Source of the DNA: an uncultured Spirochaetales bacterium
GTDB taxonomy: Bacteria > Spirochaetota > Spirochaetia > Sphaerochaetales > Sphaerochaetaceae
DNA length: 64,000 nucleotides
Assembly: GCA_949295125.1 (NCBI GenBank)
Contig: CASFJV010000046.1
Span: 1 to 64,000, forward strand
Direction of reading: 5' to 3'
The position numbers and the translations under genes were made by a program. Below are positions 1 to 64,000 of the stretch, one piece after another (the first letter of the stretch is position 1; every line of letters starts with the position of its first letter). Below the pieces are notes generated by a model. That model had not been told where the DNA came from. It ran no database searches and saw only the letters and a program-made list of their open reading frames with translations.

Positions 1-47
1 GAAGCCAGGAAGAGCTTGAGAATGCCCTAAAAAACAATCCTTTCTGA
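1..47 (+). CDS. C-terminal end of an upstream gene (partial)
   Basis: One frame is open from the left edge to a TGA at 45-47. It encodes a short hydrophilic tail ending in ELENALKNNPF. Nothing in these 14 residues identifies a family. It is called only because the frame is open to the edge and is followed by an AT-rich non-coding stretch that looks like a promoter region. The upstream part lies outside the window. Confidence 0.35.
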   Translation, partial: SQEELENALKNNPF

Positions 48-103
48 TCCCCTATTTTGCGGAAAACCTCAGATGGGAAACCAGTTATTATTCCTTCTTT
101 TTA

Positions 104-121
104 TCGATAAATAATTATCGA
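104..121. promoter_or_regulatory. Inverted repeat upstream of livJ
   Basis: TCGATAA and TTATCGA form a perfect 7-bp inverted repeat around a 4-bp ATAA spacer. It lies about 175 bp upstream of the livJ start in AT-rich DNA. It could be an operator for the liv operon. The remaining non-coding stretch (48-295) also holds two direct copies of TTTGCATA near 189-206. No convincing -35/-10 pair could be fixed. Confidence 0.35.
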
Positions 122-295
122 CTTATTAATTATTGCCATAATAACAAATAGGAAAAATAAAATCATAGTCCATAAAACATACAGAATTTTGCATATTTTT
201 TGCATAAAAATCCAAATTCAGTATTTCATAAAAACTGCAATAACTGTATCATAGAGCAAAATTGTTACTTTCTTACAACTTTAGGGAGGCTGAAA

Positions 296-1468
296 TTGAG
301 AAAAGTCCTATTTACACTTTTTGTACTCGTCATTGCTTCTTCTATGCTTTTTGCAGGTGGCTCCTCAGAAAGTGATGGAAACGTGATCAGGATTGGCGTA
401 TTTGAGCCGGCTAGCGGAGATAATGGTGCTGGCGGAAAGCAGGAGACGCTTGGAATACAGTACGCTAACTATCTTACCCCTACCCTGACACTCGGAGATA
501 CTGAATACCAGGTAGAACTGGTCATTGCAGACAACGAGAGCTCAAATGACAGGGCAGCAACAGCAGCAGCCACTTTGATAAACGCCGACATTTCTGTTGC
601 TCTCGGTTCCTATGGCTCAGGTGTTTCCATTGCTGGAAGCGATACATTCCGTGCAGCTGGAGTTCCTATTATCGGAATCACATGCACAAATCCGCAGGTT
701 ACAGAGGGAAACACACACTACTTCAGGATCTGCTTCCTTGATCCGTTCCAGGGAACTGTTCTTGCAAACTATGCATATAACGTGCTTGGCGTAAGGAAGG
801 CTTACTGCCTTGCAAAGCTCGGTGATGATTACTCTGGAGGGCTTGTAAACTACTTTATTGAGGCATTTGAATCACTTGGCGGAGAGTGTGTTTCAGAGAC
901 TTTCCCGGAAGGAAACAGTGATTTCACTTCATATATTGCAAATGCAAAGAACAGCGGATGCGAAGTATTCTTCTCCCCTGTCTCAACAGAAGCTGCACAG
1001 CTTATTATCAACCAGGCTGACAGCCAGAGCCTTGGAATGCCGATCCTTGCTGGTGACACATGGGATTCAAACGTAATACTGCAGGCTGCAATGGGAACTG
1101 ATGTTGATGTCACAGTTACAACATTCTACCCGGAAGGCGCTGATGCTGACTTCGACAACGGCTTCAAGGAATGGGTTAATGCAGACTCTACAAGACTTAA
1201 CAACAATGGTGGAGATGATACTGTCGCTGCTGTAACAGCTATGGGCTTTGATGCATACTACTTTGCACTTGAAGCTATAAAGAATGCCGGATCATCTGAT
1301 CCAGCTGACGTTATGGAGGCACTCTGGGATACAGAACTTGATGGAATTTCTGGACACATTGCACTTGATGACGTCAACGGTGATGCAATCAGGAACACAG
1401 CATACGTCAAGCACTGCAACAACGAGACAGGAGCTTGGGATGCACTTCCATCAGTTACTATCGAGTAA
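296..1468 (+). CDS. livJ: Branched-chain amino-acid ABC transporter, substrate-binding protein
   Basis: Periplasmic type 1 solute-binding protein of a Liv/HAAT-type ABC importer. It probably binds leucine, isoleucine or valine, or another amino acid or amide. The start is taken as TTG 296, because AGGGAGG sits 6 nt upstream and translation then begins with a basic n-region (LRKVLF) and hydrophobic core ending at LFAGG, a good signal peptide. The longer frame from ATG 200 would put about 32 unrelated residues before it. There is no lipobox cysteine, so it is probably cleaved and soluble rather than a lipoprotein. The mature part begins IRIGVFEPASG, typical of the fold. It is the first gene of livJHMGF. 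Substrate specificity cannot be read from the sequence. Confidence 0.9.
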   Translation: MRKVLFTLFVLVIASSMLFAGGSSESDGNVIRIGVFEPASGDNGAGGKQETLGIQYANYLTPTLTLGDTEYQVELVIADNESSNDRAATAAATLINADISVALGSYGSGVSIAGSDTFRAAGVPIIGITCTNPQVTEGNTHYFRICFLDPFQGTVLANYAYNVLGVRKAYCLAKLGDDYSGGLVNYFIEAFESLGGECVSETFPEGNSDFTSYIANAKNSGCEVFFSPVSTEAAQLIINQADSQSLGMPILAGDTWDSNVILQAAMGTDVDVTVTTFYPEGADADFDNGFKEWVNADSTRLNNNGGDDTVAAVTAMGFDAYYFALEAIKNAGSSDPADVMEALWDTELDGISGHIALDDVNGDAIRNTAYVKHCNNETGAWDALPSVTIE

Positions 1469-1533
1469 TTGGAATTAATACCCGTTATGGCGGTAGATAA
1501 CCTTCTACCGCTATTTCTTTTAAAGGAGTTTAG

Positions 1534-2448
1534 ATGATCGAGTTCCTACATGATAACCTGTCATATTTCCTCTCTGGCATATCTGTCGGAGGACAGTACG
1601 CACTTATTGCAATAGGCTATACGATGGTTTATGGAATACTGAGGCTTATAAACTTTGCCCACGGTGATGTTTTCATGTGCGCAGGGCTTGCAATGGTATA
1701 TCTCTCGGCAAGCCTTCCATTCTACATCTCCATTCCTGTAACCATCATCCTTACAGTGCTTTTAGGATTTGTTATTGAGCGTGTGGCATACCGCCCATTG
1801 AGATCTGCTCCCCGCATGTCAGTCATGATAAGCGCTATAGGAGTCAGCTATCTGCTGCAGAACGCAGCGCTATATTTCACAGGTGGGCTTGCAAAGGTCT
1901 ATCCTGCAATCCCGCTTTTAAGCGATACGGTCACTATCTGGGATTCTCCAACGAGAGCGGTTACAATCATCACACCGTTTCTCACTGTATTCCTTGTAAT
2001 CGTACTTACACTTTTAATCAAGCATACAAAGATCGGCATGGCCATGAGGGCTGTTTCCAAGGATTTTGAGACAAGCCAGCTCATGGGCATCAAGATAAAC
2101 AATATAATCAGCGTGACTTTCATCATCGGCTCATTCCTGGCAGCTGTCGGATCAATACTGTATTTCTCAAATTATTCTTCAGTTGTTCCAACAAGCGGAA
2201 GCATGCCCGGCCTCAAAGCCTTTGTTGCTGCAGTCTTTGGCGGTATAGGATCCATTCCGGGTGCGGTTATCGGAGCCTTCATAATTGGAATCTGCGAGAA
2301 TATCATACGCGGAGGGGCAAGCATATTCGGCATTCCGGGAACAGGATGGACAACATTTTCAGATGCATTCACATTTGCACTGCTTATTGTGATCCTTGTT
2401 GTCAAGCCAACAGGACTCTTTGGTGAAAAGAGTGTTGATAAGGTCTAA
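1534..2448 (+). CDS. livH: Branched-chain amino-acid ABC transporter permease LivH
   Basis: Inner-membrane permease of the Liv importer; 304 residues, mostly hydrophobic, with about eight transmembrane segments. The family hallmark RLINFAHGDVFM lies at residues 37-48, and a cytoplasmic coupling-helix region follows around SKDFETSQLMGI. An AAAGGAG site lies 6-7 nt before the ATG. It follows livJ by 65 bp and precedes livM by 9 bp, so it is co-transcribed. It should pair with LivM as a heterodimer energised by LivG and LivF. Confidence 0.93.
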   Translation: MIEFLHDNLSYFLSGISVGGQYALIAIGYTMVYGILRLINFAHGDVFMCAGLAMVYLSASLPFYISIPVTIILTVLLGFVIERVAYRPLRSAPRMSVMISAIGVSYLLQNAALYFTGGLAKVYPAIPLLSDTVTIWDSPTRAVTIITPFLTVFLVIVLTLLIKHTKIGMAMRAVSKDFETSQLMGIKINNIISVTFIIGSFLAAVGSILYFSNYSSVVPTSGSMPGLKAFVAAVFGGIGSIPGAVIGAFIIGICENIIRGGASIFGIPGTGWTTFSDAFTFALLIVILVVKPTGLFGEKSVDKV

Positions 2449-2457
2449 GGGGGAATT

Positions 2458-3582
2458 ATGGATAGGGAAAAGAGAAAAGAGAAGATTGCTTTATTCATCT
2501 TCATCGCTGCCATTTACATATTCGTTTTCATTCTCGAGCTGACACTTAGGAAGACAAGCATTGTGTTCACCGTCCTTAGAAAAGGGGCAATCTATTCGCT
2601 CGTTGCAGTTTCAATGAACCTTCTCAACGGCTTTACTGGCCTATTCAGCCTCGGCCAGGCAGGGTTCATGCTTCTTGGTGCATACACATACGGAATCCTT
2701 ACGATGCCAACAAGTGTGAAGGAAGGAACAAGCGTTTACCGCTATTATGATGCCTTGATCAAATTCGATACCGGAGTGTTTACAGGCCTGATCGCAGCCG
2801 GTCTTGTAGCAGCACTCTTTGCTGCAGTAATCGGCCTTCCCGTTCTAAGGCTGAAAAGCGATTACCTTGCCATAGCAACCCTGGGATTTGCAGAGATCAT
2901 AAGGGCTGTGTTCCAGTGGGACGTACTTGGGCCGCTGACAAACGGAGCAAACCTCATAAGGAACTACAAGGACCTGACAAACATAACAATTCCATTCACT
3001 GACATCCAGTTCCCTCCCACCCTCTTCATCTTCATAGTGGTCGGAATCTGCATTGCAATAATAGTTATGCTCATTAACTCCTCATATGGAAGGGCATTCA
3101 AGGCAATAAGGGATGATGAAGTGGCAGCCGAGGCAATGGGAATCAACCTCTTCAGGCATAAGGAGCTGAGTTTTGTGATATCGTCATTCTTTGCCGGAAT
3201 TTCCGGAGCACTCCTTGCCATGTTCCAGTTCACGGTGCAGGCATCACAGTTCAGGACAAGCATGACATACGAACTCCTTCTTATTGTCGTGATCGGAGGA
3301 ATTGGGTCAATAAGCGGATCCTGCATAGCATCTTTCCTTTACATCGCACTCTCCGAGTGGTGGCTCCGCGGCCTTGACATGGGTACATTCCTTGGCATCC
3401 ATGCCCCCAACCTTTTCCGCTCTGGCTTCAGGAGGCTTGTCTTCTCCGTTGCCATAATGTGCATCGTCCTTTTCTTCAGCAAGGGAATCATGGGAGATAA
3501 GGAGCTTTCGCTGAAGAGAATGAAAGAAAGAATTGCTGCTGTTCCTTTATTCTTCAAGAGACTGAAAAAGAGGGAGGCCTGA
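2458..3582 (+). CDS. livM: Branched-chain amino-acid ABC transporter permease LivM
   Basis: Second membrane subunit of the Liv importer; 374 residues. It carries the LivM signature LNGFTGLFSLGQAGFMLLGAY at about residues 55-76 and the conserved cytoplasmic loop RAIRDDEVAAEAMGIN. The C-terminus is extended and basic (ending KRLKKREA). A GGGGGA ribosome-binding site lies directly upstream. Nine bp separate it from livH and 1 bp from livG, indicating a single operon with probable translational coupling. Confidence 0.93.
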   Translation: MDREKRKEKIALFIFIAAIYIFVFILELTLRKTSIVFTVLRKGAIYSLVAVSMNLLNGFTGLFSLGQAGFMLLGAYTYGILTMPTSVKEGTSVYRYYDALIKFDTGVFTGLIAAGLVAALFAAVIGLPVLRLKSDYLAIATLGFAEIIRAVFQWDVLGPLTNGANLIRNYKDLTNITIPFTDIQFPPTLFIFIVVGICIAIIVMLINSSYGRAFKAIRDDEVAAEAMGINLFRHKELSFVISSFFAGISGALLAMFQFTVQASQFRTSMTYELLLIVVIGGIGSISGSCIASFLYIALSEWWLRGLDMGTFLGIHAPNLFRSGFRRLVFSVAIMCIVLFFSKGIMGDKELSLKRMKERIAAVPLFFKRLKKREA

Positions 3583-3583
3583 T

Positions 3584-4429
3584 ATGGAGAGCATACTTAA
3601 GCTTGAGAACGTCACGATGCAGTTCGGCGGAGTTGTCGCTGTGAATAACCTGTCGCTGAATGTGAATAAGGGGGAAATCGTTGCCCTTATCGGTCCAAAT
3701 GGAGCTGGAAAGACCACTGCATTCAACTGCATCACAGGGGTATATGAGCCTACAAACGGAAAGATCAGCTTTGAAGGCAATGTTATAATATCAAATACGC
3801 CAAGCGGGAAGATGAAGAAGATCTACGCAGGAGAAAACAGGACGCTATATGAACAAGACAAGGTTCTCAGCCCTACCCCTGACAGGATAACGGAACTTGG
3901 AATTGCAAGGACATTCCAGAACATAAGGCTTTTCAAGAGCATGACTGTCTTTGACAATGTCCTTACTGCAATGCATTTAAGGGCAAGGCAGAATGTTTTT
4001 TCCGCAACATTCAGGATAAGCCATGCTGAAGAAAAGAGGATGAGGGAAGAAACCGAAGAGCTCTTAAGGGAGCAGGATCTTTATTCTCTCAAGGATGAGA
4101 TAGCAACCTCACTGCCGTACGGAAAACAGAGGCGTCTTGAAATAGCCAGGGCATTGGCTACGAAGCCAAAGCTGCTTCTTCTTGATGAGCCGGCTGCAGG
4201 AATGAATCCGCAGGAAACGCTTGAACTGGCTAATTTCATAAAAGAGATTAAAGACCGCTACAGCCTCTCAATATTCATGATTGAGCACCATATGGACCTT
4301 GTCATGAAGATCTCTGACCGGATTTATGTCCTTGATTTCGGTTCCCTGATTGCTGAAGGCAATCCTGAGGAAATACAGGGGAACCAGAGGGTAATTGATG
4401 CATATCTGGGGGTATCTGAAGATGTTTAG
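3584..4429 (+). CDS. livG: Branched-chain amino-acid ABC transporter ATP-binding protein LivG
   Basis: Cytoplasmic ATPase subunit; 281 residues, somewhat longer than the usual roughly 255. It shows Walker A GPNGAGKTT, the LivG-type ARTFQNIRLF segment, a signature region SLPYGKQRRLEIARAL (a non-canonical LSGGQ form usual for LivG), Walker B LLLLDEPAAGMN and the switch histidine in IEHHMD. The extra length lies between Walker A and the RTFQN motif (about residues 65-100) and resembles LivG proteins with an insertion there. Its last 8 bases overlap livF. Confidence 0.93.
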   Translation: MESILKLENVTMQFGGVVAVNNLSLNVNKGEIVALIGPNGAGKTTAFNCITGVYEPTNGKISFEGNVIISNTPSGKMKKIYAGENRTLYEQDKVLSPTPDRITELGIARTFQNIRLFKSMTVFDNVLTAMHLRARQNVFSATFRISHAEEKRMREETEELLREQDLYSLKDEIATSLPYGKQRRLEIARALATKPKLLLLDEPAAGMNPQETLELANFIKEIKDRYSLSIFMIEHHMDLVMKISDRIYVLDFGSLIAEGNPEEIQGNQRVIDAYLGVSEDV

Positions 4430-5120
4430 CATAAAGAATCTGAAAGTGAATTATGGCGGAATTGAAGCAGTAAGGGATATCTCCTTTGATGTTCCAGATG
4501 GTTCAATCGTATCGCTGATCGGCGCTAACGGCGCAGGCAAGAGCACTACGCTGAGAACCATAGCAGGGCTTGTAAAAGCCAGGAGCGGCAAAATAGAATT
4601 TAGCGGGGAAGATATCACGAACAGGGAGCCGGCCTACATCGTGCAGAAAGGAATAACGCTGGTGCCGGAAGGAAGGAAGATATTTGCCGATCTCACTGTC
4701 CTTGAGAACCTTAAAATCGGCGCTTACCTTAGAAGCGACAGCCTTGAGGAGGATCTTGAATGGGTTTACTCCCTTTTCCCGAGGCTCAAGGAGAGAAGCT
4801 GGCAGCTTGGAGGAACGCTCTCTGGAGGAGAGCAGCAGATGCTTGCTGTGGCAAGGGCACTGATGGCGAAACCGAAGATCATGATGATGGATGAGCCATC
4901 CCTTGGACTGGCTCCGCTTATCGTAAAGGATATTTTCTCCATCATAAAAGAGATAAACAGGCTTGGCGTTACAATACTGCTGATTGAACAGAATGCAAAT
5001 ATGGCACTCCAGGTTGCAGATATGGCATATGTAATGGAAACCGGACAGATAGCCCTTTCCGGAAAAGGTTCAGAACTGCTGAAGAATGAAGATGTGAAGA
5101 AAGCATATCTTGGTTCTTGA
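4422..5120 (+). CDS. livF: Branched-chain amino-acid ABC transporter ATP-binding protein LivF
   Basis: Second ATPase subunit; 232 residues, normal for LivF. Motifs in order: Walker A GANGAGKST, LVPEGRKIF, signature LSGGEQQ, Walker B IMMMDEPSLGL and the switch region LLIEQN. ATG 4422 is chosen because the protein then begins MFSIKNLKVNYGG, as in the family, with GGGGG about 9 nt upstream. An in-frame ATG at 4395 would add residues that belong to livG. The start overlaps the livG stop, implying coupled translation. It ends the operon and converges with the P-II gene. Confidence 0.93.
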   Translation: MFSIKNLKVNYGGIEAVRDISFDVPDGSIVSLIGANGAGKSTTLRTIAGLVKARSGKIEFSGEDITNREPAYIVQKGITLVPEGRKIFADLTVLENLKIGAYLRSDSLEEDLEWVYSLFPRLKERSWQLGGTLSGGEQQMLAVARALMAKPKIMMMDEPSLGLAPLIVKDIFSIIKEINRLGVTILLIEQNANMALQVADMAYVMETGQIALSGKGSELLKNEDVKKAYLGS

Positions 5121-5170
5121 AGAATTTATTTAATCTTTTTTAGGCCTGTCAGCAATGGCAGGCCATTAAA

Positions 5171-5761
5171 CTAGCCAAGTGGCACAAAATTGTTTACAGG
5201 TATAGTAAAGAGGATTCCCATGCCTTTCTTCTTGAGGCATTCAAGGCCCTTTACAGCCTCAACCACCCTTTCTGAAACATCACTTTTTGCAACAATCAGG
5301 AGGATTTCCTTTTCTGGAACGATTGAGATGCCGAAGAATTTAGCATCCTCTTCACTTGCAGTTCCATGTGCATTTATTATTGTTCCGCCGCTTGCTCCCG
5401 CTTTCCTGGCAGTTGCCATGACATCTTCGCTATATCCTTTCTCAACGATAATTTCTATCATTTCCCATTCTCTGCTCATACTTCTGTCCTCACTGTTTGC
5501 ATCCATTATGAATGCAATGCCATTCTTGCTTTTCGCCCTCTTTGCTGCTAAGAGCACGCTATCAAGTATCTCATCGCTAAGAAGGCTCATTATAACCTCC
5601 TTGCGGCTGTCTCCAATGCCAAGCAGCGCAAGCACTGAAGATGATGCGCTTCCGCGTGCATAGCATATTGTTCCACCCGTTGCACCGGCATCCCTCATCG
5701 CCTTCATTACCCTTGAGCCATCGCCTTTCTGGACTACAGCAATTAAAAGATAATTTCTCAT
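5171..5761 (-). CDS. Tandem P-II-like signalling protein
   Basis: A 196-residue protein made of two P-II-like (GlnB-fold) halves, about residues 1-90 and 98-190. Each half carries the family's glycine motif (DAGATGGTICYARGSA and KAGASGGTIINAHGTA) and the EKE/RKE-V-I-hydrophobic strand. P-II proteins are usually about 112 residues and trimeric, so the duplication is notable. The uridylylated tyrosine T-loop of GlnB is not evident. It is the last gene of a minus-strand operon. Its start overlaps the end of the DUF1538 gene by 4 bp, suggesting it regulates that membrane protein or senses its substrate. Ligand unknown. Confidence 0.8.
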   Translation of the reverse strand: MRNYLLIAVVQKGDGSRVMKAMRDAGATGGTICYARGSASSSVLALLGIGDSRKEVIMSLLSDEILDSVLLAAKRAKSKNGIAFIMDANSEDRSMSREWEMIEIIVEKGYSEDVMATARKAGASGGTIINAHGTASEEDAKFFGISIVPEKEILLIVAKSDVSERVVEAVKGLECLKKKGMGILFTIPVNNFVPLG

Positions 5762-7212
5762 ACTCTACTCTCCATCTCTTTCTTCTTCAGAGCCCTGCTA
5801 TAGATTATACCAAGAATTTCAATGCACAGTATCGGAGTCATGGCAATAAGGCCAATCATGCCAAAACTTGCTGTTGCCATATTTCCTCCCATGCTTGCTG
5901 CTGCGCCAATGGCAAAAGGCAGGAGGAATGTTGAACTCATCGGACCTGTTGCAACACCGCCAGAATCAAATGCAATTCCAACAAACAGTGTTGGCGTTTT
6001 CAGCATGAGAAGAAGTATTATTGCATATCCGGGTAAAAGGAAAGTCCATATCGAAAGGGAGAAAATGATCCTGATCATTGCAAGAAGCACTGCGCATGCC
6101 ACTCCGATGCACATTGCACTCAGCATGACCTTCCTCTGGATATGTCCCTGTGTAACCTCTTCAACCTGACGTGTAAGAACCCATATTGCAGGTTCTGCAA
6201 GAACTACGGATGCTCCGAGGAAAAATCCCACCAGGCAAAGCAGTATCCTGCTTGCAGAAGCCAGGGAAGCACCGATACTTGAAGCAGTCGGCATGAAGAA
6301 TCCCTTTACGGCAAAGAGAAATACTATAAGTCCGATATAAGTATAGAAGAATCCTATGAACATCCTGGCTGTCTGCATCTTAGGCATCTTGAGAAGGACA
6401 AGCTGCATCAGGATGAATACCAGGACAAGGGGAAGGAGTGCTGATGTGACTTCCTTCAGCACATCTATAAACTGCTCAAGCATTCCAAGGCTTTCACTGG
6501 CACTTTCAATATCAGTATTCAGGTTTCCACTGAATATCAGGCCAAGGATAAGCACAAAGAGCACAGGTCCGATCGAAGCAATTCCAGTATAGCCGAAAGA
6601 TGAATCTTCCCCATCATTCTTGCTTTCGCTGATTCCAAGTCCAAGTGCCATGATGAAGGGAACAGCCATAGGCCCAGTAGTTGCACCTCCTGAGTCAAAG
6701 CCCACAGAGACAAAGAACTCATCCACAAAGAATGCAACAGCGAAAGTAACTGCCACACAGAGAGCAAGGGTGAGCTTCAATGACAGGTTCAGTATGCTCC
6801 TTAAGAAGGATATTGCTACAAAAATCCCTACTCCAAGGCTTATGGCAATTATCAGGACCATAGGGCTTATAAGTGGATTTATGGCTGTAACCTGGTCAGC
6901 AAGCACCCTGACATCCGGTTCTGCCACGGTAATGATTGTTCCCAGGAAAAATCCTACCAGAAGAAGCAGTCCGATATTCTTTTTCTGTGTGACCCTGGAT
7001 CCGATAAGGCTTCCAACTGGAGTTAGCCCTATATCCACGCCAACAAGGAATACAGTAAGCCCAATTATTACAAGGACTACAGAAAAAATGAACTCAACGA
7101 ATGAAATCTCACCCGTTGAGAATACTCCTAAAATTAGTCCTGCCACTGCAGCAATCACTGCAATAGGCAGAACGGATATAACAGTTTCTTTAAGTTGCTT
7201 TACAAATCCCAT
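5758..7212 (-). CDS. DUF1538 family tandem-repeat membrane protein (putative transporter)
   Basis: A 484-residue polytopic membrane protein with two homologous halves. VGFFLGTIITVAEPDVRVL (about residue 86) is mirrored by VGFFLGASVVLAEPAIWVL. VGFDSGGATTGPM (about residue 170) is mirrored by IAFDSGGVATGPM. The repeated AEP and FDSGG-x-TGPM motifs are characteristic of DUF1538. Two half-repeats with conserved acidic and glycine motifs are what a secondary transporter would show, but the substrate is unknown. It sits between a sodium-pump-like beta subunit with its small partner and a P-II-like protein, with 11 bp and -4 bp spacing, so all four are one transcript. Confidence 0.85.
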   Translation of the reverse strand: MGFVKQLKETVISVLPIAVIAAVAGLILGVFSTGEISFVEFIFSVVLVIIGLTVFLVGVDIGLTPVGSLIGSRVTQKKNIGLLLLVGFFLGTIITVAEPDVRVLADQVTAINPLISPMVLIIAISLGVGIFVAISFLRSILNLSLKLTLALCVAVTFAVAFFVDEFFVSVGFDSGGATTGPMAVPFIMALGLGISESKNDGEDSSFGYTGIASIGPVLFVLILGLIFSGNLNTDIESASESLGMLEQFIDVLKEVTSALLPLVLVFILMQLVLLKMPKMQTARMFIGFFYTYIGLIVFLFAVKGFFMPTASSIGASLASASRILLCLVGFFLGASVVLAEPAIWVLTRQVEEVTQGHIQRKVMLSAMCIGVACAVLLAMIRIIFSLSIWTFLLPGYAIILLLMLKTPTLFVGIAFDSGGVATGPMSSTFLLPFAIGAAASMGGNMATASFGMIGLIAMTPILCIEILGIIYSRALKKKEMESRV

Positions 7213-7223
7213 TAACTAGATTC

Positions 7224-7496
7224 TCACTCTTTATCCTTTTTCTTGCCTGTAAGTGCATTAAGAACAATAAGAACGAGAAACAGGATACCCATAGCTGCAG
7301 CCAGCAGACCCCAGCGGGAAAATGCAACAACTGTTACGTTTCCAGCATTGTAATTCTCCTCCATCATAGCGGAAACGATTTCTGAAGTTGAATTGCCGTT
7401 TTCCATCATAGCTGCAATCTCACTGATCTGATCTACAGTTAATTCTCCATTAGTCTGAGCAATAAGCTGATCGATTGTTGTATTATCCATGTCCAT
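7224..7496 (-). CDS. Small tail-anchored membrane protein next to OadB-like subunit
   Basis: A 90-residue protein with an acidic N-terminal half (residues 1-50, M-x-E/D-rich, probably helical), one transmembrane segment at about residues 60-82 and a basic KKKDKE tail. It occupies the place where an OadG gamma subunit might be expected, 5 bp after the beta-subunit gene. However, the topology is reversed relative to OadG, whose single membrane helix is N-terminal. No family was recognised. A structural partner of the beta-like subunit is inferred from position only. Confidence 0.65.
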   Translation of the reverse strand: MDMDNTTIDQLIAQTNGELTVDQISEIAAMMENGNSTSEIVSAMMEENYNAGNVTVVAFSRWGLLAAAMGILFLVLIVLNALTGKKKDKE

Positions 7497-7501
7497 CCTC
7501 C

Positions 7502-8629
7502 TTAGCTTAATGCTGAAATAACAGTTGTGACGTTATTCACATGCGGTAATAAGTAAGATAACAGCAGTCCGCCTGCAAGAACAGATCCAATCTGTCCTGA
7601 AACGTTTGCACCAAGTGCAAATGGAAGGAGGTGATTCTGCTTATCTGCCTCAATACCGACCTTCTGCACAACACGGCTTGACATCGGGAATGCAGAGATT
7701 CCAGCTCCTCCGATAAGCGGATTGATCTTCTTTCCCTTTGGAAGGAAGATATTTGCTATCTTGAGGAATACGACTCCACATGCTGTGTCAAATGCGAATG
7801 CAACAAGTCCGAATGCCATGATCATGATTGTCTCCGGCCTTAAAAGTGCAGGACCTGACATCATTGGAGAAATTGCAAGTCCGAGAAGGAGTGTGATAAG
7901 CGGGCTCAGCATGTTCTGTGCAGCAAGAGAGAGGCTGTCGAGAACTCCGCACTCCCTCAGGAGGTTTCCGAACATGAGCATACCAACGAGAGCTGCTGAA
8001 TCTGGTGCAAGCCAAGCACACACGATTGTTGTGAGGATTGGGAACAGGATCCTTGTTGTCCTGCTCACAGCCTTTGCGCTGTAGTGCATCCTGATCTGCC
8101 TTTCCTTCTTTGTTGTGCATGCCTTCAGGACTATAGGCTGGATCATAGGGACCAGAGCCATATAACAGTATGCAACAACAAGAATTGCAGCAACGTAGTT
8201 GGACTGCAGTCGCTGTGATACAAGGATTGCTGTAGGACCGTCGGCAGCACCGATGATACCAATTGAAGCAGCATCATTCAGTGGGAAGCCGAGAAGAGCT
8301 GCTACTATCATGGAAATGAAGATACCGCCCTGCCCTGCTGCTCCGATGAAGATGAGCCAAGGCTTCGAAATAAGTGGTCCGAAGTCAATCATTGCTCCTA
8401 TACCGATAAAGAGAAGAAGCGGGAATGCTTCTGCGCTTTCAATACCAACATTGAACAGCCACTGAAGGATTGCATTGTCCTGCAGCATGACAGAACCTGG
8501 AATGTTGACCAGAATAGCGCCAAAACCCATAGGAAGGAGTAAAGTCGGCTCCATCTCTTTCTTGATAGCAAGATAGATTAGGATGAGACCTACGCCTATC
8601 ATAATAATTTGACTGGTTAATTCGTTCAT
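7502..8629 (-). CDS. oadB: Na+-translocating decarboxylase beta subunit-like protein
   Basis: Membrane protein of the OadB/GcdB/MmdB family, the sodium-pumping subunit of biotin-dependent decarboxylases; 375 residues and about nine to eleven membrane segments. The conserved GAADGPTAILVSQRL motif carries the aspartate used in Na+ binding in the family. GANVSGQIGSVLAGG near the C-terminus is the second conserved half-site. Start ATG 8629 (MNELTSQ) has GGAG 4 nt upstream; the longer frame from 8659 lacks support. No carboxyltransferase (OadA) or biotin carrier gene lies near. The neighbours are a small membrane protein, a DUF1538 protein and a P-II-like protein. The gene symbol reflects family only. 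Confidence 0.85.
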   Translation of the reverse strand: MNELTSQIIMIGVGLILIYLAIKKEMEPTLLLPMGFGAILVNIPGSVMLQDNAILQWLFNVGIESAEAFPLLLFIGIGAMIDFGPLISKPWLIFIGAAGQGGIFISMIVAALLGFPLNDAASIGIIGAADGPTAILVSQRLQSNYVAAILVVAYCYMALVPMIQPIVLKACTTKKERQIRMHYSAKAVSRTTRILFPILTTIVCAWLAPDSAALVGMLMFGNLLRECGVLDSLSLAAQNMLSPLITLLLGLAISPMMSGPALLRPETIMIMAFGLVAFAFDTACGVVFLKIANIFLPKGKKINPLIGGAGISAFPMSSRVVQKVGIEADKQNHLLPFALGANVSGQIGSVLAGGLLLSYLLPHVNNVTTVISALS

Positions 8630-8636
8630 AAGCTCC

Positions 8637-8665
8637 AATATAAACGAAAAAAAAAACAATATAAA
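8637..8665 (-). promoter_or_regulatory. Candidate oadB operon promoter with T10 spacer
   Basis: Read on the minus strand, a TTTATA hexamer (8665-8660) is followed after 17 bp by TATATT (8642-8637), and the ATG is 7 nt further on. The spacer contains ten consecutive T (A10 at 8647-8656 on the plus strand). GGAG falls between the -10 box and the ATG, so the transcript would have an extremely short leader if this -10 is used. The alternative is an upstream TATATT with the T10 tract transcribed. Confidence 0.4.
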
Positions 8666-8777
8666 GCGGAAAAAGGCTTAGTTGTCTGTTTTGCTTCAAA
8701 AGTTAATGGATTTTTGTCTGTATTGCCCTTCATATCCTTATGTGATAATGTACCTCAGGATATGGAGGATGGGAAAA

Positions 8778-9713
8778 ATGGAAAAGAAAAATAACTTCAT
8801 CACTTCCCCGCTGGCAATATTCCTCTTAGCAGGAATAAGCTGTTTTCTCTGGGGAAGCGCTACGCCATCAATAAAAACAGGATATGCACTATTTGGCATT
8901 GAGTCATCTGCCACTCTTGATATAATCCTTTTTGCTGGAATCAGGTTCTTCCTGGCTGGAATACTTGTAATCCTGATACAGTCAGCAATTTCAGGGAAAT
9001 TCATAGTACCGGAAAAGGGATCATTGCCTTCAATAATAAAGCTTGCATTGGCACAGACAGTCATACAGTATTTCTGTTTCTATATTGGGCTTGCACATAC
9101 ATCCGGAGTTGCAGGAACAATAGTATCAGGGGCAAGCGGTTTTTTCTCAATCCTCATTGCCTCCCTGATCTTCAAATATGAAAAGCTGACTTCAGCAAAG
9201 ATTATAGGATGCGTCCTGGGCCTTGGCGGAATAATAATAATGAATGTTCATCCAGGAAGCGATACAGCAATCACTTTCTCATTCCTTGGAGAGGGGCTTG
9301 TGCTGCTTTCAACAATATCCCTTGCCGTGTCTGGAATACTATGCAAGAAATACGGCCAGCGTTTCAATGTCGTTATGCTTTCCGGCTACCAGTTCATATT
9401 CGGCGGACTTGTCATGATAATAGTATCCCTTATTCTCGGAGGAAGGATTGGAGCCCCATCAAGCGCTTCTGGATATATCCTGATGCTCTATATGGCTTTT
9501 ATTTCTGCTGTGGCATACTCACTCTGGGGAACGCTTCTTAAATACAATGATGTAAGCAAAGTGACTATCTACAGCTTTATGACACCACTTTTCGGTGTTC
9601 TTCTTTCAGCCATCTTCCTTGGAGAGACAGAAGAGGCACTGCAGCTGAACAAGCTTCTGGCCCTTATTCTGGTCTGTGGTGGCATATATATAGTGAACAG
9701 GAAGAACAAATAG
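8778..9713 (+). CDS. EamA/DMT-family metabolite transporter
   Basis: An integral membrane protein of 311 residues with ten predicted membrane segments in two EamA repeats (about residues 8-145 and 160-305). The first repeat starts ISCFLWGSATPSIKTGY and the second ends ALILVCGGIYIVNR, both typical of the drug/metabolite transporter superfamily. The start is ATG 8778, with GGAGG 9 nt upstream; the ATG at 8769 would overlap that ribosome-binding site. It is monocistronic: divergent from the oadB operon and followed by a strong terminator. Substrate unknown; exporters of amino acids or metabolites are common in this family. Confidence 0.82.
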   Translation: MEKKNNFITSPLAIFLLAGISCFLWGSATPSIKTGYALFGIESSATLDIILFAGIRFFLAGILVILIQSAISGKFIVPEKGSLPSIIKLALAQTVIQYFCFYIGLAHTSGVAGTIVSGASGFFSILIASLIFKYEKLTSAKIIGCVLGLGGIIIMNVHPGSDTAITFSFLGEGLVLLSTISLAVSGILCKKYGQRFNVVMLSGYQFIFGGLVMIIVSLILGGRIGAPSSASGYILMLYMAFISAVAYSLWGTLLKYNDVSKVTIYSFMTPLFGVLLSAIFLGETEEALQLNKLLALILVCGGIYIVNRKNK

Positions 9714-9730
9714 GAAGCAAAAAGGCAGGA

Positions 9731-9755
9731 AGGCGGAGCAATCCGCCTCTTTTTT
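9731..9755 (+). terminator. Rho-independent terminator after EamA gene
   Basis: AGGCGGA (9731-9737) pairs perfectly with TCCGCCT (9742-9748) around a GCAA loop and is followed by CTTTTTT. It ends the EamA transcript just before the tRNA promoter. Confidence 0.9.
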
Positions 9756-9764
9756 CAAAAACTA

Positions 9765-9794
9765 TTGACACTGTTGCTGATGAAATGCTATCTT
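9765..9794 (+). promoter_or_regulatory. tRNA-Val promoter
   Basis: TTGACA at 9765-9770 and TATCTT at 9789-9794 are separated by 18 bp. The tRNA 5' end at 9805 lies 10 nt after the -10 box. The consensus -35 suits a stable-RNA promoter. Confidence 0.7.
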
Positions 9795-9804
9795 AATCGA
9801 GCTT

Positions 9805-9876
9805 GGGCGGTTAACTCAGCGGGAGAGTGCCACCTTGACGTGGTGGAAGTCACAGGTTCAAACCCTGTACCGCCCA
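9805..9876 (+). tRNA. tRNA-Val (anticodon GAC)
   Basis: A complete 72-nt cloverleaf. Acceptor GGGCGGT pairs with ACCGCCC, the D-stem is ACTC/GAGT, and the anticodon stem CCACC/GGTGG encloses loop TTGACGT with anticodon GAC. The T-stem ACAGG/CCTGT encloses TTCAAAC, and the discriminator is A. The 3' CCA is not encoded and must be added by CCA transferase. It is a single gene with its own promoter and terminator. GAC reads GTC and GTT valine codons. Confidence 0.96.
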
Positions 9877-9924
9877 AAGACCTATCTGGTTTCTATATGA
9901 AGGAATTGGATAGGTCTTTTTTTT
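9876..9924 (+). terminator. Rho-independent terminator of tRNA-Val
   Basis: AAAGACCTATC (9876-9886) is perfectly complementary to GATAGGTCTTT (9909-9919), with a 22-nt loop and a run of eight T ending at 9924. The stem begins at the tRNA discriminator base, so 3' processing must open this hairpin. Confidence 0.88.
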
Positions 9925-9979
9925 CGCAGATCACTTCATTGCAAGCAGAGATCTTTTCACGGCAAAAAACTCCTAGATA

Positions 9980-10354
9980 CTATCTCCTTTTTTTAAGTTC
10001 GCTATTGAGCTTCCTGTCAAAAGATATTACTTCTGCACCCTCTGACAGCGCATTTGCTATAATGAGGCAATCCACATAATCCAGCCTCGTCTCCCCGTAG
10101 ATTGCGAGCGCACTGCGGATTTCCTCCTCTCTTTCAACCGTAACATCGTCAAGCAGATCGATGAGAATTTTCGATGCCTCTCTTCTGGGAATATCATAGA
10201 GAACCTTGCTTGTAAGCACATACAGGGCTTCAGGAATCTCCTCTGGAAGGATTTCCACGCCTTCGCTGATGATGTCACGGGCTTTTTCTGCAAGCTCTCT
10301 GCTGTCGCAGACAAGATAACGTATGAGTATGTTCGTATCAGCTATCTTTCTCAT
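9980..10354 (-). CDS. vapC: PIN-domain toxin, VapC-like
   Basis: A 124-residue PIN-fold ribonuclease, the probable toxin of a type II toxin-antitoxin pair. Acidic active-site positions are visible: D in IADTNILIRY at the N-terminus, E in EEIPEALYVL, D in RLDYVDCLII and D in SFDRKLN at the C-terminus. Start ATG 10354 (MRKIADTN) is chosen because PIN domains begin there; the frame upstream belongs to the antitoxin. It overlaps the antitoxin by 17 bp, so translation is coupled. Target RNA unknown. It ends near the tRNA-Val locus, with no obvious minus-strand terminator. Confidence 0.85.
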   Translation of the reverse strand: MRKIADTNILIRYLVCDSRELAEKARDIISEGVEILPEEIPEALYVLTSKVLYDIPRREASKILIDLLDDVTVEREEEIRSALAIYGETRLDYVDCLIIANALSEGAEVISFDRKLNSELKKRR

Positions 10355-10607
10355 TCCAGCTCCTTTCTGCCACATCTGCCCATGCAAGGCTCATTTCCTC
10401 GTCGCTTATGAACCGCTTCGCATATTTTTTCAGAGCCCCATAAGCCTTCAGCTTCTTGGGACGTTTTTCACTTTTCTGGATCAGTATACCATTCTTTGTA
10501 GCCGTGACTGAAACCTCATCTCCAGCTGAGTATCCAGTCTCGCTTAGTATTTCGCTTGAAAGGCGTATGCCTTGGGAATTTCCCCATTTCGATATTTTCG
10601 TAACCAT
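10338..10607 (-). CDS. vapB: AbrB/MazE-type antitoxin, VapB-like
   Basis: An 89-residue swapped-hairpin AbrB-type DNA-binding protein. The N-terminus MVTKISKWGNSQGIRLSSEI is the classic SpoVT/AbrB antitoxin motif, followed by GDEVSVTATKNGILIQ. The C-terminal 40 residues are charged and likely wrap the toxin. ATG 10607 is chosen because it starts exactly at this motif and has an AGGAGG-like site (GAGGCTGC) upstream; the longer frame adds eight residues over the operator. It is the first gene of the pair and probably autoregulates through the paired GTATATAC sites just upstream. Confidence 0.87.
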   Translation of the reverse strand: MVTKISKWGNSQGIRLSSEILSETGYSAGDEVSVTATKNGILIQKSEKRPKKLKAYGALKKYAKRFISDEEMSLAWADVAERSWNEKDS

Positions 10608-10617
10608 TTGCAGCCTC

Positions 10618-10642
10618 CTATGTATATACATAGTATATACTA
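10618..10642. promoter_or_regulatory. Double palindromic operator of the toxin-antitoxin operon
   Basis: CTATGTATATACATAG (10618-10633) is a perfect 16-bp palindrome. TAGTATATACTA (10631-10642) is a perfect 12-bp palindrome sharing TAG with it. The two GTATATAC cores start 11 bp apart, one helical turn, so two antitoxin dimers could bind the same face of DNA. It begins 11 bp upstream of the antitoxin start. Autorepression is inferred from the family. Confidence 0.7.
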
Positions 10643-10822
10643 TTATTTTTAAACCGTCAATTCAGGCCCTATGAATAATCGTAAAGTGATGCAGAACAGA
10701 GATGGAAACTTATAGGAAAAGTCAGAGAATGCACAAAATAGTTTTTACTCATGGAGAGATGGTGTTTCTTCAAGCCATCTTTCCGGAGAAATTATCTTCT
10801 AAAAGAATTGCCATCTGCAGGC

Positions 10823-10880
10823 TGAATGCTCCCTATGGGGCTTCCTCCCCTGTGCATTCATTCCTTCTTTTCTGTATAAT
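10823..10880 (+). promoter_or_regulatory. LysE-family gene promoter with overlapping inverted repeat
   Basis: TATAAT at 10875-10880 lies 7 nt before the ATG at 10888, with TGTGCA (10851-10856) 18 bp upstream as a weak -35. TGAATGC (10823-10829) is repeated inverted as GCATTCA (10854-10860), enclosing GGGG/CCCC (10837-10840 and 10847-10850). The structure covers the -35 element and may be an operator. The rest of the gap (10643-10822) shows no further clear signal. Confidence 0.55.
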
Positions 10881-10887
10881 CAGCGTT

Positions 10888-11481
10888 ATGGAAGAAGAAA
10901 TATTCAAAGCTGCAGATTTCCTTGTCTACTGCATCATCACAGCATACACTCCAGGACCTAACAACCTGCTTTCAATGAGCTATGCGTCATCCTTGGGACT
11001 GAGGAAAAGTTTCCATTTCAACCTTGGAATTTCCATGGGATTCTTCATTGTGATGAGTGCATGCGCTGTATTCACTTCGGCCCTGAGCACACTGATTCCA
11101 AAAATAGAGCTTCCACTGAAGATCCTCGGAGCCGCATATATGCTGTATCTTGGATGGAAGATATTTAAAAGCACTGAAGCAGGCCCTGTAGACGGGAAGC
11201 ATGGCGCAACGTTCCTTTCTGGAATGATGCTGCAGTTTGTGAATGTAAAGATTTACATCTATGCAATAACTGCATTCTCTCTTTACGTTCTTCCTGTCTA
11301 CAGTTCAGTCCCTATGCTGTTTCTATTTGTAATCATCCTTACCCTGATCGGAGCATCCGGAAACTATATCTGGGCATTTTTTGGCAACGCACTCTGCTCT
11401 TTTACTAAGCGGCACGGTAAAGCGGTGAACACAGTAATGGCACTTCTTCTTGCCTACTGCGCCATATCCCTGTTCTTATGA
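10888..11481 (+). CDS. LysE/RhtB-family amino-acid exporter
   Basis: A 197-residue membrane protein with six predicted helices. The N-terminal ITAYTPGPNNLLSMSYASSLG matches the family motif PGPNxLL around residues 17-35, followed by a second conserved stretch GAAYMLYLGWKIFKS. The family exports amino acids such as lysine, homoserine or threonine; the substrate here is not known. ATG 10888 is used because family members start about 16 residues before the PGPN motif. The frame extends upstream to 10702 but that part is not hydrophobic. There is no ribosome-binding site: the -10 box ends 7 nt before the ATG, so the mRNA is probably leaderless. Confidence 0.82.
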   Translation: MEEEIFKAADFLVYCIITAYTPGPNNLLSMSYASSLGLRKSFHFNLGISMGFFIVMSACAVFTSALSTLIPKIELPLKILGAAYMLYLGWKIFKSTEAGPVDGKHGATFLSGMMLQFVNVKIYIYAITAFSLYVLPVYSSVPMLFLFVIILTLIGASGNYIWAFFGNALCSFTKRHGKAVNTVMALLLAYCAISLFL

Positions 11482-11482
11482 G

Positions 11483-11514
11483 AAAAAAGGCTTGCCATCT
11501 TTTTCAGGCAAGCC
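11483..11514 (-). terminator. Terminator of glycerate kinase transcript
   Basis: On the minus strand GGCTTGCC (11514-11507) pairs perfectly with GGCAAGCC (11496-11489) and is followed by six T (A-run 11483-11488). It serves the minus-strand glycerate kinase gene. The plus-strand side lacks a T-run. Confidence 0.8.
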
Positions 11515-11535
11515 AGTACAATTGGGTTTATTACA

Positions 11536-12672
11536 CTATTTAATTAATGCTTCCTGGTATCTGAGAAGATTATCTACAGTAAGCTCAAGGTCGCTTTTTG
11601 CCCTGACTCTTGCCTCCTTATAAGGAACAGCAACCCTGTTTATGCTGAAAATGCCCGTAACACCTTCATCATAGGCTTTCTCAACGCTGTCCCCGATATC
11701 CCCGACAAAAGCAATTACCTTGACGTTCTTTTTCTTTGCCTTCCTTGAGACTCCTATGACAACCTTTCCCCTGAGGCTCTGTCCATCTATCTTGCCCTCT
11801 CCTGTATAAACGAAATCTGCATTATCAAGGAGCTCATCAAAATGGACAGTATCAAGAACTGTTTCAATTCCCATCTGCAGTCTGGATCCGAAATATGCAG
11901 CCATTCCTCCACCCATACCTCCTGCAGCTCCAGAGCCCGGGATGGACTGAACATCAACACCGCAATCCCTTTTCATCACTTCAGCAAGCACTCTCATCTT
12001 GCCATCAAGCATCTTCACCATAGCCTCATCAGCACCCTTCTGGGGGCCATATACAGCCGGAGCCCCTTCCGGGCCATAGAACGGATTGTCGATATCACAC
12101 ATAGTGACTATTTCAATGTTCCTGAGGCTTTCATCAATTGTGGAGGTATCTATCCTTGCTACTTCATCCATGCTCTCCCCTAAAGGAGTGAACTTCTTTC
12201 CATCCTTACTGTAGAAGGAAATTCCGCAGGCAGAAGCAAGGCCGCATGCTGCATCATTCGTTGCAGATCCTCCAAGCCCAAGGATGATCTTGCTTACCCC
12301 TTTCCTGGCAGCATCAATCATAAGCTCCCCAACTCCATATGTCGTTGTCTTGGACGGGTCTTTCCTGTCTCCAACCATGGGAAGTGCAGCGGCTGCTGCC
12401 ATCTCTATTACGGCAATATTTCCAGGAAGAAGTCCATAATAGCCTTTCACCTTCTCTCCAGGATATGGCCCTGTAACTTCCTTATATATCTTTTCTCCAC
12501 CGACTGCCTCAAGGAATGCATCAACACTTCCTTCCCCTCCATCTGCAACCGGTATGCTTACTACTTCACATTCTGGATAGTGCCTCAGCACTACGGTTTT
12601 CATAATCTGGCAGATTTCTGCGGAACTCATCGTACCTTTGAATGAATCTGGAATAAGGATGACTTTCTTCAT
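11536..12672 (-). CDS. garK: Glycerate 2-kinase (GarK/GlxK family)
   Basis: Phosphorylates D-glycerate, the last step of hexarate breakdown, delivering 2-phosphoglycerate to glycolysis. 378 residues, normal for the GarK family. Diagnostic stretches: ILIPDSFKGTMSS at residues 5-17, PVADGGEGSVDAF, LGLGGSATNDAACGLASACG, GSGAAGGMGGGMAAYF and FVYTGEGKIDGQSL. It lies downstream of garR but is separated from it by a terminator, so it has a promoter of its own or depends on read-through. Flanked on both sides by hairpin terminators. Confidence 0.92.
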   Translation of the reverse strand: MKKVILIPDSFKGTMSSAEICQIMKTVVLRHYPECEVVSIPVADGGEGSVDAFLEAVGGEKIYKEVTGPYPGEKVKGYYGLLPGNIAVIEMAAAAALPMVGDRKDPSKTTTYGVGELMIDAARKGVSKIILGLGGSATNDAACGLASACGISFYSKDGKKFTPLGESMDEVARIDTSTIDESLRNIEIVTMCDIDNPFYGPEGAPAVYGPQKGADEAMVKMLDGKMRVLAEVMKRDCGVDVQSIPGSGAAGGMGGGMAAYFGSRLQMGIETVLDTVHFDELLDNADFVYTGEGKIDGQSLRGKVVIGVSRKAKKKNVKVIAFVGDIGDSVEKAYDEGVTGIFSINRVAVPYKEARVRAKSDLELTVDNLLRYQEALIK

Positions 12673-12717
12673 TTTTCCTCCATTTGCTTTTTTTAACTTA
12701 GTTTATCATATATACGG

Positions 12718-12743
12718 AAAAAGGGGAGAAAAAATCCTCCCCT
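12718..12743 (-). terminator. Terminator between garR and garK
   Basis: On the minus strand AGGGGAG (12743-12737) pairs with CTCCCCT (12728-12722), followed by a short T-run (plus-strand A 12718-12722). It separates the aldolase-garR transcript from garK and could give partial read-through. Confidence 0.7.
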
Positions 12744-12774
12744 AAAGCTTTTTTATCTAAACATAAATAAAGGA

Positions 12775-13659
12775 CTATTTAACGATAGTGGTATCACTGA
12801 TCTTCTCATAGTACTTGGCAAGTGCGCTGTGATCATCCTTTTCGCAGCCGTAAGCCTTGAGAGACTGCATCATCTCCATAACCTCACCTGTCAGTGGAAC
12901 AGGAGCATTTACTGCATGTGCTGCATTAAGCGCATTTGTAAGATCCTTGATGTGAAGCTCAATCCTGAATCCCGGCTTGTAGTTTCCAGCAATCATCATA
13001 GGAGCCTTTGCATCCATTACAGTTGATCCTGCAAGGCCTCCGCGGATTGCCTGGTAAACGAGCTCAGGGTCTGCACCTACTTTCTTGCTGAAAGTGAGAG
13101 CTTCTGCAACAGCTGCAATGTTGCATGCAACAACGATCTGGTTTGCAAGCTTTGCGATGTTTCCGGCTCCCAGTGCTCCAACATATGTTACGGATCCAGC
13201 CATAGCCTTCAGCACTGGAAGGAACTTATCAAAATCTTCTTTCTCTCCGCCAACCATGACAGAAAGTGTTCCATCAATAGCCTTTGGCTCTCCGCCGCTG
13301 ACAGGAGCATCAAGCATCTTGCATCCCTTCTTTGCAAGCTCCTCTCCTATTTTCCTGCTTTCAACCGGATCAATTGAGGACATGTCAATCAGAGTGAATC
13401 CTGGCTTTGCAGTCTCAATAACTCCGCCTTCTCCAAGAACAGCAGACCTTACCTGCGGACTGTTCTGTACCATTGTGATAATTACATCAACATCTTTAGC
13501 CATTTCGGAGCCGTTTTTAGCGCTCTTTGCACCACAGGAAACAAGATCATCAACTGCTTCCTTCTTGAAATCACATACTACAAGTTCATGTCCTGCCTTG
13601 ATCAGGTTCTTTGCCATTGGGCGGCCCATGATACCAAGTCCGATAAATCCAATTTTCAC
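12775..13659 (-). CDS. garR: Tartronate semialdehyde reductase (2-hydroxy-3-oxopropionate reductase)
   Basis: NAD(P)-dependent beta-hydroxyacid dehydrogenase that reduces tartronate semialdehyde to D-glycerate. 294 residues, the family's usual length. N-terminal Rossmann motif GFIGLGIMGRPMAKNL, substrate-binding DAPVSGGEPKAIDGTLSVMVGG (about residues 118-139) and the catalytic lysine region GAGNIAKLANQ are all present. Sixteen bp after the DapA-family aldolase gene, so co-transcribed. It would use the aldehyde released by aldol cleavage of 5-keto-4-deoxyglucarate and pass glycerate to GarK. Confidence 0.9.
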   Translation of the reverse strand: MKIGFIGLGIMGRPMAKNLIKAGHELVVCDFKKEAVDDLVSCGAKSAKNGSEMAKDVDVIITMVQNSPQVRSAVLGEGGVIETAKPGFTLIDMSSIDPVESRKIGEELAKKGCKMLDAPVSGGEPKAIDGTLSVMVGGEKEDFDKFLPVLKAMAGSVTYVGALGAGNIAKLANQIVVACNIAAVAEALTFSKKVGADPELVYQAIRGGLAGSTVMDAKAPMMIAGNYKPGFRIELHIKDLTNALNAAHAVNAPVPLTGEVMEMMQSLKAYGCEKDDHSALAKYYEKISDTTIVK

Positions 13660-13675
13660 TTTATTACTCTCCTTA

Positions 13676-14575
13676 TTAAATTTCGTATCCGTTATCAGAT
13701 AAAGCCTTTTTCAATCCCTCAACCTGCGCATCTGTTGATGGCTTGTTTGGTAAAAATGGCTTTCCAAGATCCCTTCCAAGGATGTTTGCATAATCCTTCA
13801 TTGCTACAGGGAATGAAGACTTATCCATCTGAAGCCTTATCGGGTTGAGCCTGTACTGTGCCTCGAGGGCTCCCTTCAGGTCTCCTTTGATGAACTTATC
13901 ATAAATTGAAACTACAAGATCAGGGATGAAGTTTGCAGTGCAGCATACAGCACCTACAGCACCTACAGCAAGAGAAGGGAATATCATGGTGTCCTTTCCG
14001 CACATGACACGGAAGTTCACATCCCTGTTTCTCCTGATGAACTCTTCAAGCTGAGTCATATCTCCGGAGCTGTCCTTCATGCCGATGACATTCTCCTTTT
14101 CATGTGCCAGGCGGTATACAATATCCTGTGACACTCCATAGCCAATGCGCCCTGGATTATTATAGATAAGCATCGGAGTATCTCCCAGCTCGTCTGCAAT
14201 TGCTGCAAAGTGCGTATAAAGCTCATCCTCACTTGGCTTAATGAACATAGGCTGGAGAACAGATACGGCATCTGCTCCCTCATCCTTAGCCATCCTTGCA
14301 AGCTTTATGCATTTTTTTGTCCTTATCTCGCCAATTCCCATATATACGGGAACCCTCCCCTTTGCCTGATCGATAATCACATGAAGTGCCCTTTTATGCT
14401 CCTCATAATCCATCATGTAGAACTCTGAGTTTGAAGCCGATGCCAGGATGCCGCTGATCCCGTTTTCAATCATCCAGTCAACATGCTCGCGAAGTTTGGA
14501 TTCCACCAGGCATTCGTTATCGTCTATTGGTGTCGCAATCGGTGGTACGATACCGCGGAAAAAACTTGAATCCAT
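13676..14575 (-). CDS. DapA/DHDPS-family aldolase, probable 5-keto-4-deoxyglucarate aldolase
   Basis: A class I (Schiff-base) aldolase/lyase of the dihydrodipicolinate synthase superfamily; 299 residues. The catalytic Lys167 (NVIGMKDSSGD) and Tyr138 (LIYNNPGRIG) are present; the usual GG-S/T-GE entry motif is replaced by SASNSEF. The locus encodes hexarate dehydratases, GarR and glycerate kinase but no GarL (HpcH/HpaI-type aldolase). Cleavage of 5-keto-4-deoxyglucarate to pyruvate and tartronate semialdehyde is therefore the most economical role. The alternative, decarboxylating 5-keto-4-deoxyglucarate dehydratase (KdgD), would leave GarR and GarK without substrate. It is preceded by its own consensus promoter and starts a two-gene transcript with garR. 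Confidence 0.8.
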   Translation of the reverse strand: MDSSFFRGIVPPIATPIDDNECLVESKLREHVDWMIENGISGILASASNSEFYMMDYEEHKRALHVIIDQAKGRVPVYMGIGEIRTKKCIKLARMAKDEGADAVSVLQPMFIKPSEDELYTHFAAIADELGDTPMLIYNNPGRIGYGVSQDIVYRLAHEKENVIGMKDSSGDMTQLEEFIRRNRDVNFRVMCGKDTMIFPSLAVGAVGAVCCTANFIPDLVVSIYDKFIKGDLKGALEAQYRLNPIRLQMDKSSFPVAMKDYANILGRDLGKPFLPNKPSTDAQVEGLKKALSDNGYEI

Positions 14576-14595
14576 AATCTCTCCTATCTGTTTTT

Positions 14596-14624
14596 ATTAT
14601 AAATCACTTGCCAAAATCCGTCAA
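14596..14624 (-). promoter_or_regulatory. Promoter of aldolase-garR transcript
   Basis: Minus strand: TTGACG (14624-14619), exact 17-bp spacer, TATAAT (14601-14596). A GGAGAG ribosome-binding site lies just before ATG 14575. One of the best consensus promoters in the window. Confidence 0.8.
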
Positions 14625-14675
14625 ACCTTATTTGATATTTTCAACAAAAATTCAAATTTTTATAATACAATTTGA
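14621..14675. promoter_or_regulatory. Two inverted repeats at aldolase promoter (candidate IclR sites)
   Basis: TCAAA-N5-TTTGA (14621-14635) overlaps the -35 box. TCAAATT-N10-AATTTGA (14652-14658 and 14669-14675) lies just upstream. The shared TCAAA/TTTGA half-sites suggest one regulator, most simply the cluster's IclR protein. This assignment is inference. Confidence 0.45.
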
Positions 14676-14677
14676 TT

Positions 14678-16024
14678 TTATCGCACAAGCGCCGGTCTCT
14701 TATGGTCAAAAGTCCATCCAGGAATCAGGTACTGCATATACTCAGCATCATCCCTGTCATGGCTTTGTAGGCTGTTATAGAGCCTGTTAGCCTCCTCCAG
14801 CCTCCTGTGGTTCAGGTGCACTCCAAGCCCCGGTGCATCAGGAAGGATGATCTTTCCGTTCCTTATCTGCGGAGTGTCATCAAGCAGGTTCTGTCCATCC
14901 TGCCAGATCCAGTGCGTGTCGATCGGAGCAATATTTCCGACAGCGGCGGCTGCAGTCTGTGCAAAGGCAGCAAGGGTTATATCAAAATGGTTATTTGAGT
15001 GGATTCCCCAAGTAAGCCCCCATTCCTTGAGCAGCTGGCTCATGCGTATTGCACCGTCAAATCCCCAGAAATGAGGATCTGCAAGGATTATGTCGCAGGC
15101 TGTGAGCGTCACTGTATGGTAGAACTGCCTCCAGTTGGTGGCAATCATGTTTGTTGCTACCGGAAGGTTTGTCGCGTTCTTGAATTCCCTCATGATTTCG
15201 CGTCCAGAATATCCTCCCTCAGGTCCGCAGGGATCCTCAACATAAGTTACCAGTCCTTTCATCTCCTTTGCCAGCTCTTTAGCCTCATCAAGCGTCCATG
15301 CCCCATTTGGATCTATATTGATCCTTGCATCGCTGAACCTCTTTCTCAGAGCCTTGAGGGCCTTTATTTCCTCACATCCAGCAAGCACTCCGCCTTTGAG
15401 CTTGAAGTTGCTTACCCCGTATTTTTCCTTCACAGCCTCTGCTTCCTCAACGATGCGCTCAGGGGTGAGGATTTCCTCCCTTCTCAGGCGGAACCATGGA
15501 TCAGGTGAGGAAGACTCATCAATGTATTTAAGTGGAGCGCCTTCTGCCTTGTTCTTGTCAGAAACATAGAAAAGGTAGCCGAGGATCTCAACTTCATCGC
15601 GCTGCTTTCCCTCTCCAAGCAGATCTGCCATCGGAACGCTCAGAAACTGCCCGAATAGGTCAAGAAGCGCACATTCAAGGGCCCACTCGCTCTTTACGAC
15701 ATGCTTCATCTTCTTGAAATCAAGCGTCTGAAGGTCATCAAGCCCCTTATGCACATTCTCATAGATCTTATGGATTTCCTGCAGTATGCTCCTGTATTTT
15801 CCAATCTCCTTTCCCTCAACGAGAGGCTTTATTTCATTGAGGAATGCGCATGCATAGTCCCCTCCGTGGATCTCCCCTATCCCCTCGTTTCCAAGGGAAT
15901 CTGTAAGTATTACTATATTTCTCGTAAAAAGTGGAGCATGAGTGCCGCTTAAGGTCATAAGCATGCTGTCATAGCCAGCAACAGGCACAACTTCCATCTT
16001 CTTGATTACCGGAGTCTCAGCCAT
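14678..16024 (-). CDS. gudD: Glucarate dehydratase (enolase superfamily)
   Basis: Dehydrates D-glucarate (and L-idarate) to 5-keto-4-deoxyglucarate. 448 residues, matching the family. The whole active site is visible: KxK at 208-210 (NFKLKGG), Mg2+ ligands D238 (IDPNGAW), E263 (VEDPCGPE) and N292 (TNMIATNW), and the H342-D316 dyad (GIHSNNHFD; LADPHFW). These sit three residues later than in the E. coli enzyme. It follows the paralogue at 16028 by 3 bp, forming one transcript. The two copies may be a hetero-oligomer or differ in substrate. Confidence 0.9.
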   Translation of the reverse strand: MAETPVIKKMEVVPVAGYDSMLMTLSGTHAPLFTRNIVILTDSLGNEGIGEIHGGDYACAFLNEIKPLVEGKEIGKYRSILQEIHKIYENVHKGLDDLQTLDFKKMKHVVKSEWALECALLDLFGQFLSVPMADLLGEGKQRDEVEILGYLFYVSDKNKAEGAPLKYIDESSSPDPWFRLRREEILTPERIVEEAEAVKEKYGVSNFKLKGGVLAGCEEIKALKALRKRFSDARINIDPNGAWTLDEAKELAKEMKGLVTYVEDPCGPEGGYSGREIMREFKNATNLPVATNMIATNWRQFYHTVTLTACDIILADPHFWGFDGAIRMSQLLKEWGLTWGIHSNNHFDITLAAFAQTAAAAVGNIAPIDTHWIWQDGQNLLDDTPQIRNGKIILPDAPGLGVHLNHRRLEEANRLYNSLQSHDRDDAEYMQYLIPGWTFDHKRPALVR

Positions 16025-16027
16025 AAA

Positions 16028-17356
16028 TCACCTCACCATGCATGGTCTCTTATTGTCAAATTTCCATCCTGGAATCAGGTACTGCATCCCTTTTGCATCA
16101 TCCCTGGCTCCAAGGCAGTTTTTCTCAAATATTTCAGCAGCTTTCTCAACCTGCTTCCTGTCAACTTCAATTCCAAGTCCCGGTTTCTTAGGCAGTTCAA
16201 TGCACCCATTCACTATTTCAAGAGGTTCCTTTGTCAGCCTCTCCCTTCCTTCCTGCCAGATCCAGTGCGTGTCAATTCCGTTCATCTTTCCAGGGATTGC
16301 GGCTGCACACTGCACAACCATTGCAAGAGATATGTCGAAATGGTTGTTTGAATGGCATCCCCACATAAGGCCGAAGTCATTGCAGAGCTGGCCAACCCTT
16401 ACAGAGCCTTCCATTGTCCAGAAATGAGGATCAGCCAAAGGTATGTCAACACTGTTAAGTGCAATGCAGTGTGCCATCTGCCTCCAGTCGGTATCTATCA
16501 TATTTGTAGCAGTCGGCATTCCGGATCCCCTCCTGAATTCTGCCATTATCTCACGTCCTGAAAATCCATCCTCAGCTCCGCATGGATCCTCGCAGTAGGC
16601 AAGCACTTTCTTCAGCTCTGGAGCAATCTCAAGAGATTCCTTAAGTGACCAGCAGCCATTAGGATCAAGATCAACCCTTGCATCAGGGAAATCCCTCTTT
16701 ATAAGCTTTACAGCCTCAAGCTCCTGACGTGGGGAGAACACTCCACCCTTGAGCTTGAAATCCTGGAATCCATATTTTTCATGTGTTGCATGGGCAAGCT
16801 TAAGCACTGCTTCCGCGGTGAGGGCCTCCTCATTTCTCAGCCTGTACCACTCACAGCTGCTTGAGGACTCATCCATATAGTCAAGATCTGTCTTCTTCCT
16901 GTCCCCAATATAGAAAAGGTATGAAAGGAACTGAACCTTGTCCCTCTGTATTCCATCACCCATCAATGCAGCAGCAGGAACACCAAGGAACTTGCCAAGC
17001 AGGTCAAGCATCGGAGCCTCAATTGCAGTCACAACGTGCACACCGGTTCTCAGGTCAAATGTCTGAAGCCCCCTGACATCGTCCTTTATATTGGAACTGA
17101 GCCATGCCCTTACCTTATTGAGCGTCTGCTTATAGTCAGCTATTGATGTGCCGATGACAAAATCCCTGACATCCTCAAGGGCCTTTGCGATTTTCTGTCC
17201 GCCTGGAACTTCCCCCACTCCCTCTGCTCCTGTGCTGTCTGTAAGGATAACAACATTCCTTGTGAAATAAGGAGCATGTGCTCCAGAAAGATTCAGTTCC
17301 ATGGAGTCATGTCCAGCTACCATGAATACTTCCATTTTCTCAATTGTCGGTGTCAC
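16028..17356 (-). CDS. gudX: Glucarate dehydratase paralogue (GudX-like)
   Basis: A second enolase-superfamily hexarate dehydratase; 442 residues, clearly paralogous to its neighbour across the full length. All catalytic positions are kept: K201/K203, D231 (LDPNGCW), E256 (CEDPCGAE), N285 (ATNMIDTDW), D309 (LADPHFW) and H335 (GCHSNNHFD). In enteric bacteria GudX is a partner of GudD with weak activity of its own, but here nothing in the sequence predicts loss of activity. It is the first gene of the minus-strand gud transcript, with promoter and palindrome in the divergent region upstream. Confidence 0.82.
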
Positions 17357-17385
17357 GATAAATTCCTCCGTTTAATATTAAGCTA

Positions 17386-17414
17386 AGGATAGCACTGCTT
17401 TTTGCATAATGCAA
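17386..17414 (-). promoter_or_regulatory. gud operon promoter with palindrome over -35
   Basis: Minus strand: TTGCAT (17414-17409), 17-bp spacer, TATCCT (17391-17386). TTGCATAATGCAA (17402-17414) is a perfect 13-nt palindrome covering the -35 box, a plausible operator. An ACGGAGGA ribosome-binding site precedes ATG 17356. Confidence 0.6.
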
Positions 17415-17693
17415 GAAAAATATAATAGTATTATATAATTTTTAAATATTTACCGAATTATTATATTAGTAAATTAGAATTTAGATTAAATAACACGAAA
17501 AATAAGGGATTTTATCCATATTCTTCTCAAAATAACTCCATAATAATTATCAATAAAAGCACTGTTTTAAACCGTAAAAGGACCATATTATGGCAATATA
17601 TGACAAAATATTGAATACTAATTGTATTTTTATAACAAATACTCTGATTTTTAGCCATTAATTACAAAAATTTCAAATGATTTTATATTTTTG

Positions 17694-17723
17694 TTGACAA
17701 ATCCAGAAAATGATCCATAGAAT
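17694..17723 (+). promoter_or_regulatory. Promoter of the hexarate transporter operon
   Basis: TTGACA (17694-17699), an 18-bp spacer and TAGAAT (17718-17723). AAAGGAG stands 7 nt before the ATG at 17769. Confidence 0.75.
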
Positions 17724-17768
17724 TTACGTATAAACAAAACCGCAATATGCGGAAAAAGGAGATTATTT

Positions 17769-19046
17769 ATGGATCTTTACATTACATTAGCCGTTACAGT
17801 AGTCATGATGGCAATGTTCATCTGGGGAAAATATCCTTATGGACTAATCACAATGGCTTGCTGTGTTATCCTGGCGGGAACTGGAGTTCTTACACTTTCA
17901 GAAGCATTCTCCGGCTTTGCTGACCAGATCGTTGTTCTTATCGCTCCGACGCTTGCTCTTTCTGCAGCTTTGACAAAAACAAACCTTGTTGGTTCCTTTG
18001 GAAAGCTCCTGGACAAGATGAAGGGCAGCCATGGAACGCTTTTAATCCTCGCATTCTATGCAGTTGGAATCATCATGGCACAGTTCATTCCTACAACTGG
18101 AAGCATTGCCATCCTCATCGTATTCCTTGCTACGCTTGGAAATACAGGAGACATCACAACAAAGAGGATCATGATGCCACTGCTTGGTGTCATGGTTGCA
18201 TGGAAGTTCAGGACTCCAATTGGGCTTGGAGCTACAACATTTGCAATGGTAAATGGATTTGCTGGCGACATCCTTACAAACAACAACCTTCCTGGACTCA
18301 GCCTGCTAGATCCATTCCTCTATGCAATTATCCCTTCCCTATGCCTTACAATTTACTGCATCTTCTGCTGGAAGCTCATGCCAAAAGACGATACAGCAAT
18401 TGATGAGAGCAAGCTGAAGAAGCAGGCCCAGGTTGAGCTTCTTCCACTTAACAAGCAGTATATTGTTTACGGAGTATTCGTGGTTGTTGTTGTGCTGATG
18501 CTTTTCAACCTTTTCAACCTCCGCTATCTTGCTCCGGCAATTGGCGCTATCATCCTTATCTTCACAGGATGCCTTAAGGTTCCAGAGGCAGTTAAGAGCA
18601 TGACAGGAGATATGATCTGGATGATCGCAGGCGTTCTTGCAGTTGCTGATGCACTTTCTGCATCAGGTGCCAGTGAGCTCATCGGATCTGCACTGCAGTC
18701 TGTGCTTTCCGGCGTTACGAACCCGTACCTCATCTGCCTGATCTTCTCAGCTGTAACAGTTATCATGACAACATTCCTTTCAAATACTGCAACACAGGCT
18801 GTTCTTATTCCTATTGCAGCAAGTATCTGTGCAGCAGCAGGATGGGATCCAAGAGGACTCATGCTCATTATCGGAACATGCAACTATTTTGCTATCGGCT
18901 TCCCTTCAGGATCCGGAGAAGCTGCAGTCACATTTGCAGCTGCTGGCTACAACCCGGTCAAAATCCTGAAATTCACAGGCCCTTACCTGCTGATTGCCAT
19001 CGTAACCTGCGGCCTTATGGCTCAGATAATGTACCCGCTATACTGA
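17769..19046 (+). CDS. SLC13/ion-transporter superfamily permease, probable hexarate transporter
   Basis: A 425-residue membrane protein with about eleven helices. Two hairpin-like motifs recur, QFIPTTGSIAIL (about residue 101) and FLSNTATQAVLIP (about residue 337), resembling the SNT sites that bind Na+ and dicarboxylate in SLC13/DASS carriers. E. coli takes up glucarate through an MFS carrier, which is absent here. Leading a divergent operon opposite the gud genes, this protein is the natural candidate for uptake of glucarate/galactarate. The substrate assignment is contextual. A good promoter and ribosome-binding site precede it. Confidence 0.75.
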   Translation: MDLYITLAVTVVMMAMFIWGKYPYGLITMACCVILAGTGVLTLSEAFSGFADQIVVLIAPTLALSAALTKTNLVGSFGKLLDKMKGSHGTLLILAFYAVGIIMAQFIPTTGSIAILIVFLATLGNTGDITTKRIMMPLLGVMVAWKFRTPIGLGATTFAMVNGFAGDILTNNNLPGLSLLDPFLYAIIPSLCLTIYCIFCWKLMPKDDTAIDESKLKKQAQVELLPLNKQYIVYGVFVVVVVLMLFNLFNLRYLAPAIGAIILIFTGCLKVPEAVKSMTGDMIWMIAGVLAVADALSASGASELIGSALQSVLSGVTNPYLICLIFSAVTVIMTTFLSNTATQAVLIPIAASICAAAGWDPRGLMLIIGTCNYFAIGFPSGSGEAAVTFAAAGYNPVKILKFTGPYLLIAIVTCGLMAQIMYPLY

Positions 19047-19065
19047 TTAAAAGGAGAAAAGAAAA

Positions 19066-19914
19066 ATGGAGAAAAAGATTTATTACGCACAGGTTGTCCA
19101 CCCCAGATTCGGAGATGACAAGAGTCATCCATGGAAGTACACTCTTCCTGCATTCAGATATGCTCCTCATGTATGGAATGTCGGCGGAAACGATGATGTA
19201 TGCTGCTTCCTCCTCGACTCCGGCGAAGGCCTGATCCTCATTGATACTGGCTATACGGAATCTGTATATCTCACAGTAGACAGGATCTGGAGGGCAGGTT
19301 TTGATCCAAAGGACATCAAGAAGATCCTTCTTACGCACTGGCACTGGGATCACTGCAATGGAGCATCAATGTTCCAGCAGCTTGCAGGCGGGAAGGCAGA
19401 GATCTGGCTCAGCAGGGAAGATGAAGTGCTCCACCAGAAATGGAAGGATGACACATCTGAGATGCCAATGATCGACTATGAAGTTACAAACTTCTATGAT
19501 GATAGTAAGCCAATCAAGCTTGGAAGGTTCACGATCGAGACATTCCTTACCCCGGGACACACTCCAGGCGTAACATCCTTCAGGTTTACGGATACCGATG
19601 AAGAGACAGGAAAGACATACCGCCTTGCACTTCATGGAGGTCTCGGTGTTCCGATGATGAGACCTGACCTGCGCGGAAAATGGGATGTGACAGAGGAGAT
19701 GTGCTACCGCTTTGTTTCAGACTGTGAGAAAATGGCAGAATGGCCAATTGATATCGCACTTCAGAGCCATGTCAACCAGGGGAATATCAAGGCAAACATC
19801 CCTGAGGATACAAATGACTATTCAGTCTGGATTGCAGACTACGCATGGAAGGATGTCCTTTTAAACAGGGCTGAAGCTGTAAAAGCATTCTATCCAGAGA
19901 AATATGGCAAGTAA
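19066..19914 (+). CDS. Metallo-beta-lactamase-fold hydrolase, possible sugar-acid lactonase
   Basis: A 282-residue cytoplasmic metallohydrolase. The metal motif H91-x-H93-x-D95-H96 (LTHWHWDHCNG) and H165 (TPGHTPG) are clear. The bridging aspartate, normally in a GD motif, appears replaced in the LALHGGLG stretch, and a final histidine may be in LQSHVNQGN. N-acyl-homoserine lactonases of this fold look similar. Set 19 bp after the hexarate transporter and before galactarate dehydratase, it more likely opens glucaro- or galactaro-lactones so that they can enter the dehydratases. This role is inference. Followed by a terminator. Confidence 0.72.
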   Translation: MEKKIYYAQVVHPRFGDDKSHPWKYTLPAFRYAPHVWNVGGNDDVCCFLLDSGEGLILIDTGYTESVYLTVDRIWRAGFDPKDIKKILLTHWHWDHCNGASMFQQLAGGKAEIWLSREDEVLHQKWKDDTSEMPMIDYEVTNFYDDSKPIKLGRFTIETFLTPGHTPGVTSFRFTDTDEETGKTYRLALHGGLGVPMMRPDLRGKWDVTEEMCYRFVSDCEKMAEWPIDIALQSHVNQGNIKANIPEDTNDYSVWIADYAWKDVLLNRAEAVKAFYPEKYGK

Positions 19915-19933
19915 AGAGAGATAAATACCTCCT

Positions 19934-19963
19934 GGATCGGGCCTGAAAAACCCGGTCCTTTTT
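19934..19963 (+). terminator. Terminator after MBL hydrolase gene
   Basis: GGATCGGG (19934-19941) pairs with CCCGGTCC (19951-19958), one G-T pair, followed by TTTTT. TATAAT begins two bases later (19965-19970), so one transcript ends where the garD transcript starts. Confidence 0.75.
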
Positions 19964-19964
19964 G

Positions 19965-19982
19965 TATAATGGAGACCGTATG
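19965..19982 (+). promoter_or_regulatory. garD -10 box and start site
   Basis: TATAAT (19965-19970) is followed immediately by GGAG and the ATG at 19980. The -35 region falls inside the preceding terminator stem and is poor. The transcript leader would be only a few bases, or GGAG serves read-through mRNA from upstream. Confidence 0.45.
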
Positions 19983-21494
19983 GAAAAAAGACTCACAATA
20001 AAGGTAAACGAAAAGGACAATGTGGCAGTAGCCATAAGGGATCTTGAGAAAGGAGAGGATATAGGAAACGGAATCATCCTGCTCTCTGCCATTCCACAGG
20101 CCCATAAGATCGCTCTTGAAGACATTGAGAAAGGCGGAAAAATAATAAGATATGGTGTTACCCTTGGCTATGCAAAGGAGAAGATACTGAAAGGTTCCTG
20201 GATAAATGAGCACATGCTCGACCTTCCAAAGAGCCCATCTCTTGATAATCTCGAATGGGGAACGAATATCGTAACAGACCTTCCTGATCCTCCAAGAAAG
20301 ACATGGATGGGCTACAGGAATGCAGAAGGCCCGGCAGGAACTAAGAACATGCTTGGCATTGTCACAACAGTCCAGTGCGCGGCTGGAGTGCTGAAAGTAG
20401 CTGTTGAGAGAATTAGGAAAGAGCTTCTGCCTCTCTATCCAAATGTGGATGACGTCGTTGCTGTAACGCACCCATATGGATGCGGAGTTGCAATCAACGC
20501 ACCAATGGCAGTTATTCCAATCAGGGCAGTAACAAACCTTATTAAGCATCCGAATTTCGGGGGAGAGGTGATGGTTGTCGGCCTTGGATGTGAAAAGCTG
20601 ACATATGACAGGGTCCTTCCTCCGGATCTCATTAATGATGAGAACGTCCTGACACTCCAGGATTATGCAGGGCATGATGAGATGATGAATGCCATTTTAA
20701 GCATGGCAAGAAGGAAACTTGAGAAACTAAACAGGAGGAAAAGGGAGGAACTGCCCCTTTCTGATCTGCTTATCGGCTTGCAGTGCGGAGGCTCTGATGC
20801 CTTTTCAGGAATCACGGCAAACCCAAGTGTCGGATATGCAGCTGACATGATAGTAAAAGGCGGAGGAACAGTACTCTTTTCTGAAGTGACCGAAGTGAGG
20901 GATGGAGTTAACTTCATAGCACACAGGTGCATATCAAAAGAAGTGTGTGACAAGCTTGCATCTGAAATGTCATGGTATGACAGCTACCTTGAAGAGGGAG
21001 GAGTTGATAGGGATGCAAACCCTACTCCGGGCAATAAGAAAGGGGGGCTTGCAAACATTGTGGAAAAGGCAATGGGATCTATCGCAAAAAGTGGAAGGAG
21101 CCCAATTACCCAGGTGCTGTCCCCGGCAGAAAAGCCGACAGAAAAAGGAATGATTTTTGCAGCAACTCCTGCAAGCGATATCGTATGCGGGCCATGCCAG
21201 GTTGCAAGCGGAATCGGACTGCAGGTATTCATGACGGGACGCGGAACTCCATACGGCCTTGAAATTGCTCCAGTTATAAAGGTATGCAGCAGGAATGAGC
21301 TGAAAAAGCACTGGTTCGACCTGATTGACATCTCAGCCGGTGATGTCGCAACAGGCGAAAAGACAATAGCAGAAGTCGGAACGGAGATTTTCAATTTCAT
21401 TCTCGATGTTGCATCAGGAATAAAAAAACCGTATAGCGACGTATACGGATTCCATAACGATATGTGCATATTCAATCCAGCACCGATTACATAG
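19980..21494 (+). CDS. garD: Galactarate dehydratase (UxaA/GarD family)
   Basis: Dehydrates meso-galactarate to 5-keto-4-deoxyglucarate, so galactarate joins the same route as glucarate. 504 residues versus about 520 for E. coli GarD. N-terminal SAF-type domain (about residues 1-85) followed by the UxaA/GarD core with conserved GYRNAEGPAGTKN, VAVTHPYGCG, GLGCEK, LIGLQCGGSDAFSGITANP, FSEVTE and CGPCQVASGIGLQVFMTGRGTP. Altronate dehydratase UxaA is the near relative, but no uronate genes lie around. ATG 19980 is chosen over an upstream in-frame TTG that lies between the terminator and the -10 box. Confidence 0.88.
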   Translation: MEKRLTIKVNEKDNVAVAIRDLEKGEDIGNGIILLSAIPQAHKIALEDIEKGGKIIRYGVTLGYAKEKILKGSWINEHMLDLPKSPSLDNLEWGTNIVTDLPDPPRKTWMGYRNAEGPAGTKNMLGIVTTVQCAAGVLKVAVERIRKELLPLYPNVDDVVAVTHPYGCGVAINAPMAVIPIRAVTNLIKHPNFGGEVMVVGLGCEKLTYDRVLPPDLINDENVLTLQDYAGHDEMMNAILSMARRKLEKLNRRKREELPLSDLLIGLQCGGSDAFSGITANPSVGYAADMIVKGGGTVLFSEVTEVRDGVNFIAHRCISKEVCDKLASEMSWYDSYLEEGGVDRDANPTPGNKKGGLANIVEKAMGSIAKSGRSPITQVLSPAEKPTEKGMIFAATPASDIVCGPCQVASGIGLQVFMTGRGTPYGLEIAPVIKVCSRNELKKHWFDLIDISAGDVATGEKTIAEVGTEIFNFILDVASGIKKPYSDVYGFHNDMCIFNPAPIT

Positions 21495-21520
21495 CAGTTT
21501 TTTTAGTCATTCTCCTTTTT

Positions 21521-21544
21521 GGGCTGCCTCACGCAGCCCTTTTT
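21521..21544 (+). terminator. Terminator after garD
   Basis: GGGCTGC (21521-21527) and GCAGCCC (21533-21539) form a perfect stem followed by five T. It serves the plus strand; the minus-strand side is followed by A residues. Confidence 0.82.
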
Positions 21545-22326
21545 CATACTGCATAATAGCCAAGCATGCTTGATATCCTGTTTGCCATCTCCTTGAGCTT
21601 TGGAATTGTCCCTTCAATCTCCTCGACGCTCATGTTCGGCTCCAGGGCTGATGCAGAAATTGCAGCCACTATCTCCCCTTTACCATTCATGATAGGGACG
21701 GCAGAACAGTTGTCGCCGCTGATGTATTCGTTCCTGTCACGCCCTACACCTTCCCTTCTTACCTTATCCAGCTCTTTCACAAGGCTATCCCTGTCTGTAA
21801 TTGTATCGGGAGTAAAGGCTTTGAGCCCACCGCTTGCTTCTATCATCCTGTCAATCTCTTGCTCACCCATCTGGGAACACAGAACTTTTCCCAGCCCCGT
21901 GCAATGGAATGGTATGATCCTTCCCGGAGTGAAATACGTGCGCGGAAGGGACTGCCCGTCTATCCTGTCTATAATAAGGATGTCATAGCCGTTCCTTACC
22001 CCCATGTTGATATTTGCTTTCTGGAAATTAGTCCACAGTAGCTCGAGATAAGGCATCGTCAGCTTCCTGATTTCAAGAGACTGAAGTGCGACCCTTGAAA
22101 GGTTTAAGCACTTTAAGGACAGGGAGAAAAGGCCTGTCTGTGGATTTTTGTCAAGATAACCTGCCCCCTGAATGGAAGAAAGCAGCCTGAATGCCATATT
22201 GCTGTTGACATCAAGCTCATCACATACGTCCTGTATGCTGATCGGACCATTGTGCCTGCATGCAAGATCCATTATCCTGAAACAGCGTTCAACTACCTTT
22301 ATATTATATTTTTCACTTTCACTCAT
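21544..22326 (-). CDS. IclR-family transcriptional regulator of hexarate genes
   Basis: A 260-residue regulator with an N-terminal winged helix-turn-helix (about residues 8-62, VVERCFRIMDLACRHNGPIS onward) and a C-terminal IclR effector domain. The effector part includes FTPGRIIPFHCTGLGKVL and DNCSAVPIMNGKGEIVAAISASA, where IclR proteins bind small carboxylates. ATG 22326 (MSESEKYN) has AAGGA 8 nt upstream; two further in-frame ATGs upstream are less well placed. It is transcribed away from, and lies next to, the garD end of the hexarate locus, so it is the likely local regulator with a hexarate or keto-deoxy intermediate as effector. Confidence 0.85.
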   Translation of the reverse strand: MSESEKYNIKVVERCFRIMDLACRHNGPISIQDVCDELDVNSNMAFRLLSSIQGAGYLDKNPQTGLFSLSLKCLNLSRVALQSLEIRKLTMPYLELLWTNFQKANINMGVRNGYDILIIDRIDGQSLPRTYFTPGRIIPFHCTGLGKVLCSQMGEQEIDRMIEASGGLKAFTPDTITDRDSLVKELDKVRREGVGRDRNEYISGDNCSAVPIMNGKGEIVAAISASALEPNMSVEEIEGTIPKLKEMANRISSMLGYYAV

Positions 22327-22362
22327 TACCGCCATCCTTATGGAATATATACTCTTTATAAA

Positions 22363-22391
22363 ATTATAGGGTATTTTTATAAAAATAGCAA
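22363..22391 (-). promoter_or_regulatory. iclR promoter
   Basis: Minus strand: TTGCTA (22391-22386), 17-bp spacer, TATAAT (22368-22363). Leader of about 30 nt to the ATG at 22326. Confidence 0.7.
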
Positions 22392-22405
22392 AAATTTTAA
22401 TAAGA

Positions 22406-22418
22406 ATTTCACTGAAAT
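22406..22418. promoter_or_regulatory. Palindrome upstream of iclR promoter
   Basis: ATTTCA-C-TGAAAT is a perfect 13-nt inverted repeat about 15 bp upstream of the iclR -35 box, a size and symmetry usual for IclR-type sites. Binding is inferred. Confidence 0.45.
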
Positions 22419-22545
22419 CTAAAACGGTAAAACAATAATCAATCAATCTTGAAGATTCTTCACCGCTTAGGATAAGGGATGATGTACTTAGCCTCTTTCA
22501 GGAATTGCTTTTTACCACTTCCAAAGCTCCTGCATTTTCCTTATC

Positions 22546-22574
22546 ATCCTATTGATAATCAATTCTAATAGGAT
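22546..22574. promoter_or_regulatory. Nested inverted repeats just upstream of nrdA
   Basis: ATCCTATT (22546-22553) and AATAGGAT (22567-22574) are perfectly inverted with a 13-bp spacer. Inside lies a second palindrome, ATTGAT-A-ATCAAT (22551-22563). The right arm contains the AGGAT that would act as ribosome-binding site for ATG 22580. The element could therefore control transcription or translation of ribonucleotide reductase. It does not match the NrdR box by eye. Confidence 0.55.
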
Positions 22575-22579
22575 AACGG

Positions 22580-25099
22580 ATGCTTATAACAAAAAGAAAC
22601 GGAAAACAGGAACAGTACAATTCAGAGAAAATCAGGAACGCTGCAAAAAAAGCATATTCGGCTTCCGGCGAACCTTATTCAGAGGAATCACTTACAAATC
22701 TCATTAATATGGTTGAAAGCCATCTGGGAGAAAAAGATGATAATGACGTTGAGACGATACAGAATCTGGTAGAACAGGCCCTTATGGAAATGGGCTCATA
22801 TAAGACTGCAAAGCACTACATACTCTTCAGAAGCGAAAGGACAAGGCTCAGGGATGAGAGAAAGAGCCTGCTTAGCGCCCTCAATGAAGAGAAAATGGAA
22901 GAAATCCTAATAGGCATACAGAAGGAATTCAGCGCCCCTGAATACTCATTGAGCATACTGGAGAACAAGTTCAATTCATTTTTCAAGGAAGGAATGAATA
23001 AAAGTGAGAAGCTTTCAGCCCTGATAAAAGCGAGTGTCGAGCTCACGAAGGCAGAATCTCCGAAGTGGGAGATAATTGCAGCAAGGTTCCTCTCCTACAA
23101 GACTCATGGCGAAATAAGGAAGAATGAGGAGAAAAGGAATATCACATCTTTTTACGGGAAGATCAGATACCTTGTGGAAGAAGGGCTTTACGGCAAGTAT
23201 ATCCTGGACAGCTATTCAAAATCTGAAATAGAGACTGCCTATTCATTCATTGATCCAAAAAGGGAAGATCTTTTCACTTATTCAGGACTTGAACTGCTGA
23301 TCAAGCGCTATGTGATAAGAAGTCATCAGGGAGAGATACTTGAAAGCGTCGAGGAGATGTTCCTTTCTATCGCTCTGCATCTTGCAATGAATGAGAAAAA
23401 AGAGGTAAGGCTTGGCTATGCAAGGAAATTCTATGACATGCTCTCTACGCTGAAAGTCACAATGGCCACCCCCACCCTTTCAAATGCCAGGAAACCATTC
23501 CACCAGCTCTCCTCATGTTTCATAGACACGGTTCCAGACAGCCTTAATGGGATTTACAGGAGCCTCGACAATTTTGCAAAAGTATCGAAATTCGGAGGCG
23601 GCATGGGGCTCTACTTTGGAAAAGTGAGGGCAAACGGCTCTCCGATCAGAGGCTTTGAAGGGGCCGCAGGAGGGATCATAAGGTGGATCAGGCTCGTAAA
23701 TGACACCGCGGTTGCTGTTGACCAGCTTGGCGTAAGGAGCGGTGCTGTAGCTGTATTTCTTGACGTATGGCACAGGGATCTTCCGGAGTTCCTGAATTTA
23801 AGGACAAATAACGGAGATGACAGGATGAAAGCCCATGACGTCTTCCCGGCAATCTGCTACCCGGATTATTTCTGGCGTCTTGCAAAAGAAAACCTCGATG
23901 AGCCGTGGTATATGATGTGCCCATATGAAATCCTCAGGATAAAGGGCTATGCACTGGAAGATTACTTTGGAGAGGAATGGGAGAAAAGATACCTTGACTG
24001 CGTGAATGACTCACGCATCAGGAAGAGGGTGATGAGCATAAAGGAGATCGTCAGGCTGATCCTCAAGAGTGCTGTTGAAACCGGAACGCCGTTTGCTTTC
24101 AACAGGGATACTGTAAACAGGGCAAATCCCAATAAGCATGCCGGAGTCATTTACTCCTCAAACCTCTGTACAGAAATTGCCCAGAACATGAGTGCAATCG
24201 AAGAGCTTTCAATCAGGATGGAAAGCGAGGATGGAGATCCGATTGTCGTCACAAAGACAAAACCTGGGGATTTCGTTGTATGCAACCTGGCTTCATTAAG
24301 CCTTGGAAACATCGATGTCAATAACAGGGATGAGCTCATTGACATCACAAAGACTGTCGTAAGGGCACTTGATAACGTCATAGATCTGAATTTCTACCCT
24401 CTTGAGTATGCCAGGTATACAAATAAGAGATACAGGTCAATAGGCCTTGGCGTATCAGGATACCACCACATGCTTGCAAAGAACCATATCAAGTGGGAAA
24501 GCCAGGAACACCTGGAGTTCGTCGATAAGGTTTTTGAGACAATAAACTATGCTGCAATTGAGGCATCCTGTGAAATTGCAGGAGAGAAAGGATCATACGA
24601 ATTCTTCAGCGGTTCAGACTGGGATAATGGAAACTATTTCACCATGCGCGGCTACAGTTCAGGAAAATGGGAAGAGCTGAAGAGGAAAGTGCATGAATGC
24701 GGGATGAGGAATGCCTACCTGCTTGCGGTTGCACCGACAAGCAGCACAAGCATCATTGCCGGAACAAGTGCAGGTGTTGATCCAGTCATGAAGCGCTTCT
24801 TCTATGAGGAGAAGAAGGGTGAGATGCTTGCCAGGATTGCCCCTGAGCTATCGCCATCAACATGGTGGTATTATAAGAATGCCCATGAAATAGACCAGAG
24901 CTGGTCTGTCAGGGCAGCAGGAATCAGGCAGCGCCACATAGACCAGGCACAGTCAATGAATCTATATATAACGAATGACTACACCATGAAGCAGGTGCTG
25001 AATCTCTATATCCTTGCATGGGAGTCAGGCGTTAAGTCAATTTATTACATCAGAAGCAAGTCACTCGAAGTTGAAGAGTGCGAATCATGTTCATCTTAG
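22580..25099 (+). CDS. nrdA: Class I ribonucleoside-diphosphate reductase, alpha subunit
   Basis: Large catalytic subunit that reduces NDPs to dNDPs; 839 residues. An N-terminal ATP-cone (about residues 1-90, ITKRNGKQEQYNSEKI) implies allosteric activity control. Active-site elements: C in HQLSSCFID, the N-x-C-x-E triad in SNLCTEI, the second redox cysteine in FVVCNLASLSLGN, and the C-terminal thiol pair CESC ending the protein. Loop GGGMGLYFG follows family pattern. Eight bp before nrdB with a good ribosome-binding site between; co-transcribed. Confidence 0.93.
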   Translation: MLITKRNGKQEQYNSEKIRNAAKKAYSASGEPYSEESLTNLINMVESHLGEKDDNDVETIQNLVEQALMEMGSYKTAKHYILFRSERTRLRDERKSLLSALNEEKMEEILIGIQKEFSAPEYSLSILENKFNSFFKEGMNKSEKLSALIKASVELTKAESPKWEIIAARFLSYKTHGEIRKNEEKRNITSFYGKIRYLVEEGLYGKYILDSYSKSEIETAYSFIDPKREDLFTYSGLELLIKRYVIRSHQGEILESVEEMFLSIALHLAMNEKKEVRLGYARKFYDMLSTLKVTMATPTLSNARKPFHQLSSCFIDTVPDSLNGIYRSLDNFAKVSKFGGGMGLYFGKVRANGSPIRGFEGAAGGIIRWIRLVNDTAVAVDQLGVRSGAVAVFLDVWHRDLPEFLNLRTNNGDDRMKAHDVFPAICYPDYFWRLAKENLDEPWYMMCPYEILRIKGYALEDYFGEEWEKRYLDCVNDSRIRKRVMSIKEIVRLILKSAVETGTPFAFNRDTVNRANPNKHAGVIYSSNLCTEIAQNMSAIEELSIRMESEDGDPIVVTKTKPGDFVVCNLASLSLGNIDVNNRDELIDITKTVVRALDNVIDLNFYPLEYARYTNKRYRSIGLGVSGYHHMLAKNHIKWESQEHLEFVDKVFETINYAAIEASCEIAGEKGSYEFFSGSDWDNGNYFTMRGYSSGKWEELKRKVHECGMRNAYLLAVAPTSSTSIIAGTSAGVDPVMKRFFYEEKKGEMLARIAPELSPSTWWYYKNAHEIDQSWSVRAAGIRQRHIDQAQSMNLYITNDYTMKQVLNLYILAWESGVKSIYYIRSKSLEVEECESCSS

Positions 25100-25107
25100 G
25101 AGGAAGC

Positions 25108-26151
25108 ATGGAAGAACTTAAAAAGAAACCGCTATTCAATCCCAATGGGGATACGGATGTTAGGCTGCGCCGCATGATCGGCGGCAATACCACCAACCTC
25201 AACGATTTCAACAATCTCAAATATGCATGGACCAGCGACTGGTACAGGCAGGCAATGAACAATTTCTGGATACCTGAAGAGATAAACCTCAACCAGGACC
25301 TGAAAGATTACCATAAGCTCCTTGCTCCAGAAAGGACTGCTTATGACAAGATCCTTTCATTTCTTGTGTTCCTGGACTCCCTTCAGACCGCAAACCTTCC
25401 GAATGTCGGAGAATACATAACGGCAAACGAAGTGAACCTGTGCCTGCATATCCAGACATTCCAGGAATGCATCCACTCCCAGAGCTATTCATACATGCTC
25501 GATACCATATGCTCTCCCAATGAAAGGGACAGCATCCTTTTCCAGTGGAAGGATGACGAGCATCTGCTGAGAAGGAACACATTCATTGGAAACTGCTATA
25601 ACGATTTCCTTGAGAACAGGGATCTTTTCCACCTGATGAAGGTGCTTTTTGCAAACTACATCCTTGAAGGGATCTATTTCTATTCAGGATTCATGTTCTT
25701 CTACAACCTCTCAAGGAATGGGAAAATGCCAGGGTCTGCACAGGAGATAAGATACATAAACAGGGATGAGAACACCCATCTCTGGCTTTTCAGGAACATT
25801 ATCCTGGAGCTTAAGAAGGAAGAGCCTGAGATGTTCTCTCCAGATAAAGTGGAAACGTACAAGGCAATGCTTGAAGAAGGTGTAAGGCAGGAAATAGCAT
25901 GGGGTGAATATGTTATTGGCGACAAGATTCCAGGCCTGAGTTCAAAAATGGTCAGGGATTACATCACATACCTTGGAAACCTCAGATGGACAAGCCTTGG
26001 CTTTGACACCCTCTATCCGGGATATGAGGATGAGCCTGAGGACATGGCATGGGTAAGCCAGTACTCAAATGCCAACATGGTGAAGACAGACTTCTTTGAA
26101 GCAAGAAGCACCGCTTACGCAAAATCCACTGCTCTTGTTGATGATCTTTAA
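25108..26151 (+). CDS. nrdB: Class I ribonucleoside-diphosphate reductase, beta subunit
   Basis: Radical-generating diiron subunit; 347 residues. Metal ligands D90 (FLDSLQ), E120 and H123 (QECIHSQSYSY) align with E. coli D84, E115 and H118, and Y127 lies where the tyrosyl radical forms, so a Y-type class Ia/b-like cofactor is expected rather than a tyrosine-less Ic type. Later ligands include the E in NYILEGIYF and the E-x-x-H in INRDENTHLWLF. ATG 25108 has AGGAGGA 4 nt upstream; the longer frame from 25078 would overlap the end of nrdA. Confidence 0.93.
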   Translation: MEELKKKPLFNPNGDTDVRLRRMIGGNTTNLNDFNNLKYAWTSDWYRQAMNNFWIPEEINLNQDLKDYHKLLAPERTAYDKILSFLVFLDSLQTANLPNVGEYITANEVNLCLHIQTFQECIHSQSYSYMLDTICSPNERDSILFQWKDDEHLLRRNTFIGNCYNDFLENRDLFHLMKVLFANYILEGIYFYSGFMFFYNLSRNGKMPGSAQEIRYINRDENTHLWLFRNIILELKKEEPEMFSPDKVETYKAMLEEGVRQEIAWGEYVIGDKIPGLSSKMVRDYITYLGNLRWTSLGFDTLYPGYEDEPEDMAWVSQYSNANMVKTDFFEARSTAYAKSTALVDDL

Positions 26152-26191
26152 AAATGTTTGCATGTTTCCTTTCTCCAGGCATTAAATATGC

Positions 26192-27535
26192 ATGGATGAA
26201 ATTGAAAAAGCCTTATCTGAGGCATTTGGCATCCACTACCTGATGCCATGCCAGGAAACAGTTATTCAGAGAATACTGGAAAACAGCAGGAAGAAGGAAA
26301 GGTCTGGTAGCATCACCATACTTCCGACCGGGACTGGGAAAAGCCTCTGCTTCCTCCTTCCTGCATACCTTATGAAAGAAAGGTACTCAATCCTGCTCTA
26401 CCCTCTTCTTTCCCTGATGAACGACCAGGCAAGGAAACTTGAAAGCCTCGGCATTCCATACGCAATGATCAGAGGTGGAATGGATCATGCGGCAAGAAAA
26501 GCAGAGCTTTCAAAGCTCCGGAAGAAGGAAGCAGGCATACTCATAACTAACATTGAGAGCCTCATAGTCTCAGTTGAACGGAAAGAGATTTGTTTCATGA
26601 AAGGAAATACAGAGCTCCTTGTAATTGATGAGGCACATACTGCAGTGCAGTGGGCAGAAAGCTTCAGGCCTTCCTTTTCAAGGCTTAAGGAGATTTCTGG
26701 AATAATAATGCCACATCAGATGCTCTGCTTTACCGCAACGGCTGATGAAAGCATAATAAGCAAGCTCAGGATGGATGTGCTCTCCGGCTTATCCACTTCC
26801 ATACTCCGCCTCTCTGCAGACAGGCAGAATATCTTCTACAGCGCAAGGCGCAGCCTTAGCAGGAGAGCTGACGTGATAGACATCCTCTCTGATCCCTCTT
26901 CCCGCCCTGCACTTGTTTTCTGCTCATATAGAAGCGAGACAGAAGAATTCTACAGCAGGATAAGGGGCATCTACCCTTCATTCTACTACCATGCAGGACT
27001 TCCAAAGAAGGAGAAGATAGAAATAGAGAACAGGTTCTTCATCAGCACTGATGCTGTCATGTTTGCCACAAATGCATATGGAATGGGGGTGGACAAGAAA
27101 AACATAAGGACAGTAATACACCTGCATGCTCCAGATGACGTTGCATCCTTCCTGCAGGAAGCTGGAAGGGGCGGGAGGGATAACATGGAGATGAGGAGCA
27201 TAGTGCTCTACTCTGCAAAAGACAGGGGGAGGCTTAAATACGTTTTCAGCGGGAAAAGCTGCATCAGGTCTTCCCTTTTATCGCTGATGGGAGAAGAAAC
27301 GGATCCAAGGTGCACATCGTGCTCAAAATGCCTTGATGAAGATGAATCTGCATCAGGAGAGAGGGAAATCATGGATAAAGTGAAAAGGCACCGTTTCATT
27401 TTTTCCATCCCCCTTCTCTCCTGGGTTCTTAAACTTGGAAAGCTCAGGCCATGGTCAGGACAGGAAATTAGGGATGCAGTGAAAGTCCTTATTGAAGAAG
27501 GGAAAATAAGGAAGCTGCTCAACCGCCTCTACTGA
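26192..27535 (+). CDS. RecQ-family ATP-dependent DNA helicase (short form)
   Basis: A 3'-5' superfamily 2 helicase of 447 residues. Motif I ILPTGTGKSLCF (about residues 41-52), motif II VIDEAHTAVQW, motif III CFTATA, motif V GMGVDKKNIRTVIH and motif VI QEAGRGGRDN are all present. A zinc-binding remnant CTSCSKC follows (about residue 385). The winged-helix and HRDC domains of full RecQ (about 600 residues) are missing, so this is the short RecQ type. No ribosome-binding site is obvious before ATG 26192. It stands 40 bp after nrdB and may be read through from it. Confidence 0.87.
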   Translation: MDEIEKALSEAFGIHYLMPCQETVIQRILENSRKKERSGSITILPTGTGKSLCFLLPAYLMKERYSILLYPLLSLMNDQARKLESLGIPYAMIRGGMDHAARKAELSKLRKKEAGILITNIESLIVSVERKEICFMKGNTELLVIDEAHTAVQWAESFRPSFSRLKEISGIIMPHQMLCFTATADESIISKLRMDVLSGLSTSILRLSADRQNIFYSARRSLSRRADVIDILSDPSSRPALVFCSYRSETEEFYSRIRGIYPSFYYHAGLPKKEKIEIENRFFISTDAVMFATNAYGMGVDKKNIRTVIHLHAPDDVASFLQEAGRGGRDNMEMRSIVLYSAKDRGRLKYVFSGKSCIRSSLLSLMGEETDPRCTSCSKCLDEDESASGEREIMDKVKRHRFIFSIPLLSWVLKLGKLRPWSGQEIRDAVKVLIEEGKIRKLLNRLY

Positions 27536-27595
27536 ATTACTTTTTTCTTTCTTTTTGCTTCCTTAATTGATATCATTGTTCCTGAAGGAGAGAAT

Positions 27596-28846
27596 ATGCT
27601 AGAAGAGCTTCACAAAGTTTATCCAAGCCTATATGGAAGGACTTTTGACGAGAGGGATATGGATGATCGCTTTTCCTCGCTTGCTGAAAAACATAAGGAT
27701 CTTTTTTCAAGGGATGATATCATGCTTTTTTCAGCCGCAGGAAGAACTGAGATTGCCGGAAACCACACAGACCATAACCTTGGACTGGTTATAGGCGCTG
27801 CCATCAATCTTGATACAATAGCATGCGTTTCAAAGCGTGATGATATGCGTGTTATCATTGCAAGCGAGGGATTTCCTGTTGTAGATGTTGATATTTCCGA
27901 TCTTGAAATAAAGGAGGAAGAGAAAAATACGACACATGCCCTCATAAGAGGCATTGCCAAGGCATTCAGGGACAGGGGATTCAATGTAAGGGGATACCAG
28001 GCAAATACAACAACAAGGGTTCTTAAAGGCTCAGGGCTTTCAAGTTCCGCAGCAATAGAGGTGCTTGCAGCAGAGATATTCAATAATATCTATGCCGGTG
28101 ACAGCCTTGATCCTGTTGAGATAGCAAAGATCGGACAGTATGCGGAGAATGTTTATTTTGGAAAGCCAAGCGGACTTCTGGACCAGATAAGCTGCGCACA
28201 CGGAGGAATCGTAGGAATAGACTTCAAGGATCCGAAGAATCCTGAAATAACCCCTCTTGATATCGACTTTGAGGAGCATGGCTATGCCCTTATAATCACG
28301 GATACAAAAGGAAACCATGCAGACCTCACGCCAGAATATGCAGCAGTTCCGCCTGAGATGTGGAAAGTCGCATCATTCTTCGGCAAAGAGAACCTGAGGG
28401 AAGTTGAGTTTGATGATTTTCTGGCAAATATTGCAGAAATAAGGGAGTATGCAAAAAATGACAGGGCACTTCTCAGGGCTTTCCATTTCTTCAAGGAGAA
28501 TGAAAGGGTTCTCATGATGCTCAAAGCGCTTGAAGAGGACTCAATAGATGCATTCCTGATGCTTGTGGAGGAATCAGGAAACTCATCATATAAGTATCTT
28601 CAGAACGTATACCCATCCAGCCATCCGGAAGATCAGGGATTATCCATAGCACTTGCCATAAGCGAGAATATTCTTGAAGGAGACGGGGCTGCAAGAGTTC
28701 ACGGAGGAGGATTTGCCGGCACAATACAGGCATATGTTCCTCATTACCTTCTGGACACTTACATTAAAGCCATGGAAGGCATTTTCGGCAAGGGATGCTC
28801 AACAAGGATAGAAATAAGGAAACGTCCGGTCTCAAGAATTTACTGA
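27596..28846 (+). CDS. galK: Galactokinase
   Basis: GHMP-family kinase phosphorylating galactose at C1; 416 residues. GRTEIAGNHTDHN (about residue 43) is the galactokinase signature for sugar binding, VLKGSGLSSSAAIEV the ATP loop and RVHGGGFAGTIQAYV the third GHMP motif. GKPSGLLDQISCAHGG carries the catalytic aspartate region. AAGGAG lies before ATG 27596. No other Leloir genes are adjacent. A strong terminator follows. Confidence 0.92.
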   Translation: MLEELHKVYPSLYGRTFDERDMDDRFSSLAEKHKDLFSRDDIMLFSAAGRTEIAGNHTDHNLGLVIGAAINLDTIACVSKRDDMRVIIASEGFPVVDVDISDLEIKEEEKNTTHALIRGIAKAFRDRGFNVRGYQANTTTRVLKGSGLSSSAAIEVLAAEIFNNIYAGDSLDPVEIAKIGQYAENVYFGKPSGLLDQISCAHGGIVGIDFKDPKNPEITPLDIDFEEHGYALIITDTKGNHADLTPEYAAVPPEMWKVASFFGKENLREVEFDDFLANIAEIREYAKNDRALLRAFHFFKENERVLMMLKALEEDSIDAFLMLVEESGNSSYKYLQNVYPSSHPEDQGLSIALAISENILEGDGAARVHGGGFAGTIQAYVPHYLLDTYIKAMEGIFGKGCSTRIEIRKRPVSRIY

Positions 28847-28852
28847 TTTTGA

Positions 28853-28878
28853 AGGTGCCCAGACCGGGCACCTGTTTT
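28853..28878 (+). terminator. Terminator after galK
   Basis: AGGTGCCC (28853-28860) and GGGCACCT (28866-28873) form a perfect 8-bp stem with loop AGACC, then GTTTT. Confidence 0.85.
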
Positions 28879-28967
28879 ATGCAAGCCTGTTTTAATAATT
28901 AAATGAATATGCTTCCGATTTAAGAATGAAACCCATGTCAGACGAGAAGAATCTGGCAGGGGAAAAG

Positions 28968-29642
28968 TCAAATTGCTTTTTTTAAGGTTTCGAGAGCATT
29001 ATTAAACCTGCAGTTTAAAGTGCGGGAACTAATGCAGAGTTCCCTGGAGAGAACGTTTTTCTTTTTCTTTTCCTCTCCAAAGGCTCCATAGATGCTGTTG
29101 ACTATATACCTGTCCTCAGCCTTAAGCTCATTCATCTTCTCCTCCAGGAACATCCTGAATATGTTTTTTTCAATCATCTCATATCCGTCTGAGACAAGAT
29201 CCAGCAAGCTTGATCCTTCATCATCTTTAAGCTTTGAGTCAAGATAGAGCGGCACCTCCTCAGCCATAATGCGTTTTGAAACCGCGATATCCTTTACATT
29301 CAGTCCAGTCCTTTCGGAAAGCTCACAGTCCGTAAGCTCCCCTTCCCTTTCCTCCCTGCTGATCCTGCTGATCATTTCAATCCTGTATTTCGGTATCCTT
29401 ACAAGCCTTGATTTCTCATTGAGCATTTTCCTCAGTACCATCCTGATTCCGTTTTCAACATATGAGCTGAATGCCCTGCCCTTCTCCTCTTTGAACGTCC
29501 TTAGTGAGCTGATGAAGCCCAGCCTTGCCTCCTGCATGAAATCCTCAAGCTCAAGGGATGCAGACCTTGAATACCTGAAATATTCAGATGCAAGTTTCCT
29601 TATAAGGGGCTCATAATCATTCAAAAGCTTTTTTTCGTCCAT
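28968..29642 (-). CDS. Sigma-70 family RNA polymerase sigma factor
   Basis: A small alternative sigma factor of 224 residues. Region 2 covers about residues 10-80, with YFRYSRSASLELEDFMQEARLGF and the -10 recognition part RAFSSYVENGIRMVLRKML. Region 3-like material follows (VRIPKYRIEMISRISREE, SERTGLNVKDI), and a C-terminal region 4-like helix-turn-helix (NVLSRELCISSRTLNCRFNNALETLKKA). It resembles the SigF/WhiG/SigH group; the promoter class it reads is not evident. Divergent from a LysR gene across 133 bp holding an inverted repeat. No anti-sigma gene is adjacent. Confidence 0.83.
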   Translation of the reverse strand: MDEKKLLNDYEPLIRKLASEYFRYSRSASLELEDFMQEARLGFISSLRTFKEEKGRAFSSYVENGIRMVLRKMLNEKSRLVRIPKYRIEMISRISREEREGELTDCELSERTGLNVKDIAVSKRIMAEEVPLYLDSKLKDDEGSSLLDLVSDGYEMIEKNIFRMFLEEKMNELKAEDRYIVNSIYGAFGEEKKKKNVLSRELCISSRTLNCRFNNALETLKKAI

Positions 29643-29677
29643 TTCCTTTCACCTTATGCGTATTTTTGCACATCTAA

Positions 29678-29696
29678 GTGGACCTATGATGTCCAC
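29678..29696. promoter_or_regulatory. Inverted repeat between sigma factor and LysR genes
   Basis: GTGGAC (29678-29683) and GTCCAC (29691-29696) are perfect inverted arms with a 7-bp spacer. It lies 35 bp upstream of the sigma-factor start and 80 bp before the LysR gene. Such a site in a divergent region next to a LysR gene is a natural autoregulatory operator. The LysR gene also has TATAAT at 29751-29756. Confidence 0.5.
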
Positions 29697-29775
29697 ATAA
29701 AAAATTTTCCCTGTAATTCCGTTTTTTCCTTCAAAGCTTCCGCTTTTTCCTATAATCTGGATAAAGGAGTGTTTC

Positions 29776-30642
29776 GTGCTTAGTATTGAAGATCTTGAAC
29801 TGCTTAATGTGATGCATATGACAAAGAGCCTGAAAGAATCTGCAAATAAGCTCAGGCTGAAGGAACAGAGCATAAGGAACAGGATCGAATCCATGGAAAG
29901 GAATATCGGACTTGATCTTGCTTCGTTCAATTCAGACAGCATCCTTTTCACAAAGGCAGGGCTTTCCCTGGCAAAGGATGCTGAGTTCATTATCAGGTAC
30001 ATCAACACATCAGTCAGCAATGCAAGGCTCATAGGCATTGAGGAGGCTATGGCACTAAGGGTTGGAACTGCAATGATTGCTCCTGAGAAGCTGCTTATTG
30101 AAAAGCTTGAGGAGAAAAAGGAGGAACTTAAGCCACTTAACTTCATGAAGTGCCACATTTTCTCAATTGAAGAGACGCTGAGGAGCCTTGAGTCGCACAT
30201 AGACATACTTGCCACATACTATGATGAGCGACTGAGTGCAAAATACAGCCTTGAGAGCATTGAGCTGAGAAAGAGCAAGGTGATGCTTGCTTTTTCCGGG
30301 AATAAGAGCCTCATGGAAGTCCCGATGCTTGATATCGAAGACATTTATGGAAAGAAACTGTATATATACAGGAAAGGATACCTGAAGGCATTTGACGCTG
30401 TCAGGGCAGATATCAAGGAGTACCACAAGGAAATTGAAATAGTTTCTTTTGACAGCTACAGCCCAAAGCTCGTGGAAGAAGTTGAAAGGGAAAACGCATT
30501 CCTCGTCGCATTCAGGGAGATGGAGGAAAGCCTGGCAGGCCTTACCCTGAAACCGGTTTTATGGAAATACAGCTCCTTATTTGGAATCCTTTACAAAAAG
30601 GATCCAAGCGACAAGGTGAGAAAGGTGCTGAAGGCACTTTGA
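29776..30642 (+). CDS. LysR-type transcriptional regulator
   Basis: A 288-residue regulator: N-terminal winged helix-turn-helix (residues 1-60, SIEDLELLNVMHMTKSLKES and KLRLKEQSIRNRIESMERN), linker helix, then an effector-binding domain with the LysR-like layout (VGTAMIAPEKLLIEKLEE; AFLVAFREMEESLAG). The start is GTG 29776 with AAAGGAG 7 nt upstream. The match to LysR is clear in the N-terminus, weaker in the effector part. The divergent neighbour is a sigma factor, which may be its target. Confidence 0.75.
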   Translation: MLSIEDLELLNVMHMTKSLKESANKLRLKEQSIRNRIESMERNIGLDLASFNSDSILFTKAGLSLAKDAEFIIRYINTSVSNARLIGIEEAMALRVGTAMIAPEKLLIEKLEEKKEELKPLNFMKCHIFSIEETLRSLESHIDILATYYDERLSAKYSLESIELRKSKVMLAFSGNKSLMEVPMLDIEDIYGKKLYIYRKGYLKAFDAVRADIKEYHKEIEIVSFDSYSPKLVEEVERENAFLVAFREMEESLAGLTLKPVLWKYSSLFGILYKKDPSDKVRKVLKAL

Positions 30643-30674
30643 CACTGCCCTTTCCCATTGCGGCAAAAAACCTG

Positions 30675-30680
30675 TATTAT
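30675..30680 (+). promoter_or_regulatory. -10 box 6 nt before ATG 30687
   Basis: TATTAT is separated from the ATG by six bases (ATAGCC), with no ribosome-binding site. A TTGACA exists at 30639-30644 but is 30 bp away, too far to pair. Candidate leaderless start. Confidence 0.45.
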
Positions 30681-30686
30681 ATAGCC

Positions 30687-31067
30687 ATGGAAAAAAATAA
30701 CGCACTGGAAGAACTGCTGAATGAGGAAGGGATAAGGATTACTCTTGAAAAGATCAGGGCATACGGCAAGTATGAGGAGAATGAAGAGTATGCAATACTC
30801 CTTACCCTCGCTTTTTTAGAGAATGGGAGCAGCGAGGCTCTGAATGTTATCCGCCCCCTTTATGAGAAATACAGGAATGAGAAAGAGATGGCATACTGGT
30901 ATGCCTCTTCCCTGCTCTTTGCATCACGTACGCTTGAAGAGTATATCGAGGCTAAAGGAGCGCTGCTTGATGCTCTTGAGATGTCCCTTGAAGGGGAAAT
31001 GGAGAATGATGCGCTCAGAAAGCTTGCTTTTGCAGAAGATAAAATTAGCGGACTGATGACAAAGTGA
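30687..31067 (+). CDS. Hypothetical small acidic helical protein
   Basis: A 126-residue, charge-rich and probably all-helical protein, starting MEKNNALEELLNEEG. Blocks such as EEYAILLTLAFLENGSSEAL and KEMAYWYASSLLFASRT look like TPR-type helix pairs, but no family was recognised. The frame extends upstream to 30561 inside the LysR gene; ATG 30687 is taken because a TATTAT box lies 6 nt before it and the upstream frame overlaps coding sequence. It stands alone before tig and might be read as a small leaderless mRNA. Confidence 0.6.
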   Translation: MEKNNALEELLNEEGIRITLEKIRAYGKYEENEEYAILLTLAFLENGSSEALNVIRPLYEKYRNEKEMAYWYASSLLFASRTLEEYIEAKGALLDALEMSLEGEMENDALRKLAFAEDKISGLMTK

Positions 31068-31135
31068 AGTAAAACTATTATATTATGATGGTTTAAAAAG
31101 AAATAAATCGAAATCGATGATAAGGAAGGACAAAC

Positions 31136-32470
31136 ATGATTGTCAAACAGAGTACAGAAGCATTAGAGAATTCACAGCTTGCTCTAACAATTACAGTGGA
31201 CAGCAAGAGCATTGAGGAAGCATACCAGGAGAGGCTCAAGAAGTACCAGAAGGAACTGACACTTCCTGGCTTCAGGAAGGGAAAGGCTCCGGTAAGCGTA
31301 CTAGAGAACAAGTATGGCGATTCTATCAGGGAAGAGAGCACATTCGCCCTGCTCGAGTCATCACTTGAGGAAGCTTACAAGACAATGGATGACAAAGAGA
31401 AACCGCTTCCATACTCAACACCTGTTCTTCAGGATGAAGAGAAACTCATCCCATTCAAGAAGGATGAGGATATCACATTCACGGTACATTATGATGTACG
31501 CCCTCAAGTAAACGTTGAAAACTACAAGGGAAGGGAAATCGAAGTTGACGGAGTTACAGTAGAAGAGAGTGACGTAGATGCTGAGATAAATAAGCTCAGG
31601 GAGCAGAATGCGATCGTAAGGACAAAAGACGGCGCTCTTGAAAAAGGCGATATCGCAACAATCGACTATGTGGAGCTTGACGGAGATGGGAATGAAGTGG
31701 CATCAACAGAGAGGAAAGGATTCACATTCACACTCGGCTCTGGCTACAACTACTACATGATTGACGAAGATATCACAGGAATGAAGAAAGACGAAGAGAA
31801 AGTCATTGAAAAGACTTACTCAGAAGATGTCACAGGACCACTGAAGGGCAAGAGCGTAAAGCTTAAAGTGAAAGTCAATGAAGTCAAGATGAGGGAACTT
31901 CCTGAACTCGATGATGACTTTGCACAGGATGTGAAGGAAGAATACAAGAGTATGGCTGACCTCAGGAATGCAACAAGAGCAAAGCTTGAGAAAGAAGTTG
32001 AGGATGCCCTGAAGGAAATCAAGATCACATCTCTCATGAACAAGCTTGTCGAGGAGACAGCTATTGCAGTGCCAGCTTCAATGCTTAATGCACAGCTTGA
32101 GCAGAACTGGAGGCAGTTCATGCAGCAGTCCGGACTTGATGAGAAGACTTTGACAAAGTTCATGCAGATGCAGGGAGAGAGCAAGGAAAGCATCATTGAG
32201 CAGTGGAAGCCTGCAGCTGAGAATGAACTTAAGCAGCAGCTTATTCTTGATGCAATAAAGGATAAGGAGAATTTCGAAGTAAACGGGGAAGAGTTCAATA
32301 AGAGATGTGAAGAAGAGCTCAAGAACGTTCCAGAGGAGAGCAAGGACTTCTATAAGGATATGCTCAAGGATGACATGCAGTTTGCCATGGTCGTACCATT
32401 CCTTCTGGAGAACAATACATTCAAGAGCTCAGAAACAAAGAAAACATATAAGGAATTCTTTAATAAATAA
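31136..32470 (+). CDS. tig: Trigger factor (ribosome-associated chaperone, PPIase)
   Basis: Chaperone that binds nascent chains at the ribosome exit; 444 residues. The ribosome-docking signature GFRKGKAP is at about residues 45-52. The central FKBP-like domain starts [19 protein letters not shown] and includes [21 protein letters not shown]. The long helical C-terminal domain runs from about residue 260. AAGGAAGG lies before ATG 31136. First gene of the tig-clpP-clpX locus, a common bacterial order. A stable hairpin separates it from clpP. Confidence 0.95.
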
Positions 32471-32494
32471 GCTATATTCATACTTGGATTCTAC

Positions 32495-32520
32495 AAATCG
32501 GAGGGGGTCCCTCCGATTTT
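32495..32520 (+). terminator. Strong hairpin between tig and clpP (attenuating terminator)
   Basis: AAATCGGAGGG (32495-32505) and CCCTCCGATTT (32509-32519) make a perfect 11-bp stem with a 3-nt loop and a short T-run. It ends 16 nt before the clpP start. Partial termination would lower clpPX expression relative to tig. Confidence 0.7.
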
Positions 32521-32535
32521 GTCTTGGAGAGAGAT

Positions 32536-33141
32536 TTGAAAGAAAGAATGCATAATCTTGTGCCATATGTTGTGGAACAGTCTGGTGCAGGAGAAAGACA
32601 GTACGATATTTTTTCCCGCCTTCTGAAGGACAGGATCATCTTTGTGGACGGGGAGATCAATGATCAGACAGCAGACCTTGTTGTCGCTCAGCTGCTCTTT
32701 CTTGAGGGGGAAAACCCTGAAAAAGAGATCAGCATGTATATCAACAGCCCGGGAGGCAGCGTTACTGCAGGCCTTTCGATCTACGATACGATGCAGTATA
32801 TTGCATGCCCTATAAGGACTTTATGCATGGGGCAGGCATGTTCAATGGCAAGCCTTCTTCTTGCAGCAGGAAGCAAGGGAATGAGGTCAATCCTTCCAAA
32901 CGCACGTGTCATGATCCATCAGCCATATGGCGGAGCTGAAGGACAGGCAACGGATATCATAGTTGCAAACAGGGAACTGCAGAGAATAAAGGATGTCACG
33001 ACAAAGATACTTGCTGCCCACACAGGAAAGCAGGAAAGTGAGATTTTAAAGGACATCGACAGGGATTACTACATGAATGCCAATGAGGCAAAAGAGTATG
33101 GAATTGTAGATAATGTCATTACTGAGAGGAAAAATGGCTAA
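32536..33141 (+). CDS. clpP: ATP-dependent Clp protease proteolytic subunit
   Basis: Serine peptidase forming the ClpP tetradecamer; about 200 residues. The catalytic serine lies in [15 protein letters not shown], the histidine in [14 protein letters not shown] and the aspartate in the segment before DNVITERK. The start is uncertain: TTG 32536 has GGAG 6 nt upstream, whereas ATG 32548 gives the usual [11 protein letters not shown] beginning but has only a weak AAAG site. Overlaps clpX by 8 bp and is its partner in ClpXP. Confidence 0.93.
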
Positions 33142-34387
33142 AGTTAGATATTGTTCATTCTGTGGACGCAGTTCAGATGAAGTTGGCCAGCTTATAACTG
33201 CAAGTGGTGTCGCAATCTGCCATGACTGTGCAAAGACATGCATGGATATGTTCAAAGGCCGCGAGTTTGAATCAGAGGAAGATCTGGATGTCGGGGAAAT
33301 CCCTACTCCGAAAGAAATAAAAGCATACCTTGATGATTATGTAATTGGACAGGATCAGGCTAAGAGAGTCCTCTCTGTTGCAGTTTACAACCACTATAAG
33401 AGAGTCAAGAACAAGAAGGAAATTGAGAAGGAAGGAATTGAGCTGGATAAATCAAACATCCTTCTCATCGGACCAACCGGTACTGGAAAGACGCTTCTTG
33501 CCAGGACACTTGCCAAGAAACTCCGCGTTCCTTTTGCAATTGCAGATGCCACAACGCTCACAGAGGCTGGATATGTCGGAGAGGATGTCGAGAACATTCT
33601 CTTAAAGCTTATTGATGCGGCCGATTATGATATTGCAAAAGCCCAGAAAGGCATTATTTTCATTGATGAAATCGATAAGATTGCAAAAAAAGGGGAAAAC
33701 GTATCCATCACACGTGATGTTTCCGGAGAAGGAGTGCAGCAGGCACTGCTGAAGATCATTGAGGGAACAGTTGCTTCTGTTCCGCCTCAGGGAGGAAGGA
33801 AGCATCCAAACCAGGAGATGATCAAGATAGATACAAAGGACATCCTTTTCATCTGTGGAGGAGCTTTTGTCGGGCTTGATAAGGTCATTGAGAGAAGGAC
33901 CGCATCTTCCACATTCGGCTTTGGTACGACAGTATCAAAGAAAAGCAATGAAGAGCTGAAGGAAATCTATGCAGAACTTCATCCGGATGACCTTGTTAAA
34001 TTCGGCCTTATTCCGGAGTTCATCGGAAGGCTTCCTATACATGTAACACTTGATGACCTGAAGCTTGAGGATCTCAAAAGGATCATAACGGAGCCGAAGA
34101 ACTCAATCATCAAGCAGTACCAGGCATCATTCAAGCTTGACGGAATAGATCTTGTATTCACAGAGGATGCAGTCAATGCAATAGCAGAAAAAGCCATAAA
34201 GCAGAAGACAGGTGCAAGGGGCTTAAGATCAATTGTCGAAAACCTCATGCTTGACATTTCCTATGATATCCCATCAATTGAAAATGTAACTAAGGTTGTT
34301 GTGAGCAGGGATAATGTCGAGAACAACACAAGGCCAACGGTTCTGATCAATGGAAAAGAAGAAAAACTTATTTCCTCCGGTCTCTAA
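33134..34387 (+). CDS. clpX: ATP-dependent Clp protease ATP-binding subunit ClpX
   Basis: AAA+ unfoldase that feeds ClpP; 417 residues. N-terminal zinc-binding domain with CSFCGRS and CHDCAKTC (about residues 7-34), Walker [12 protein letters not shown] (about residue 116), Walker [14 protein letters not shown], sensor region and a C-terminal sensor-2 segment [18 protein letters not shown]. The ClpP-docking loop appears as a GFG-type sequence (STFGFGTTV). ATG 33134 has AGAGG upstream and overlaps clpP. Its 3' end overlaps the DHH gene by 38 bp. Confidence 0.96.
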
Positions 34388-35339
34388 AGAGATCATAGAA
34401 GAAATTTCCAGAGCTGGGAGCATCGCCGTCATGGCACATGTAAATCCTGATGGTGATGCAATTTATTCCTGTCTTGCAATGAAAGGCATACTCTCTGCAC
34501 TGGGTAAGGACGTGTATCTTTTAAATGACGGACCATTTAAAAGGCGTGAAATTGCAGGAGTTAAGGATCTTTTCCTTCAGCAAGTTCCAGAAAGCCTGAA
34601 AGAGAAGAATCCACTGCTCATCATCCTTGACTGCTCTACAGAAGACAGGCCTGGAAATGTCTACCAGAGCCTGAAAGGGAATGAGACAATAGTTATAGAC
34701 CATCATTCTTCAGGAACTCCGTTTTACCGCAAAGAGCTCTCATACATAGTTCCAAGGTCTCCATCCACTACCCTCTTAGTTGATGAAATCAGGATTGCAC
34801 TTTCAGTAAAACTCACAAAAGAGATTGCCGAGTGCTTGATGATAGGATTCCTGACAGATACAGGATTTTTCCATTTTATCAACCAGGACCAGGCAAAGGA
34901 CAGCTTTTATAAGATTGCATCATTTGCTGAGACAGGAATTAATCCATACGAACTTTATGACAGGCTTCATGATGGCAAAAAGCTTGAAGACATCAAGATT
35001 GCTGCAAGGATAATAGCGGAGTCAAAAAGCCTTTTTGGCGGAAAACTCATACTGGCATATGAGAAAAAGGAGTATGAAACCGAGGAGCGGCCAGGAGATG
35101 CGGTTTATAGAAGCCTTCTTGAAGCTGAAAATGTGAAGGCTGTTGTTCTTGTGAAAGAGAAAGATGGGGCAATAGAATTCGGATTCAGGGCAAAACAGAA
35201 TTCAAATGTTGATGTCGGCTCTCTAGCAGCAAGCATTGGCGGAGGCGGTCATGCACTGGCATCAGGGGCTACCGTAAAGGGGCTTAAGATAGAGGATGCA
35301 GAAGAATTCATAATTCGCCTTCTCATGCCACTTATTTAG
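34350..35339 (+). CDS. DHH/DHHA1 phosphoesterase (NrnA-like oligoribonuclease/pAp phosphatase)
   Basis: A 329-residue DHH-superfamily phosphoesterase. Metal-binding motifs [11 protein letters not shown] (about residue 30), LIILDCS and VIDHHSSG (DHH) are followed by the DHHA1 substrate domain with [11 protein letters not shown] near the C-terminus. Family members degrade short RNAs or cyclic-dinucleotide products, or dephosphorylate pAp; which applies here is unknown. ATG 34350 lies inside clpX, giving a 38-bp overlap. It is retained because about 28 residues are normally present before the first motif. Confidence 0.85.
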
Positions 35340-35393
35340 TTTTTCCTTCCTGCAGATAGAATTATATCCTGCTATTCCATAAATATCATCCAT

Positions 35394-35427
35394 TACCCTC
35401 CCCTTGCATGTAAAACGCAGGAGGGTA
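35394..35427 (+). promoter_or_regulatory. Hairpin sequestering a Shine-Dalgarno sequence
   Basis: TACCCTCC (35394-35401) is perfectly complementary to GGAGGGTA (35420-35427), which contains the AGGAGG (35419-35424) of the ATG at 35429. The stem can be extended by TGC (35405-35407) with GCA (35417-35419) across a 3-nt bulge. Folding would hide the ribosome-binding site, so this may act as an RNA thermometer-like or protein/ligand-controlled translational switch. Confidence 0.6.
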
Positions 35428-35428
35428 T

Positions 35429-35488
35429 ATGGACAATTCCATTTTCTCAAAATCAGAGGATGAAAGGCTTACAGAGCGCTTGTCCTGA
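35429..35488 (+). CDS. Short frame with strong ribosome-binding site; leader peptide or broken 5' end of next gene
   Basis: ATG 35429 has AGGAGG 4 nt upstream and encodes 19 residues, MDNSIFSKSEDERLTERLS, before TGA 35486-35488. The next gene's frame, one base back, is open from 35464 and reads on as RYNRLECGLEKEDLYRQ, a natural continuation. Either a one-base deletion splits the 5' end of the downstream gene, or this is a translated leader controlling it. No slippery heptamer is visible in the overlap (35464-35485). Confidence 0.5.
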   Translation: MDNSIFSKSEDERLTERLS

Positions 35489-35511
35489 GATACAACCGCC
35501 TTGAGTGCGGC

Positions 35512-36438
35512 TTGGAAAAGGAGGACCTTTACAGGCAGATATTCAAGAAGGTTGACGTACTGCTTTTCATGATCCCGCTCAAGGATGGCTATTTATCAGA
35601 ATCAGAAATATCGGACTTTTACATGCAGCAGCGCCCCAAGATAAAAGAGATAGTTGAATGCTACGTAGTAAGCCATGTCCCATTCATCAGGTATCTTGGA
35701 CAGGTGCTCAGGAAGCGTGCGCTGATCTACTCATTGCACCAGTACAGGAAAAAGGAAAAGGCAGCTGTGGACAGCTATACGGACATATCAATATTTTCCG
35801 ATGAATCCTATATTGAAATGGAAAACGGAGAAGAGGAAGAGGAGGAAGAAGACCATTTTGCATTCACAGGCTGCTATGACGGTTTCACACTAACAGATAT
35901 TAGCTATCACATAATATACGAACGCTCATATAAAGAGAGGAGAAGCCTGACTAGGATTGAAAAGGAGATGAAAAGCAACCTGCTTACGCTTGGATCCAGA
36001 AAAGCATTCGTAATACTCCTTCTTTCCATGCCAAGCACGACACTTGCCCATAAGAGCCTGACTCTTTCCAAGATGCTATGCTGCGATGAGGAGGCAATGC
36101 TGAAGCTCCTTGAGCTGAAAGAAGAGTTCCAGCAGGAGAAAAAGCTGAAAATTGAAGAGAACAGGGCTATAGCGATGAAGCACTTCAAGGCAATAATCAG
36201 GAATGGAATGAAAAAATCATTCTGCCTGATGGATGATGAGATGAAAACAGAGTTCGAGATAGCGGAAGAGAAATCCAGGAAGAGGTATAAGAGCAGGATC
36301 CACCAGATGAGGACAGCCTCAAAAGGATTAAGCCAGAGCGATATAGCAGCAATACTCTACAACTCAAGGAACAACATAAACAGGGAAATGAAAATTGCAA
36401 GGCAAATGCTTGAAAAAGTGACAATGCATGTTGGATAG
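35512..36438 (+). CDS. Sigma-like or helical regulatory protein, N-terminus uncertain
   Basis: A 308-residue charged, helical protein without a confident family match. The segment YMQQRPKIKEIVECYVVSHV with LGQVLRKRALIYSLHQYRK loosely resembles sigma region 2. The C-terminus LSQSDIAAILYNSRNNINRE looks like a helix-turn-helix as in sigma region 4. An acidic run of seven glutamates lies at about residues 107-113. The TTG at 35512 has no ribosome-binding site; the frame is open from 35464, and the well-placed ATG 35429 is one base out of frame. The true N-terminus therefore probably begins at 35429 across a frame change. Confidence 0.6.
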   Translation: MEKEDLYRQIFKKVDVLLFMIPLKDGYLSESEISDFYMQQRPKIKEIVECYVVSHVPFIRYLGQVLRKRALIYSLHQYRKKEKAAVDSYTDISIFSDESYIEMENGEEEEEEEDHFAFTGCYDGFTLTDISYHIIYERSYKERRSLTRIEKEMKSNLLTLGSRKAFVILLLSMPSTTLAHKSLTLSKMLCCDEEAMLKLLELKEEFQQEKKLKIEENRAIAMKHFKAIIRNGMKKSFCLMDDEMKTEFEIAEEKSRKRYKSRIHQMRTASKGLSQSDIAAILYNSRNNINREMKIARQMLEKVTMHVG

Positions 36439-36459
36439 CGCTTAAGGCTCAAATATACT
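36431..36459 (+). promoter_or_regulatory. Promoter giving a leaderless start at 36466
   Basis: TTGGAT (36431-36436), 17-bp spacer and TATACT (36454-36459), with ATG six bases later. No ribosome-binding site. Confidence 0.55.
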
Positions 36460-36465
36460 GACAGT

Positions 36466-36858
36466 ATGATGAAGAGAGCCAATAGGATTTCCATTTTTCT
36501 GCTTGCTTCCCTCTTGCTCCTTCCTTCGTGCATGACATCACCAAAAGTCATGAGCAGGGAAAAGGGCATGGAAAAGGACAGCCTTGCCATATCTTTTGTC
36601 ATACCAGGCAGGTTCTATGCAGAACTGAGAAAAGAGGATGGATCATATATTCTCTCGGTTCCTGAACTCATCATAACAGGACTTGAACTGAGCGCATTCA
36701 GGAACAGCAGCGGAACCCTTTCATTTTCAAACACGGAAAAAGGCATAAACATAAAACTGTATGATGGATACCTCTTTTTCAGCATGGGCAGATGCAGTGC
36801 ATATGCAGCCTATTATGAAATAGGAAAAATCTGGCATGATTATTATCCTTTTTCCTAG
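36466..36858 (+). CDS. Small lipoprotein of unknown function
   Basis: A 130-residue secreted protein. The N-terminus is a basic MMKRANR stretch, a hydrophobic core and lipobox LLPSC with the lipidated cysteine at residue 22, so it should be anchored in the membrane. The mature 109 residues are beta-rich (AISFVIPGRFYAEL, YILSVPELII, GTLSFSNTEKGINIKLYDGYLFF) and end DYYPFS. No family recognised. It is promoted by a -10 box 6 nt before the first of two tandem ATGs. The second ATG (36469) is the alternative start. Confidence 0.72.
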   Translation: MMKRANRISIFLLASLLLLPSCMTSPKVMSREKGMEKDSLAISFVIPGRFYAELRKEDGSYILSVPELIITGLELSAFRNSSGTLSFSNTEKGINIKLYDGYLFFSMGRCSAYAAYYEIGKIWHDYYPFS

Positions 36859-36862
36859 TTAG

Positions 36863-36871
36863 TGCTATATT
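36863..36871 (+). promoter_or_regulatory. Extended -10 box of rdgB
   Basis: TGCTATATT (TGn plus TATATT) ends 6 nt before ATG 36878, with no ribosome-binding site. A leaderless mRNA is implied. Confidence 0.55.
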
Positions 36872-36877
36872 TTTCCT

Positions 36878-37495
36878 ATGAAACTTTATTTGGCAAGCAA
36901 TAATGAACACAAAAGAAAGGAGTTCAGGGAATTCTTCAAGGATTATGAGATAGTCCTTCCCAAGGATGAGGGACTGGATTTCGATCCTGAAGAGACAGGA
37001 TCAACATTCATAGAAAATGCCCTGATAAAAGCAGAAGCGCTGTATGCCCTGGTTCATAAGCCGTGCATTGCAGATGATTCAGGACTCTGCGTTAAGGCCT
37101 TTGGAGGAAAGCCAGGGATTCATACTGCGCGCTATGGAGAGGAAGGAGGGAAAAAGCTTAATGACAGGGAAAAATACGAGCTCCTGCTGAAGAACATGGA
37201 AGGGATTGAGGACAGGTCGGCAGAATTCGTATGCACGATGGTCCTGATAGTGGATGAGCACAACAAGTATGTTGTTGAGAAATCCTGCAGGGGACACATT
37301 GTGGAGAAAGCGGAAGGAAGCCATGGCTTTGGATATGATCCTGTATTTTTCAATGAGGAAGCAATGGATGTATCTGCAAACCTGACTATAGAAGAAAAGA
37401 ACACATATTCACACAGGGCGAAAGCAGCATTCCAGATGAATTCCATTCTAGAAAAGGAGAAAGAGAGAATATGCAGCGAAATGAGCAGAAAGTAA
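36878..37495 (+). CDS. rdgB: XTP/dITP diphosphatase (RdgB/Ham1 family)
   Basis: Hydrolyses non-canonical purine triphosphates (XTP, dITP, ITP) and so keeps them out of DNA; 205 residues, the normal length. N-terminal LYLASNNEHKRKEFREF (substrate loop SNN..K), CIADDSGLCVKAFGGKPGI with the metal-binding aspartates, and GSHGFGYDPVFF plus SHRAKA near the C-terminus are all typical. No ribosome-binding site; an extended -10 box lies 6 nt upstream. Its 3' end overlaps pepF by 25 bp. Confidence 0.94.
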   Translation: MKLYLASNNEHKRKEFREFFKDYEIVLPKDEGLDFDPEETGSTFIENALIKAEALYALVHKPCIADDSGLCVKAFGGKPGIHTARYGEEGGKKLNDREKYELLLKNMEGIEDRSAEFVCTMVLIVDEHNKYVVEKSCRGHIVEKAEGSHGFGYDPVFFNEEAMDVSANLTIEEKNTYSHRAKAAFQMNSILEKEKERICSEMSRK

Positions 37496-39237
37496 GTGAC
37501 ACATGGGATTTGACAAGCCTTTCAAAAGATGATGCAAGCTTTTACAGGGATCTGAAGAAAGTATCCAAAAAGATAAAGGAACTTAAGGCACTCAAGGGAA
37601 CGCTGGGAGGAAATGCAGACAGTTTCTATCATGCCCTGTCGCTCTTTTCTGATGTCTTCATGGATCTTGAGCGTCTTGGAAGCTATGCATTCCTGAAATA
37701 CAGCGTGGACAGCGCAAATGCCGAGGTTATGAAACTCCTCGGAAGCTATGAAGATGTGGAAAACAGGGTGAATGAGGCTCTGTCATTCTTTGATCCTGAG
37801 TTCATGGCAATCGGAGATGACAGGATCCGGGAATTCCTCAGGGATCCAAGGGCAAAGGACTACAAGGCATATATAAGGAAGGCAAGGCGCTTTAAGGAGC
37901 ACACGCTCAGCGAGAAGGAAGAGCATCTGCTTTCCCTTTACAGCCCTGTCTCATCATCATTCCAGGATACTTTCCAGGATCTGGACAATATAGATCTGGA
38001 CTTCGGGGAGATTAACGGGGAAAAGCTTACGCATTCAAACTATACAAAGTTCATAAGAAGCGAGGATGAGAAGATCAGGAAAGAAGCATATACAAAGCTC
38101 TATGCCGCTTATGACAGGAACAAGCACTCCATTGCAAGAATTTATTCATCAAGCGTCAAGAACGATATTTTCCTTTCAAAGGCAAGGGGATATAGGTCAT
38201 CCCTTGATAAGGCACTCTTTCCAGACAAGGTCAGTGAGAAGGTATACAGGAATCTCATAAAGGCTGTGCATAGTGCATTTCCACTTCTCCACCGCTACTA
38301 TGCGCTGAAGGCAAAAAGCCAGGGAAAAGAGAAGATAAAGCATTATGATGTATACCTGAGCCTTGTAAAGGATGTGAAAGTCAACTACAGCTATGATGAG
38401 GCGGTAGGCATAATTGCTGAAGCTGTCAGCGTCCTTGGCACTGAGTACAGGGACACTTTGGTTAAAGGGCTTACCACCGAACGCTGGGTAGACAGGTATG
38501 AGAACTTTGGGAAGCGCAGCGGTGCATTCAGTGCCGGAGCTTATATAGGAAAGCCATACATAATGACAAACTATGAGAATGAAGTGCTTGACAGCGTTTT
38601 TACTCTGATTCATGAGGGCGGGCACAGCATGCACTCATACTACTCAGTGAAAAACAATCCGTTCATGAGCTACAGCTACTCAATATTTGAGGCAGAAGTC
38701 GCATCAACATTCAATGAATCCATCCTGACAGACTATTTCATCAAGAATAGTGAGGGGGATGTGAAAAGGTATATTGTTGCAAAACACCTGGATGACATTG
38801 TGGCAACACTCTTCAGGCAGACCATGTTTGCAGAATTTGAGCTTATTGTGCATGAAGAAGGTGAAAAAGGGACTCCCCTAACCCTCGATTTCTTCAGAAG
38901 CGTATACAGGAAGCTGCTTAATGAATACTTCGGACCATCTGTTGAGATGCTTGAAGAAAGTGATCTTGAAGGCCTGAGAATACCACATTTCTACAGGGCA
39001 TTCTACGTATATAAATATGCTACAGGAATCAGTGCGGCACTTGCCCTCTCAGAAAAGGTTTTGAATGGCGGAAAAAAGGAAAGGGATGATTACCTCTCAT
39101 TCCTGAAATCCGGCGGATCAAGATATCCAGTAGAGGCACTGAAGATGGCTGGTGTTGACATGTCAAAGCCAGAGCCGGTTGAAAGTGCGCTGAAGCATTT
39201 TGAAAGCATGCTTGATCTTTATGAAAGCCTCAGCTGA
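37471..39237 (+). CDS. pepF: M3-family oligoendopeptidase F
   Basis: Cytoplasmic zinc metallopeptidase that cuts short peptides; 588 residues, typical of PepF. The zinc motif HEGGHSMHSYY (HExxH with EGG) lies at about residues 381-391 and the third ligand in FEAEVASTFNE about 25 residues later. YYALKAKSQGK and the C-terminal RIPHFYRAFYVYKYATG are family landmarks. The start is inside rdgB (25-bp overlap), with AGGAG about a dozen bases upstream. Likely recycles peptides imported or released by ClpXP. Confidence 0.94.
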   Translation: MQRNEQKVSDTWDLTSLSKDDASFYRDLKKVSKKIKELKALKGTLGGNADSFYHALSLFSDVFMDLERLGSYAFLKYSVDSANAEVMKLLGSYEDVENRVNEALSFFDPEFMAIGDDRIREFLRDPRAKDYKAYIRKARRFKEHTLSEKEEHLLSLYSPVSSSFQDTFQDLDNIDLDFGEINGEKLTHSNYTKFIRSEDEKIRKEAYTKLYAAYDRNKHSIARIYSSSVKNDIFLSKARGYRSSLDKALFPDKVSEKVYRNLIKAVHSAFPLLHRYYALKAKSQGKEKIKHYDVYLSLVKDVKVNYSYDEAVGIIAEAVSVLGTEYRDTLVKGLTTERWVDRYENFGKRSGAFSAGAYIGKPYIMTNYENEVLDSVFTLIHEGGHSMHSYYSVKNNPFMSYSYSIFEAEVASTFNESILTDYFIKNSEGDVKRYIVAKHLDDIVATLFRQTMFAEFELIVHEEGEKGTPLTLDFFRSVYRKLLNEYFGPSVEMLEESDLEGLRIPHFYRAFYVYKYATGISAALALSEKVLNGGKKERDDYLSFLKSGGSRYPVEALKMAGVDMSKPEPVESALKHFESMLDLYESLS

Positions 39238-39589
39238 ATGAGACTGCGTGGATCAAGCCGTCCTTGAACGTGAAGGAAACCACAGTGCCATCAGAAAGTG
39301 ATATCACTCTGATGGCATTGTTTTTTTCCTCTTCCATCACAAAATTTTCAAAAGGCAGCAGAGAGGATAGCAGAGTGAATGTGGAATTGATGAGGATTGG
39401 ATCATCTGTTGTATATTTCTCATACCATGAAAGGTCCAAAGAGTCCTTCAATGCCTTCTCAAGAAGGGCATAATTGCTTTCACTGCTGTATTTTATGATT
39501 AATCTTCCCCCATCATCCGCAATTGGCACAACAGCAGGAAGTGGAGATAGGCATAGCATTAAAGGAAGAATGACCAGAAGTTTCCTCAT
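39230..39589 (-). CDS. Small exported protein of unknown function
   Basis: A 119-residue protein with a signal peptide (MRKLLVILPLMLCLSPLPAV) and a mature part of about 100 residues including SSESNYALLEKALKDSLDLSWYEKY and ISLSDGTVVSFTFKDGLIHAVSFS. ATG 39589 is taken because it starts at the basic n-region; 13 additional hydrophobic residues would precede it in the longer frame. It converges with pepF, overlapping by 8 bp, and is divergent from the HD-domain gene. There is no cysteine at the cleavage site, so it is not a lipoprotein. No family recognised. Confidence 0.6.
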   Translation of the reverse strand: MRKLLVILPLMLCLSPLPAVVPIADDGGRLIIKYSSESNYALLEKALKDSLDLSWYEKYTTDDPILINSTFTLLSSLLPFENFVMEEEKNNAIRVISLSDGTVVSFTFKDGLIHAVSFS

Positions 39590-39639
39590 AAGAAGAGGAT
39601 AGGATAAGAAAGAAAAAAAAGCAAACAATCAGATATTTA

Positions 39640-39648
39640 TGCTACTCT
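39640..39648 (+). promoter_or_regulatory. Extended -10 box before HD-domain gene
   Basis: TGCTACTCT (TGn plus TACTCT) ends 7 nt before ATG 39656. No Shine-Dalgarno is seen; probable leaderless start. Confidence 0.45.
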
Positions 39649-39655
39649 TTCATGT

Positions 39656-40924
39656 ATGAAACGAGATGACATACTCTCTTTGCTTTATAACGGTTTTACT
39701 CACTCTGTAAAAGATCCCCTTTGGGGCAATGTCCCCTTTTCCCTTCCATTCAAGGAACTTCTTGAGGTTGAAGATGTGCAAAAGCTTTCACGCATAAAGC
39801 AGAATGGCCCGACATACCATATATATCCGGGAAGCGTGCATACCCGCTTAAGCCACTCAATAGGCGTATATGCCCTTGGGCGCGAGATAATAATATCGAT
39901 AGCAACAAAAAATGAGGATCTTCCCCTGACAAAGGAGGGCATACTGAGTTTCCTCTCAGCATGCCTGCTCCACGACATAGGGCATTTTCCATACGCGCAC
40001 TCGCTGAAGGAACTTTCACTAAGGGAGCATGAAGAGATTGCCTCATCGCTTATCCTCAATAAGGAAAAGCTCAGGAAGGCAGTAACAAGGACTGGAGCCG
40101 ATGCTCTCATGACAGCATCAATAATTGATGTCAGCATCAAGGAAGAGAGAGGGGAAATCCTTTTATACAGGAAGATCCTTTCCGGACCGCTTGATCCTGA
40201 TAAGCTTGATTACCTTTCCAGGGATGCCTTCTTTGCAGGTGTTCCATACGGCAGCCAGAATACTGACTACATCATAAAAAGCCTTGATTACCGCAATGGA
40301 GCAATTGTGCTTGAGGAGGATGCACTGGTCTCAATTGAGCATATACTCTTTTCTAAATACCTGATGTACAAGACAGTTTACTGGCATAAAGGGGTCAGAA
40401 GCGCAACAGCCATGATAAAAAAAGCACTGCTAAGTGCATTGAATGACGGGGTAATCACATATGATGAGCTGTACCTGAAGGACGACAGCGAGTTTGCAGA
40501 CCTTGCAAACAGGTTCTCTTGCTACGAACCATTTTCTCTCATCAGCATGGTTGAGCATAGCAGGCTTCTGGAAAAGAAAGCGGAATTCCCGCTTTCCGAG
40601 TATCCAGAGCTTACAGATCTCTCACTCAGCTTAAAGACGAGAGAAGAAGCAGAGAAAAAGATATTTAGCAGCCTGAAAGGTGAATATGCAAACTTAAAAG
40701 AATATGAATGCATAATAGATATTCCCGAGCCTATAAGCTTTGAAAGCGGAATGATGCTCTTAAGGAAGGATGGATCTGTGTCGGAAATAAGGGATGATGA
40801 AACAGCCTTGAGCAGGGAAGTTGGCAAGCTCTTTTCATCCAGGCTGAGAAAGCTATCGATCTTTCTTCCCCATTATGTTAGCCTCAATAGCCTGAAGAAG
40901 GCGGTTAAGGAGAATTTCCAGTGA
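39656..40924 (+). CDS. HD-domain phosphohydrolase (dGTPase-like)
   Basis: A 422-residue metal-dependent phosphohydrolase. HTRLSHSIGVYALG (about residue 62) and LLHDIGHFPYAHSLKE (about residue 103) carry the H...HD metal ligands, and SGPLDPDKLDYLSRDAFFAG supplies the last aspartate and the conserved tyrosine region. The layout is that of the YdhJ/SAMHD1-like dNTP triphosphohydrolases; the substrate is not proven. It starts without a ribosome-binding site, just after an extended -10 box. Its stop overlaps the ttcA start by 4 bp. Confidence 0.85.
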   Translation: MKRDDILSLLYNGFTHSVKDPLWGNVPFSLPFKELLEVEDVQKLSRIKQNGPTYHIYPGSVHTRLSHSIGVYALGREIIISIATKNEDLPLTKEGILSFLSACLLHDIGHFPYAHSLKELSLREHEEIASSLILNKEKLRKAVTRTGADALMTASIIDVSIKEERGEILLYRKILSGPLDPDKLDYLSRDAFFAGVPYGSQNTDYIIKSLDYRNGAIVLEEDALVSIEHILFSKYLMYKTVYWHKGVRSATAMIKKALLSALNDGVITYDELYLKDDSEFADLANRFSCYEPFSLISMVEHSRLLEKKAEFPLSEYPELTDLSLSLKTREEAEKKIFSSLKGEYANLKEYECIIDIPEPISFESGMMLLRKDGSVSEIRDDETALSREVGKLFSSRLRKLSIFLPHYVSLNSLKKAVKENFQ

Positions 40925-41697
40925 ACGAAGAAAAGCTCAGCTACAAGGACTTACTGAACGGATCAATTCCACCATGGGTGATGCGATTCATAAAGGATAC
41001 GGGAAAAGGAATAAACCAGTTTGAGATGATCAAGGACAAGGATACTGTCCTGATATCTGCAAGCGGAGGGAAAGACAGCCTGGCCCTTTCCCTAGCCCTT
41101 TCAATCAGGCGCAAATGGCTTCCCATAGACTACAGGCTTAAAGCGCTCATGATAAACTGGATAGAGCATCCGATTGAGGAGGGATACAGGCAAAAGCTCT
41201 ACCAGTTCTTTGAAGATCTTGATATCGAATTCGAGATGGTGGATGAGCATCAGTTCCCTGCATCATTTAAAGGGGAATTCAACTGCTACCTCTGTTCAAG
41301 GAACAGGAGGCGCATACTCTTTGACTATGCATCAAGGAATGACATCAGGCTGATTGCCATGGGGCACCATCTCGATGACTTGGTCGAGACAAGCCTTATG
41401 AACATGTGTTTCAGGGCAGAACAGGCTACAATGAAGCCAGTTCAGGAATTTTTTGGCGGAAAACTTTTCGTGATCAGGCCCATGATCCTCGTTCATGAGA
41501 ATGTCACAAGAAGGCTGAAGGATATGTATGACATCCCTGCAATAAAGCCGGTCTGCCCTTATGACCAGACAAATGTGAGAGCGAGACTGAAGCCGATTGT
41601 AAAGGAACTATGCCACCTGGACAAGCTTGCAAGAGAACATATATATGCATCTTACGATTTTCCTTCCCCGTTAAAAAGCAGTAAGGAAAGTAAGTAA
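40921..41697 (+). CDS. ttcA: TtcA-like tRNA 2-thiocytidine synthetase
   Basis: PP-loop ATPase that thiolates cytidine-32 of tRNAs using an iron-sulfur cluster; 258 residues. The PP-loop SASGGKDSLALSLAL is at about residues 42-56. The Cys pair CYLCSRNRR lies at about residue 122 with a further conserved GHHLDDLVETSLMNM and a C-terminal cysteine in KPVCPYDQTN. Start GTG 40921 overlaps the preceding TGA (GTGA), so translation is coupled to the HD-domain gene. TilS is excluded by the CxxC motif. Confidence 0.88.
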   Translation: MNEEKLSYKDLLNGSIPPWVMRFIKDTGKGINQFEMIKDKDTVLISASGGKDSLALSLALSIRRKWLPIDYRLKALMINWIEHPIEEGYRQKLYQFFEDLDIEFEMVDEHQFPASFKGEFNCYLCSRNRRRILFDYASRNDIRLIAMGHHLDDLVETSLMNMCFRAEQATMKPVQEFFGGKLFVIRPMILVHENVTRRLKDMYDIPAIKPVCPYDQTNVRARLKPIVKELCHLDKLAREHIYASYDFPSPLKSSKESK

Positions 41698-41792
41698 TGC
41701 TGATATAAACTGCTGGTAGAATAATACCAACCAACAGAATATTTTTTAAAAACAATCAACAATAATAATGCTTAATCCAGGCCTTATTCACC

Positions 41793-41821
41793 TTGAATTT
41801 GAATTATGCCTCTGCTAATAT
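41793..41821 (+). promoter_or_regulatory. Promoter of ktrB, leaderless start
   Basis: TTGAAT (41793-41798), 17-bp spacer, then TAATAT (41816-41821) preceded by TGC to make an extended -10. ATG 41829 follows after 7 nt. The TTG that could serve as an upstream in-frame start codon is part of the -35 box. Confidence 0.7.
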
Positions 41822-41828
41822 TCTAAGC

Positions 41829-43121
41829 ATGCAACGCAGAAGGAAGCTACAACCAGGGCTGCAGCTGGCCCTTGGTTTCATGCTAATAATTGCAATTGGG
41901 GCAGTTTTACTTTATTTACCAATTTCACATCAGGAAGGGGTTGAGTTATCATTTCTTGATTCACTGTTCGTTTCTACTTCAGCTGTCTGTGTAACGGGAC
42001 TGACTCCGGTGGATATTTCAAAAACGCTTTCAGATTTCGGGTCGTTCATACTTATGCTGCTTATCCAGCTTGGAGGACTGGGATATGCAGTTATCGCGGT
42101 CATCATAATAATGATCGCAAGTGGGAAAATAGACGCATCATCTGGAAACCTTTTGAGGGATTCCCTTGGAGCAGACCATAAGATAGGGACCAAGAAGCTG
42201 CTTGCTCTGGCCCTTTCCGTAACAGGAATAATAGAAGCACTGGGTGCCATCATGCTCTTTTCATCGTTTTCTGAGCACTACAGCCTGGGAAGGGCAGTAT
42301 ACCTTTCGGTATTCCACTCTGTTTCTGCATTCAACAATGCAGGATTTGACCTTTTTTCAGACAGTCTTATGAAGTGGAACCAGGATCCGGTTGTACTGAT
42401 CACGATTGCACTCTTAATCGCATTCGGAGGCCTTGGATTCATCCTTTACGGGGATCTTATCGATCACGTAAAGAACAAGAAGAAGATATCCGTGCATACA
42501 AAGATCGTTCTGAGCACAACGGTTTTCCTTATCATTTCAGGCACAGTCCTGTTCAAGATAATACTGCCTGGAGTTGACTGGAAGAACGCATTTTTCCAGT
42601 CCGTGACGACAAGGACAGCAGGATATTTCTCTTATGACCAGTCATCACTTCCTCCGGCAGGAGTTGTATTGACCATAATACTGATGTTCATAGGTGCATC
42701 CCCAGGATCCACAGGAGGCGGCGTAAAGACAACATCCTTCTTTACGGCAGTAAAAGCTTCATTCTTCCTTCTTTTGGGAAGAAGCCCGGTTGCTTTCAAG
42801 AGGGAGATAAGTTCAGAGTCCGTCCTCAAGGCGTTCTTTGTAATAATCATCTCTGTCCTGCTTGTCGCCATTGCAGCATTCCTGATTTCAATCACAGATC
42901 CTGAATTCACTTCAGACCAGATTCTGTATGAAACTGTTTCTGCATATGCGACTGTCGGCCTCACAATGGGTATAACGCCATATGTATCACCCGCAGGAAA
43001 GATAATCCTCATAATAATGATGTATCTCGGACGAGTCGGATTCATGACCATAATTTCAGCTTTTGCCCGCAGGAGAATCAGCGGTGCACGTTATATAGAA
43101 GAGAAGGTAATAATAGGATAA
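41829..43121 (+). CDS. ktrB: Potassium uptake channel subunit, TrkH/KtrB family
   Basis: Membrane subunit of a Ktr/Trk K+ uptake system; 430 residues. The four pore-loop filters of the superfamily are recognisable: VCVTGLTPVD, FNNAGFDLF, TTRTAGYFS and YATVGLTMG. GASPGSTGGGVKTT is the conserved gating-loop stretch. ATG 41829 (MQRRRKLQPG) gives a basic N-terminus immediately before the first helix and is placed 7 nt after an extended -10 box. Two bases separate it from ktrA, its regulatory partner. Confidence 0.92.
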   Translation: MQRRRKLQPGLQLALGFMLIIAIGAVLLYLPISHQEGVELSFLDSLFVSTSAVCVTGLTPVDISKTLSDFGSFILMLLIQLGGLGYAVIAVIIIMIASGKIDASSGNLLRDSLGADHKIGTKKLLALALSVTGIIEALGAIMLFSSFSEHYSLGRAVYLSVFHSVSAFNNAGFDLFSDSLMKWNQDPVVLITIALLIAFGGLGFILYGDLIDHVKNKKKISVHTKIVLSTTVFLIISGTVLFKIILPGVDWKNAFFQSVTTRTAGYFSYDQSSLPPAGVVLTIILMFIGASPGSTGGGVKTTSFFTAVKASFFLLLGRSPVAFKREISSESVLKAFFVIIISVLLVAIAAFLISITDPEFTSDQILYETVSAYATVGLTMGITPYVSPAGKIILIIMMYLGRVGFMTIISAFARRRISGARYIEEKVIIG

Positions 43122-43123
43122 AC

Positions 43124-43795
43124 ATGAGAAAAAAAGACGAAAAAGAAGTATTTGGAGTAATAGGAACGGGAAGATTCGGCCTTGCAGTTGCAGAAGAGCT
43201 GCTTGCAAGGGGAAAATACGTTATTGTAGCAGATCATGACCAGCAGAGGCTCAAGCCACTTTATGAAACCGATGCTGAAGTTGTTGTGATAAACGATGTG
43301 TCAAAGGAATCACTGCTCGAGGCAGGCATGAAAGAGGCAGATACCGTTATTGTCGGAATTGGAAAGGATGTCGAGAGCTCTATCCTTGCAGCACTTAATG
43401 CCCTTGAGCTTGGAGTAAAGCATGTAATATGCAAGGTAATTAGCGAAGACCATTCAAAGATCCTGAAAAAGATTGGAGCAGATGTTGTTTTTCCTGAAAC
43501 TGAAATCGGAAAGAGAACTGCAATCAGGCTCTGCGAGAAACTTGCAGAAGACATCCTGCCCCTTTCTGAAGAATTTTCGATCATCCAGGTCAGGACGCCG
43601 AAGGATCTTGACGGAAAGACAGTAAAGGAACTGAAGATCCGCGAGAAGTTCGGAATATCCATCATTGCAGTCGTTAAGGATGGAAAGGCAAATGGAAGTG
43701 TCGGACCAGAGACAATGCTCCATCTTGATGAAATCATGGTTCTCTCAGGCTCAAACAGGGATCTTGAGAAATTCAACAGGACATTTGCTGAATAA
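43124..43795 (+). CDS. ktrA: Potassium uptake regulatory subunit, TrkA/KtrA family
   Basis: Cytoplasmic RCK protein gating KtrB; 223 residues. An N-terminal Rossmann domain FGVIGTGRFGLAVAEELL with acidic residue in VIVADHD marks nucleotide binding (NAD(H)/ATP). A C-terminal TrkA-C domain (about residues 145-220) includes SIIAVVKDGKANG. It starts 2 bp after ktrB, with translational coupling likely since no good ribosome-binding site is seen. Followed by a strong terminator. Confidence 0.93.
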   Translation: MRKKDEKEVFGVIGTGRFGLAVAEELLARGKYVIVADHDQQRLKPLYETDAEVVVINDVSKESLLEAGMKEADTVIVGIGKDVESSILAALNALELGVKHVICKVISEDHSKILKKIGADVVFPETEIGKRTAIRLCEKLAEDILPLSEEFSIIQVRTPKDLDGKTVKELKIREKFGISIIAVVKDGKANGSVGPETMLHLDEIMVLSGSNRDLEKFNRTFAE

Positions 43796-43801
43796 AAGCA
43801 G

Positions 43802-43830
43802 AAGCTGGAGCAATTTAGCTCCGGCTTTTT
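43802..43830 (+). terminator. Terminator after ktrA
   Basis: AAGCTGGAGC (43802-43811) pairs with GCTCCGGCTT (43818-43827) with one G-T pair, loop AATTTA, then T-run to 43830. Confidence 0.85.
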
Positions 43831-43956
43831 CTTTCATCATGCAATCACAGAATAAGGATTTTTCCCTCATTTCCCGATGCAAAAGAGAAGAAGAATTGTA
43901 ATTTTTTATGTGGAATTACCTTTAATATATATGTTAGACTAGTGTAAGAGGTTCAT

Positions 43957-44751
43957 ATGAAGAGAATATTGACAGCCTTATTATTAGCATTATGCATTTT
44001 CAGTTTGCCAGCAGCAGATCTGGACATTACTGTATCAAATGGCAATTTCAAACTTTACGATGCCTATGGAGAGAGGATCGACATGAATGCCGGAGTATCC
44101 AATCTTGAAGGACTGATCGTACTAACAGAAGATGAAGAAGTCACATGCACAACCCCATACGGTGATGCAACACTTGGGCCAAACTCGATATTCTCCATCC
44201 TCTCACTGGATGTTGAAAACCCGACATTCTATCTTGTGAACGGATCTTTGGAGATCAAGCTTGAAGAAGATCTCTCCCTTGCTGTTTACACCCCTGTATC
44301 CCTTACAGCAGTATTTGAGAAAGGTGATTACAGGATTGTTACAACCGATGAGGAAGAAGGAATCTACAACTATTCAGAGACAGCAAGTGCACTGGCATTT
44401 GATGCCCTGACTGGAATCACATACATTATTGAGCCGAGATCATATTCTAGTTCTACTGCAAACATTCTCAACCAGCCAATAGATGAAGATTCAGAGGAAG
44501 TTATTGAGATAGCTGTTCCTGAAGCACCAAGCATGCTTGATGTAGTGCGCAGGCTGAACCTTCCATCAGCTCCGAAAGTGTATGTTGCAGATACGTACCT
44601 TCCAATAATTCCGGCAGTTCCAACCCTGTTTGTGGATATTGATTATGGTGTGCCATCACGCCCTGATATCGAAAGCATCACATATGAGTCAGGCCTGATC
44701 CCTCCAACGGTATCTGCACTGGAAGTCCAAAAAAAAACGTTAACAAATTAG
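43957..44751 (+). CDS. FecR-like N-terminal part of an outer-membrane protein (split by frameshift)
   Basis: 264 residues in the given frame. Signal peptide MKRILTALLLALCIFSLPAADL, then a FecR-like beta domain (about residues 22-135, EEVTCTTPYGDATLGPNSIF, YLVNGSLEIKL, YTPVSLTAVFEKGDYRI), then a proline-rich linker. The frame ends TAG 44749-44751 just after a run of nine A (44729-44737). A shift to the -1 frame at that run would read on as QKKNVNKLDLLFKIRA into the following beta-barrel frame, giving one protein of about 1059 residues. AAGAGG precedes ATG 43957. FecR-like domains are usually periplasmic and may bind peptidoglycan or partner proteins. Confidence 0.75.
   Translation: MKRILTALLLALCIFSLPAADLDITVSNGNFKLYDAYGERIDMNAGVSNLEGLIVLTEDEEVTCTTPYGDATLGPNSIFSILSLDVENPTFYLVNGSLEIKLEEDLSLAVYTPVSLTAVFEKGDYRIVTTDEEEGIYNYSETASALAFDALTGITYIIEPRSYSSSTANILNQPIDEDSEEVIEIAVPEAPSMLDVVRRLNLPSAPKVYVADTYLPIIPAVPTLFVDIDYGVPSRPDIESITYESGLIPPTVSALEVQKKTLTN
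44729..44737 (+). repeat. A9 homopolymer at the junction of two frames
   Basis: Nine consecutive A within codons GTC CAA AAA AAA ACG. The read-through frame is one base back (AAA AAC GTT), so the tract contains an A-AAA-AAA slippery heptamer. It is a hot spot for polymerase slippage, ribosomal -1 frameshifting or replication-driven phase variation. Confidence 0.75.
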
Positions 44752-44867
44752 ATCTTCTCTTTAAGATAAGAGCATATTCCGACGGCACTGAGAGAGGATA
44801 TTCACTCTCCAGTGCTGTTATCCCAACACTTGATGTTGGGAATTTTCATCTCTCACTGAGCTTCGAT

Positions 44868-47135
44868 GTGAACCGCGTCGAAGAGTATTACGAAAGCCAT
44901 AATCTCCTTCCATTCCTTACATCGTTCATTGAAGCTGTGAATTATCATGGCAGCACAGTCACTCTGGATCTAGATAGAAGCACCCCGCTTTCTGGAGATA
45001 ACGCAGGACTTTTTCCTGGTGTTGTGCATGAGTGGGATGCCCTTACAGAGCGCCTCTCACTTAACTTTTCACTTGATACGGATTTCTTCAGTTTCAGGCT
45101 TTATGCAGATGACCTTTCATTTTCTGATGAATCAGATGATGCAGTAATCTTCAGTGGCAATGTCCTTTCATTCACCCTGTCAAGGGCATGGCCAGTGCAG
45201 ATTGCATTCGAGCTCTTCAGTGCAGTAAGGTACAATGACATTAATTCAACATCACTCTACCCTTCCATCTTTTTCAACCTGCCGATCATCTCCCTTGAAG
45301 ACATTTCCTTCGGCCTCAGGTTCGGCCTGCTCAAGGCTATTGATAATTTTGAGTTCAGTTCATTCCTTGACTCGGGAACGTCTTTCTTCTTCTATGTTCC
45401 GCTCAGGATTGAAGATGATGAAGTGAGGCTTGGCCTCTATCTTCAGAGGGATGGAGTCTACTACAACCTCTATAATGACAATTTCTCGCAGGAAGGTGAT
45501 GAGCCAAGCTTTGCCATATTCCTCGATACCGACCTGAATTTTGAGCATTTCGGGCTCAACATTAATTCATTCATCAACTTCTCATCCTCAACGCTTGCAA
45601 TCATTGAAGAGAATTCGTACTTCGATGCGTCCCTCTCCTTCAGCCTTGGCAAGCTTGATTTCATCCTTGGAGCAAGGAAGCAGGATCTTTTCACTTTCAA
45701 TGATTTCATTGACACGTCTGATTTCTATCTAGGACTTGGAATTGACACGGACGGAATAAATACAAGGATGCTTGTAAGGTACCGAAACGGACAGCCGGAA
45801 ATCGGATTTTCATCTTCGCTTGCATTCTTTGACGTTGAGAGCGTACAGAATGGCTATACAGAAGAAAGTTCCATTCCTCTCGATTTCAAGATCTCGCTTG
45901 GCTATGAGAACTATTATGGCCATGGCCTTTATTTCAGCATCATCCCTACCCTTTCATTCTTTTCAGACAGCTTTTCCCTTGCATTCCGCGTTCCGCTTTA
46001 CCTTGAAATCGGGGAAAGGAAGCTTTCGCCCATCTCACTGAAAGCGGATCCATGGTTTGACATGTGGCAGGAGAACAGCACACTTTCAGATATCTATGAT
46101 TCCATTACTGACATGTTCTCTCTCATAGAAGGGATAAGCATCGGAGGAAAGGATGAGTCAGTCTTCTTCATTGATGCAAGCAGGAACTACAGGAGAAACG
46201 ACATATTCTTCGAAAACTATGCATCATTTGACGCCCTATCACTGAATCTCGGATTCAATTTCTACAATCTGGATTTTGGCATATATGTAGATGATCTGGA
46301 GGCAATAAAAATCATGGATCCATACGTTTCCTTCTTCCCCTTCAGCTATCTTGGCGGCTCAATGAGCATAAGCATCCCTACAGAGCTCAAGATCGAGGGA
46401 CAGGGTGATTTCAGCCTGCATTCATTCATAGGCCTGACTTATCACCAGCCATTTCTTGAGCAGCGCCTCAGTTTATCATTCTTCCTTTATGGAGAGATGT
46501 TTGCAGACTATGCTGATGGCAGCCCTGTTTCAACTGGCGTGATATACGACTTTGAAAACAGCGAGCTTTATGGATACCTCCTGGGAGGGGAAGCTGAATG
46601 GAATGACGGGCATTTTTCCATCTCACTTAATGCAGGAATACACTCTGGCATGGTCTACCCAAACTATTTCAATTCCTTCACTTCCTTAAATCCTGATATG
46701 GACAGGAGGGGCTATGACATTGAAGGACTCAGCTACTATGCAATATTCGACTGCTCTTTCAGTTATGAGAATTTCAGTTTCCTATTCAAATACAGTGTTC
46801 CAAATATTGTTTCCCTCATTGAGGACAGGAAGGGATACGAGGGGGATATGCTGACTCTTGATATGGCTTTCATGCTTCCAAACGGATTTGGCTTCCATTT
46901 CGCAGTGTCAAGGAACAATTTTGCCTCAACGGCGGAAGATATAATAGATTTCTCAGACTACATAAACAGTGAGAATACGATCTATGCCGCTTCCATCATT
47001 AAGGAATTTGAAGATCTGACACTTGAAGTGGAACTGGGCACTGTGGCAATCTATGAGGAGGGGCAATTCATCAACTCATACAGGTTGAGTGCTGTTGCTC
47101 CGAGACTGAAGGTAAACGCAAAGGTTGGATTTTAA
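44868..47135 (+). CDS. Beta-barrel outer-membrane protein, C-terminal part of split gene
   Basis: 755 residues from GTG 44868, but the frame is open back through the A9 tract. The sequence alternates aromatic/hydrophobic and polar residues in many amphipathic strands (for example FSLDTDFFSFRLYADDLSF, ISFGLRFGLLKAI, YHQPFLEQRLSLSFFLYGEM). It ends in VNAKVGF, a C-terminal phenylalanine as in BAM-inserted barrels. It has no signal peptide of its own and no ribosome-binding site at 44868, so it should be expressed as an extension of the FecR-like frame. No specific function recognised. The stop overlaps the mutL ATG (TAATG). Confidence 0.75.
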   Translation: MNRVEEYYESHNLLPFLTSFIEAVNYHGSTVTLDLDRSTPLSGDNAGLFPGVVHEWDALTERLSLNFSLDTDFFSFRLYADDLSFSDESDDAVIFSGNVLSFTLSRAWPVQIAFELFSAVRYNDINSTSLYPSIFFNLPIISLEDISFGLRFGLLKAIDNFEFSSFLDSGTSFFFYVPLRIEDDEVRLGLYLQRDGVYYNLYNDNFSQEGDEPSFAIFLDTDLNFEHFGLNINSFINFSSSTLAIIEENSYFDASLSFSLGKLDFILGARKQDLFTFNDFIDTSDFYLGLGIDTDGINTRMLVRYRNGQPEIGFSSSLAFFDVESVQNGYTEESSIPLDFKISLGYENYYGHGLYFSIIPTLSFFSDSFSLAFRVPLYLEIGERKLSPISLKADPWFDMWQENSTLSDIYDSITDMFSLIEGISIGGKDESVFFIDASRNYRRNDIFFENYASFDALSLNLGFNFYNLDFGIYVDDLEAIKIMDPYVSFFPFSYLGGSMSISIPTELKIEGQGDFSLHSFIGLTYHQPFLEQRLSLSFFLYGEMFADYADGSPVSTGVIYDFENSELYGYLLGGEAEWNDGHFSISLNAGIHSGMVYPNYFNSFTSLNPDMDRRGYDIEGLSYYAIFDCSFSYENFSFLFKYSVPNIVSLIEDRKGYEGDMLTLDMAFMLPNGFGFHFAVSRNNFASTAEDIIDFSDYINSENTIYAASIIKEFEDLTLEVELGTVAIYEEGQFINSYRLSAVAPRLKVNAKVGF

Positions 47136-48961
47136 TGGGAATTATCAACAGGTTGCCAGAGAAGCTGTCATCACGCATTGCAGCTGGCGAAGTTATTGAA
47201 CGCCCTGAGAGCATTTTAAGGGAGCTCATTGACAACAGCATTGATGCAGGAGCCGATGAGATTGTCATAGAAATTGAGAATGGCGGAATAGACAGGGTCA
47301 GGGTCAGGGACAATGGAAAAGGCATTAAGGAAGATGACCTGGCAGTCATTGCCAACAGGCATGCAACAAGCAAGATTAAAAATGAAAATGATCTTGATAA
47401 TCTGCACACCCTTGGCTTCAGGGGTGAGGCACTCTACTCCATTTCATCGGTAACTAAGCTTACTCTCACATCCTTTGACAGCGATCAGAAGAGGGGCTTT
47501 TCTATTGTGATAGACAATGGGGAGCGAAGTGAGATAGGAAAAGCTGCCATAAACACCGGAACCATAGCAGACGCTGAAAACCTCTTCATGGACATTCCCG
47601 CACGCAGGCAGTTTTTAAAAAAGCCCTCAACAGAAGCAAATGCATGCAGGGCCCTAGTCACTTCCAGAGCCCTTGCAAACCCCGGAATTTCATTCAAGTT
47701 CTATTCAGACGGCGCACTGAAGCTCAATTTTGACAAGGCATCAGGCCTCAAGGAAAGGGTTATGATGTACTACAGGCCGCTTTCAATTGAAAGTGCGGAC
47801 GTGATGCATCTCAGTGCAAAGGCAGAAGATTACAGCATAGATATCATAGCAACTCAAAGCCTTGTCAAGAGAAGCGACAGGAAGGAAATAAGGATCTATG
47901 TCAATTCACGCCCTGTAGAGGAATACTCACTTGTGCAGGCTGTAACGTATGGCTATGGGGAACTCCTTCCAGGAGGATCATTCCCATATGCATGCGTCTT
48001 TATAAATGACAATCCTGAACTCGTTGATTTCAACATCCATCCGGCAAAAAAGGAAGTGAAGATAAGGAACATAAATGATATCCACCACTCCATTGTCGTG
48101 ATGCTGCGTGACGGCATAGAGAGGAAGATTCCTGAAATAAAGCCAGATACTACTGGAAACCTGTTCGAAAATACTGCAGGGAGAAATCCTTCCTATACGC
48201 CATGGCAGCAGATTAAGACAGATTCTGACCGTGCTAAAGTGCCTGGAGGGTTTAGAAGCGGAGGAGGAATCAAAGTAAGCGAAAATGCAGTCCAGTATGC
48301 CTATTCATCACGGCCTCAGGATAATTCCTGGATTGAAAAGGCAAAGGAGATAAGAAGAGAGCGCGAGGAAAGGCAGGCAGAAAGGGAAAAGCAAGCTCTA
48401 AAGATGGAAGAGAATGCTGAAAAGCCTCTCTTCCGCTACGTTGGCCAGGCTTTCAACCTTTTCCTGATTGCAGAAGTGGATGATACGCTTTATTTTGTGG
48501 ATCAGCATGCAGCACATGAGCGCATAATCTATGATGAGCTTATTTCAAAAAAGAATGTACAGCCTTTGATGGTGCCAATAGAACTGGATACGGAGGATGA
48601 TGTTTCCTCATTCCTTGATGCCAATGCAGGAATATATTCACGCCTTGGCATAGAGCTGGAAAAGAGGGATGGCAGATGGTATATCACCAGCCTGCCCTCA
48701 GTTGCACGCGATATCGAAAAGGAAGTTGCGGCATTCATATCACTCAATACAGGGGATGAAAAGGAGCTTGAGAGCAATATTTTCGCAATCCTTGCATGCC
48801 GCCCGGCAATAAAGGCTGGAGACAGGATTGACCGCTACAGTGCAGAGGCAATCCTTGAAAAAGTGTTCAGGATGAAGGAACCGGCCTGCCCCCATGGGCG
48901 CACTTTCCTCATTAAGATGAGCGAAAAGGATCTGAGGATGATGGTTGGAAGGACAAATTAG
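47135..48961 (+). CDS. mutL: DNA mismatch repair protein MutL
   Basis: GHKL ATPase coordinating mismatch repair; 608 residues. The N-terminal motifs ELIDNSIDAGADEI, VRDNGKGI, NRHATSKI and LHTLGFRGEALYSISSV are textbook, and the transducer domain includes IYVNSRPVEEY and FNIHPAKKEVKIR. The C-terminal dimerisation domain has YFVDQHAAHERIIYDEL and ACRPAIKAGD; a DQHA-x2-E metal motif and a CPHGR motif (ACPHGRTF) suggest an endonuclease-type MutL. Start ATG overlaps the preceding TAA by 1 bp, so expression is tied to the outer-membrane gene. Confidence 0.95.
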   Translation: MGIINRLPEKLSSRIAAGEVIERPESILRELIDNSIDAGADEIVIEIENGGIDRVRVRDNGKGIKEDDLAVIANRHATSKIKNENDLDNLHTLGFRGEALYSISSVTKLTLTSFDSDQKRGFSIVIDNGERSEIGKAAINTGTIADAENLFMDIPARRQFLKKPSTEANACRALVTSRALANPGISFKFYSDGALKLNFDKASGLKERVMMYYRPLSIESADVMHLSAKAEDYSIDIIATQSLVKRSDRKEIRIYVNSRPVEEYSLVQAVTYGYGELLPGGSFPYACVFINDNPELVDFNIHPAKKEVKIRNINDIHHSIVVMLRDGIERKIPEIKPDTTGNLFENTAGRNPSYTPWQQIKTDSDRAKVPGGFRSGGGIKVSENAVQYAYSSRPQDNSWIEKAKEIRREREERQAEREKQALKMEENAEKPLFRYVGQAFNLFLIAEVDDTLYFVDQHAAHERIIYDELISKKNVQPLMVPIELDTEDDVSSFLDANAGIYSRLGIELEKRDGRWYITSLPSVARDIEKEVAAFISLNTGDEKELESNIFAILACRPAIKAGDRIDRYSAEAILEKVFRMKEPACPHGRTFLIKMSEKDLRMMVGRTN

Positions 48962-49461
48962 AGAGTGATGGTGTATGTGTTGAAAAAGGCATCCCTGACT
49001 GTCACAGTATCGCCGCTTTCAACACTCTCTCCTATCTCAACAGGGCTTTCATCCATTTCCGCTTCCCCTTCAAAGTTTCCGGAAAGAATTCCGTTTTCTT
49101 CATAAATATCCGGATCGTTGCGTCTGAAGTTCACAGCTCCAGACACCTCTGTTCCGCCAGAGCCGAATATGGAAAAAGCATATTCGCCTGGAACAAATGA
49201 TGCACCATCCGTTATTTCCAGCAGAATGGAATACCTTCCGTCCCTCTCTTCAAGGCTGCCAGTCCAAGAAAGCTTTCCTGAAGGATCCTTTACTGTTATG
49301 TTGTAGCTCTCATCCTCTCCGTCTATCAAAGTGGAGAATTCAAGCGTCTCAGCCTCATCGGCCTTATTCAGCCTGAGTCGGGCTATGGAATAATCAAAAC
49401 TGCTCTTCTCACAAGAGAAAAGCAGTATCAGCGAAAAAAGGAAAATGCTAATTACCTTCAT
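48958..49461 (-). CDS. Lipoprotein of unknown function
   Basis: 167 residues with an N-terminal MKVISIFLFSLILLFSC lipobox, cysteine at residue 17. The mature part is beta-rich and acidic, with Ig- or carbohydrate-module-like strands (LEFSTLIDGEDESYNITVKD, YSILLEITDGASFVPGEYAF), but no family was recognised. Its start overlaps the end of the acyltransferase gene by 14 bp, so it is the last gene of that minus-strand transcript. It converges with mutL, overlapping by 4 bp. Confidence 0.72.
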   Translation of the reverse strand: MKVISIFLFSLILLFSCEKSSFDYSIARLRLNKADEAETLEFSTLIDGEDESYNITVKDPSGKLSWTGSLEERDGRYSILLEITDGASFVPGEYAFSIFGSGGTEVSGAVNFRRNDPDIYEENGILSGNFEGEAEMDESPVEIGESVESGDTVTVRDAFFNTYTITL

Positions 49462-50581
49462 CTATTTTCAGGAATTCCCTTACGGGATTTGCATAGCTGT
49501 TGAGTACGAAGGCTTTGACATCATCATGGAGATGGGCAATCCTAGAGAGGAACTTTTCCGTATCAAAATCCTTGTAGTGCTCCTTGAACCTGACTGTCCT
49601 TTCAAGATAGTCATATGCAAAGTAGTTGGTGTCCCAGAGCTTGTATATCCTGTGAATTTCCCTGTCAATTGCTTTTGCAACTTCCTCCGGTGTCTCATAG
49701 TGCCCTTCAAGAGGCTTTCCAAATGACACATGGATGCCGCCCTTGAATCCCCTGATTCCCTTGATCATGGAAATAGTATCTTCATACTTCTTCTTTTCAT
49801 ATGCGCCATCATGGATTGTCTTGACTTCCTCTCTTCCCATATTGATGTCGTTTGGATTGTACTGGTAGGAAACAGCGGTAGGAACTATCCTGAGCTTGCT
49901 GATCAGCTCAGGGAATTTCATCTTGTTCCTTCTTGGAGCAAGATAGAGCATCTTGATGATTGCAGGATGGGTCTCATCTATTCCATCCTTGCTTCTTCCG
50001 CTGCGCTGTGCAAGCCAGACAGAGTATCCATCGCCAATGACTGTCTCTGCCATATAATCGCTGAGCCTGACAGTCTCAATGTATTTTTCCTTCATAGGAA
50101 GGTTTCTTCTGACTATTATTCCCCCATTAAGGCGCAGCAGATCACCTATAAAGGGGTTCTGGATCAGGTTATCGCCGAAAGCCATCTGGCACATAGGCTT
50201 ATTATGCCTGAAAAGTGAGTAGTCTATCAAAGTGCAGTCAAGCACTATATCACGGTGTGTTGAAATGTACAGGTATGCCTTATCATCTTCTATATTCTCA
50301 ATCCCGCTTACATCATATCCTGTTGCCGTATTGCTTATCACGGCCGGGATGAAGACTCTCATTGTAAGCTCATTCTGGAAATCAGTATAGCTGTGGATCC
50401 TGTCCTTGACCTGGTCTATATAGCCTAGGAGGATCTTCTTTCCGTCCTCACCTTCAGAAACGAAGGAATCCGCGAATTTCGCTATCTTGTCTGTCTGGGA
50501 AAGGAAACGGAAAAAAGCCTCATCAAATTCCTGGCCAAAGAACGGAGTGATATCATGGTATTTTTCTTCTCTGTCTTTCAT
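49448..50581 (-). CDS. Glycerol-3-phosphate/1-acylglycerol-3-phosphate acyltransferase-like protein
   Basis: Membrane-associated acyltransferase of 377 residues. The catalytic block reads ISTHRDIVLDCTLIDYSLF (about residue 103), the HRDI-x-LD variant of the PlsB/PlsC H(x)4-5D motif. Block II GGIIVRRNLPMKEKY and later IVPTAVSYQYNPND match the phosphate-binding and fourth motifs. It probably transfers an acyl chain in phospholipid synthesis. It lies 1 bp after the DHODH-like gene in the same transcript and 14 bp into the lipoprotein gene. Confidence 0.82.
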   Translation of the reverse strand: MKDREEKYHDITPFFGQEFDEAFFRFLSQTDKIAKFADSFVSEGEDGKKILLGYIDQVKDRIHSYTDFQNELTMRVFIPAVISNTATGYDVSGIENIEDDKAYLYISTHRDIVLDCTLIDYSLFRHNKPMCQMAFGDNLIQNPFIGDLLRLNGGIIVRRNLPMKEKYIETVRLSDYMAETVIGDGYSVWLAQRSGRSKDGIDETHPAIIKMLYLAPRRNKMKFPELISKLRIVPTAVSYQYNPNDINMGREEVKTIHDGAYEKKKYEDTISMIKGIRGFKGGIHVSFGKPLEGHYETPEEVAKAIDREIHRIYKLWDTNYFAYDYLERTVRFKEHYKDFDTEKFLSRIAHLHDDVKAFVLNSYANPVREFLKIDEGN

Positions 50582-50582
50582 C

Positions 50583-51563
50583 TTACTGCCCTATAGTCTT
50601 AAGGAACTGGACGCGCTCCCAGGCATCCCCTTTCTCGTAATTCTCTTCTGCAAGCTTTCCAATGAAGGAAGATGTGTCACTGTAGCCTTTCTTCTCCATG
50701 AAATCTGCAATACCCCTGTTCATATCCCCGATTGCGGAAAAGCCTTTCTGCATGACAACAGAGCATACTTCAACTGCTTTTGCTCCAGAGAGCATCATCT
50801 TGACAGCTGTCTCTGCTGAGTGGATTCCCGTATTTGCAACCATATCAAGTCCGACTTCTGCACTCATCAGGGCTATCCAGCGCATTGCAACTCCGTACTC
50901 GCTCTCTCCTGAAACAGGAGATGATCCCCTTACTTCCAGGCTCTCAAGATCGATATCAGGCCTGAATGGCCTGTTAAAAAGTACAAGGCCATCGATCTTC
51001 AGGCTGTCAAGGGTCTTAACCACATTTGATATCGATGAGTAGAAAGATCCGATCTTCATTGACAGCTTTCCATCAATTTTTGCCCTGGCTGCTTTTGCAA
51101 AATCAAATAGTGCCTTATCCACTTCCCCGCTGCCTATCCTTGAATTGCTTGCAATCGGGAAGTAATTGAGCTCAATGGCATCAGCTCCGCTTGAAATGAA
51201 GCTTCTGCTGTAGTCAATCCATGTATTGATGCTCCTGCAGTTAACAGATGCAATAACAGGTATTCCAAGGCTTGCCTTTGCTTTTTCCAGCAGGTCAAGG
51301 TAACGGTCAACATAGTAATCCTTTGTCATCTCTGTGAAATAGAGATGGCTGTCGGAATGTGTCAGGTACTCACTATTTTTCTCAGCCTCAAGGCTTGCAT
51401 CATTCTCAATCTGTTCCTCAAAAATGGATTTGAGCACTACAGCACCGCAGCCAGCATCTTCCGCTTTTTTCAGGTTATCAAGTGTGCTTGAAAGCGGACC
51501 GGAGGCCATGATTACCGGACTTTTGAGCTCAAGTCCCATATATTCTGTACTTATATTTGGCAT
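50583..51563 (-). CDS. Dihydroorotate dehydrogenase-like flavoprotein
   Basis: A 326-residue TIM-barrel FMN enzyme. It begins STEYMGLELKSPVIMASGPLS as class 1 dihydroorotate dehydrogenases do, and includes VIASVNCRSINTWIDYSRSF, MKIGSFYSSISNVVKTL, LVLFNRPFRPDID and VANTGIHSAETAVKMMLSGA for flavin phosphate. The usual catalytic Cys or Ser loop is not clear (VNCRS), and this group is often annotated DHODH-like of unknown substrate. Other pyr genes are absent. GAGGAG precedes ATG 51563. First gene of a three-gene transcript with acyltransferase and lipoprotein. Confidence 0.78.
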   Translation of the reverse strand: MPNISTEYMGLELKSPVIMASGPLSSTLDNLKKAEDAGCGAVVLKSIFEEQIENDASLEAEKNSEYLTHSDSHLYFTEMTKDYYVDRYLDLLEKAKASLGIPVIASVNCRSINTWIDYSRSFISSGADAIELNYFPIASNSRIGSGEVDKALFDFAKAARAKIDGKLSMKIGSFYSSISNVVKTLDSLKIDGLVLFNRPFRPDIDLESLEVRGSSPVSGESEYGVAMRWIALMSAEVGLDMVANTGIHSAETAVKMMLSGAKAVEVCSVVMQKGFSAIGDMNRGIADFMEKKGYSDTSSFIGKLAEENYEKGDAWERVQFLKTIGQ

Positions 51564-51587
51564 ACTAATCTCCTCTAAATTATTTCC

Positions 51588-51619
51588 ATTATACCATCTA
51601 AATCATTCTTGGTTTAGAT
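51588..51619 (-). promoter_or_regulatory. -10 box and inverted repeat before the DHODH-like gene
   Basis: Minus strand TATAAT (51593-51588). ATCTAAA (51596-51602) and TTTAGAT (51613-51619) form a perfect inverted repeat with a 10-bp spacer over the expected -35 region. It is a candidate operator, possibly for the adjacent Lrp/AsnC regulator. Confidence 0.5.
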
Positions 51620-51630
51620 AATTTGACAAA

Positions 51631-52083
51631 TCAGAGGACATATGGGACTAAAAGCTTGTTCGACTGATACACTACATAGGTCTCAACCTCAGATATCTCA
51701 CTGATCTTCACAAGCTCATACTTGAAGAAGTCAAGCAGGGAAAGATCCTCATCATCGCACAATTCTATCTGAACTATCAGGTCATAGCGGCCTGTAACAA
51801 CTGATGCGCTTATGACACCGCGCAGCATTGTAAACTCCTGTGCCTTTCTCACCAGATCCCTTGTCTTGAGCTTTATGCCCATCTCAATTACCTGCAGGCC
51901 CGGGATTTTCTCAGGATCCACCCTTCCCTCTATTTTGAGAACGCCATCATCGATCATCTTATTCACGCGGCTTCGGACTGTATTCTCTGTTATGTTGAGC
52001 TCCTCCGCTATTGCAGAAAATGGTTTTCTTCCATCCCTGAGCTGCTTGATTATCTGCTTGTTCGTCTCATCTATCTTCTTCAT
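51631..52083 (-). CDS. Lrp/AsnC-family transcriptional regulator
   Basis: A 150-residue feast/famine regulator. N-terminal helix-turn-helix (MKKIDETNKQIIKQLRDGRK then FSAIAEELNITENTVRSRVNKM, about residues 20-42) and C-terminal RAM ligand-binding domain (VIEMGIKLKTRDL, GVISASVVTGRYDLIVQIE). ATG 52083 fits the family start exactly, yet no ribosome-binding site exists: a terminator-like hairpin and T6 run directly precede it. It lies 40 bp after serC, so serine-biosynthesis read-through may express it. Amino-acid ligand unknown. Confidence 0.85.
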   Translation of the reverse strand: MKKIDETNKQIIKQLRDGRKPFSAIAEELNITENTVRSRVNKMIDDGVLKIEGRVDPEKIPGLQVIEMGIKLKTRDLVRKAQEFTMLRGVISASVVTGRYDLIVQIELCDDEDLSLLDFFKYELVKISEISEVETYVVYQSNKLLVPYVL

Positions 52084-52114
52084 AAAAAACAATGGCAAGG
52101 GAAAGCCCCTTGCC
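52084..52114 (-). terminator. Terminator-like hairpin abutting the Lrp start codon
   Basis: Minus strand: GGCAAGGG (52114-52107) pairs perfectly with CCCTTGCC (52101-52094), then ATTG and six T ending immediately before ATG 52083. It ends the serA-serC transcript and/or controls expression of the downstream Lrp gene. Confidence 0.75.
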
Positions 52115-52123
52115 TTAATCCTC

Positions 52124-53203
52124 CTAGCCGTTCTTCTTCTCGAAATCAAGCATGAAGTCCCTGAGGGCTACAACATCCTCCTCCTTAAGCGCATTATAGA
52201 GGCTTGCCCTGAGGCCGCCAACGCTCCTGTGCCCCTTAAGGCCAAGCATACCCTCTTCAGTTGCCTCTGCTACGAATTTCTTCTCAAGGTCCTCACTAGG
52301 AAGCCTGAAGACGATGTTCATCCTGCTCCTAAATGCCTTATCAACTGGAGAGCGGAAGAAAGAAGAGGAGTCAATCACATCATAGATAAGCTTGCTCTTC
52401 CTCTTTGCCCTTTCAAGCATTCCCTCCGGGCCCCCGTTCTTCTCAACCCAGTCAAGGACAAGCTTCACTGCCCAAATTGAGAATACAGGCGGAGTATTGT
52501 AAAGTCCCTTGTTCTTTGCATGCAGGCTGTAATCAAGATATGCAGGAAGGTTGTCATTGCGCCTTTCAAGCATGTCTTTCCTCATTATGATGAATGTTGC
52601 GCCTGCCGGTCCGAGATTCTTCTGAACTCCGCCATATATCATAGCGAATTTTGATACATCAACAGGGCGTGAAAGGATGTCCGATGACATATCTGCAATC
52701 AAAGGAACATTCCCTGTATCAGGAAAATCCTGCCACTCTATTCCACCTATCGTTTCATTTGAGCAGAGGTACAGGTAGCATGCATCCTCACTTGGCCTTA
52801 TATCCTTCACGGATGGAAGTGTCGTATAGTTACTCTCCTTTCCATCAAAGAACACATTTACACATCCTATCTTGGCTGCATCGCTTGCTGCCTTGTTTGA
52901 CCATGATCCTGTCTTGGCATAATCTGCACTCTTTCCAGGAAGGAGGAAGTTCATAGGAATCATTGCAAACTGAAGTGTTGCTCCGCCTCCAAGGAAATAG
53001 ACATCATAATCTTCCGGAATGCCAAGAAGCCTCCTGAATGTTGCAAGGCACTCATCATACATCTCTTCAAACATTCCGCCACGGTGGCTTGCCTCGATCA
53101 TTGAAAGCCCTTCACCGTTATAATCAACGATCTGATCCCTGATCTCTTCAAGAACTTCCAGTGGAAGAACTGAAGGGCCTGCAAAGAAATTCTTTTTCCT
53201 CAT
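52124..53203 (-). CDS. serC: Phosphoserine aminotransferase
   Basis: PLP enzyme converting 3-phosphohydroxypyruvate to phosphoserine; 359 residues, the normal length. Starts RKKNFFAGPSVLPLEVLEEI, the family's phosphate-binding N-terminus. YFLGGGATLQFAMIP, ADMSSDILSRPVDVSKF and IYGGVQKNLGPAG (lysine for PLP) follow, and the C-terminus has KGHRSVGGLRASLYNA. Its start overlaps the serA stop by 1 bp (TGATG-type), so both enzymes are produced together. Confidence 0.95.
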   Translation of the reverse strand: MRKKNFFAGPSVLPLEVLEEIRDQIVDYNGEGLSMIEASHRGGMFEEMYDECLATFRRLLGIPEDYDVYFLGGGATLQFAMIPMNFLLPGKSADYAKTGSWSNKAASDAAKIGCVNVFFDGKESNYTTLPSVKDIRPSEDACYLYLCSNETIGGIEWQDFPDTGNVPLIADMSSDILSRPVDVSKFAMIYGGVQKNLGPAGATFIIMRKDMLERRNDNLPAYLDYSLHAKNKGLYNTPPVFSIWAVKLVLDWVEKNGGPEGMLERAKRKSKLIYDVIDSSSFFRSPVDKAFRSRMNIVFRLPSEDLEKKFVAEATEEGMLGLKGHRSVGGLRASLYNALKEEDVVALRDFMLDFEKKNG

Positions 53204-54087
53204 CAGATTGCTCCCTCCTTCTTGTATTTCCTGATAGTCTCAATCACCTCATCTCCGATCCTGAGAAGGTTCTCTACGCTGTTTGCCCCGACATGCGGAG
53301 TAAGCGTTACATTTTCACAGCCTAAAATCGGATTGTCACTCTCACACGGCTCTACAGAATAGACATCTGTTGCAAAATGTGATACCTTCCCGCTTTCCAG
53401 GGCTTCAGCCATTGCCTCTTCATCAACGCATTTTCCCCTTCCCGTATTTATGATCACAGGAGCCTTTTCCATATGCGATATGAGCTCACTGTTCATCATC
53501 CCTTTTGTCTCATCGGTAAGTGGAAGATGCATGCTGATGTAATCGGCTTGCCTTACAGCCTCCTCAGGACTTGCACACATCCTTGCAAGATCAGATTTCT
53601 CAACATATTTATCGTATGCGACAACATCCATGCCGAATGCTCTTGCCCTCTTTGCAACTTCCTTTGCAATGTTTCCCATGCCAAAGAGAGCCAGCGTCTT
53701 GCCATACAGCTCCGTCCTCTTGGTTTTCTTGTTCCATTCGCCCTTTTTCATTGTGCTGTCAAAATAGGTTATCTTATTTGGGACAGAAAGCATGAGGGCA
53801 AAAGCAAGTTCTGCTACTGCAATTGCACTGCTTTTTGGAGTGTTCGTAGCTATTATGCCTTTCTCCCTGCAGTAATCCCTGTCGATATTATCCATACCGA
53901 CTCCGCCGCGGATGATCAATTTGAGATTTTTTGCCTCGTCAATATATTCTTTTGTTGCTTTCGTCTTGCTCCTGATGAGTACAACATCCGCTTCACTAAG
54001 CCTTGATGTGTCTTCCGTAACCTCTCCAAACTCTTCAAGCTTGCCAGGCAGGCTCTTGTCAAATGCGTCAGATATAAGAATAAGCAT
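53203..54087 (-). CDS. serA: D-3-phosphoglycerate dehydrogenase, short form
   Basis: NAD-dependent 2-hydroxyacid dehydrogenase committing 3-phosphoglycerate to serine; 294 residues. LIIRGGVGMDNID, cofactor motif LALFGMGNIAKEVAKR, ISMHLPLTDETKG, VIINTGRGKCVDEEA and LTPHVGANS with the catalytic histidine are visible. The ACT and intervening domains of long SerA (about 410-530 residues) are missing, so serine feedback through ACT is not expected. A good promoter and AAGGAGA site precede ATG 54087. Confidence 0.9.
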   Translation of the reverse strand: MLILISDAFDKSLPGKLEEFGEVTEDTSRLSEADVVLIRSKTKATKEYIDEAKNLKLIIRGGVGMDNIDRDYCREKGIIATNTPKSSAIAVAELAFALMLSVPNKITYFDSTMKKGEWNKKTKRTELYGKTLALFGMGNIAKEVAKRARAFGMDVVAYDKYVEKSDLARMCASPEEAVRQADYISMHLPLTDETKGMMNSELISHMEKAPVIINTGRGKCVDEEAMAEALESGKVSHFATDVYSVEPCESDNPILGCENVTLTPHVGANSVENLLRIGDEVIETIRKYKKEGAI

Positions 54088-54106
54088 AATCTTTCTCCTT
54101 AACCTG

Positions 54107-54135
54107 ATTATCTCATGGCATTATGTATAAGTCAA
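54107..54135 (-). promoter_or_regulatory. serA-serC promoter
   Basis: Minus strand: TTGACT (54135-54130), 17-bp spacer, GATAAT (54112-54107). Leader of about 15 nt to ATG 54087 containing AAGGAGA. Confidence 0.7.
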
Positions 54136-54206
54136 ATTTTTAATGGGAAATTGCCAGAATAATAAAAAATTAAAATAATTGTTGAAGATTATAGATGAAA
54201 TATAAG

Positions 54207-54229
54207 AAAAGCACCCGGTTTATGGGTGC
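54207..54229 (-). terminator. Terminator after rpsU
   Basis: Minus strand GCACCC (54229-54224) pairs with GGGTGC (54216-54211), followed by TTTT (54210-54207). Confidence 0.7.
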
Positions 54230-54236
54230 CTTTGGA

Positions 54237-54449
54237 TTAATAGTTCTTTGAGCTCTGATGCATCTTTCTGACTTTCTTCATCTGCTTTCGAGCCATAGCC
54301 TTATTCTTCCTGTTCTTGATTGTGGAAGGCTTTTCGTAGTATTCCCTTTTCTTCCATTCGCGGATGATACCTTCTTTCTCAACCATTCTCTTGAAGCGCT
54401 TGATTGACTTCTCCAGTGGTTCGTTATCATCAACCTTTACGTATGCCAT
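54237..54449 (-). CDS. rpsU: 30S ribosomal protein S21 (bS21)
   Basis: A 70-residue very basic protein. [27 protein letters not shown] is the classic bS21 N-terminus, and the C-terminal half is a lysine/arginine-rich helix ([13 protein letters not shown]). Its own promoter (54493-54522) and terminator show a monocistronic gene. GGGGAGGTGA ribosome-binding site upstream. In other bacteria S21 helps initiation at start sites, which is of interest given the many starts here without a Shine-Dalgarno. Confidence 0.95.
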
Positions 54450-54492
54450 TCTACATTCACCTCCCCGCGTCCATATGTGGATCAGCGAATGT

Positions 54493-54522
54493 ATTATCTA
54501 AGTTTTATTGAATGCTTGTCAA
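54493..54522 (-). promoter_or_regulatory. rpsU promoter
   Basis: Minus strand: TTGACA (54522-54517), 18-bp spacer, GATAAT (54498-54493). Near-consensus, as expected for a ribosomal-protein gene. Confidence 0.78.
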
Positions 54523-54530
54523 CAGATTTT

Positions 54531-54568
54531 CAAAATTTTCCCTCCAAGATTTCCTTTTCCTGGAGGGA
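54531..54568 (-). terminator. Hairpin after choloylglycine-hydrolase-like gene
   Basis: Minus strand TCCCTCCA (54568-54561) pairs perfectly with TGGAGGGA (54546-54539), then AAATTTTG. The T-run is weak but position between the two genes fits a terminator. Confidence 0.55.
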
Positions 54569-54585
54569 ATTAACAGAACAGTATG

Positions 54586-55659
54586 TCAGATGATGTAGTT
54601 TACATCCTGCTTGCTTGGAATCTCTATGTAGGAAACATCCGTTCCGCTTACGCTTTTTAGTGCGTTATGGACGTTCACGCAGTTTATTCTCCTGTCAGTA
54701 TATGGAGAGAAATAGTAGTTGCCGCTCTCTGCGCACATAACTGTTATGCAGAGGCTCTGCTCATAATGGTCAGAATCTGCGCTCTCCCTCAGCAGCCCTT
54801 CTGGAATATCCACAACAGCAAAGTTATGGAACATCCTTGTCACAGAATCAAGCTCATCCGTTCCCTTAGGGGCAAAGTGCTTTGTGAAAGCCATTCTTGC
54901 AAAGCGTGCAGGGGATGAATATCCTCCAGGAAGGCCAAATGAGCCTCCAGTTCCATTTCCAAATGCCCTGAATTCCTCTCCGAGCATCTCAACAGGAGGG
55001 GTATCGACATTAGAAAGAGCAACATAATTCCTGAGATTTGTCTTCTGCCATTCATAGTTAGGTGAATTGGCCATGACACCGATGGTATTTCGGTGTACGC
55101 TTATTCCATCCTTATCCGGCTCAACGATCATTGCCTCACCAGTCTTATCAGAGATGATGTAGTGCACTCTCATCTCAGAACCGAAAATAAGCTCGTCTGT
55201 AAGGTTTATGTTCTCAATTGCCTCTGCAGCTTCCTCTACGGATGCACACTGTCCAAGAATGTAGCCAAGGAAGAATGAAGGATGGATGTCAGTTACTCCG
55301 TCTTTCTTGTTTGTCTCATAAGTTGCATAGCCTGGATAGTTAAGCAGGCAGGCCATCAGACCTTCCTCGTTCATTCCATCAATGATGATCGGACTTGCAA
55401 GGCCAAGCATTGACTGTGCGACAAAGCCATGCTTTACTGTGGCAGTCTCTGTACCCTCTGGGTTGAGGGCATAATCATATCCTTCAGGAACAATGCTGAT
55501 CCTGTTAGCCTCCAATGTGCCAAAATAATCATATGTCCTTCCTAGAAAGTGGAGTGTTCCGTCCTGGTTTGACCAGCTATAGCTTGTGCAGTCTGCAGCT
55601 GCGGATAATGTACTTGCTACCATAATTAATGCCAGTATAAAAAATAATTTTTTCTTCAT
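54586..55659 (-). CDS. Choloylglycine hydrolase / penicillin V acylase-family amidohydrolase, exported
   Basis: Ntn-hydrolase of 357 residues. A signal peptide (MKKKLFFILALIMVASTLSA) is followed almost directly by C24 in AADCTSYSW, the N-terminal nucleophile after processing. LGRTYDYFG supplies the conserved Arg and Asp, GMNEEGLMACLLNYPGYA and VMANSPNYEWQ the Asn positions, and SPARFARMAF the late Arg. Export and length fit Gram-negative penicillin-V-acylase-like or bile-salt-hydrolase-like enzymes; whether bile salts, acyl-homoserine lactones or other amides are cleaved cannot be told. Monocistronic. Confidence 0.82.
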   Translation of the reverse strand: MKKKLFFILALIMVASTLSAAADCTSYSWSNQDGTLHFLGRTYDYFGTLEANRISIVPEGYDYALNPEGTETATVKHGFVAQSMLGLASPIIIDGMNEEGLMACLLNYPGYATYETNKKDGVTDIHPSFFLGYILGQCASVEEAAEAIENINLTDELIFGSEMRVHYIISDKTGEAMIVEPDKDGISVHRNTIGVMANSPNYEWQKTNLRNYVALSNVDTPPVEMLGEEFRAFGNGTGGSFGLPGGYSSPARFARMAFTKHFAPKGTDELDSVTRMFHNFAVVDIPEGLLRESADSDHYEQSLCITVMCAESGNYYFSPYTDRRINCVNVHNALKSVSGTDVSYIEIPSKQDVNYII

Positions 55660-55750
55660 AATCTAAAGTTAATACATATTCAGGGAAATGCAAGGAATTA
55701 TTTATTAAATCATGGAAAAAAGGGAATATCCGTGCTAATACATTGCATAT

Positions 55751-56242
55751 ATGATAAGAGAAATGGAAAACAAGGATAAAGACGGCGTCCTTTCAATATA
55801 CTCAGAAGCAATTGAGGAAGGCAAAAGCACTTTTACAAAAGTCTGCCCCAAATGGCCGGATTTCAGCAATGCACACCTTCCCTATCTCAGGTATGTCTAT
55901 GAAGAGGATGGGAAAATCATGGGATGGGTTGCAGTTTCTAGGGTGTATGGCGCACCTGCATATGATGGATACCTGGAGGAAAGCATTTACGTCAGGAAAG
56001 AATGCAGGGGAAAGGGAATTGGGAAAGCCCTTCTATCACACCTGATTAGAGAAAGCGAGAAAATGGGAATATGGTCGCTTTACGGCTGCATATTCAAGAC
56101 CAATACGGCATCCATTGCCCTTCATGAGAAAATGGGATTCAGGATAATCGGGGAAAGGGACAGGCCGGCAAAAGACATATCTGGCAACTGGCTCTCCACT
56201 GTCCAGGTCGAAAGAAGGAGCAGCCTAGCCATTTTCAATTAG
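55751..56242 (+). CDS. GNAT-family N-acetyltransferase (MnaT/Pat-like)
   Basis: A 163-residue acetyltransferase. ESIYVRKECRGKGIGKALLSHLI (about residues 77-99) is the acetyl-CoA P-loop with R-x-x-G-x-G/A; NTASIALHEKMGF is the second conserved helix. The N-terminus DGVLSIYSEAIEEGKSTF and overall length resemble the phosphinothricin/L-amino-acid acetyltransferase group. No Shine-Dalgarno; TGCTAATAC lies 9 nt before the ATG. Its end overlaps the convergent kinase gene by 18 bp. Confidence 0.85.
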   Translation: MIREMENKDKDGVLSIYSEAIEEGKSTFTKVCPKWPDFSNAHLPYLRYVYEEDGKIMGWVAVSRVYGAPAYDGYLEESIYVRKECRGKGIGKALLSHLIRESEKMGIWSLYGCIFKTNTASIALHEKMGFRIIGERDRPAKDISGNWLSTVQVERRSSLAIFN

Positions 56243-56788
56243 TGGATAGGATGAGAAATCGAAAGAATTGAAATAGATATCCTCAAGCGGCATCCATTCG
56301 TTTATGAACCGCTCAAGCTTCTTTTCCCCGCTTCTGGCTCTTATCCTGTCAAGCCTGGACTCATATGGCGCATCAAGGACATAGGCAAGGTCGTAGTATT
56401 CCCTGAATTCCGGACGGAGGCTGTATACACCTTCAATAATTATAAGGGGCTTATCAACCTCAACCAGAACAGGACTGAGTTCCATCGTGCTGCAGTCAAA
56501 TGGCTTATAGGAAAAAGGCATGCCAGAGCTGAGGGGGATAAGCACATCGGAGATGAACCTTTCATAGTCCACATTTCCTCCCGCTTCCCTCAAGCGCTCC
56601 TCAGTCTTTTTTTCCTGAGGAAGGAAAAAGTCATCCATATGCACTGTACTTGCCCTGCAGCATGCTTCAATAAGCCTTGCCAGATGGCTCTTTCCTGTGC
56701 CGCTCTTCCCATCAATTGCTATTACAGCCCTCGTCTTGCCCTTAAGGAGCTTTTCAGCATCGCTTAAGATCATATTCAATGCGTCCAT
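56225..56788 (-). CDS. Uridine-kinase-like P-loop kinase
   Basis: A 187-residue nucleoside-kinase-like ATPase. Walker A is AIDGKSGTGKSHLARL (about residues 23-38); VHMDDFFLP and DYERF match the substrate-binding DDFY and DxxR-type positions of uridine kinases; LIIIEGVYSLRPEF is Walker B; the lid carries DRIRARSGEKK. The actual substrate (uridine, pantothenate or a sugar) is uncertain. A TGATATAGT extended -10 box ends 6 nt before the ATG with no ribosome-binding site. Confidence 0.78.
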   Translation of the reverse strand: MDALNMILSDAEKLLKGKTRAVIAIDGKSGTGKSHLARLIEACCRASTVHMDDFFLPQEKKTEERLREAGGNVDYERFISDVLIPLSSGMPFSYKPFDCSTMELSPVLVEVDKPLIIIEGVYSLRPEFREYYDLAYVLDAPYESRLDRIRARSGEKKLERFINEWMPLEDIYFNSFDFSSYPLIENG

Positions 56789-56794
56789 AAGGAC

Positions 56795-56803
56795 ACTATA
56801 TCA
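56795..56803 (-). promoter_or_regulatory. Extended -10 box of uridine-kinase-like gene
   Basis: Minus strand TGATATAGT (56803-56795), TGn followed by TATAGT, ends 6 nt before ATG 56788. No Shine-Dalgarno; leaderless start likely. Confidence 0.55.
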
Positions 56804-56826
56804 TAAAAGGCACTTAAGGAAAAAGG

Positions 56827-56848
56827 AAAATGCCGCCAGATGGCGGCA
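56827..56848 (-). terminator. Terminator of the leu-ilv operon
   Basis: Minus strand TGCCGCC (56848-56842) pairs perfectly with GGCGGCA (56837-56831), followed by TTTT and a further T-run. Confidence 0.85.
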
Positions 56849-56860
56849 ATGAAAGCTTAA

Positions 56861-58537
56861 TCAGTTCCCCATATCTATGAAACCGATCATGTCATTTATG
56901 GATGCCCCTGGAGCAACCATCGGGAATACCTTGTCATCTGTCGGGATCTCACAGTCCACAACGACAGCCTTCCCAAGCTCAACGGCAGCCTTCATGACAA
57001 CCTCAGGATCATCATCAAGGCCAAGTCGCATGCCTGCAACCCCGTAAGCCTCAGCAAGCTTTACCCAGTCAACAGGAGTGTCCAGAGTTGTTTCTGAGTA
57101 ATGCTTGTCATAGAAAAGGGTCTGCCACTGCCTGACCATGCCAAGGCAATGGTTATTCATTACGAGGATAATGACAGGAAGGCTGTAGCGTGCAATTGTT
57201 GCAAGCTCTATTGCATTCATCCTGAAACATCCATCTCCAGCGATGTTCACAACCCTTGCATCCGGATGGGACATCTGGGCACCGATTGCAGCTCCGGTTC
57301 CAAAGCCCATGGTCCCGAGCCCCCCGGAGGTCAGGAACCTCTTAGGCCGCAGAGTTTTGAGGAACTGTGCCGCCCACATCTGATGCTGCCCGACTTCAGT
57401 TGCAATGATGTTATTCTCAGGAAGGGCCTTTTCAAGAGCCTTGAAGATTTCCTTTGCCCTCCTGCTTTCCGTAGTGATTTTCAGAGGATAGCGCATCCTG
57501 TTGCGCTCCACTTCTTCCATCCAGTCATTATGGTATGTTTTCTTCACCCTGTGCAGGATCTTCTCGAGGATAACCTTGACATCCCCAATTACATGGTGAT
57601 GTGAATAGATGTTCTTATTGATTTCTGCAGGATCCACATCAAGCTGCAGTATCCTGGCCTGCCTTGCAAAAGTGCTTCCGTTTGATATCACACGGTCAGA
57701 GAACCTTGCTCCCACAACGACAAGGAGATCGCAGGAATTCACGCTGAGGTTGCTGAGCTTTGTTCCATGCATTCCAACCATTCCGGTAAAGCGGTGGCTT
57801 TCTGCACTGACAGCGCCAAGCCCCATAAGTGTTGAGCAGCAGGGAGCATCAATCTTGTCAAGCAGCTTATTAAGCTCTTCTGATGCATCTGACCTGATCA
57901 CGCCTCCACCGATATAGAACATAGGGCGCTTGGACTGTTCAAGCATCTCAACAGCCTTATCCACATCCTTCTCTTCAAGGCGGTCAACACGGGGAAGCAC
58001 CTTGAAAGGTTCCTTCCTTTCGTACTCAACAAACCCTACCTGTAGGTCCTTAGGCACATCGATAAGAACAGGACCTGGACGGCCTTCCTTTGCGATGCGG
58101 AATGCCTCCCTTACCGTATCTGCCAGCTCATTTATGTCCTTGACAATGAAATTATGCTTTGTAATCGGCATAGTGACGCCTGTGATATCCACTTCCTGGA
58201 AACTGTCACGCCCAAGCAGGCTTAAAGGGACATTTCCCGTAATGGCAACAATCGGGGAAGAGTCCATATATGCTGTAGCTATTCCCGTTACAAGATTCGT
58301 AGCTCCAGGACCGCTGGTAGCAATGCACACACCTACCTTTCCCGTGCTTCTTGCATAGCCGTCTGCAGCATGGCTTGCTGCCTGTTCATGAGCTGTAAGG
58401 ACGTGCCTTATCTTACCCTTATACTTGTAAATTGCGTCATAAAGAGGGATTACCTGTCCTCCAGGATAGCCGAACACTGTCTCAACACCCTCTTCAATCA
58501 AGCATTCTATAATTACTTCTGCACCTGTTAACTGCAT
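56861..58537 (-). CDS. ilvB: Acetolactate synthase large subunit
   Basis: TPP/FAD enzyme forming acetolactate or acetohydroxybutyrate; 558 residues. VFGYPGGQVIPLYDAI, the catalytic glutamate in LTAHEQAASHAADGYAR, GRPGPVLIDVPKD and the TPP motif NIAGDGCFRMNAIELAT with MNNHCLGMVRQWQ identify the biosynthetic large subunit. ATG 58537 (MQLTGAEV) has GGGAGGAG upstream and overlaps the ilvD stop by 1 bp; the longer frame from 58621 is ilvD sequence. No small regulatory subunit (ilvN/ilvH) follows. Last gene of the operon. Confidence 0.94.
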   Translation of the reverse strand: MQLTGAEVIIECLIEEGVETVFGYPGGQVIPLYDAIYKYKGKIRHVLTAHEQAASHAADGYARSTGKVGVCIATSGPGATNLVTGIATAYMDSSPIVAITGNVPLSLLGRDSFQEVDITGVTMPITKHNFIVKDINELADTVREAFRIAKEGRPGPVLIDVPKDLQVGFVEYERKEPFKVLPRVDRLEEKDVDKAVEMLEQSKRPMFYIGGGVIRSDASEELNKLLDKIDAPCCSTLMGLGAVSAESHRFTGMVGMHGTKLSNLSVNSCDLLVVVGARFSDRVISNGSTFARQARILQLDVDPAEINKNIYSHHHVIGDVKVILEKILHRVKKTYHNDWMEEVERNRMRYPLKITTESRRAKEIFKALEKALPENNIIATEVGQHQMWAAQFLKTLRPKRFLTSGGLGTMGFGTGAAIGAQMSHPDARVVNIAGDGCFRMNAIELATIARYSLPVIILVMNNHCLGMVRQWQTLFYDKHYSETTLDTPVDWVKLAEAYGVAGMRLGLDDDPEVVMKAAVELGKAVVVDCEIPTDDKVFPMVAPGASINDMIGFIDMGN

Positions 58538-60210
58538 CACTCCTCCCTTAAAATTGCACCCTGGTCTGCAGACGAGACATGAAGGGAATACCTGTAGAGG
58601 TAACCGCTCTTTACAGGGCATTCCTTTAATTTGAGGTTTTCCCTCCTCTTTTTCAGTGTCTCATCATCCACAAGAAGATTGAGGCTGAGATTATCTATAT
58701 CAATCTCGATCATATCACCCTCCTCAACAAGGGCAATAGGACCTCCGTCTGCCGCCTCAGGAGAGCAGTGTCCGATGGATGCTCCTCTTGTGGCACCAGA
58801 GAACCTTCCGTCTGTTATCAGCGCAACTTCCTTATCAAGCCCCATTCCAGCAATAGCTGATGTCGGAGAGAGCATCTCCCTCATTCCAGGTCCGCCCTTC
58901 GGCCCTTCGTAGCGGATTATCACAACATCGCCACTCTTGATCCTGCTCTTGTAGATAGCATCAATTGCCTCTTCCTCGCTGTTGAATACCCTGGCAGGCC
59001 CTGTATGCTTCATCATCTCAGGAGCAACTGCACTTCGCTTGACAACAGCGCCGTTCGGGGCAAGAGTTCCGGATAGTACTGCAAGTCCTCCTGTGGCTGA
59101 ATATGGCCTTTCAAAAGGCCTTATGACCTCTTCATCATAGTTCCTTGCATTCTCAAAACTTTCGCCAATGGTCTTTCCTGTAACGGTTATCAGATCCTTA
59201 TAGAGCAGTCCCCTGCTGCCAAGCTCATGCATGACAGCCATTACCCCGCCAGCCATTTCAAGGTCTTCCATATGATGAGGGCCGGCTGGTGCAAGATGGC
59301 ATAAGTTAGGTACAGAAGCACTGTACTTATTGGCATCGAAAATATTGATTTTCACTCCAACTTCATTTGCAATTGCAGGAATATGGAGCATAGTATTTGT
59401 ACTGCATCCTAAAGCCATATCAACTTTCAGAGCATTCTCAAATGCCTTTTCCGTCATGATGTCCCGTGGCCTGATATCCTTCTCAAGAAGTTCCATGATC
59501 TTGTATCCGGCCTCTTTTGCAAGCCTTATCCTTGCCGAATATACGGCAGGAACCGTTCCGTTGCCAGGAAGCCCCATTCCAATTGCCTCTGTAAGGCAGT
59601 TCATGCTGTTTGCCGTATACATTCCAGAACATGAACCGCAGCTTGGGCATGCTGAATTTTCCCAAGCCAGGAATTCCTCATCATCCATTGTCCCGGCTTT
59701 TTTCTTCCCGACAGCTTCAAACATGCTGCTCAGGCTCATTCCCCTCTTGTCCCCGCCTTTAACATGGCCTGCAAGCATCGGGCCGCCGGAGACAAAGATT
59801 GATGGCAGGTTCAGCCTTCCTGCTGCCATGAGCATTCCAGGAACTATCTTATCGCAGTTTGGAACGAACACCAGGGCATCAAAAGGATGTGCTGTTGCCA
59901 TGACTTCAATGGAATCCCTGATCAGCTCCCTTGAGCAGAGGGAGTATTTCATTCCTGTGTGCCCCATTGCAATTCCATCACAGACTCCGATTACAGGGAA
60001 GGAAACCGGATTTCCCCCTGCCTCCCTTATTCCAGCCTTTACAGCATCAACAATCCTATTTAGCTCCATATGGCCCGGAATTATCTCATTGAAGCCGGAG
60101 ACAACTCCGATGATAGGCATGCCTATTTCCCTGTCTGTCCAGCCAAGAGCTTTCATCAATGATCTATGAGGGGCTTTCTCATCCCCTTTTTTCATCTGGT
60201 CACTTCTCAT
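58537..60210 (-). CDS. ilvD: Dihydroxy-acid dehydratase
   Basis: Iron-sulfur dehydratase producing 2-ketoisovalerate or 2-keto-3-methylvalerate; 557 residues. Cluster cysteines are in [11 protein letters not shown] and [19 protein letters not shown]. The segment [14 protein letters not shown] and the C-terminal [20 protein letters not shown] are family markers. It starts [20 protein letters not shown] and overlaps leuB by 4 bp and ilvB by 1 bp, showing strict coupling in the leu-ilv operon. Confidence 0.95.
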
Positions 60211-61277
60211 TTAATAGCCTCCCTGATAGCCTTACCCATCTCCTCTGTGCCAACATATTTTTCACCTTTTCCTGCGATATCGAAAGTCCTGACTCCGCCG
60301 TTGATTACCTTTTCAACGGCATCCTCTATCGCCTTTGCCTCCGTATCAAGATCAAAGCTGTAACGGAGCATTGAAGCAGCTGAAAGTATTGTTGCAATAG
60401 GATTTGCGATATCCTTTCCTGCGATATCCGGAGCAGAACCGTGAATCGGCTCATACATTCCGCCCTTTCCTTCCCCAAGGGATGCAGAGGAAAGCATTCC
60501 GATTGAGCCGGTAATCATGCTTGCCTCATCTGAAAGGATATCACCGAACATGTTCTCTGTGACAATGACATCGAACTGTCCCGGATTCTTTACAAGCTGC
60601 ATTGCCGCATTATCTACATAGAGATGGCTCAGCTCAACATCTGGATAGTCCTCTGCGACTTTGCTGACCACCTTCCTCCAAAGCCTTGATGTCTCCAGGA
60701 CATTGGCCTTATCCACACTTGTAAGCTTATGCCTTCTCTTCCTGGCAGCCTCAAATGCCTTGCGGCTGATCCTTTCAATCTCGGCTGTGCTGTATTTCAT
60801 GAGGTCAGATGCCCATGATCCGTCCTCAGCCTTTTTCTTCTCCCCGAAATAGATTCCTCCGGTAAGTTCACGGACGATCATGACATCGATGCCATCCCCA
60901 ATTACTTCACTCTTTAAAGGGGAAGATGAAGAGAGAGCCTTATACATAAGGGCAGGACGGAGGTTGCAGTATAGTCCAAGTCCGCTCCTTAGAGCTAAAA
61001 GTGCCTTTTCCGGCCTCTTTGATCCTTCCATTCCATCCCACTTAGGGCCACCGACAGCACCAAGAAGAACGCTGTCTGAATCTTTTGCCTCCTTAAGAGT
61101 TTCCTCAGTGAGAGGAATGCCATACTCATCTATGGATGAGCCTCCTGCCAGCAGGTAATTGTACCTGAAAGTATGTCCATAGATGGAAGCAACCGTATCC
61201 AGAGTCTTAACAGCTTCCTTTATGATATCCGGTCCGATTCCATCTCCTGGAATTACAGCAATGTATTTCTCCATCAA
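60207..61277 (-). CDS. leuB: 3-isopropylmalate dehydrogenase
   Basis: NAD-dependent oxidative decarboxylase of leucine synthesis; 356 residues. [17 protein letters not shown] at the N-terminus, [60 protein letters not shown] and [13 protein letters not shown] are diagnostic. Two adjacent ATGs (61277 and 61274) are possible starts; both overlap the leuD stop. The gene sits between leuD and ilvD in a coupled operon. Confidence 0.95.
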
Positions 61278-61762
61278 TACTTCTCCCTCATATACTCAGC
61301 AAGCCCTCCTGCATTGATCAGATCCTGCATGAATTCAGGAAACGGTTCTGCCTGGTATTCCTTGCCTGTAGTCCTGTCACAGATTTTCCCGCTTGAAAAA
61401 TCAACCGTCAGCTCATCTCCTGCCTTAATCTCCCTGGAAGCCTCACTGCATTCAAGGATCGGCAGTCCAATATTGATGGAATTGCGGTAGAAGATGCGGG
61501 CAAATGACTCAGCAATGACACAGCTGATTCCGCTTGTCTTGATTGCAAGGGGTGCATGCTCCCTTGAGGAGCCGCAGCCAAAGTTCTTTCCGGCAACTAT
61601 GATGTCTCCGTCATTTACCTTCTTCACGAACTCCGGATCGATATCTTCCATGCAGTGGGATGCCAGTTCCTTTGCATCACTTGTATTGAGATACCTGGCA
61701 GGAATGATAACATCAGTGTCCACATTGTCCTGGTATTTGAAAACTCTTCCTTCCCTGATCAC
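61274..61762 (-). CDS. leuD: 3-isopropylmalate dehydratase small subunit
   Basis: Swivelling-domain subunit that with LeuC isomerises 2- to 3-isopropylmalate; 162 residues, matching the short LeuD type. [21 protein letters not shown] and [21 protein letters not shown] are the substrate-contact motifs. The start is GTG 61762, which overlaps the leuC TGA (GTGA) and has GGAGG about 10 nt upstream; the longer frame from 61957 is leuC sequence read out of frame and gives a spurious cysteine-rich N-terminus. Confidence 0.94.
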
Positions 61763-63027
61763 CTTGCAGCCTCCTCTAGTGAATTCGGATCTGTGATATA
61801 GCCAGTCACAGCACTTGCAGCAGCTGCATACGGGCTTGCAAGGTAAACCTCGCTCTTCACATGTCCCATCCTTCCGACAAAATTCCTGTTTGTAGTGCTG
61901 ATGCACCTCTCCCCTTCCGCAAGAATTCCCATATAGCCGCCAAGGCATGGTCCGCATGTGGGGGTGGATACGACGGCACCTGCGTCTATGAAGATGTCAA
62001 AAAGCCCTTCATCCATTGCCTCTTTCCAGATCTTCTGGGTGGCAGGGATTATGATGCACCTCACACCAGGATGTACTTTCCTTCCCTTAAGGATCTCTGC
62101 AGCAGCTCTCATATCGCTGATGCGTCCATTAGTGCAGGAGCCAATCACAACCTGGTCTATTTTTATTGAGGATGAATCCTTCACAAGGTGTGTGTTCTCA
62201 GGCAGATGAGGATAGCTCACAGTAAGATCGATTGAGCCCAGGTCAATATCAATTACTTCTGAATATTCTGCATCATCATCTGCATTAAAGATCTTCGGTT
62301 CCTTTGCCCCTGATTGCCTTAAATACTCCAGAGTCTTCCCATCAACTGGGAATATCCCTGCCTTTCCGCCTGCTTCTATGGCCATGTTGGAGATGGTGAA
62401 CCTGTCATCCATTGAGAGCTCCTTAACACCCTCTCCAGAAAACTCCAGGCTCTTATAGAGTGCGCCATCAACTCCAATCATGCCGATCAGGTGGAGTATG
62501 ACATCCTTTCCTGTAACATATTTTTTGAGTTTGCCGGTCAGGTTGACCTTAATTGTTTCAGGAACCTTGAACCAGGCCTTTCCCGTTGCCATTCCGCATG
62601 CCATGTCCGTTGATCCAACTCCGGTTGAGAAGGCTCCAAGGGCTCCATAGGTGCATGTATGGCTGTCTGCTCCGATTACGACATCTCCAGCTGTAACAAG
62701 CCCTTTTTCCGGCAAAAGTGCATGTTCTATGCCCATGCGCCCTACTTCAAAATAGTTTTTGATATCCTCTGATTTTGCAAAAGAACGCACACATGCGCAC
62801 TGCTCTGCAGCCTTGATATCCTTGTTTGGAACAAAGTGATCCGGAACAAGTGCGATCTTTTCCTTATCAAAGACATGATCCTTCCCGAACTTCGGGAATT
62901 CCCTGATGGCCACAGGGCTTGTAATGTCATTGCCAAGGACCATATCCAGGTTAGCCATTATAAGCTGGCCTGGATGCACTTCACTTAAGCCTGCCCCATG
63001 GGCAAGGATCTTTTCTGTCATGTTCAT
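61759..63027 (-). CDS. leuC: 3-isopropylmalate dehydratase large subunit
   Basis: Aconitase-family [4Fe-4S] subunit; 422 residues, the shorter LeuC type found with short Leu[38 protein letters not shown] and [13 protein letters not shown] with the cluster cysteines are present, followed by [12 protein letters not shown]. ATGs at 63027 and 63021 are both possible; the first overlaps the leuA stop. Tightly coupled to leuA and leuD. Confidence 0.95.
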
Positions 63028-64000
63028 CAGTTGAGCTCCTTCTGATCTGTATGATCCCTAAGCATATCGTTTTCAAAACTCATCTGGGCAGCAGTCTCCC
63101 TGCTTCCGATTGATTTTGACTCATCGTTAAGCATCTTGTTGATTGCATTGATGCAGGCAAGGATGCTTGCCTCAATGATGTCAGTTGATACACCGCGTCC
63201 CCTGTATACCCCGCTCTGGTCAGAGATCTTCACGAAAACCTCTCCCAGTGCGTCACGGTCCTCGGTAACAGCAGTGAGCTGGTACTCCTCAAGTGCGAAC
63301 GGATGCCTGATGATCTTCTCCACACATCTTAAAGAGGCATATACCGGTCCTGTTCCGCTTGCAACATCCTGATAGATCTTTTCATTGTTTTTCTTCAGCG
63401 AAATGCAGGCTGTGCTTGTCATCTTGTTTCCGCTGTTCACGACGAAGGAATCAAGAGCCCATGTCTGCGTTGCAGGATTCTCCTGAGCCTCAACAAGGGC
63501 AATCAGGTCCTTGTCCGTGATATTCTTCTTCCTGTCACATGTCCTCTTGAATTCTGCAAAAAGCGCATCTTCCCTCTCTTTTGTGAGGTTATACCCAAGC
63601 TCAGCCATTTTCTTTGAGAAGGCATGCTGGCCTGAGTGCTTGCCAAGGACAAGGTTTGTCTTGACAACCCCTACGCTTTCTGGAGTCATGATCTCATAAG
63701 TGAGGCTGTTTGCCATCATTCCATGCTGGTGGATTCCAGATTCATGTGCAAAGGCATTATCTCCTACAATTGCCTTTGAAGGATTGATCTTAACACCTGT
63801 TGTGCTTGAAAGGAGGCGTGCAGTCCTTGCAATTTCCTCAGTAACTATTCCTGTGTAGAAACCGAACTTGTCCTGCCTGGTCTTCAACGCCATCACGATC
63901 TCTTCAAGAGCTGCGTTTCCTGCCCTTTCACCGATTCCGCAGATCGTGCATTCAACCTGCCTTGCACCTGCTTCAATGCCGGCAATCGTGTTAGCCACAG
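63027..64000 (-). CDS. leuA: 2-isopropylmalate synthase (partial, 5' end beyond window)
   Basis: About 324 C-terminal residues; the frame is open to the right edge, so the N-terminus lies outside. Visible are the end of the catalytic HMGL barrel ([31 protein letters not shown]), the [20 protein letters not shown] motif with the metal-binding histidines, the linker GKHSGQHAF, and the C-terminal LeuA allosteric domain (from about 63450 downwards), which binds leucine for feedback inhibition. First visible gene of the operon leuA-leuC-leuD-leuB-ilvD-ilvB. Promoter or attenuator is not in view. Confidence 0.94.

Follow-up and report, generated by a model that had tools for sequence, protein, structure and literature searches.

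Na+-translocating biotin decarboxylases, which comprise the oxaloacetate (OAD), glutaconyl-CoA (GCD), and methylmalonyl-CoA (MMD) systems, contain a small gamma or delta subunit in which a transmembrane helix is followed by an Ala/Pro linker and by a C-terminal OadA-binding segment that ties OadA to the beta subunit OadB (PMC7145394). Na+ is also transported by UmpAB of Halomonas zhaodongensis, a Na+(Li+,K+)/H+ antiporter encoded by two DUF1538 genes; the clone in which it was described ends with these two genes, and the terms P-II and nitrogen regulatory are absent from that report (PMC5484666). Finally, in systems such as GlnK-AmtB and SbtB-SbtA, a P-II-fold protein is encoded together with a membrane transporter. 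The locus described here holds relatives of several of these proteins. It lies in a stretch of 64,000 nucleotides, hereafter the window, from the genome of an uncultured Spirochaetales bacterium.

Organization of the locus

Four open reading frames occupy the minus strand of the window from position 8629 to 5171. They encode, in order, an OadB-type protein of 375 aa, here called OadB2 (7502–8629); a 90-aa peptide with one transmembrane helix, here called mini-gamma (7224–7496); a fused UmpA-UmpB-type DUF1538 membrane protein of 484 aa, a putative Na+(K+)/H+ antiporter (5758–7212); and a tandem P-II-like regulator of 196 aa (5171–5761). The first two gaps measure 5 and 11 bp, and the P-II start overlaps the DUF1538 stop by 4 bp; the open reading frames thus confirm the strand, order, and spacing given in the initial annotation. 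As the frames are kept in relatives (68–89% identity for OadB and, in the nearest genomes, 75–80% for P-II), the four-gene arrangement is not a chance observation. A single transcript for the four genes is plausible; scans of the locus for promoters and terminators gave approximately chance-level results and no usable signal. The ATG of oadB2 at 8629 has GGAG ahead of it, and an alternative TTG at 8659 is also open. For mini-gamma, an ATG at 7490, located 6 nt behind a GGAGG, is better spaced and would yield a product of 88 aa.

Several neighbors were read by eye. A Liv branched-chain amino-acid ABC transporter operon with permeases and two ATPases (1534–5120, plus strand) converges on the P-II gene, and an EamA/DMT-type permease gene (8682–9713, plus strand) is divergent from oadB2; this last family adjoins oadB2 in six genomes, all of which have the joined operon. 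Further along are a tRNA-Val (GAC) gene (9804–9877, plus strand) and, again judged by eye, a probable toxin-antitoxin pair, formed by a PIN-domain protein and an AbrB/MazE-like partner (9980–10631, minus strand).

A separate clade of beta subunits

The window OadB2 scores well against the models of its family (PF03977, OAD_beta, E = 8.6e-138 in Pfam; TIGR01109, 390 bits versus a cut-off of 190.6 in NCBIfam). As first noted, its usual partners are missing locally, with neither a carboxyltransferase nor a biotin carrier encoded in the four-gene operon. The host genome holds two OAD_beta genes. The other OadB (395 aa) is located at C63, where the carboxyltransferase and biotin carrier of the host lie beside it in a complete operon with oadG (95 aa) and an oadA that has two biotin domains (720 aa). 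A normal Na+-decarboxylase is thus present in the host and comes with a dedicated beta subunit. A role for OadB2 as the beta subunit of this operon was rejected for that reason. The initial annotation had considered that a distant oadA/biotin-carrier operon might use the window protein; such an operon does exist, but it is served by an OadB of its own, and this objection to a dedicated system therefore holds only by half.

Nearly all of the 48 genomes of the genus have two OadBs, and the divergent type seen in the window is present in 47 of them. A single tree was built from loci of the genome collection, loci of relatives, and the paired canonical copies. In this tree, OadB2 forms a clade separate from the biotin-adjacent OadBs, with 100% SH-aLRT support and members in Spirochaetota, Clostridia, and Chloroflexota. 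Biotin-adjacent OadBs carry the motif AMGPNVxGVI, whereas OadB2 mostly has ANV(S/A)GQ, and a nearby biotin gene is absent from almost all of the OadB2 loci that were read. OadB2 is an old and widespread, apparently unstudied branch of the Na+-decarboxylase beta subunits; in the open literature, no paper on an orphan OadB and no OadB2 biochemistry was found. The idea that OadB2 is simply a relocated GcdB or MmdB was not adopted, since in this tree, which included no functionally characterized GcdB or MmdB, the Clostridia genomes concerned have their canonical, biotin-adjacent OadBs in the other clade.

The residues of OadB that act in Na+ binding and carboxybiotin decarboxylation are D203, Y229, N373, G377, S382, and R389, which correspond in an alignment with 6iva to D130, Y156, N303, G307, S312, and R319 of the window OadB2. 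All six are invariant in the 63 sequences compared (48/48 OadB2 and 15/15 canonical), and seven other positions are fixed differently in the two clades, several of them beside functional residues. Because OadB2 keeps the residues for Na+ and decarboxylation and DUF1538 is the family of the UmpAB antiporter, a Na+-coupled function of the locus is likely, in line with the initial proposal.

Two observations on OadB2 copies may be added. In two Clostridia clusters from rumen or colon (L183:1627-6552 and L172:3234-8648), OadB2-mini-gamma is immediately upstream of oadA-oadG-biotin-oadB, so that a single cluster holds both types of beta subunit. One copy with a single in-frame TGA (G012:C251:4717-5787) is either a pseudogene or an assembly error.

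The mini-gamma peptide

The small protein matches no family above threshold in Pfam or NCBIfam, and its assignment to CcmH, L11, or NrfF was rejected because those matches were only sub-threshold. Its single helix resembles the membrane helix of OadG, and both the Ala/Pro linker and the C-terminal OadA-binding, or docking, segment of canonical gamma and delta subunits are absent. The window protein also has some 45 additional N-terminal residues, which recur patchily in relatives. In the congeners read, one of them through locus L138, mini-gamma directly follows OadB2 throughout the genus and measures about 37–98 aa, a few copies being cut or extended; the overall range is 37–122 aa. In 74 of the 80 collection loci, the OadB2 stop is followed within 120 bp by the start of a peptide that has a single, strongly hydrophobic helix, and a typical sequence from Clostridia (MNANVIKSLKLMGMGMAAIFLVIIVIY...) is like the OadG helix. 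OadB2 and mini-gamma are a strict unit, referred to below as module A. Judging from the resemblance to OadG and from the positive-inside rule, mini-gamma should be oriented N-out/C-in, and its earlier description as a tail-anchored protein is probably wrong.

DUF1538 and its P-II partner

PF07556 matches the third protein in two stretches (E = 3.6e-117). In NCBIfam, the first half resembles UmpA (NaLiK_antip_UmpA, 2.5e-37) and the second UmpB (6.7e-31), although neither score reaches its equivalog cut-off (128.5 versus 490 bits and 107.6 versus 500 bits, respectively). By this likeness, the protein is a putative Na+(Li+,K+)/H+ antiporter. A good model of it (pLDDT 84.8, pTM 0.85) had no confident PDB match by Foldseek or VIA-align, nor did the sequence; consequently, no structural class is claimed for DUF1538.

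The P-II-like protein also has two matching stretches (PF00543, E = 2.9e-14, 53.7 bits versus a cut-off of 25). Its AF2 model (pLDDT 83) shows two ferredoxin-like folds, with PII structures among the matches; when one half is modeled, its TMt to PII structures is 0.6–0.7. Neither half matches PS00496 or PS00638, the PROSITE signatures of GlnB. A GlnK-like P-II with canonical motifs is encoded elsewhere in the host genome.

DUF1538 loci were read in the genus, in other families of the class, in further loci of the phylum, and in plasmid copies of Clostridia and Alphaproteobacteria. In almost all of these loci, which come from three phyla, the gene next after DUF1538 encodes a P-II protein; among the further loci of the phylum, this holds for 15 of 17 (phmmer). 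Domain numbers also agree, as split DUF1538 genes pair with a one-domain P-II and fused ones with a tandem P-II of about 190–280 aa. Plasmids of Chelativorans and Methylocystis (L324 and L325) carry DUF1538-DUF1538-P-II triplets with single-domain P-II proteins of 112–122 aa. DUF1538 and P-II are therefore a strict unit as well (module B); a search of the open literature found no paper linking the two. The initial annotation was right in placing P-II next to a transporter, given that it is a true neighbor of the putative cation transporter DUF1538. Its family assignments were also right, but it overlooked that DUF1538 has a known function, that OadB belongs to a distinct clade, and that the small protein is like OadG.

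Linkage of the two modules

The four genes are two conserved modules and not one dedicated system. The full set is present in 9 of 46 congeners and in one locus outside the genus (L155), which speaks against the dedicated four-gene system that had been proposed. Regarding the expected co-occurrence of the four families, the pairs of OadB2 with its peptide and of DUF1538 with P-II are conserved, but the full set occurs in few genomes. Genomes with the joined operon are dispersed over the OadB2 tree, along which the linkage state changes at least six times, and one of them (G007) has the operon in reversed order. An ancestral operon with repeated loss and repeated gain both fit this distribution. 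Outside the genus, the OadB2 pair lies apart from DUF1538 in most loci. In three congeners (G002, G023, and G034), DUF1538 was not found and a divergent tandem P-II directly follows OadB2-mini-gamma; thus, P-II is tied to OadB2 independently of DUF1538.

A possible Na+ circuit

Among 393 spirochaete genomes, the OadA domain (PF02436, PYC_OADA) is encoded in all 69 that have an OadB2, called at >400 bits, and in 166 of the 324 others. Where a canonical OadB is missing, OadA is found in 5/5 genomes with OadB2 only and in 23/177 with no OadB of any kind (Fisher p = 6e-5), these co-occurrence counts being tallied by hand and uncorrected for relatedness. The five genomes span four families and include a fragmented one (G410); without it, the test gives 4/4 and p = 4e-4, and with three families only, p = 0.003. 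G369 was rejected as an OadB2-only genome, as its oadA is at a contig end. In three genomes (G088, G099, and G402; loci L297, L298, and L305), the OadA-biotin gene stands alone and OadB2 is the only beta subunit, and in another (G439, L299), the single OadB is an OadB2 and is encoded away from the biotin and carboxyltransferase genes. Since OadB2 never occurs without OadA in this sample, and since it precedes a full OAD operon in the two Clostridia clusters mentioned above, the evidence favors decarboxylation-coupled Na+ export in which OadB2 would use OadA and its carboxybiotin in trans. Nevertheless, the missing docking segment argues for either a loose contact with OadA or a changed function.

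The most probable reading, although a tentative one, is that the locus combines two modules, each conserved on its own, in a Na+ circuit. Module A would supply an additional membrane half for a biotin-dependent Na+-translocating decarboxylase, without linkage to the genes of the enzyme. OadB2-mini-gamma would decarboxylate carboxybiotin brought by an OadA-biotin protein encoded elsewhere, and Na+ would be exported; contact with OadA would have to be transient because mini-gamma has no docking segment. Module B would be a Na+(Li+,K+)/H+ antiporter of the UmpAB type in fused form, its activity set by the cognate tandem P-II-like protein in response to a ligand. Where the modules are joined, this protein would probably act as sensor of the entire operon as well and may thereby control the Na+/H+ circuit. 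Some observations do not sit easily with this reading. Mini-gamma lacks the very part of gamma that holds OadA and OadB together (PMC7145394), and the host already owns a dedicated OadB. On its own, OadA can belong to a pyruvate carboxylase and could instead serve pyruvate carboxylation, while its co-occurrence with OadB2 partly reflects shared ancestry. In addition, the modules are kept apart in most congeners, and the proteins for which UmpAB activity was measured are distant ones that are encoded by two genes and have no P-II.

The loss of the docking segment would also suit an uncoupled Na+ carrier. OadB2-mini-gamma might be a Na+/H+ exchanger or a Na+ leak valve that makes no use of carboxybiotin and that, together with the UmpAB-type antiporter and P-II, would form a regulated set for Na+/pH homeostasis. 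Almost all of the loci read lack a nearby carboxyltransferase or biotin carrier, several of the seven positions fixed unlike those of canonical OadB are beside functional residues, and the operon is shared with an antiporter family and P-II. This alternative is somewhat less likely, however, as all six functional residues are kept and no OadB2 is found without OadA in the spirochaete sample. Less likely still is that OadB2-mini-gamma is a decarboxylation-independent Na+ transporter derived from a biotin decarboxylase, which spread over several phyla and is gated by P-II along with the DUF1538 antiporter in this lineage; if true, this would represent a novel type of Na+ circuit under P-II control.

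It is similarly improbable that the modules are functionally unrelated and that their shared operon is a lineage-specific inherited neighborhood that was repeatedly broken up. Linkage in only 9 of the 46 congeners, and the separation from DUF1538 of most OadB2 pairs outside the genus, would be expected in this case, but not so the joining of the modules in two orders and in another genus, the tight spacing of their genes, or the linkage of P-II to OadB2 in genomes without DUF1538. Finally, the Na+-coupled carboxylate or bicarbonate transport under P-II, like that of SbtA-SbtB, that had been suggested for the locus is very improbable, for although P-II adjoins transporter genes, the relatives of DUF1538 are cation/proton antiporters, there is no SbtA-like gene among the four, the chemistry of OadB is decarboxylation and not uptake, and nothing points specifically to such substrates.

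Family models used in annotation score OadB2 as an ordinary subunit of a decarboxylase pump. The enzyme-free, multi-phylum OadB2 clade and its one-helix gamma make it testable whether the Na+-pumping half works apart from a stable decarboxylase complex. Moreover, DUF1538 and P-II are paired so regularly that the whole antiporter family would have a regulator that has been overlooked.

Comparison with known systems

Like the transporter-associated PII-NG/PG0541 proteins, the window protein is a divergent P-II beside a transporter, although its match to that family is weak (E = 0.0017, 18 bits versus a cut-off of 45). By analogy with GlnK-AmtB and SbtB-SbtA, it may act as a gate; in contrast to these, it is a tandem protein devoid of GlnB signatures, and its neighbors are DUF1538 and OadB2, with no SbtA. 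The DUF1538 protein shares with UmpAB its two units and their order, UmpA and then UmpB, but the units are fused, they score far below the equivalog cut-offs, and the stop codon is overlapped by a P-II gene. With respect to the OAD, GCD, and MMD decarboxylases (6iva/6iww), the homology of OadB2 to the beta subunit extends along the entire protein and includes the six functional residues, and mini-gamma resembles the membrane helix of gamma and delta. In contrast to those complexes, OadB2 belongs to a separate clade and to an operon with no alpha or biotin subunit, its gamma is cut to one helix without the Ala/Pro linker and docking segment, and a canonical complex coexists with it in the same genome.
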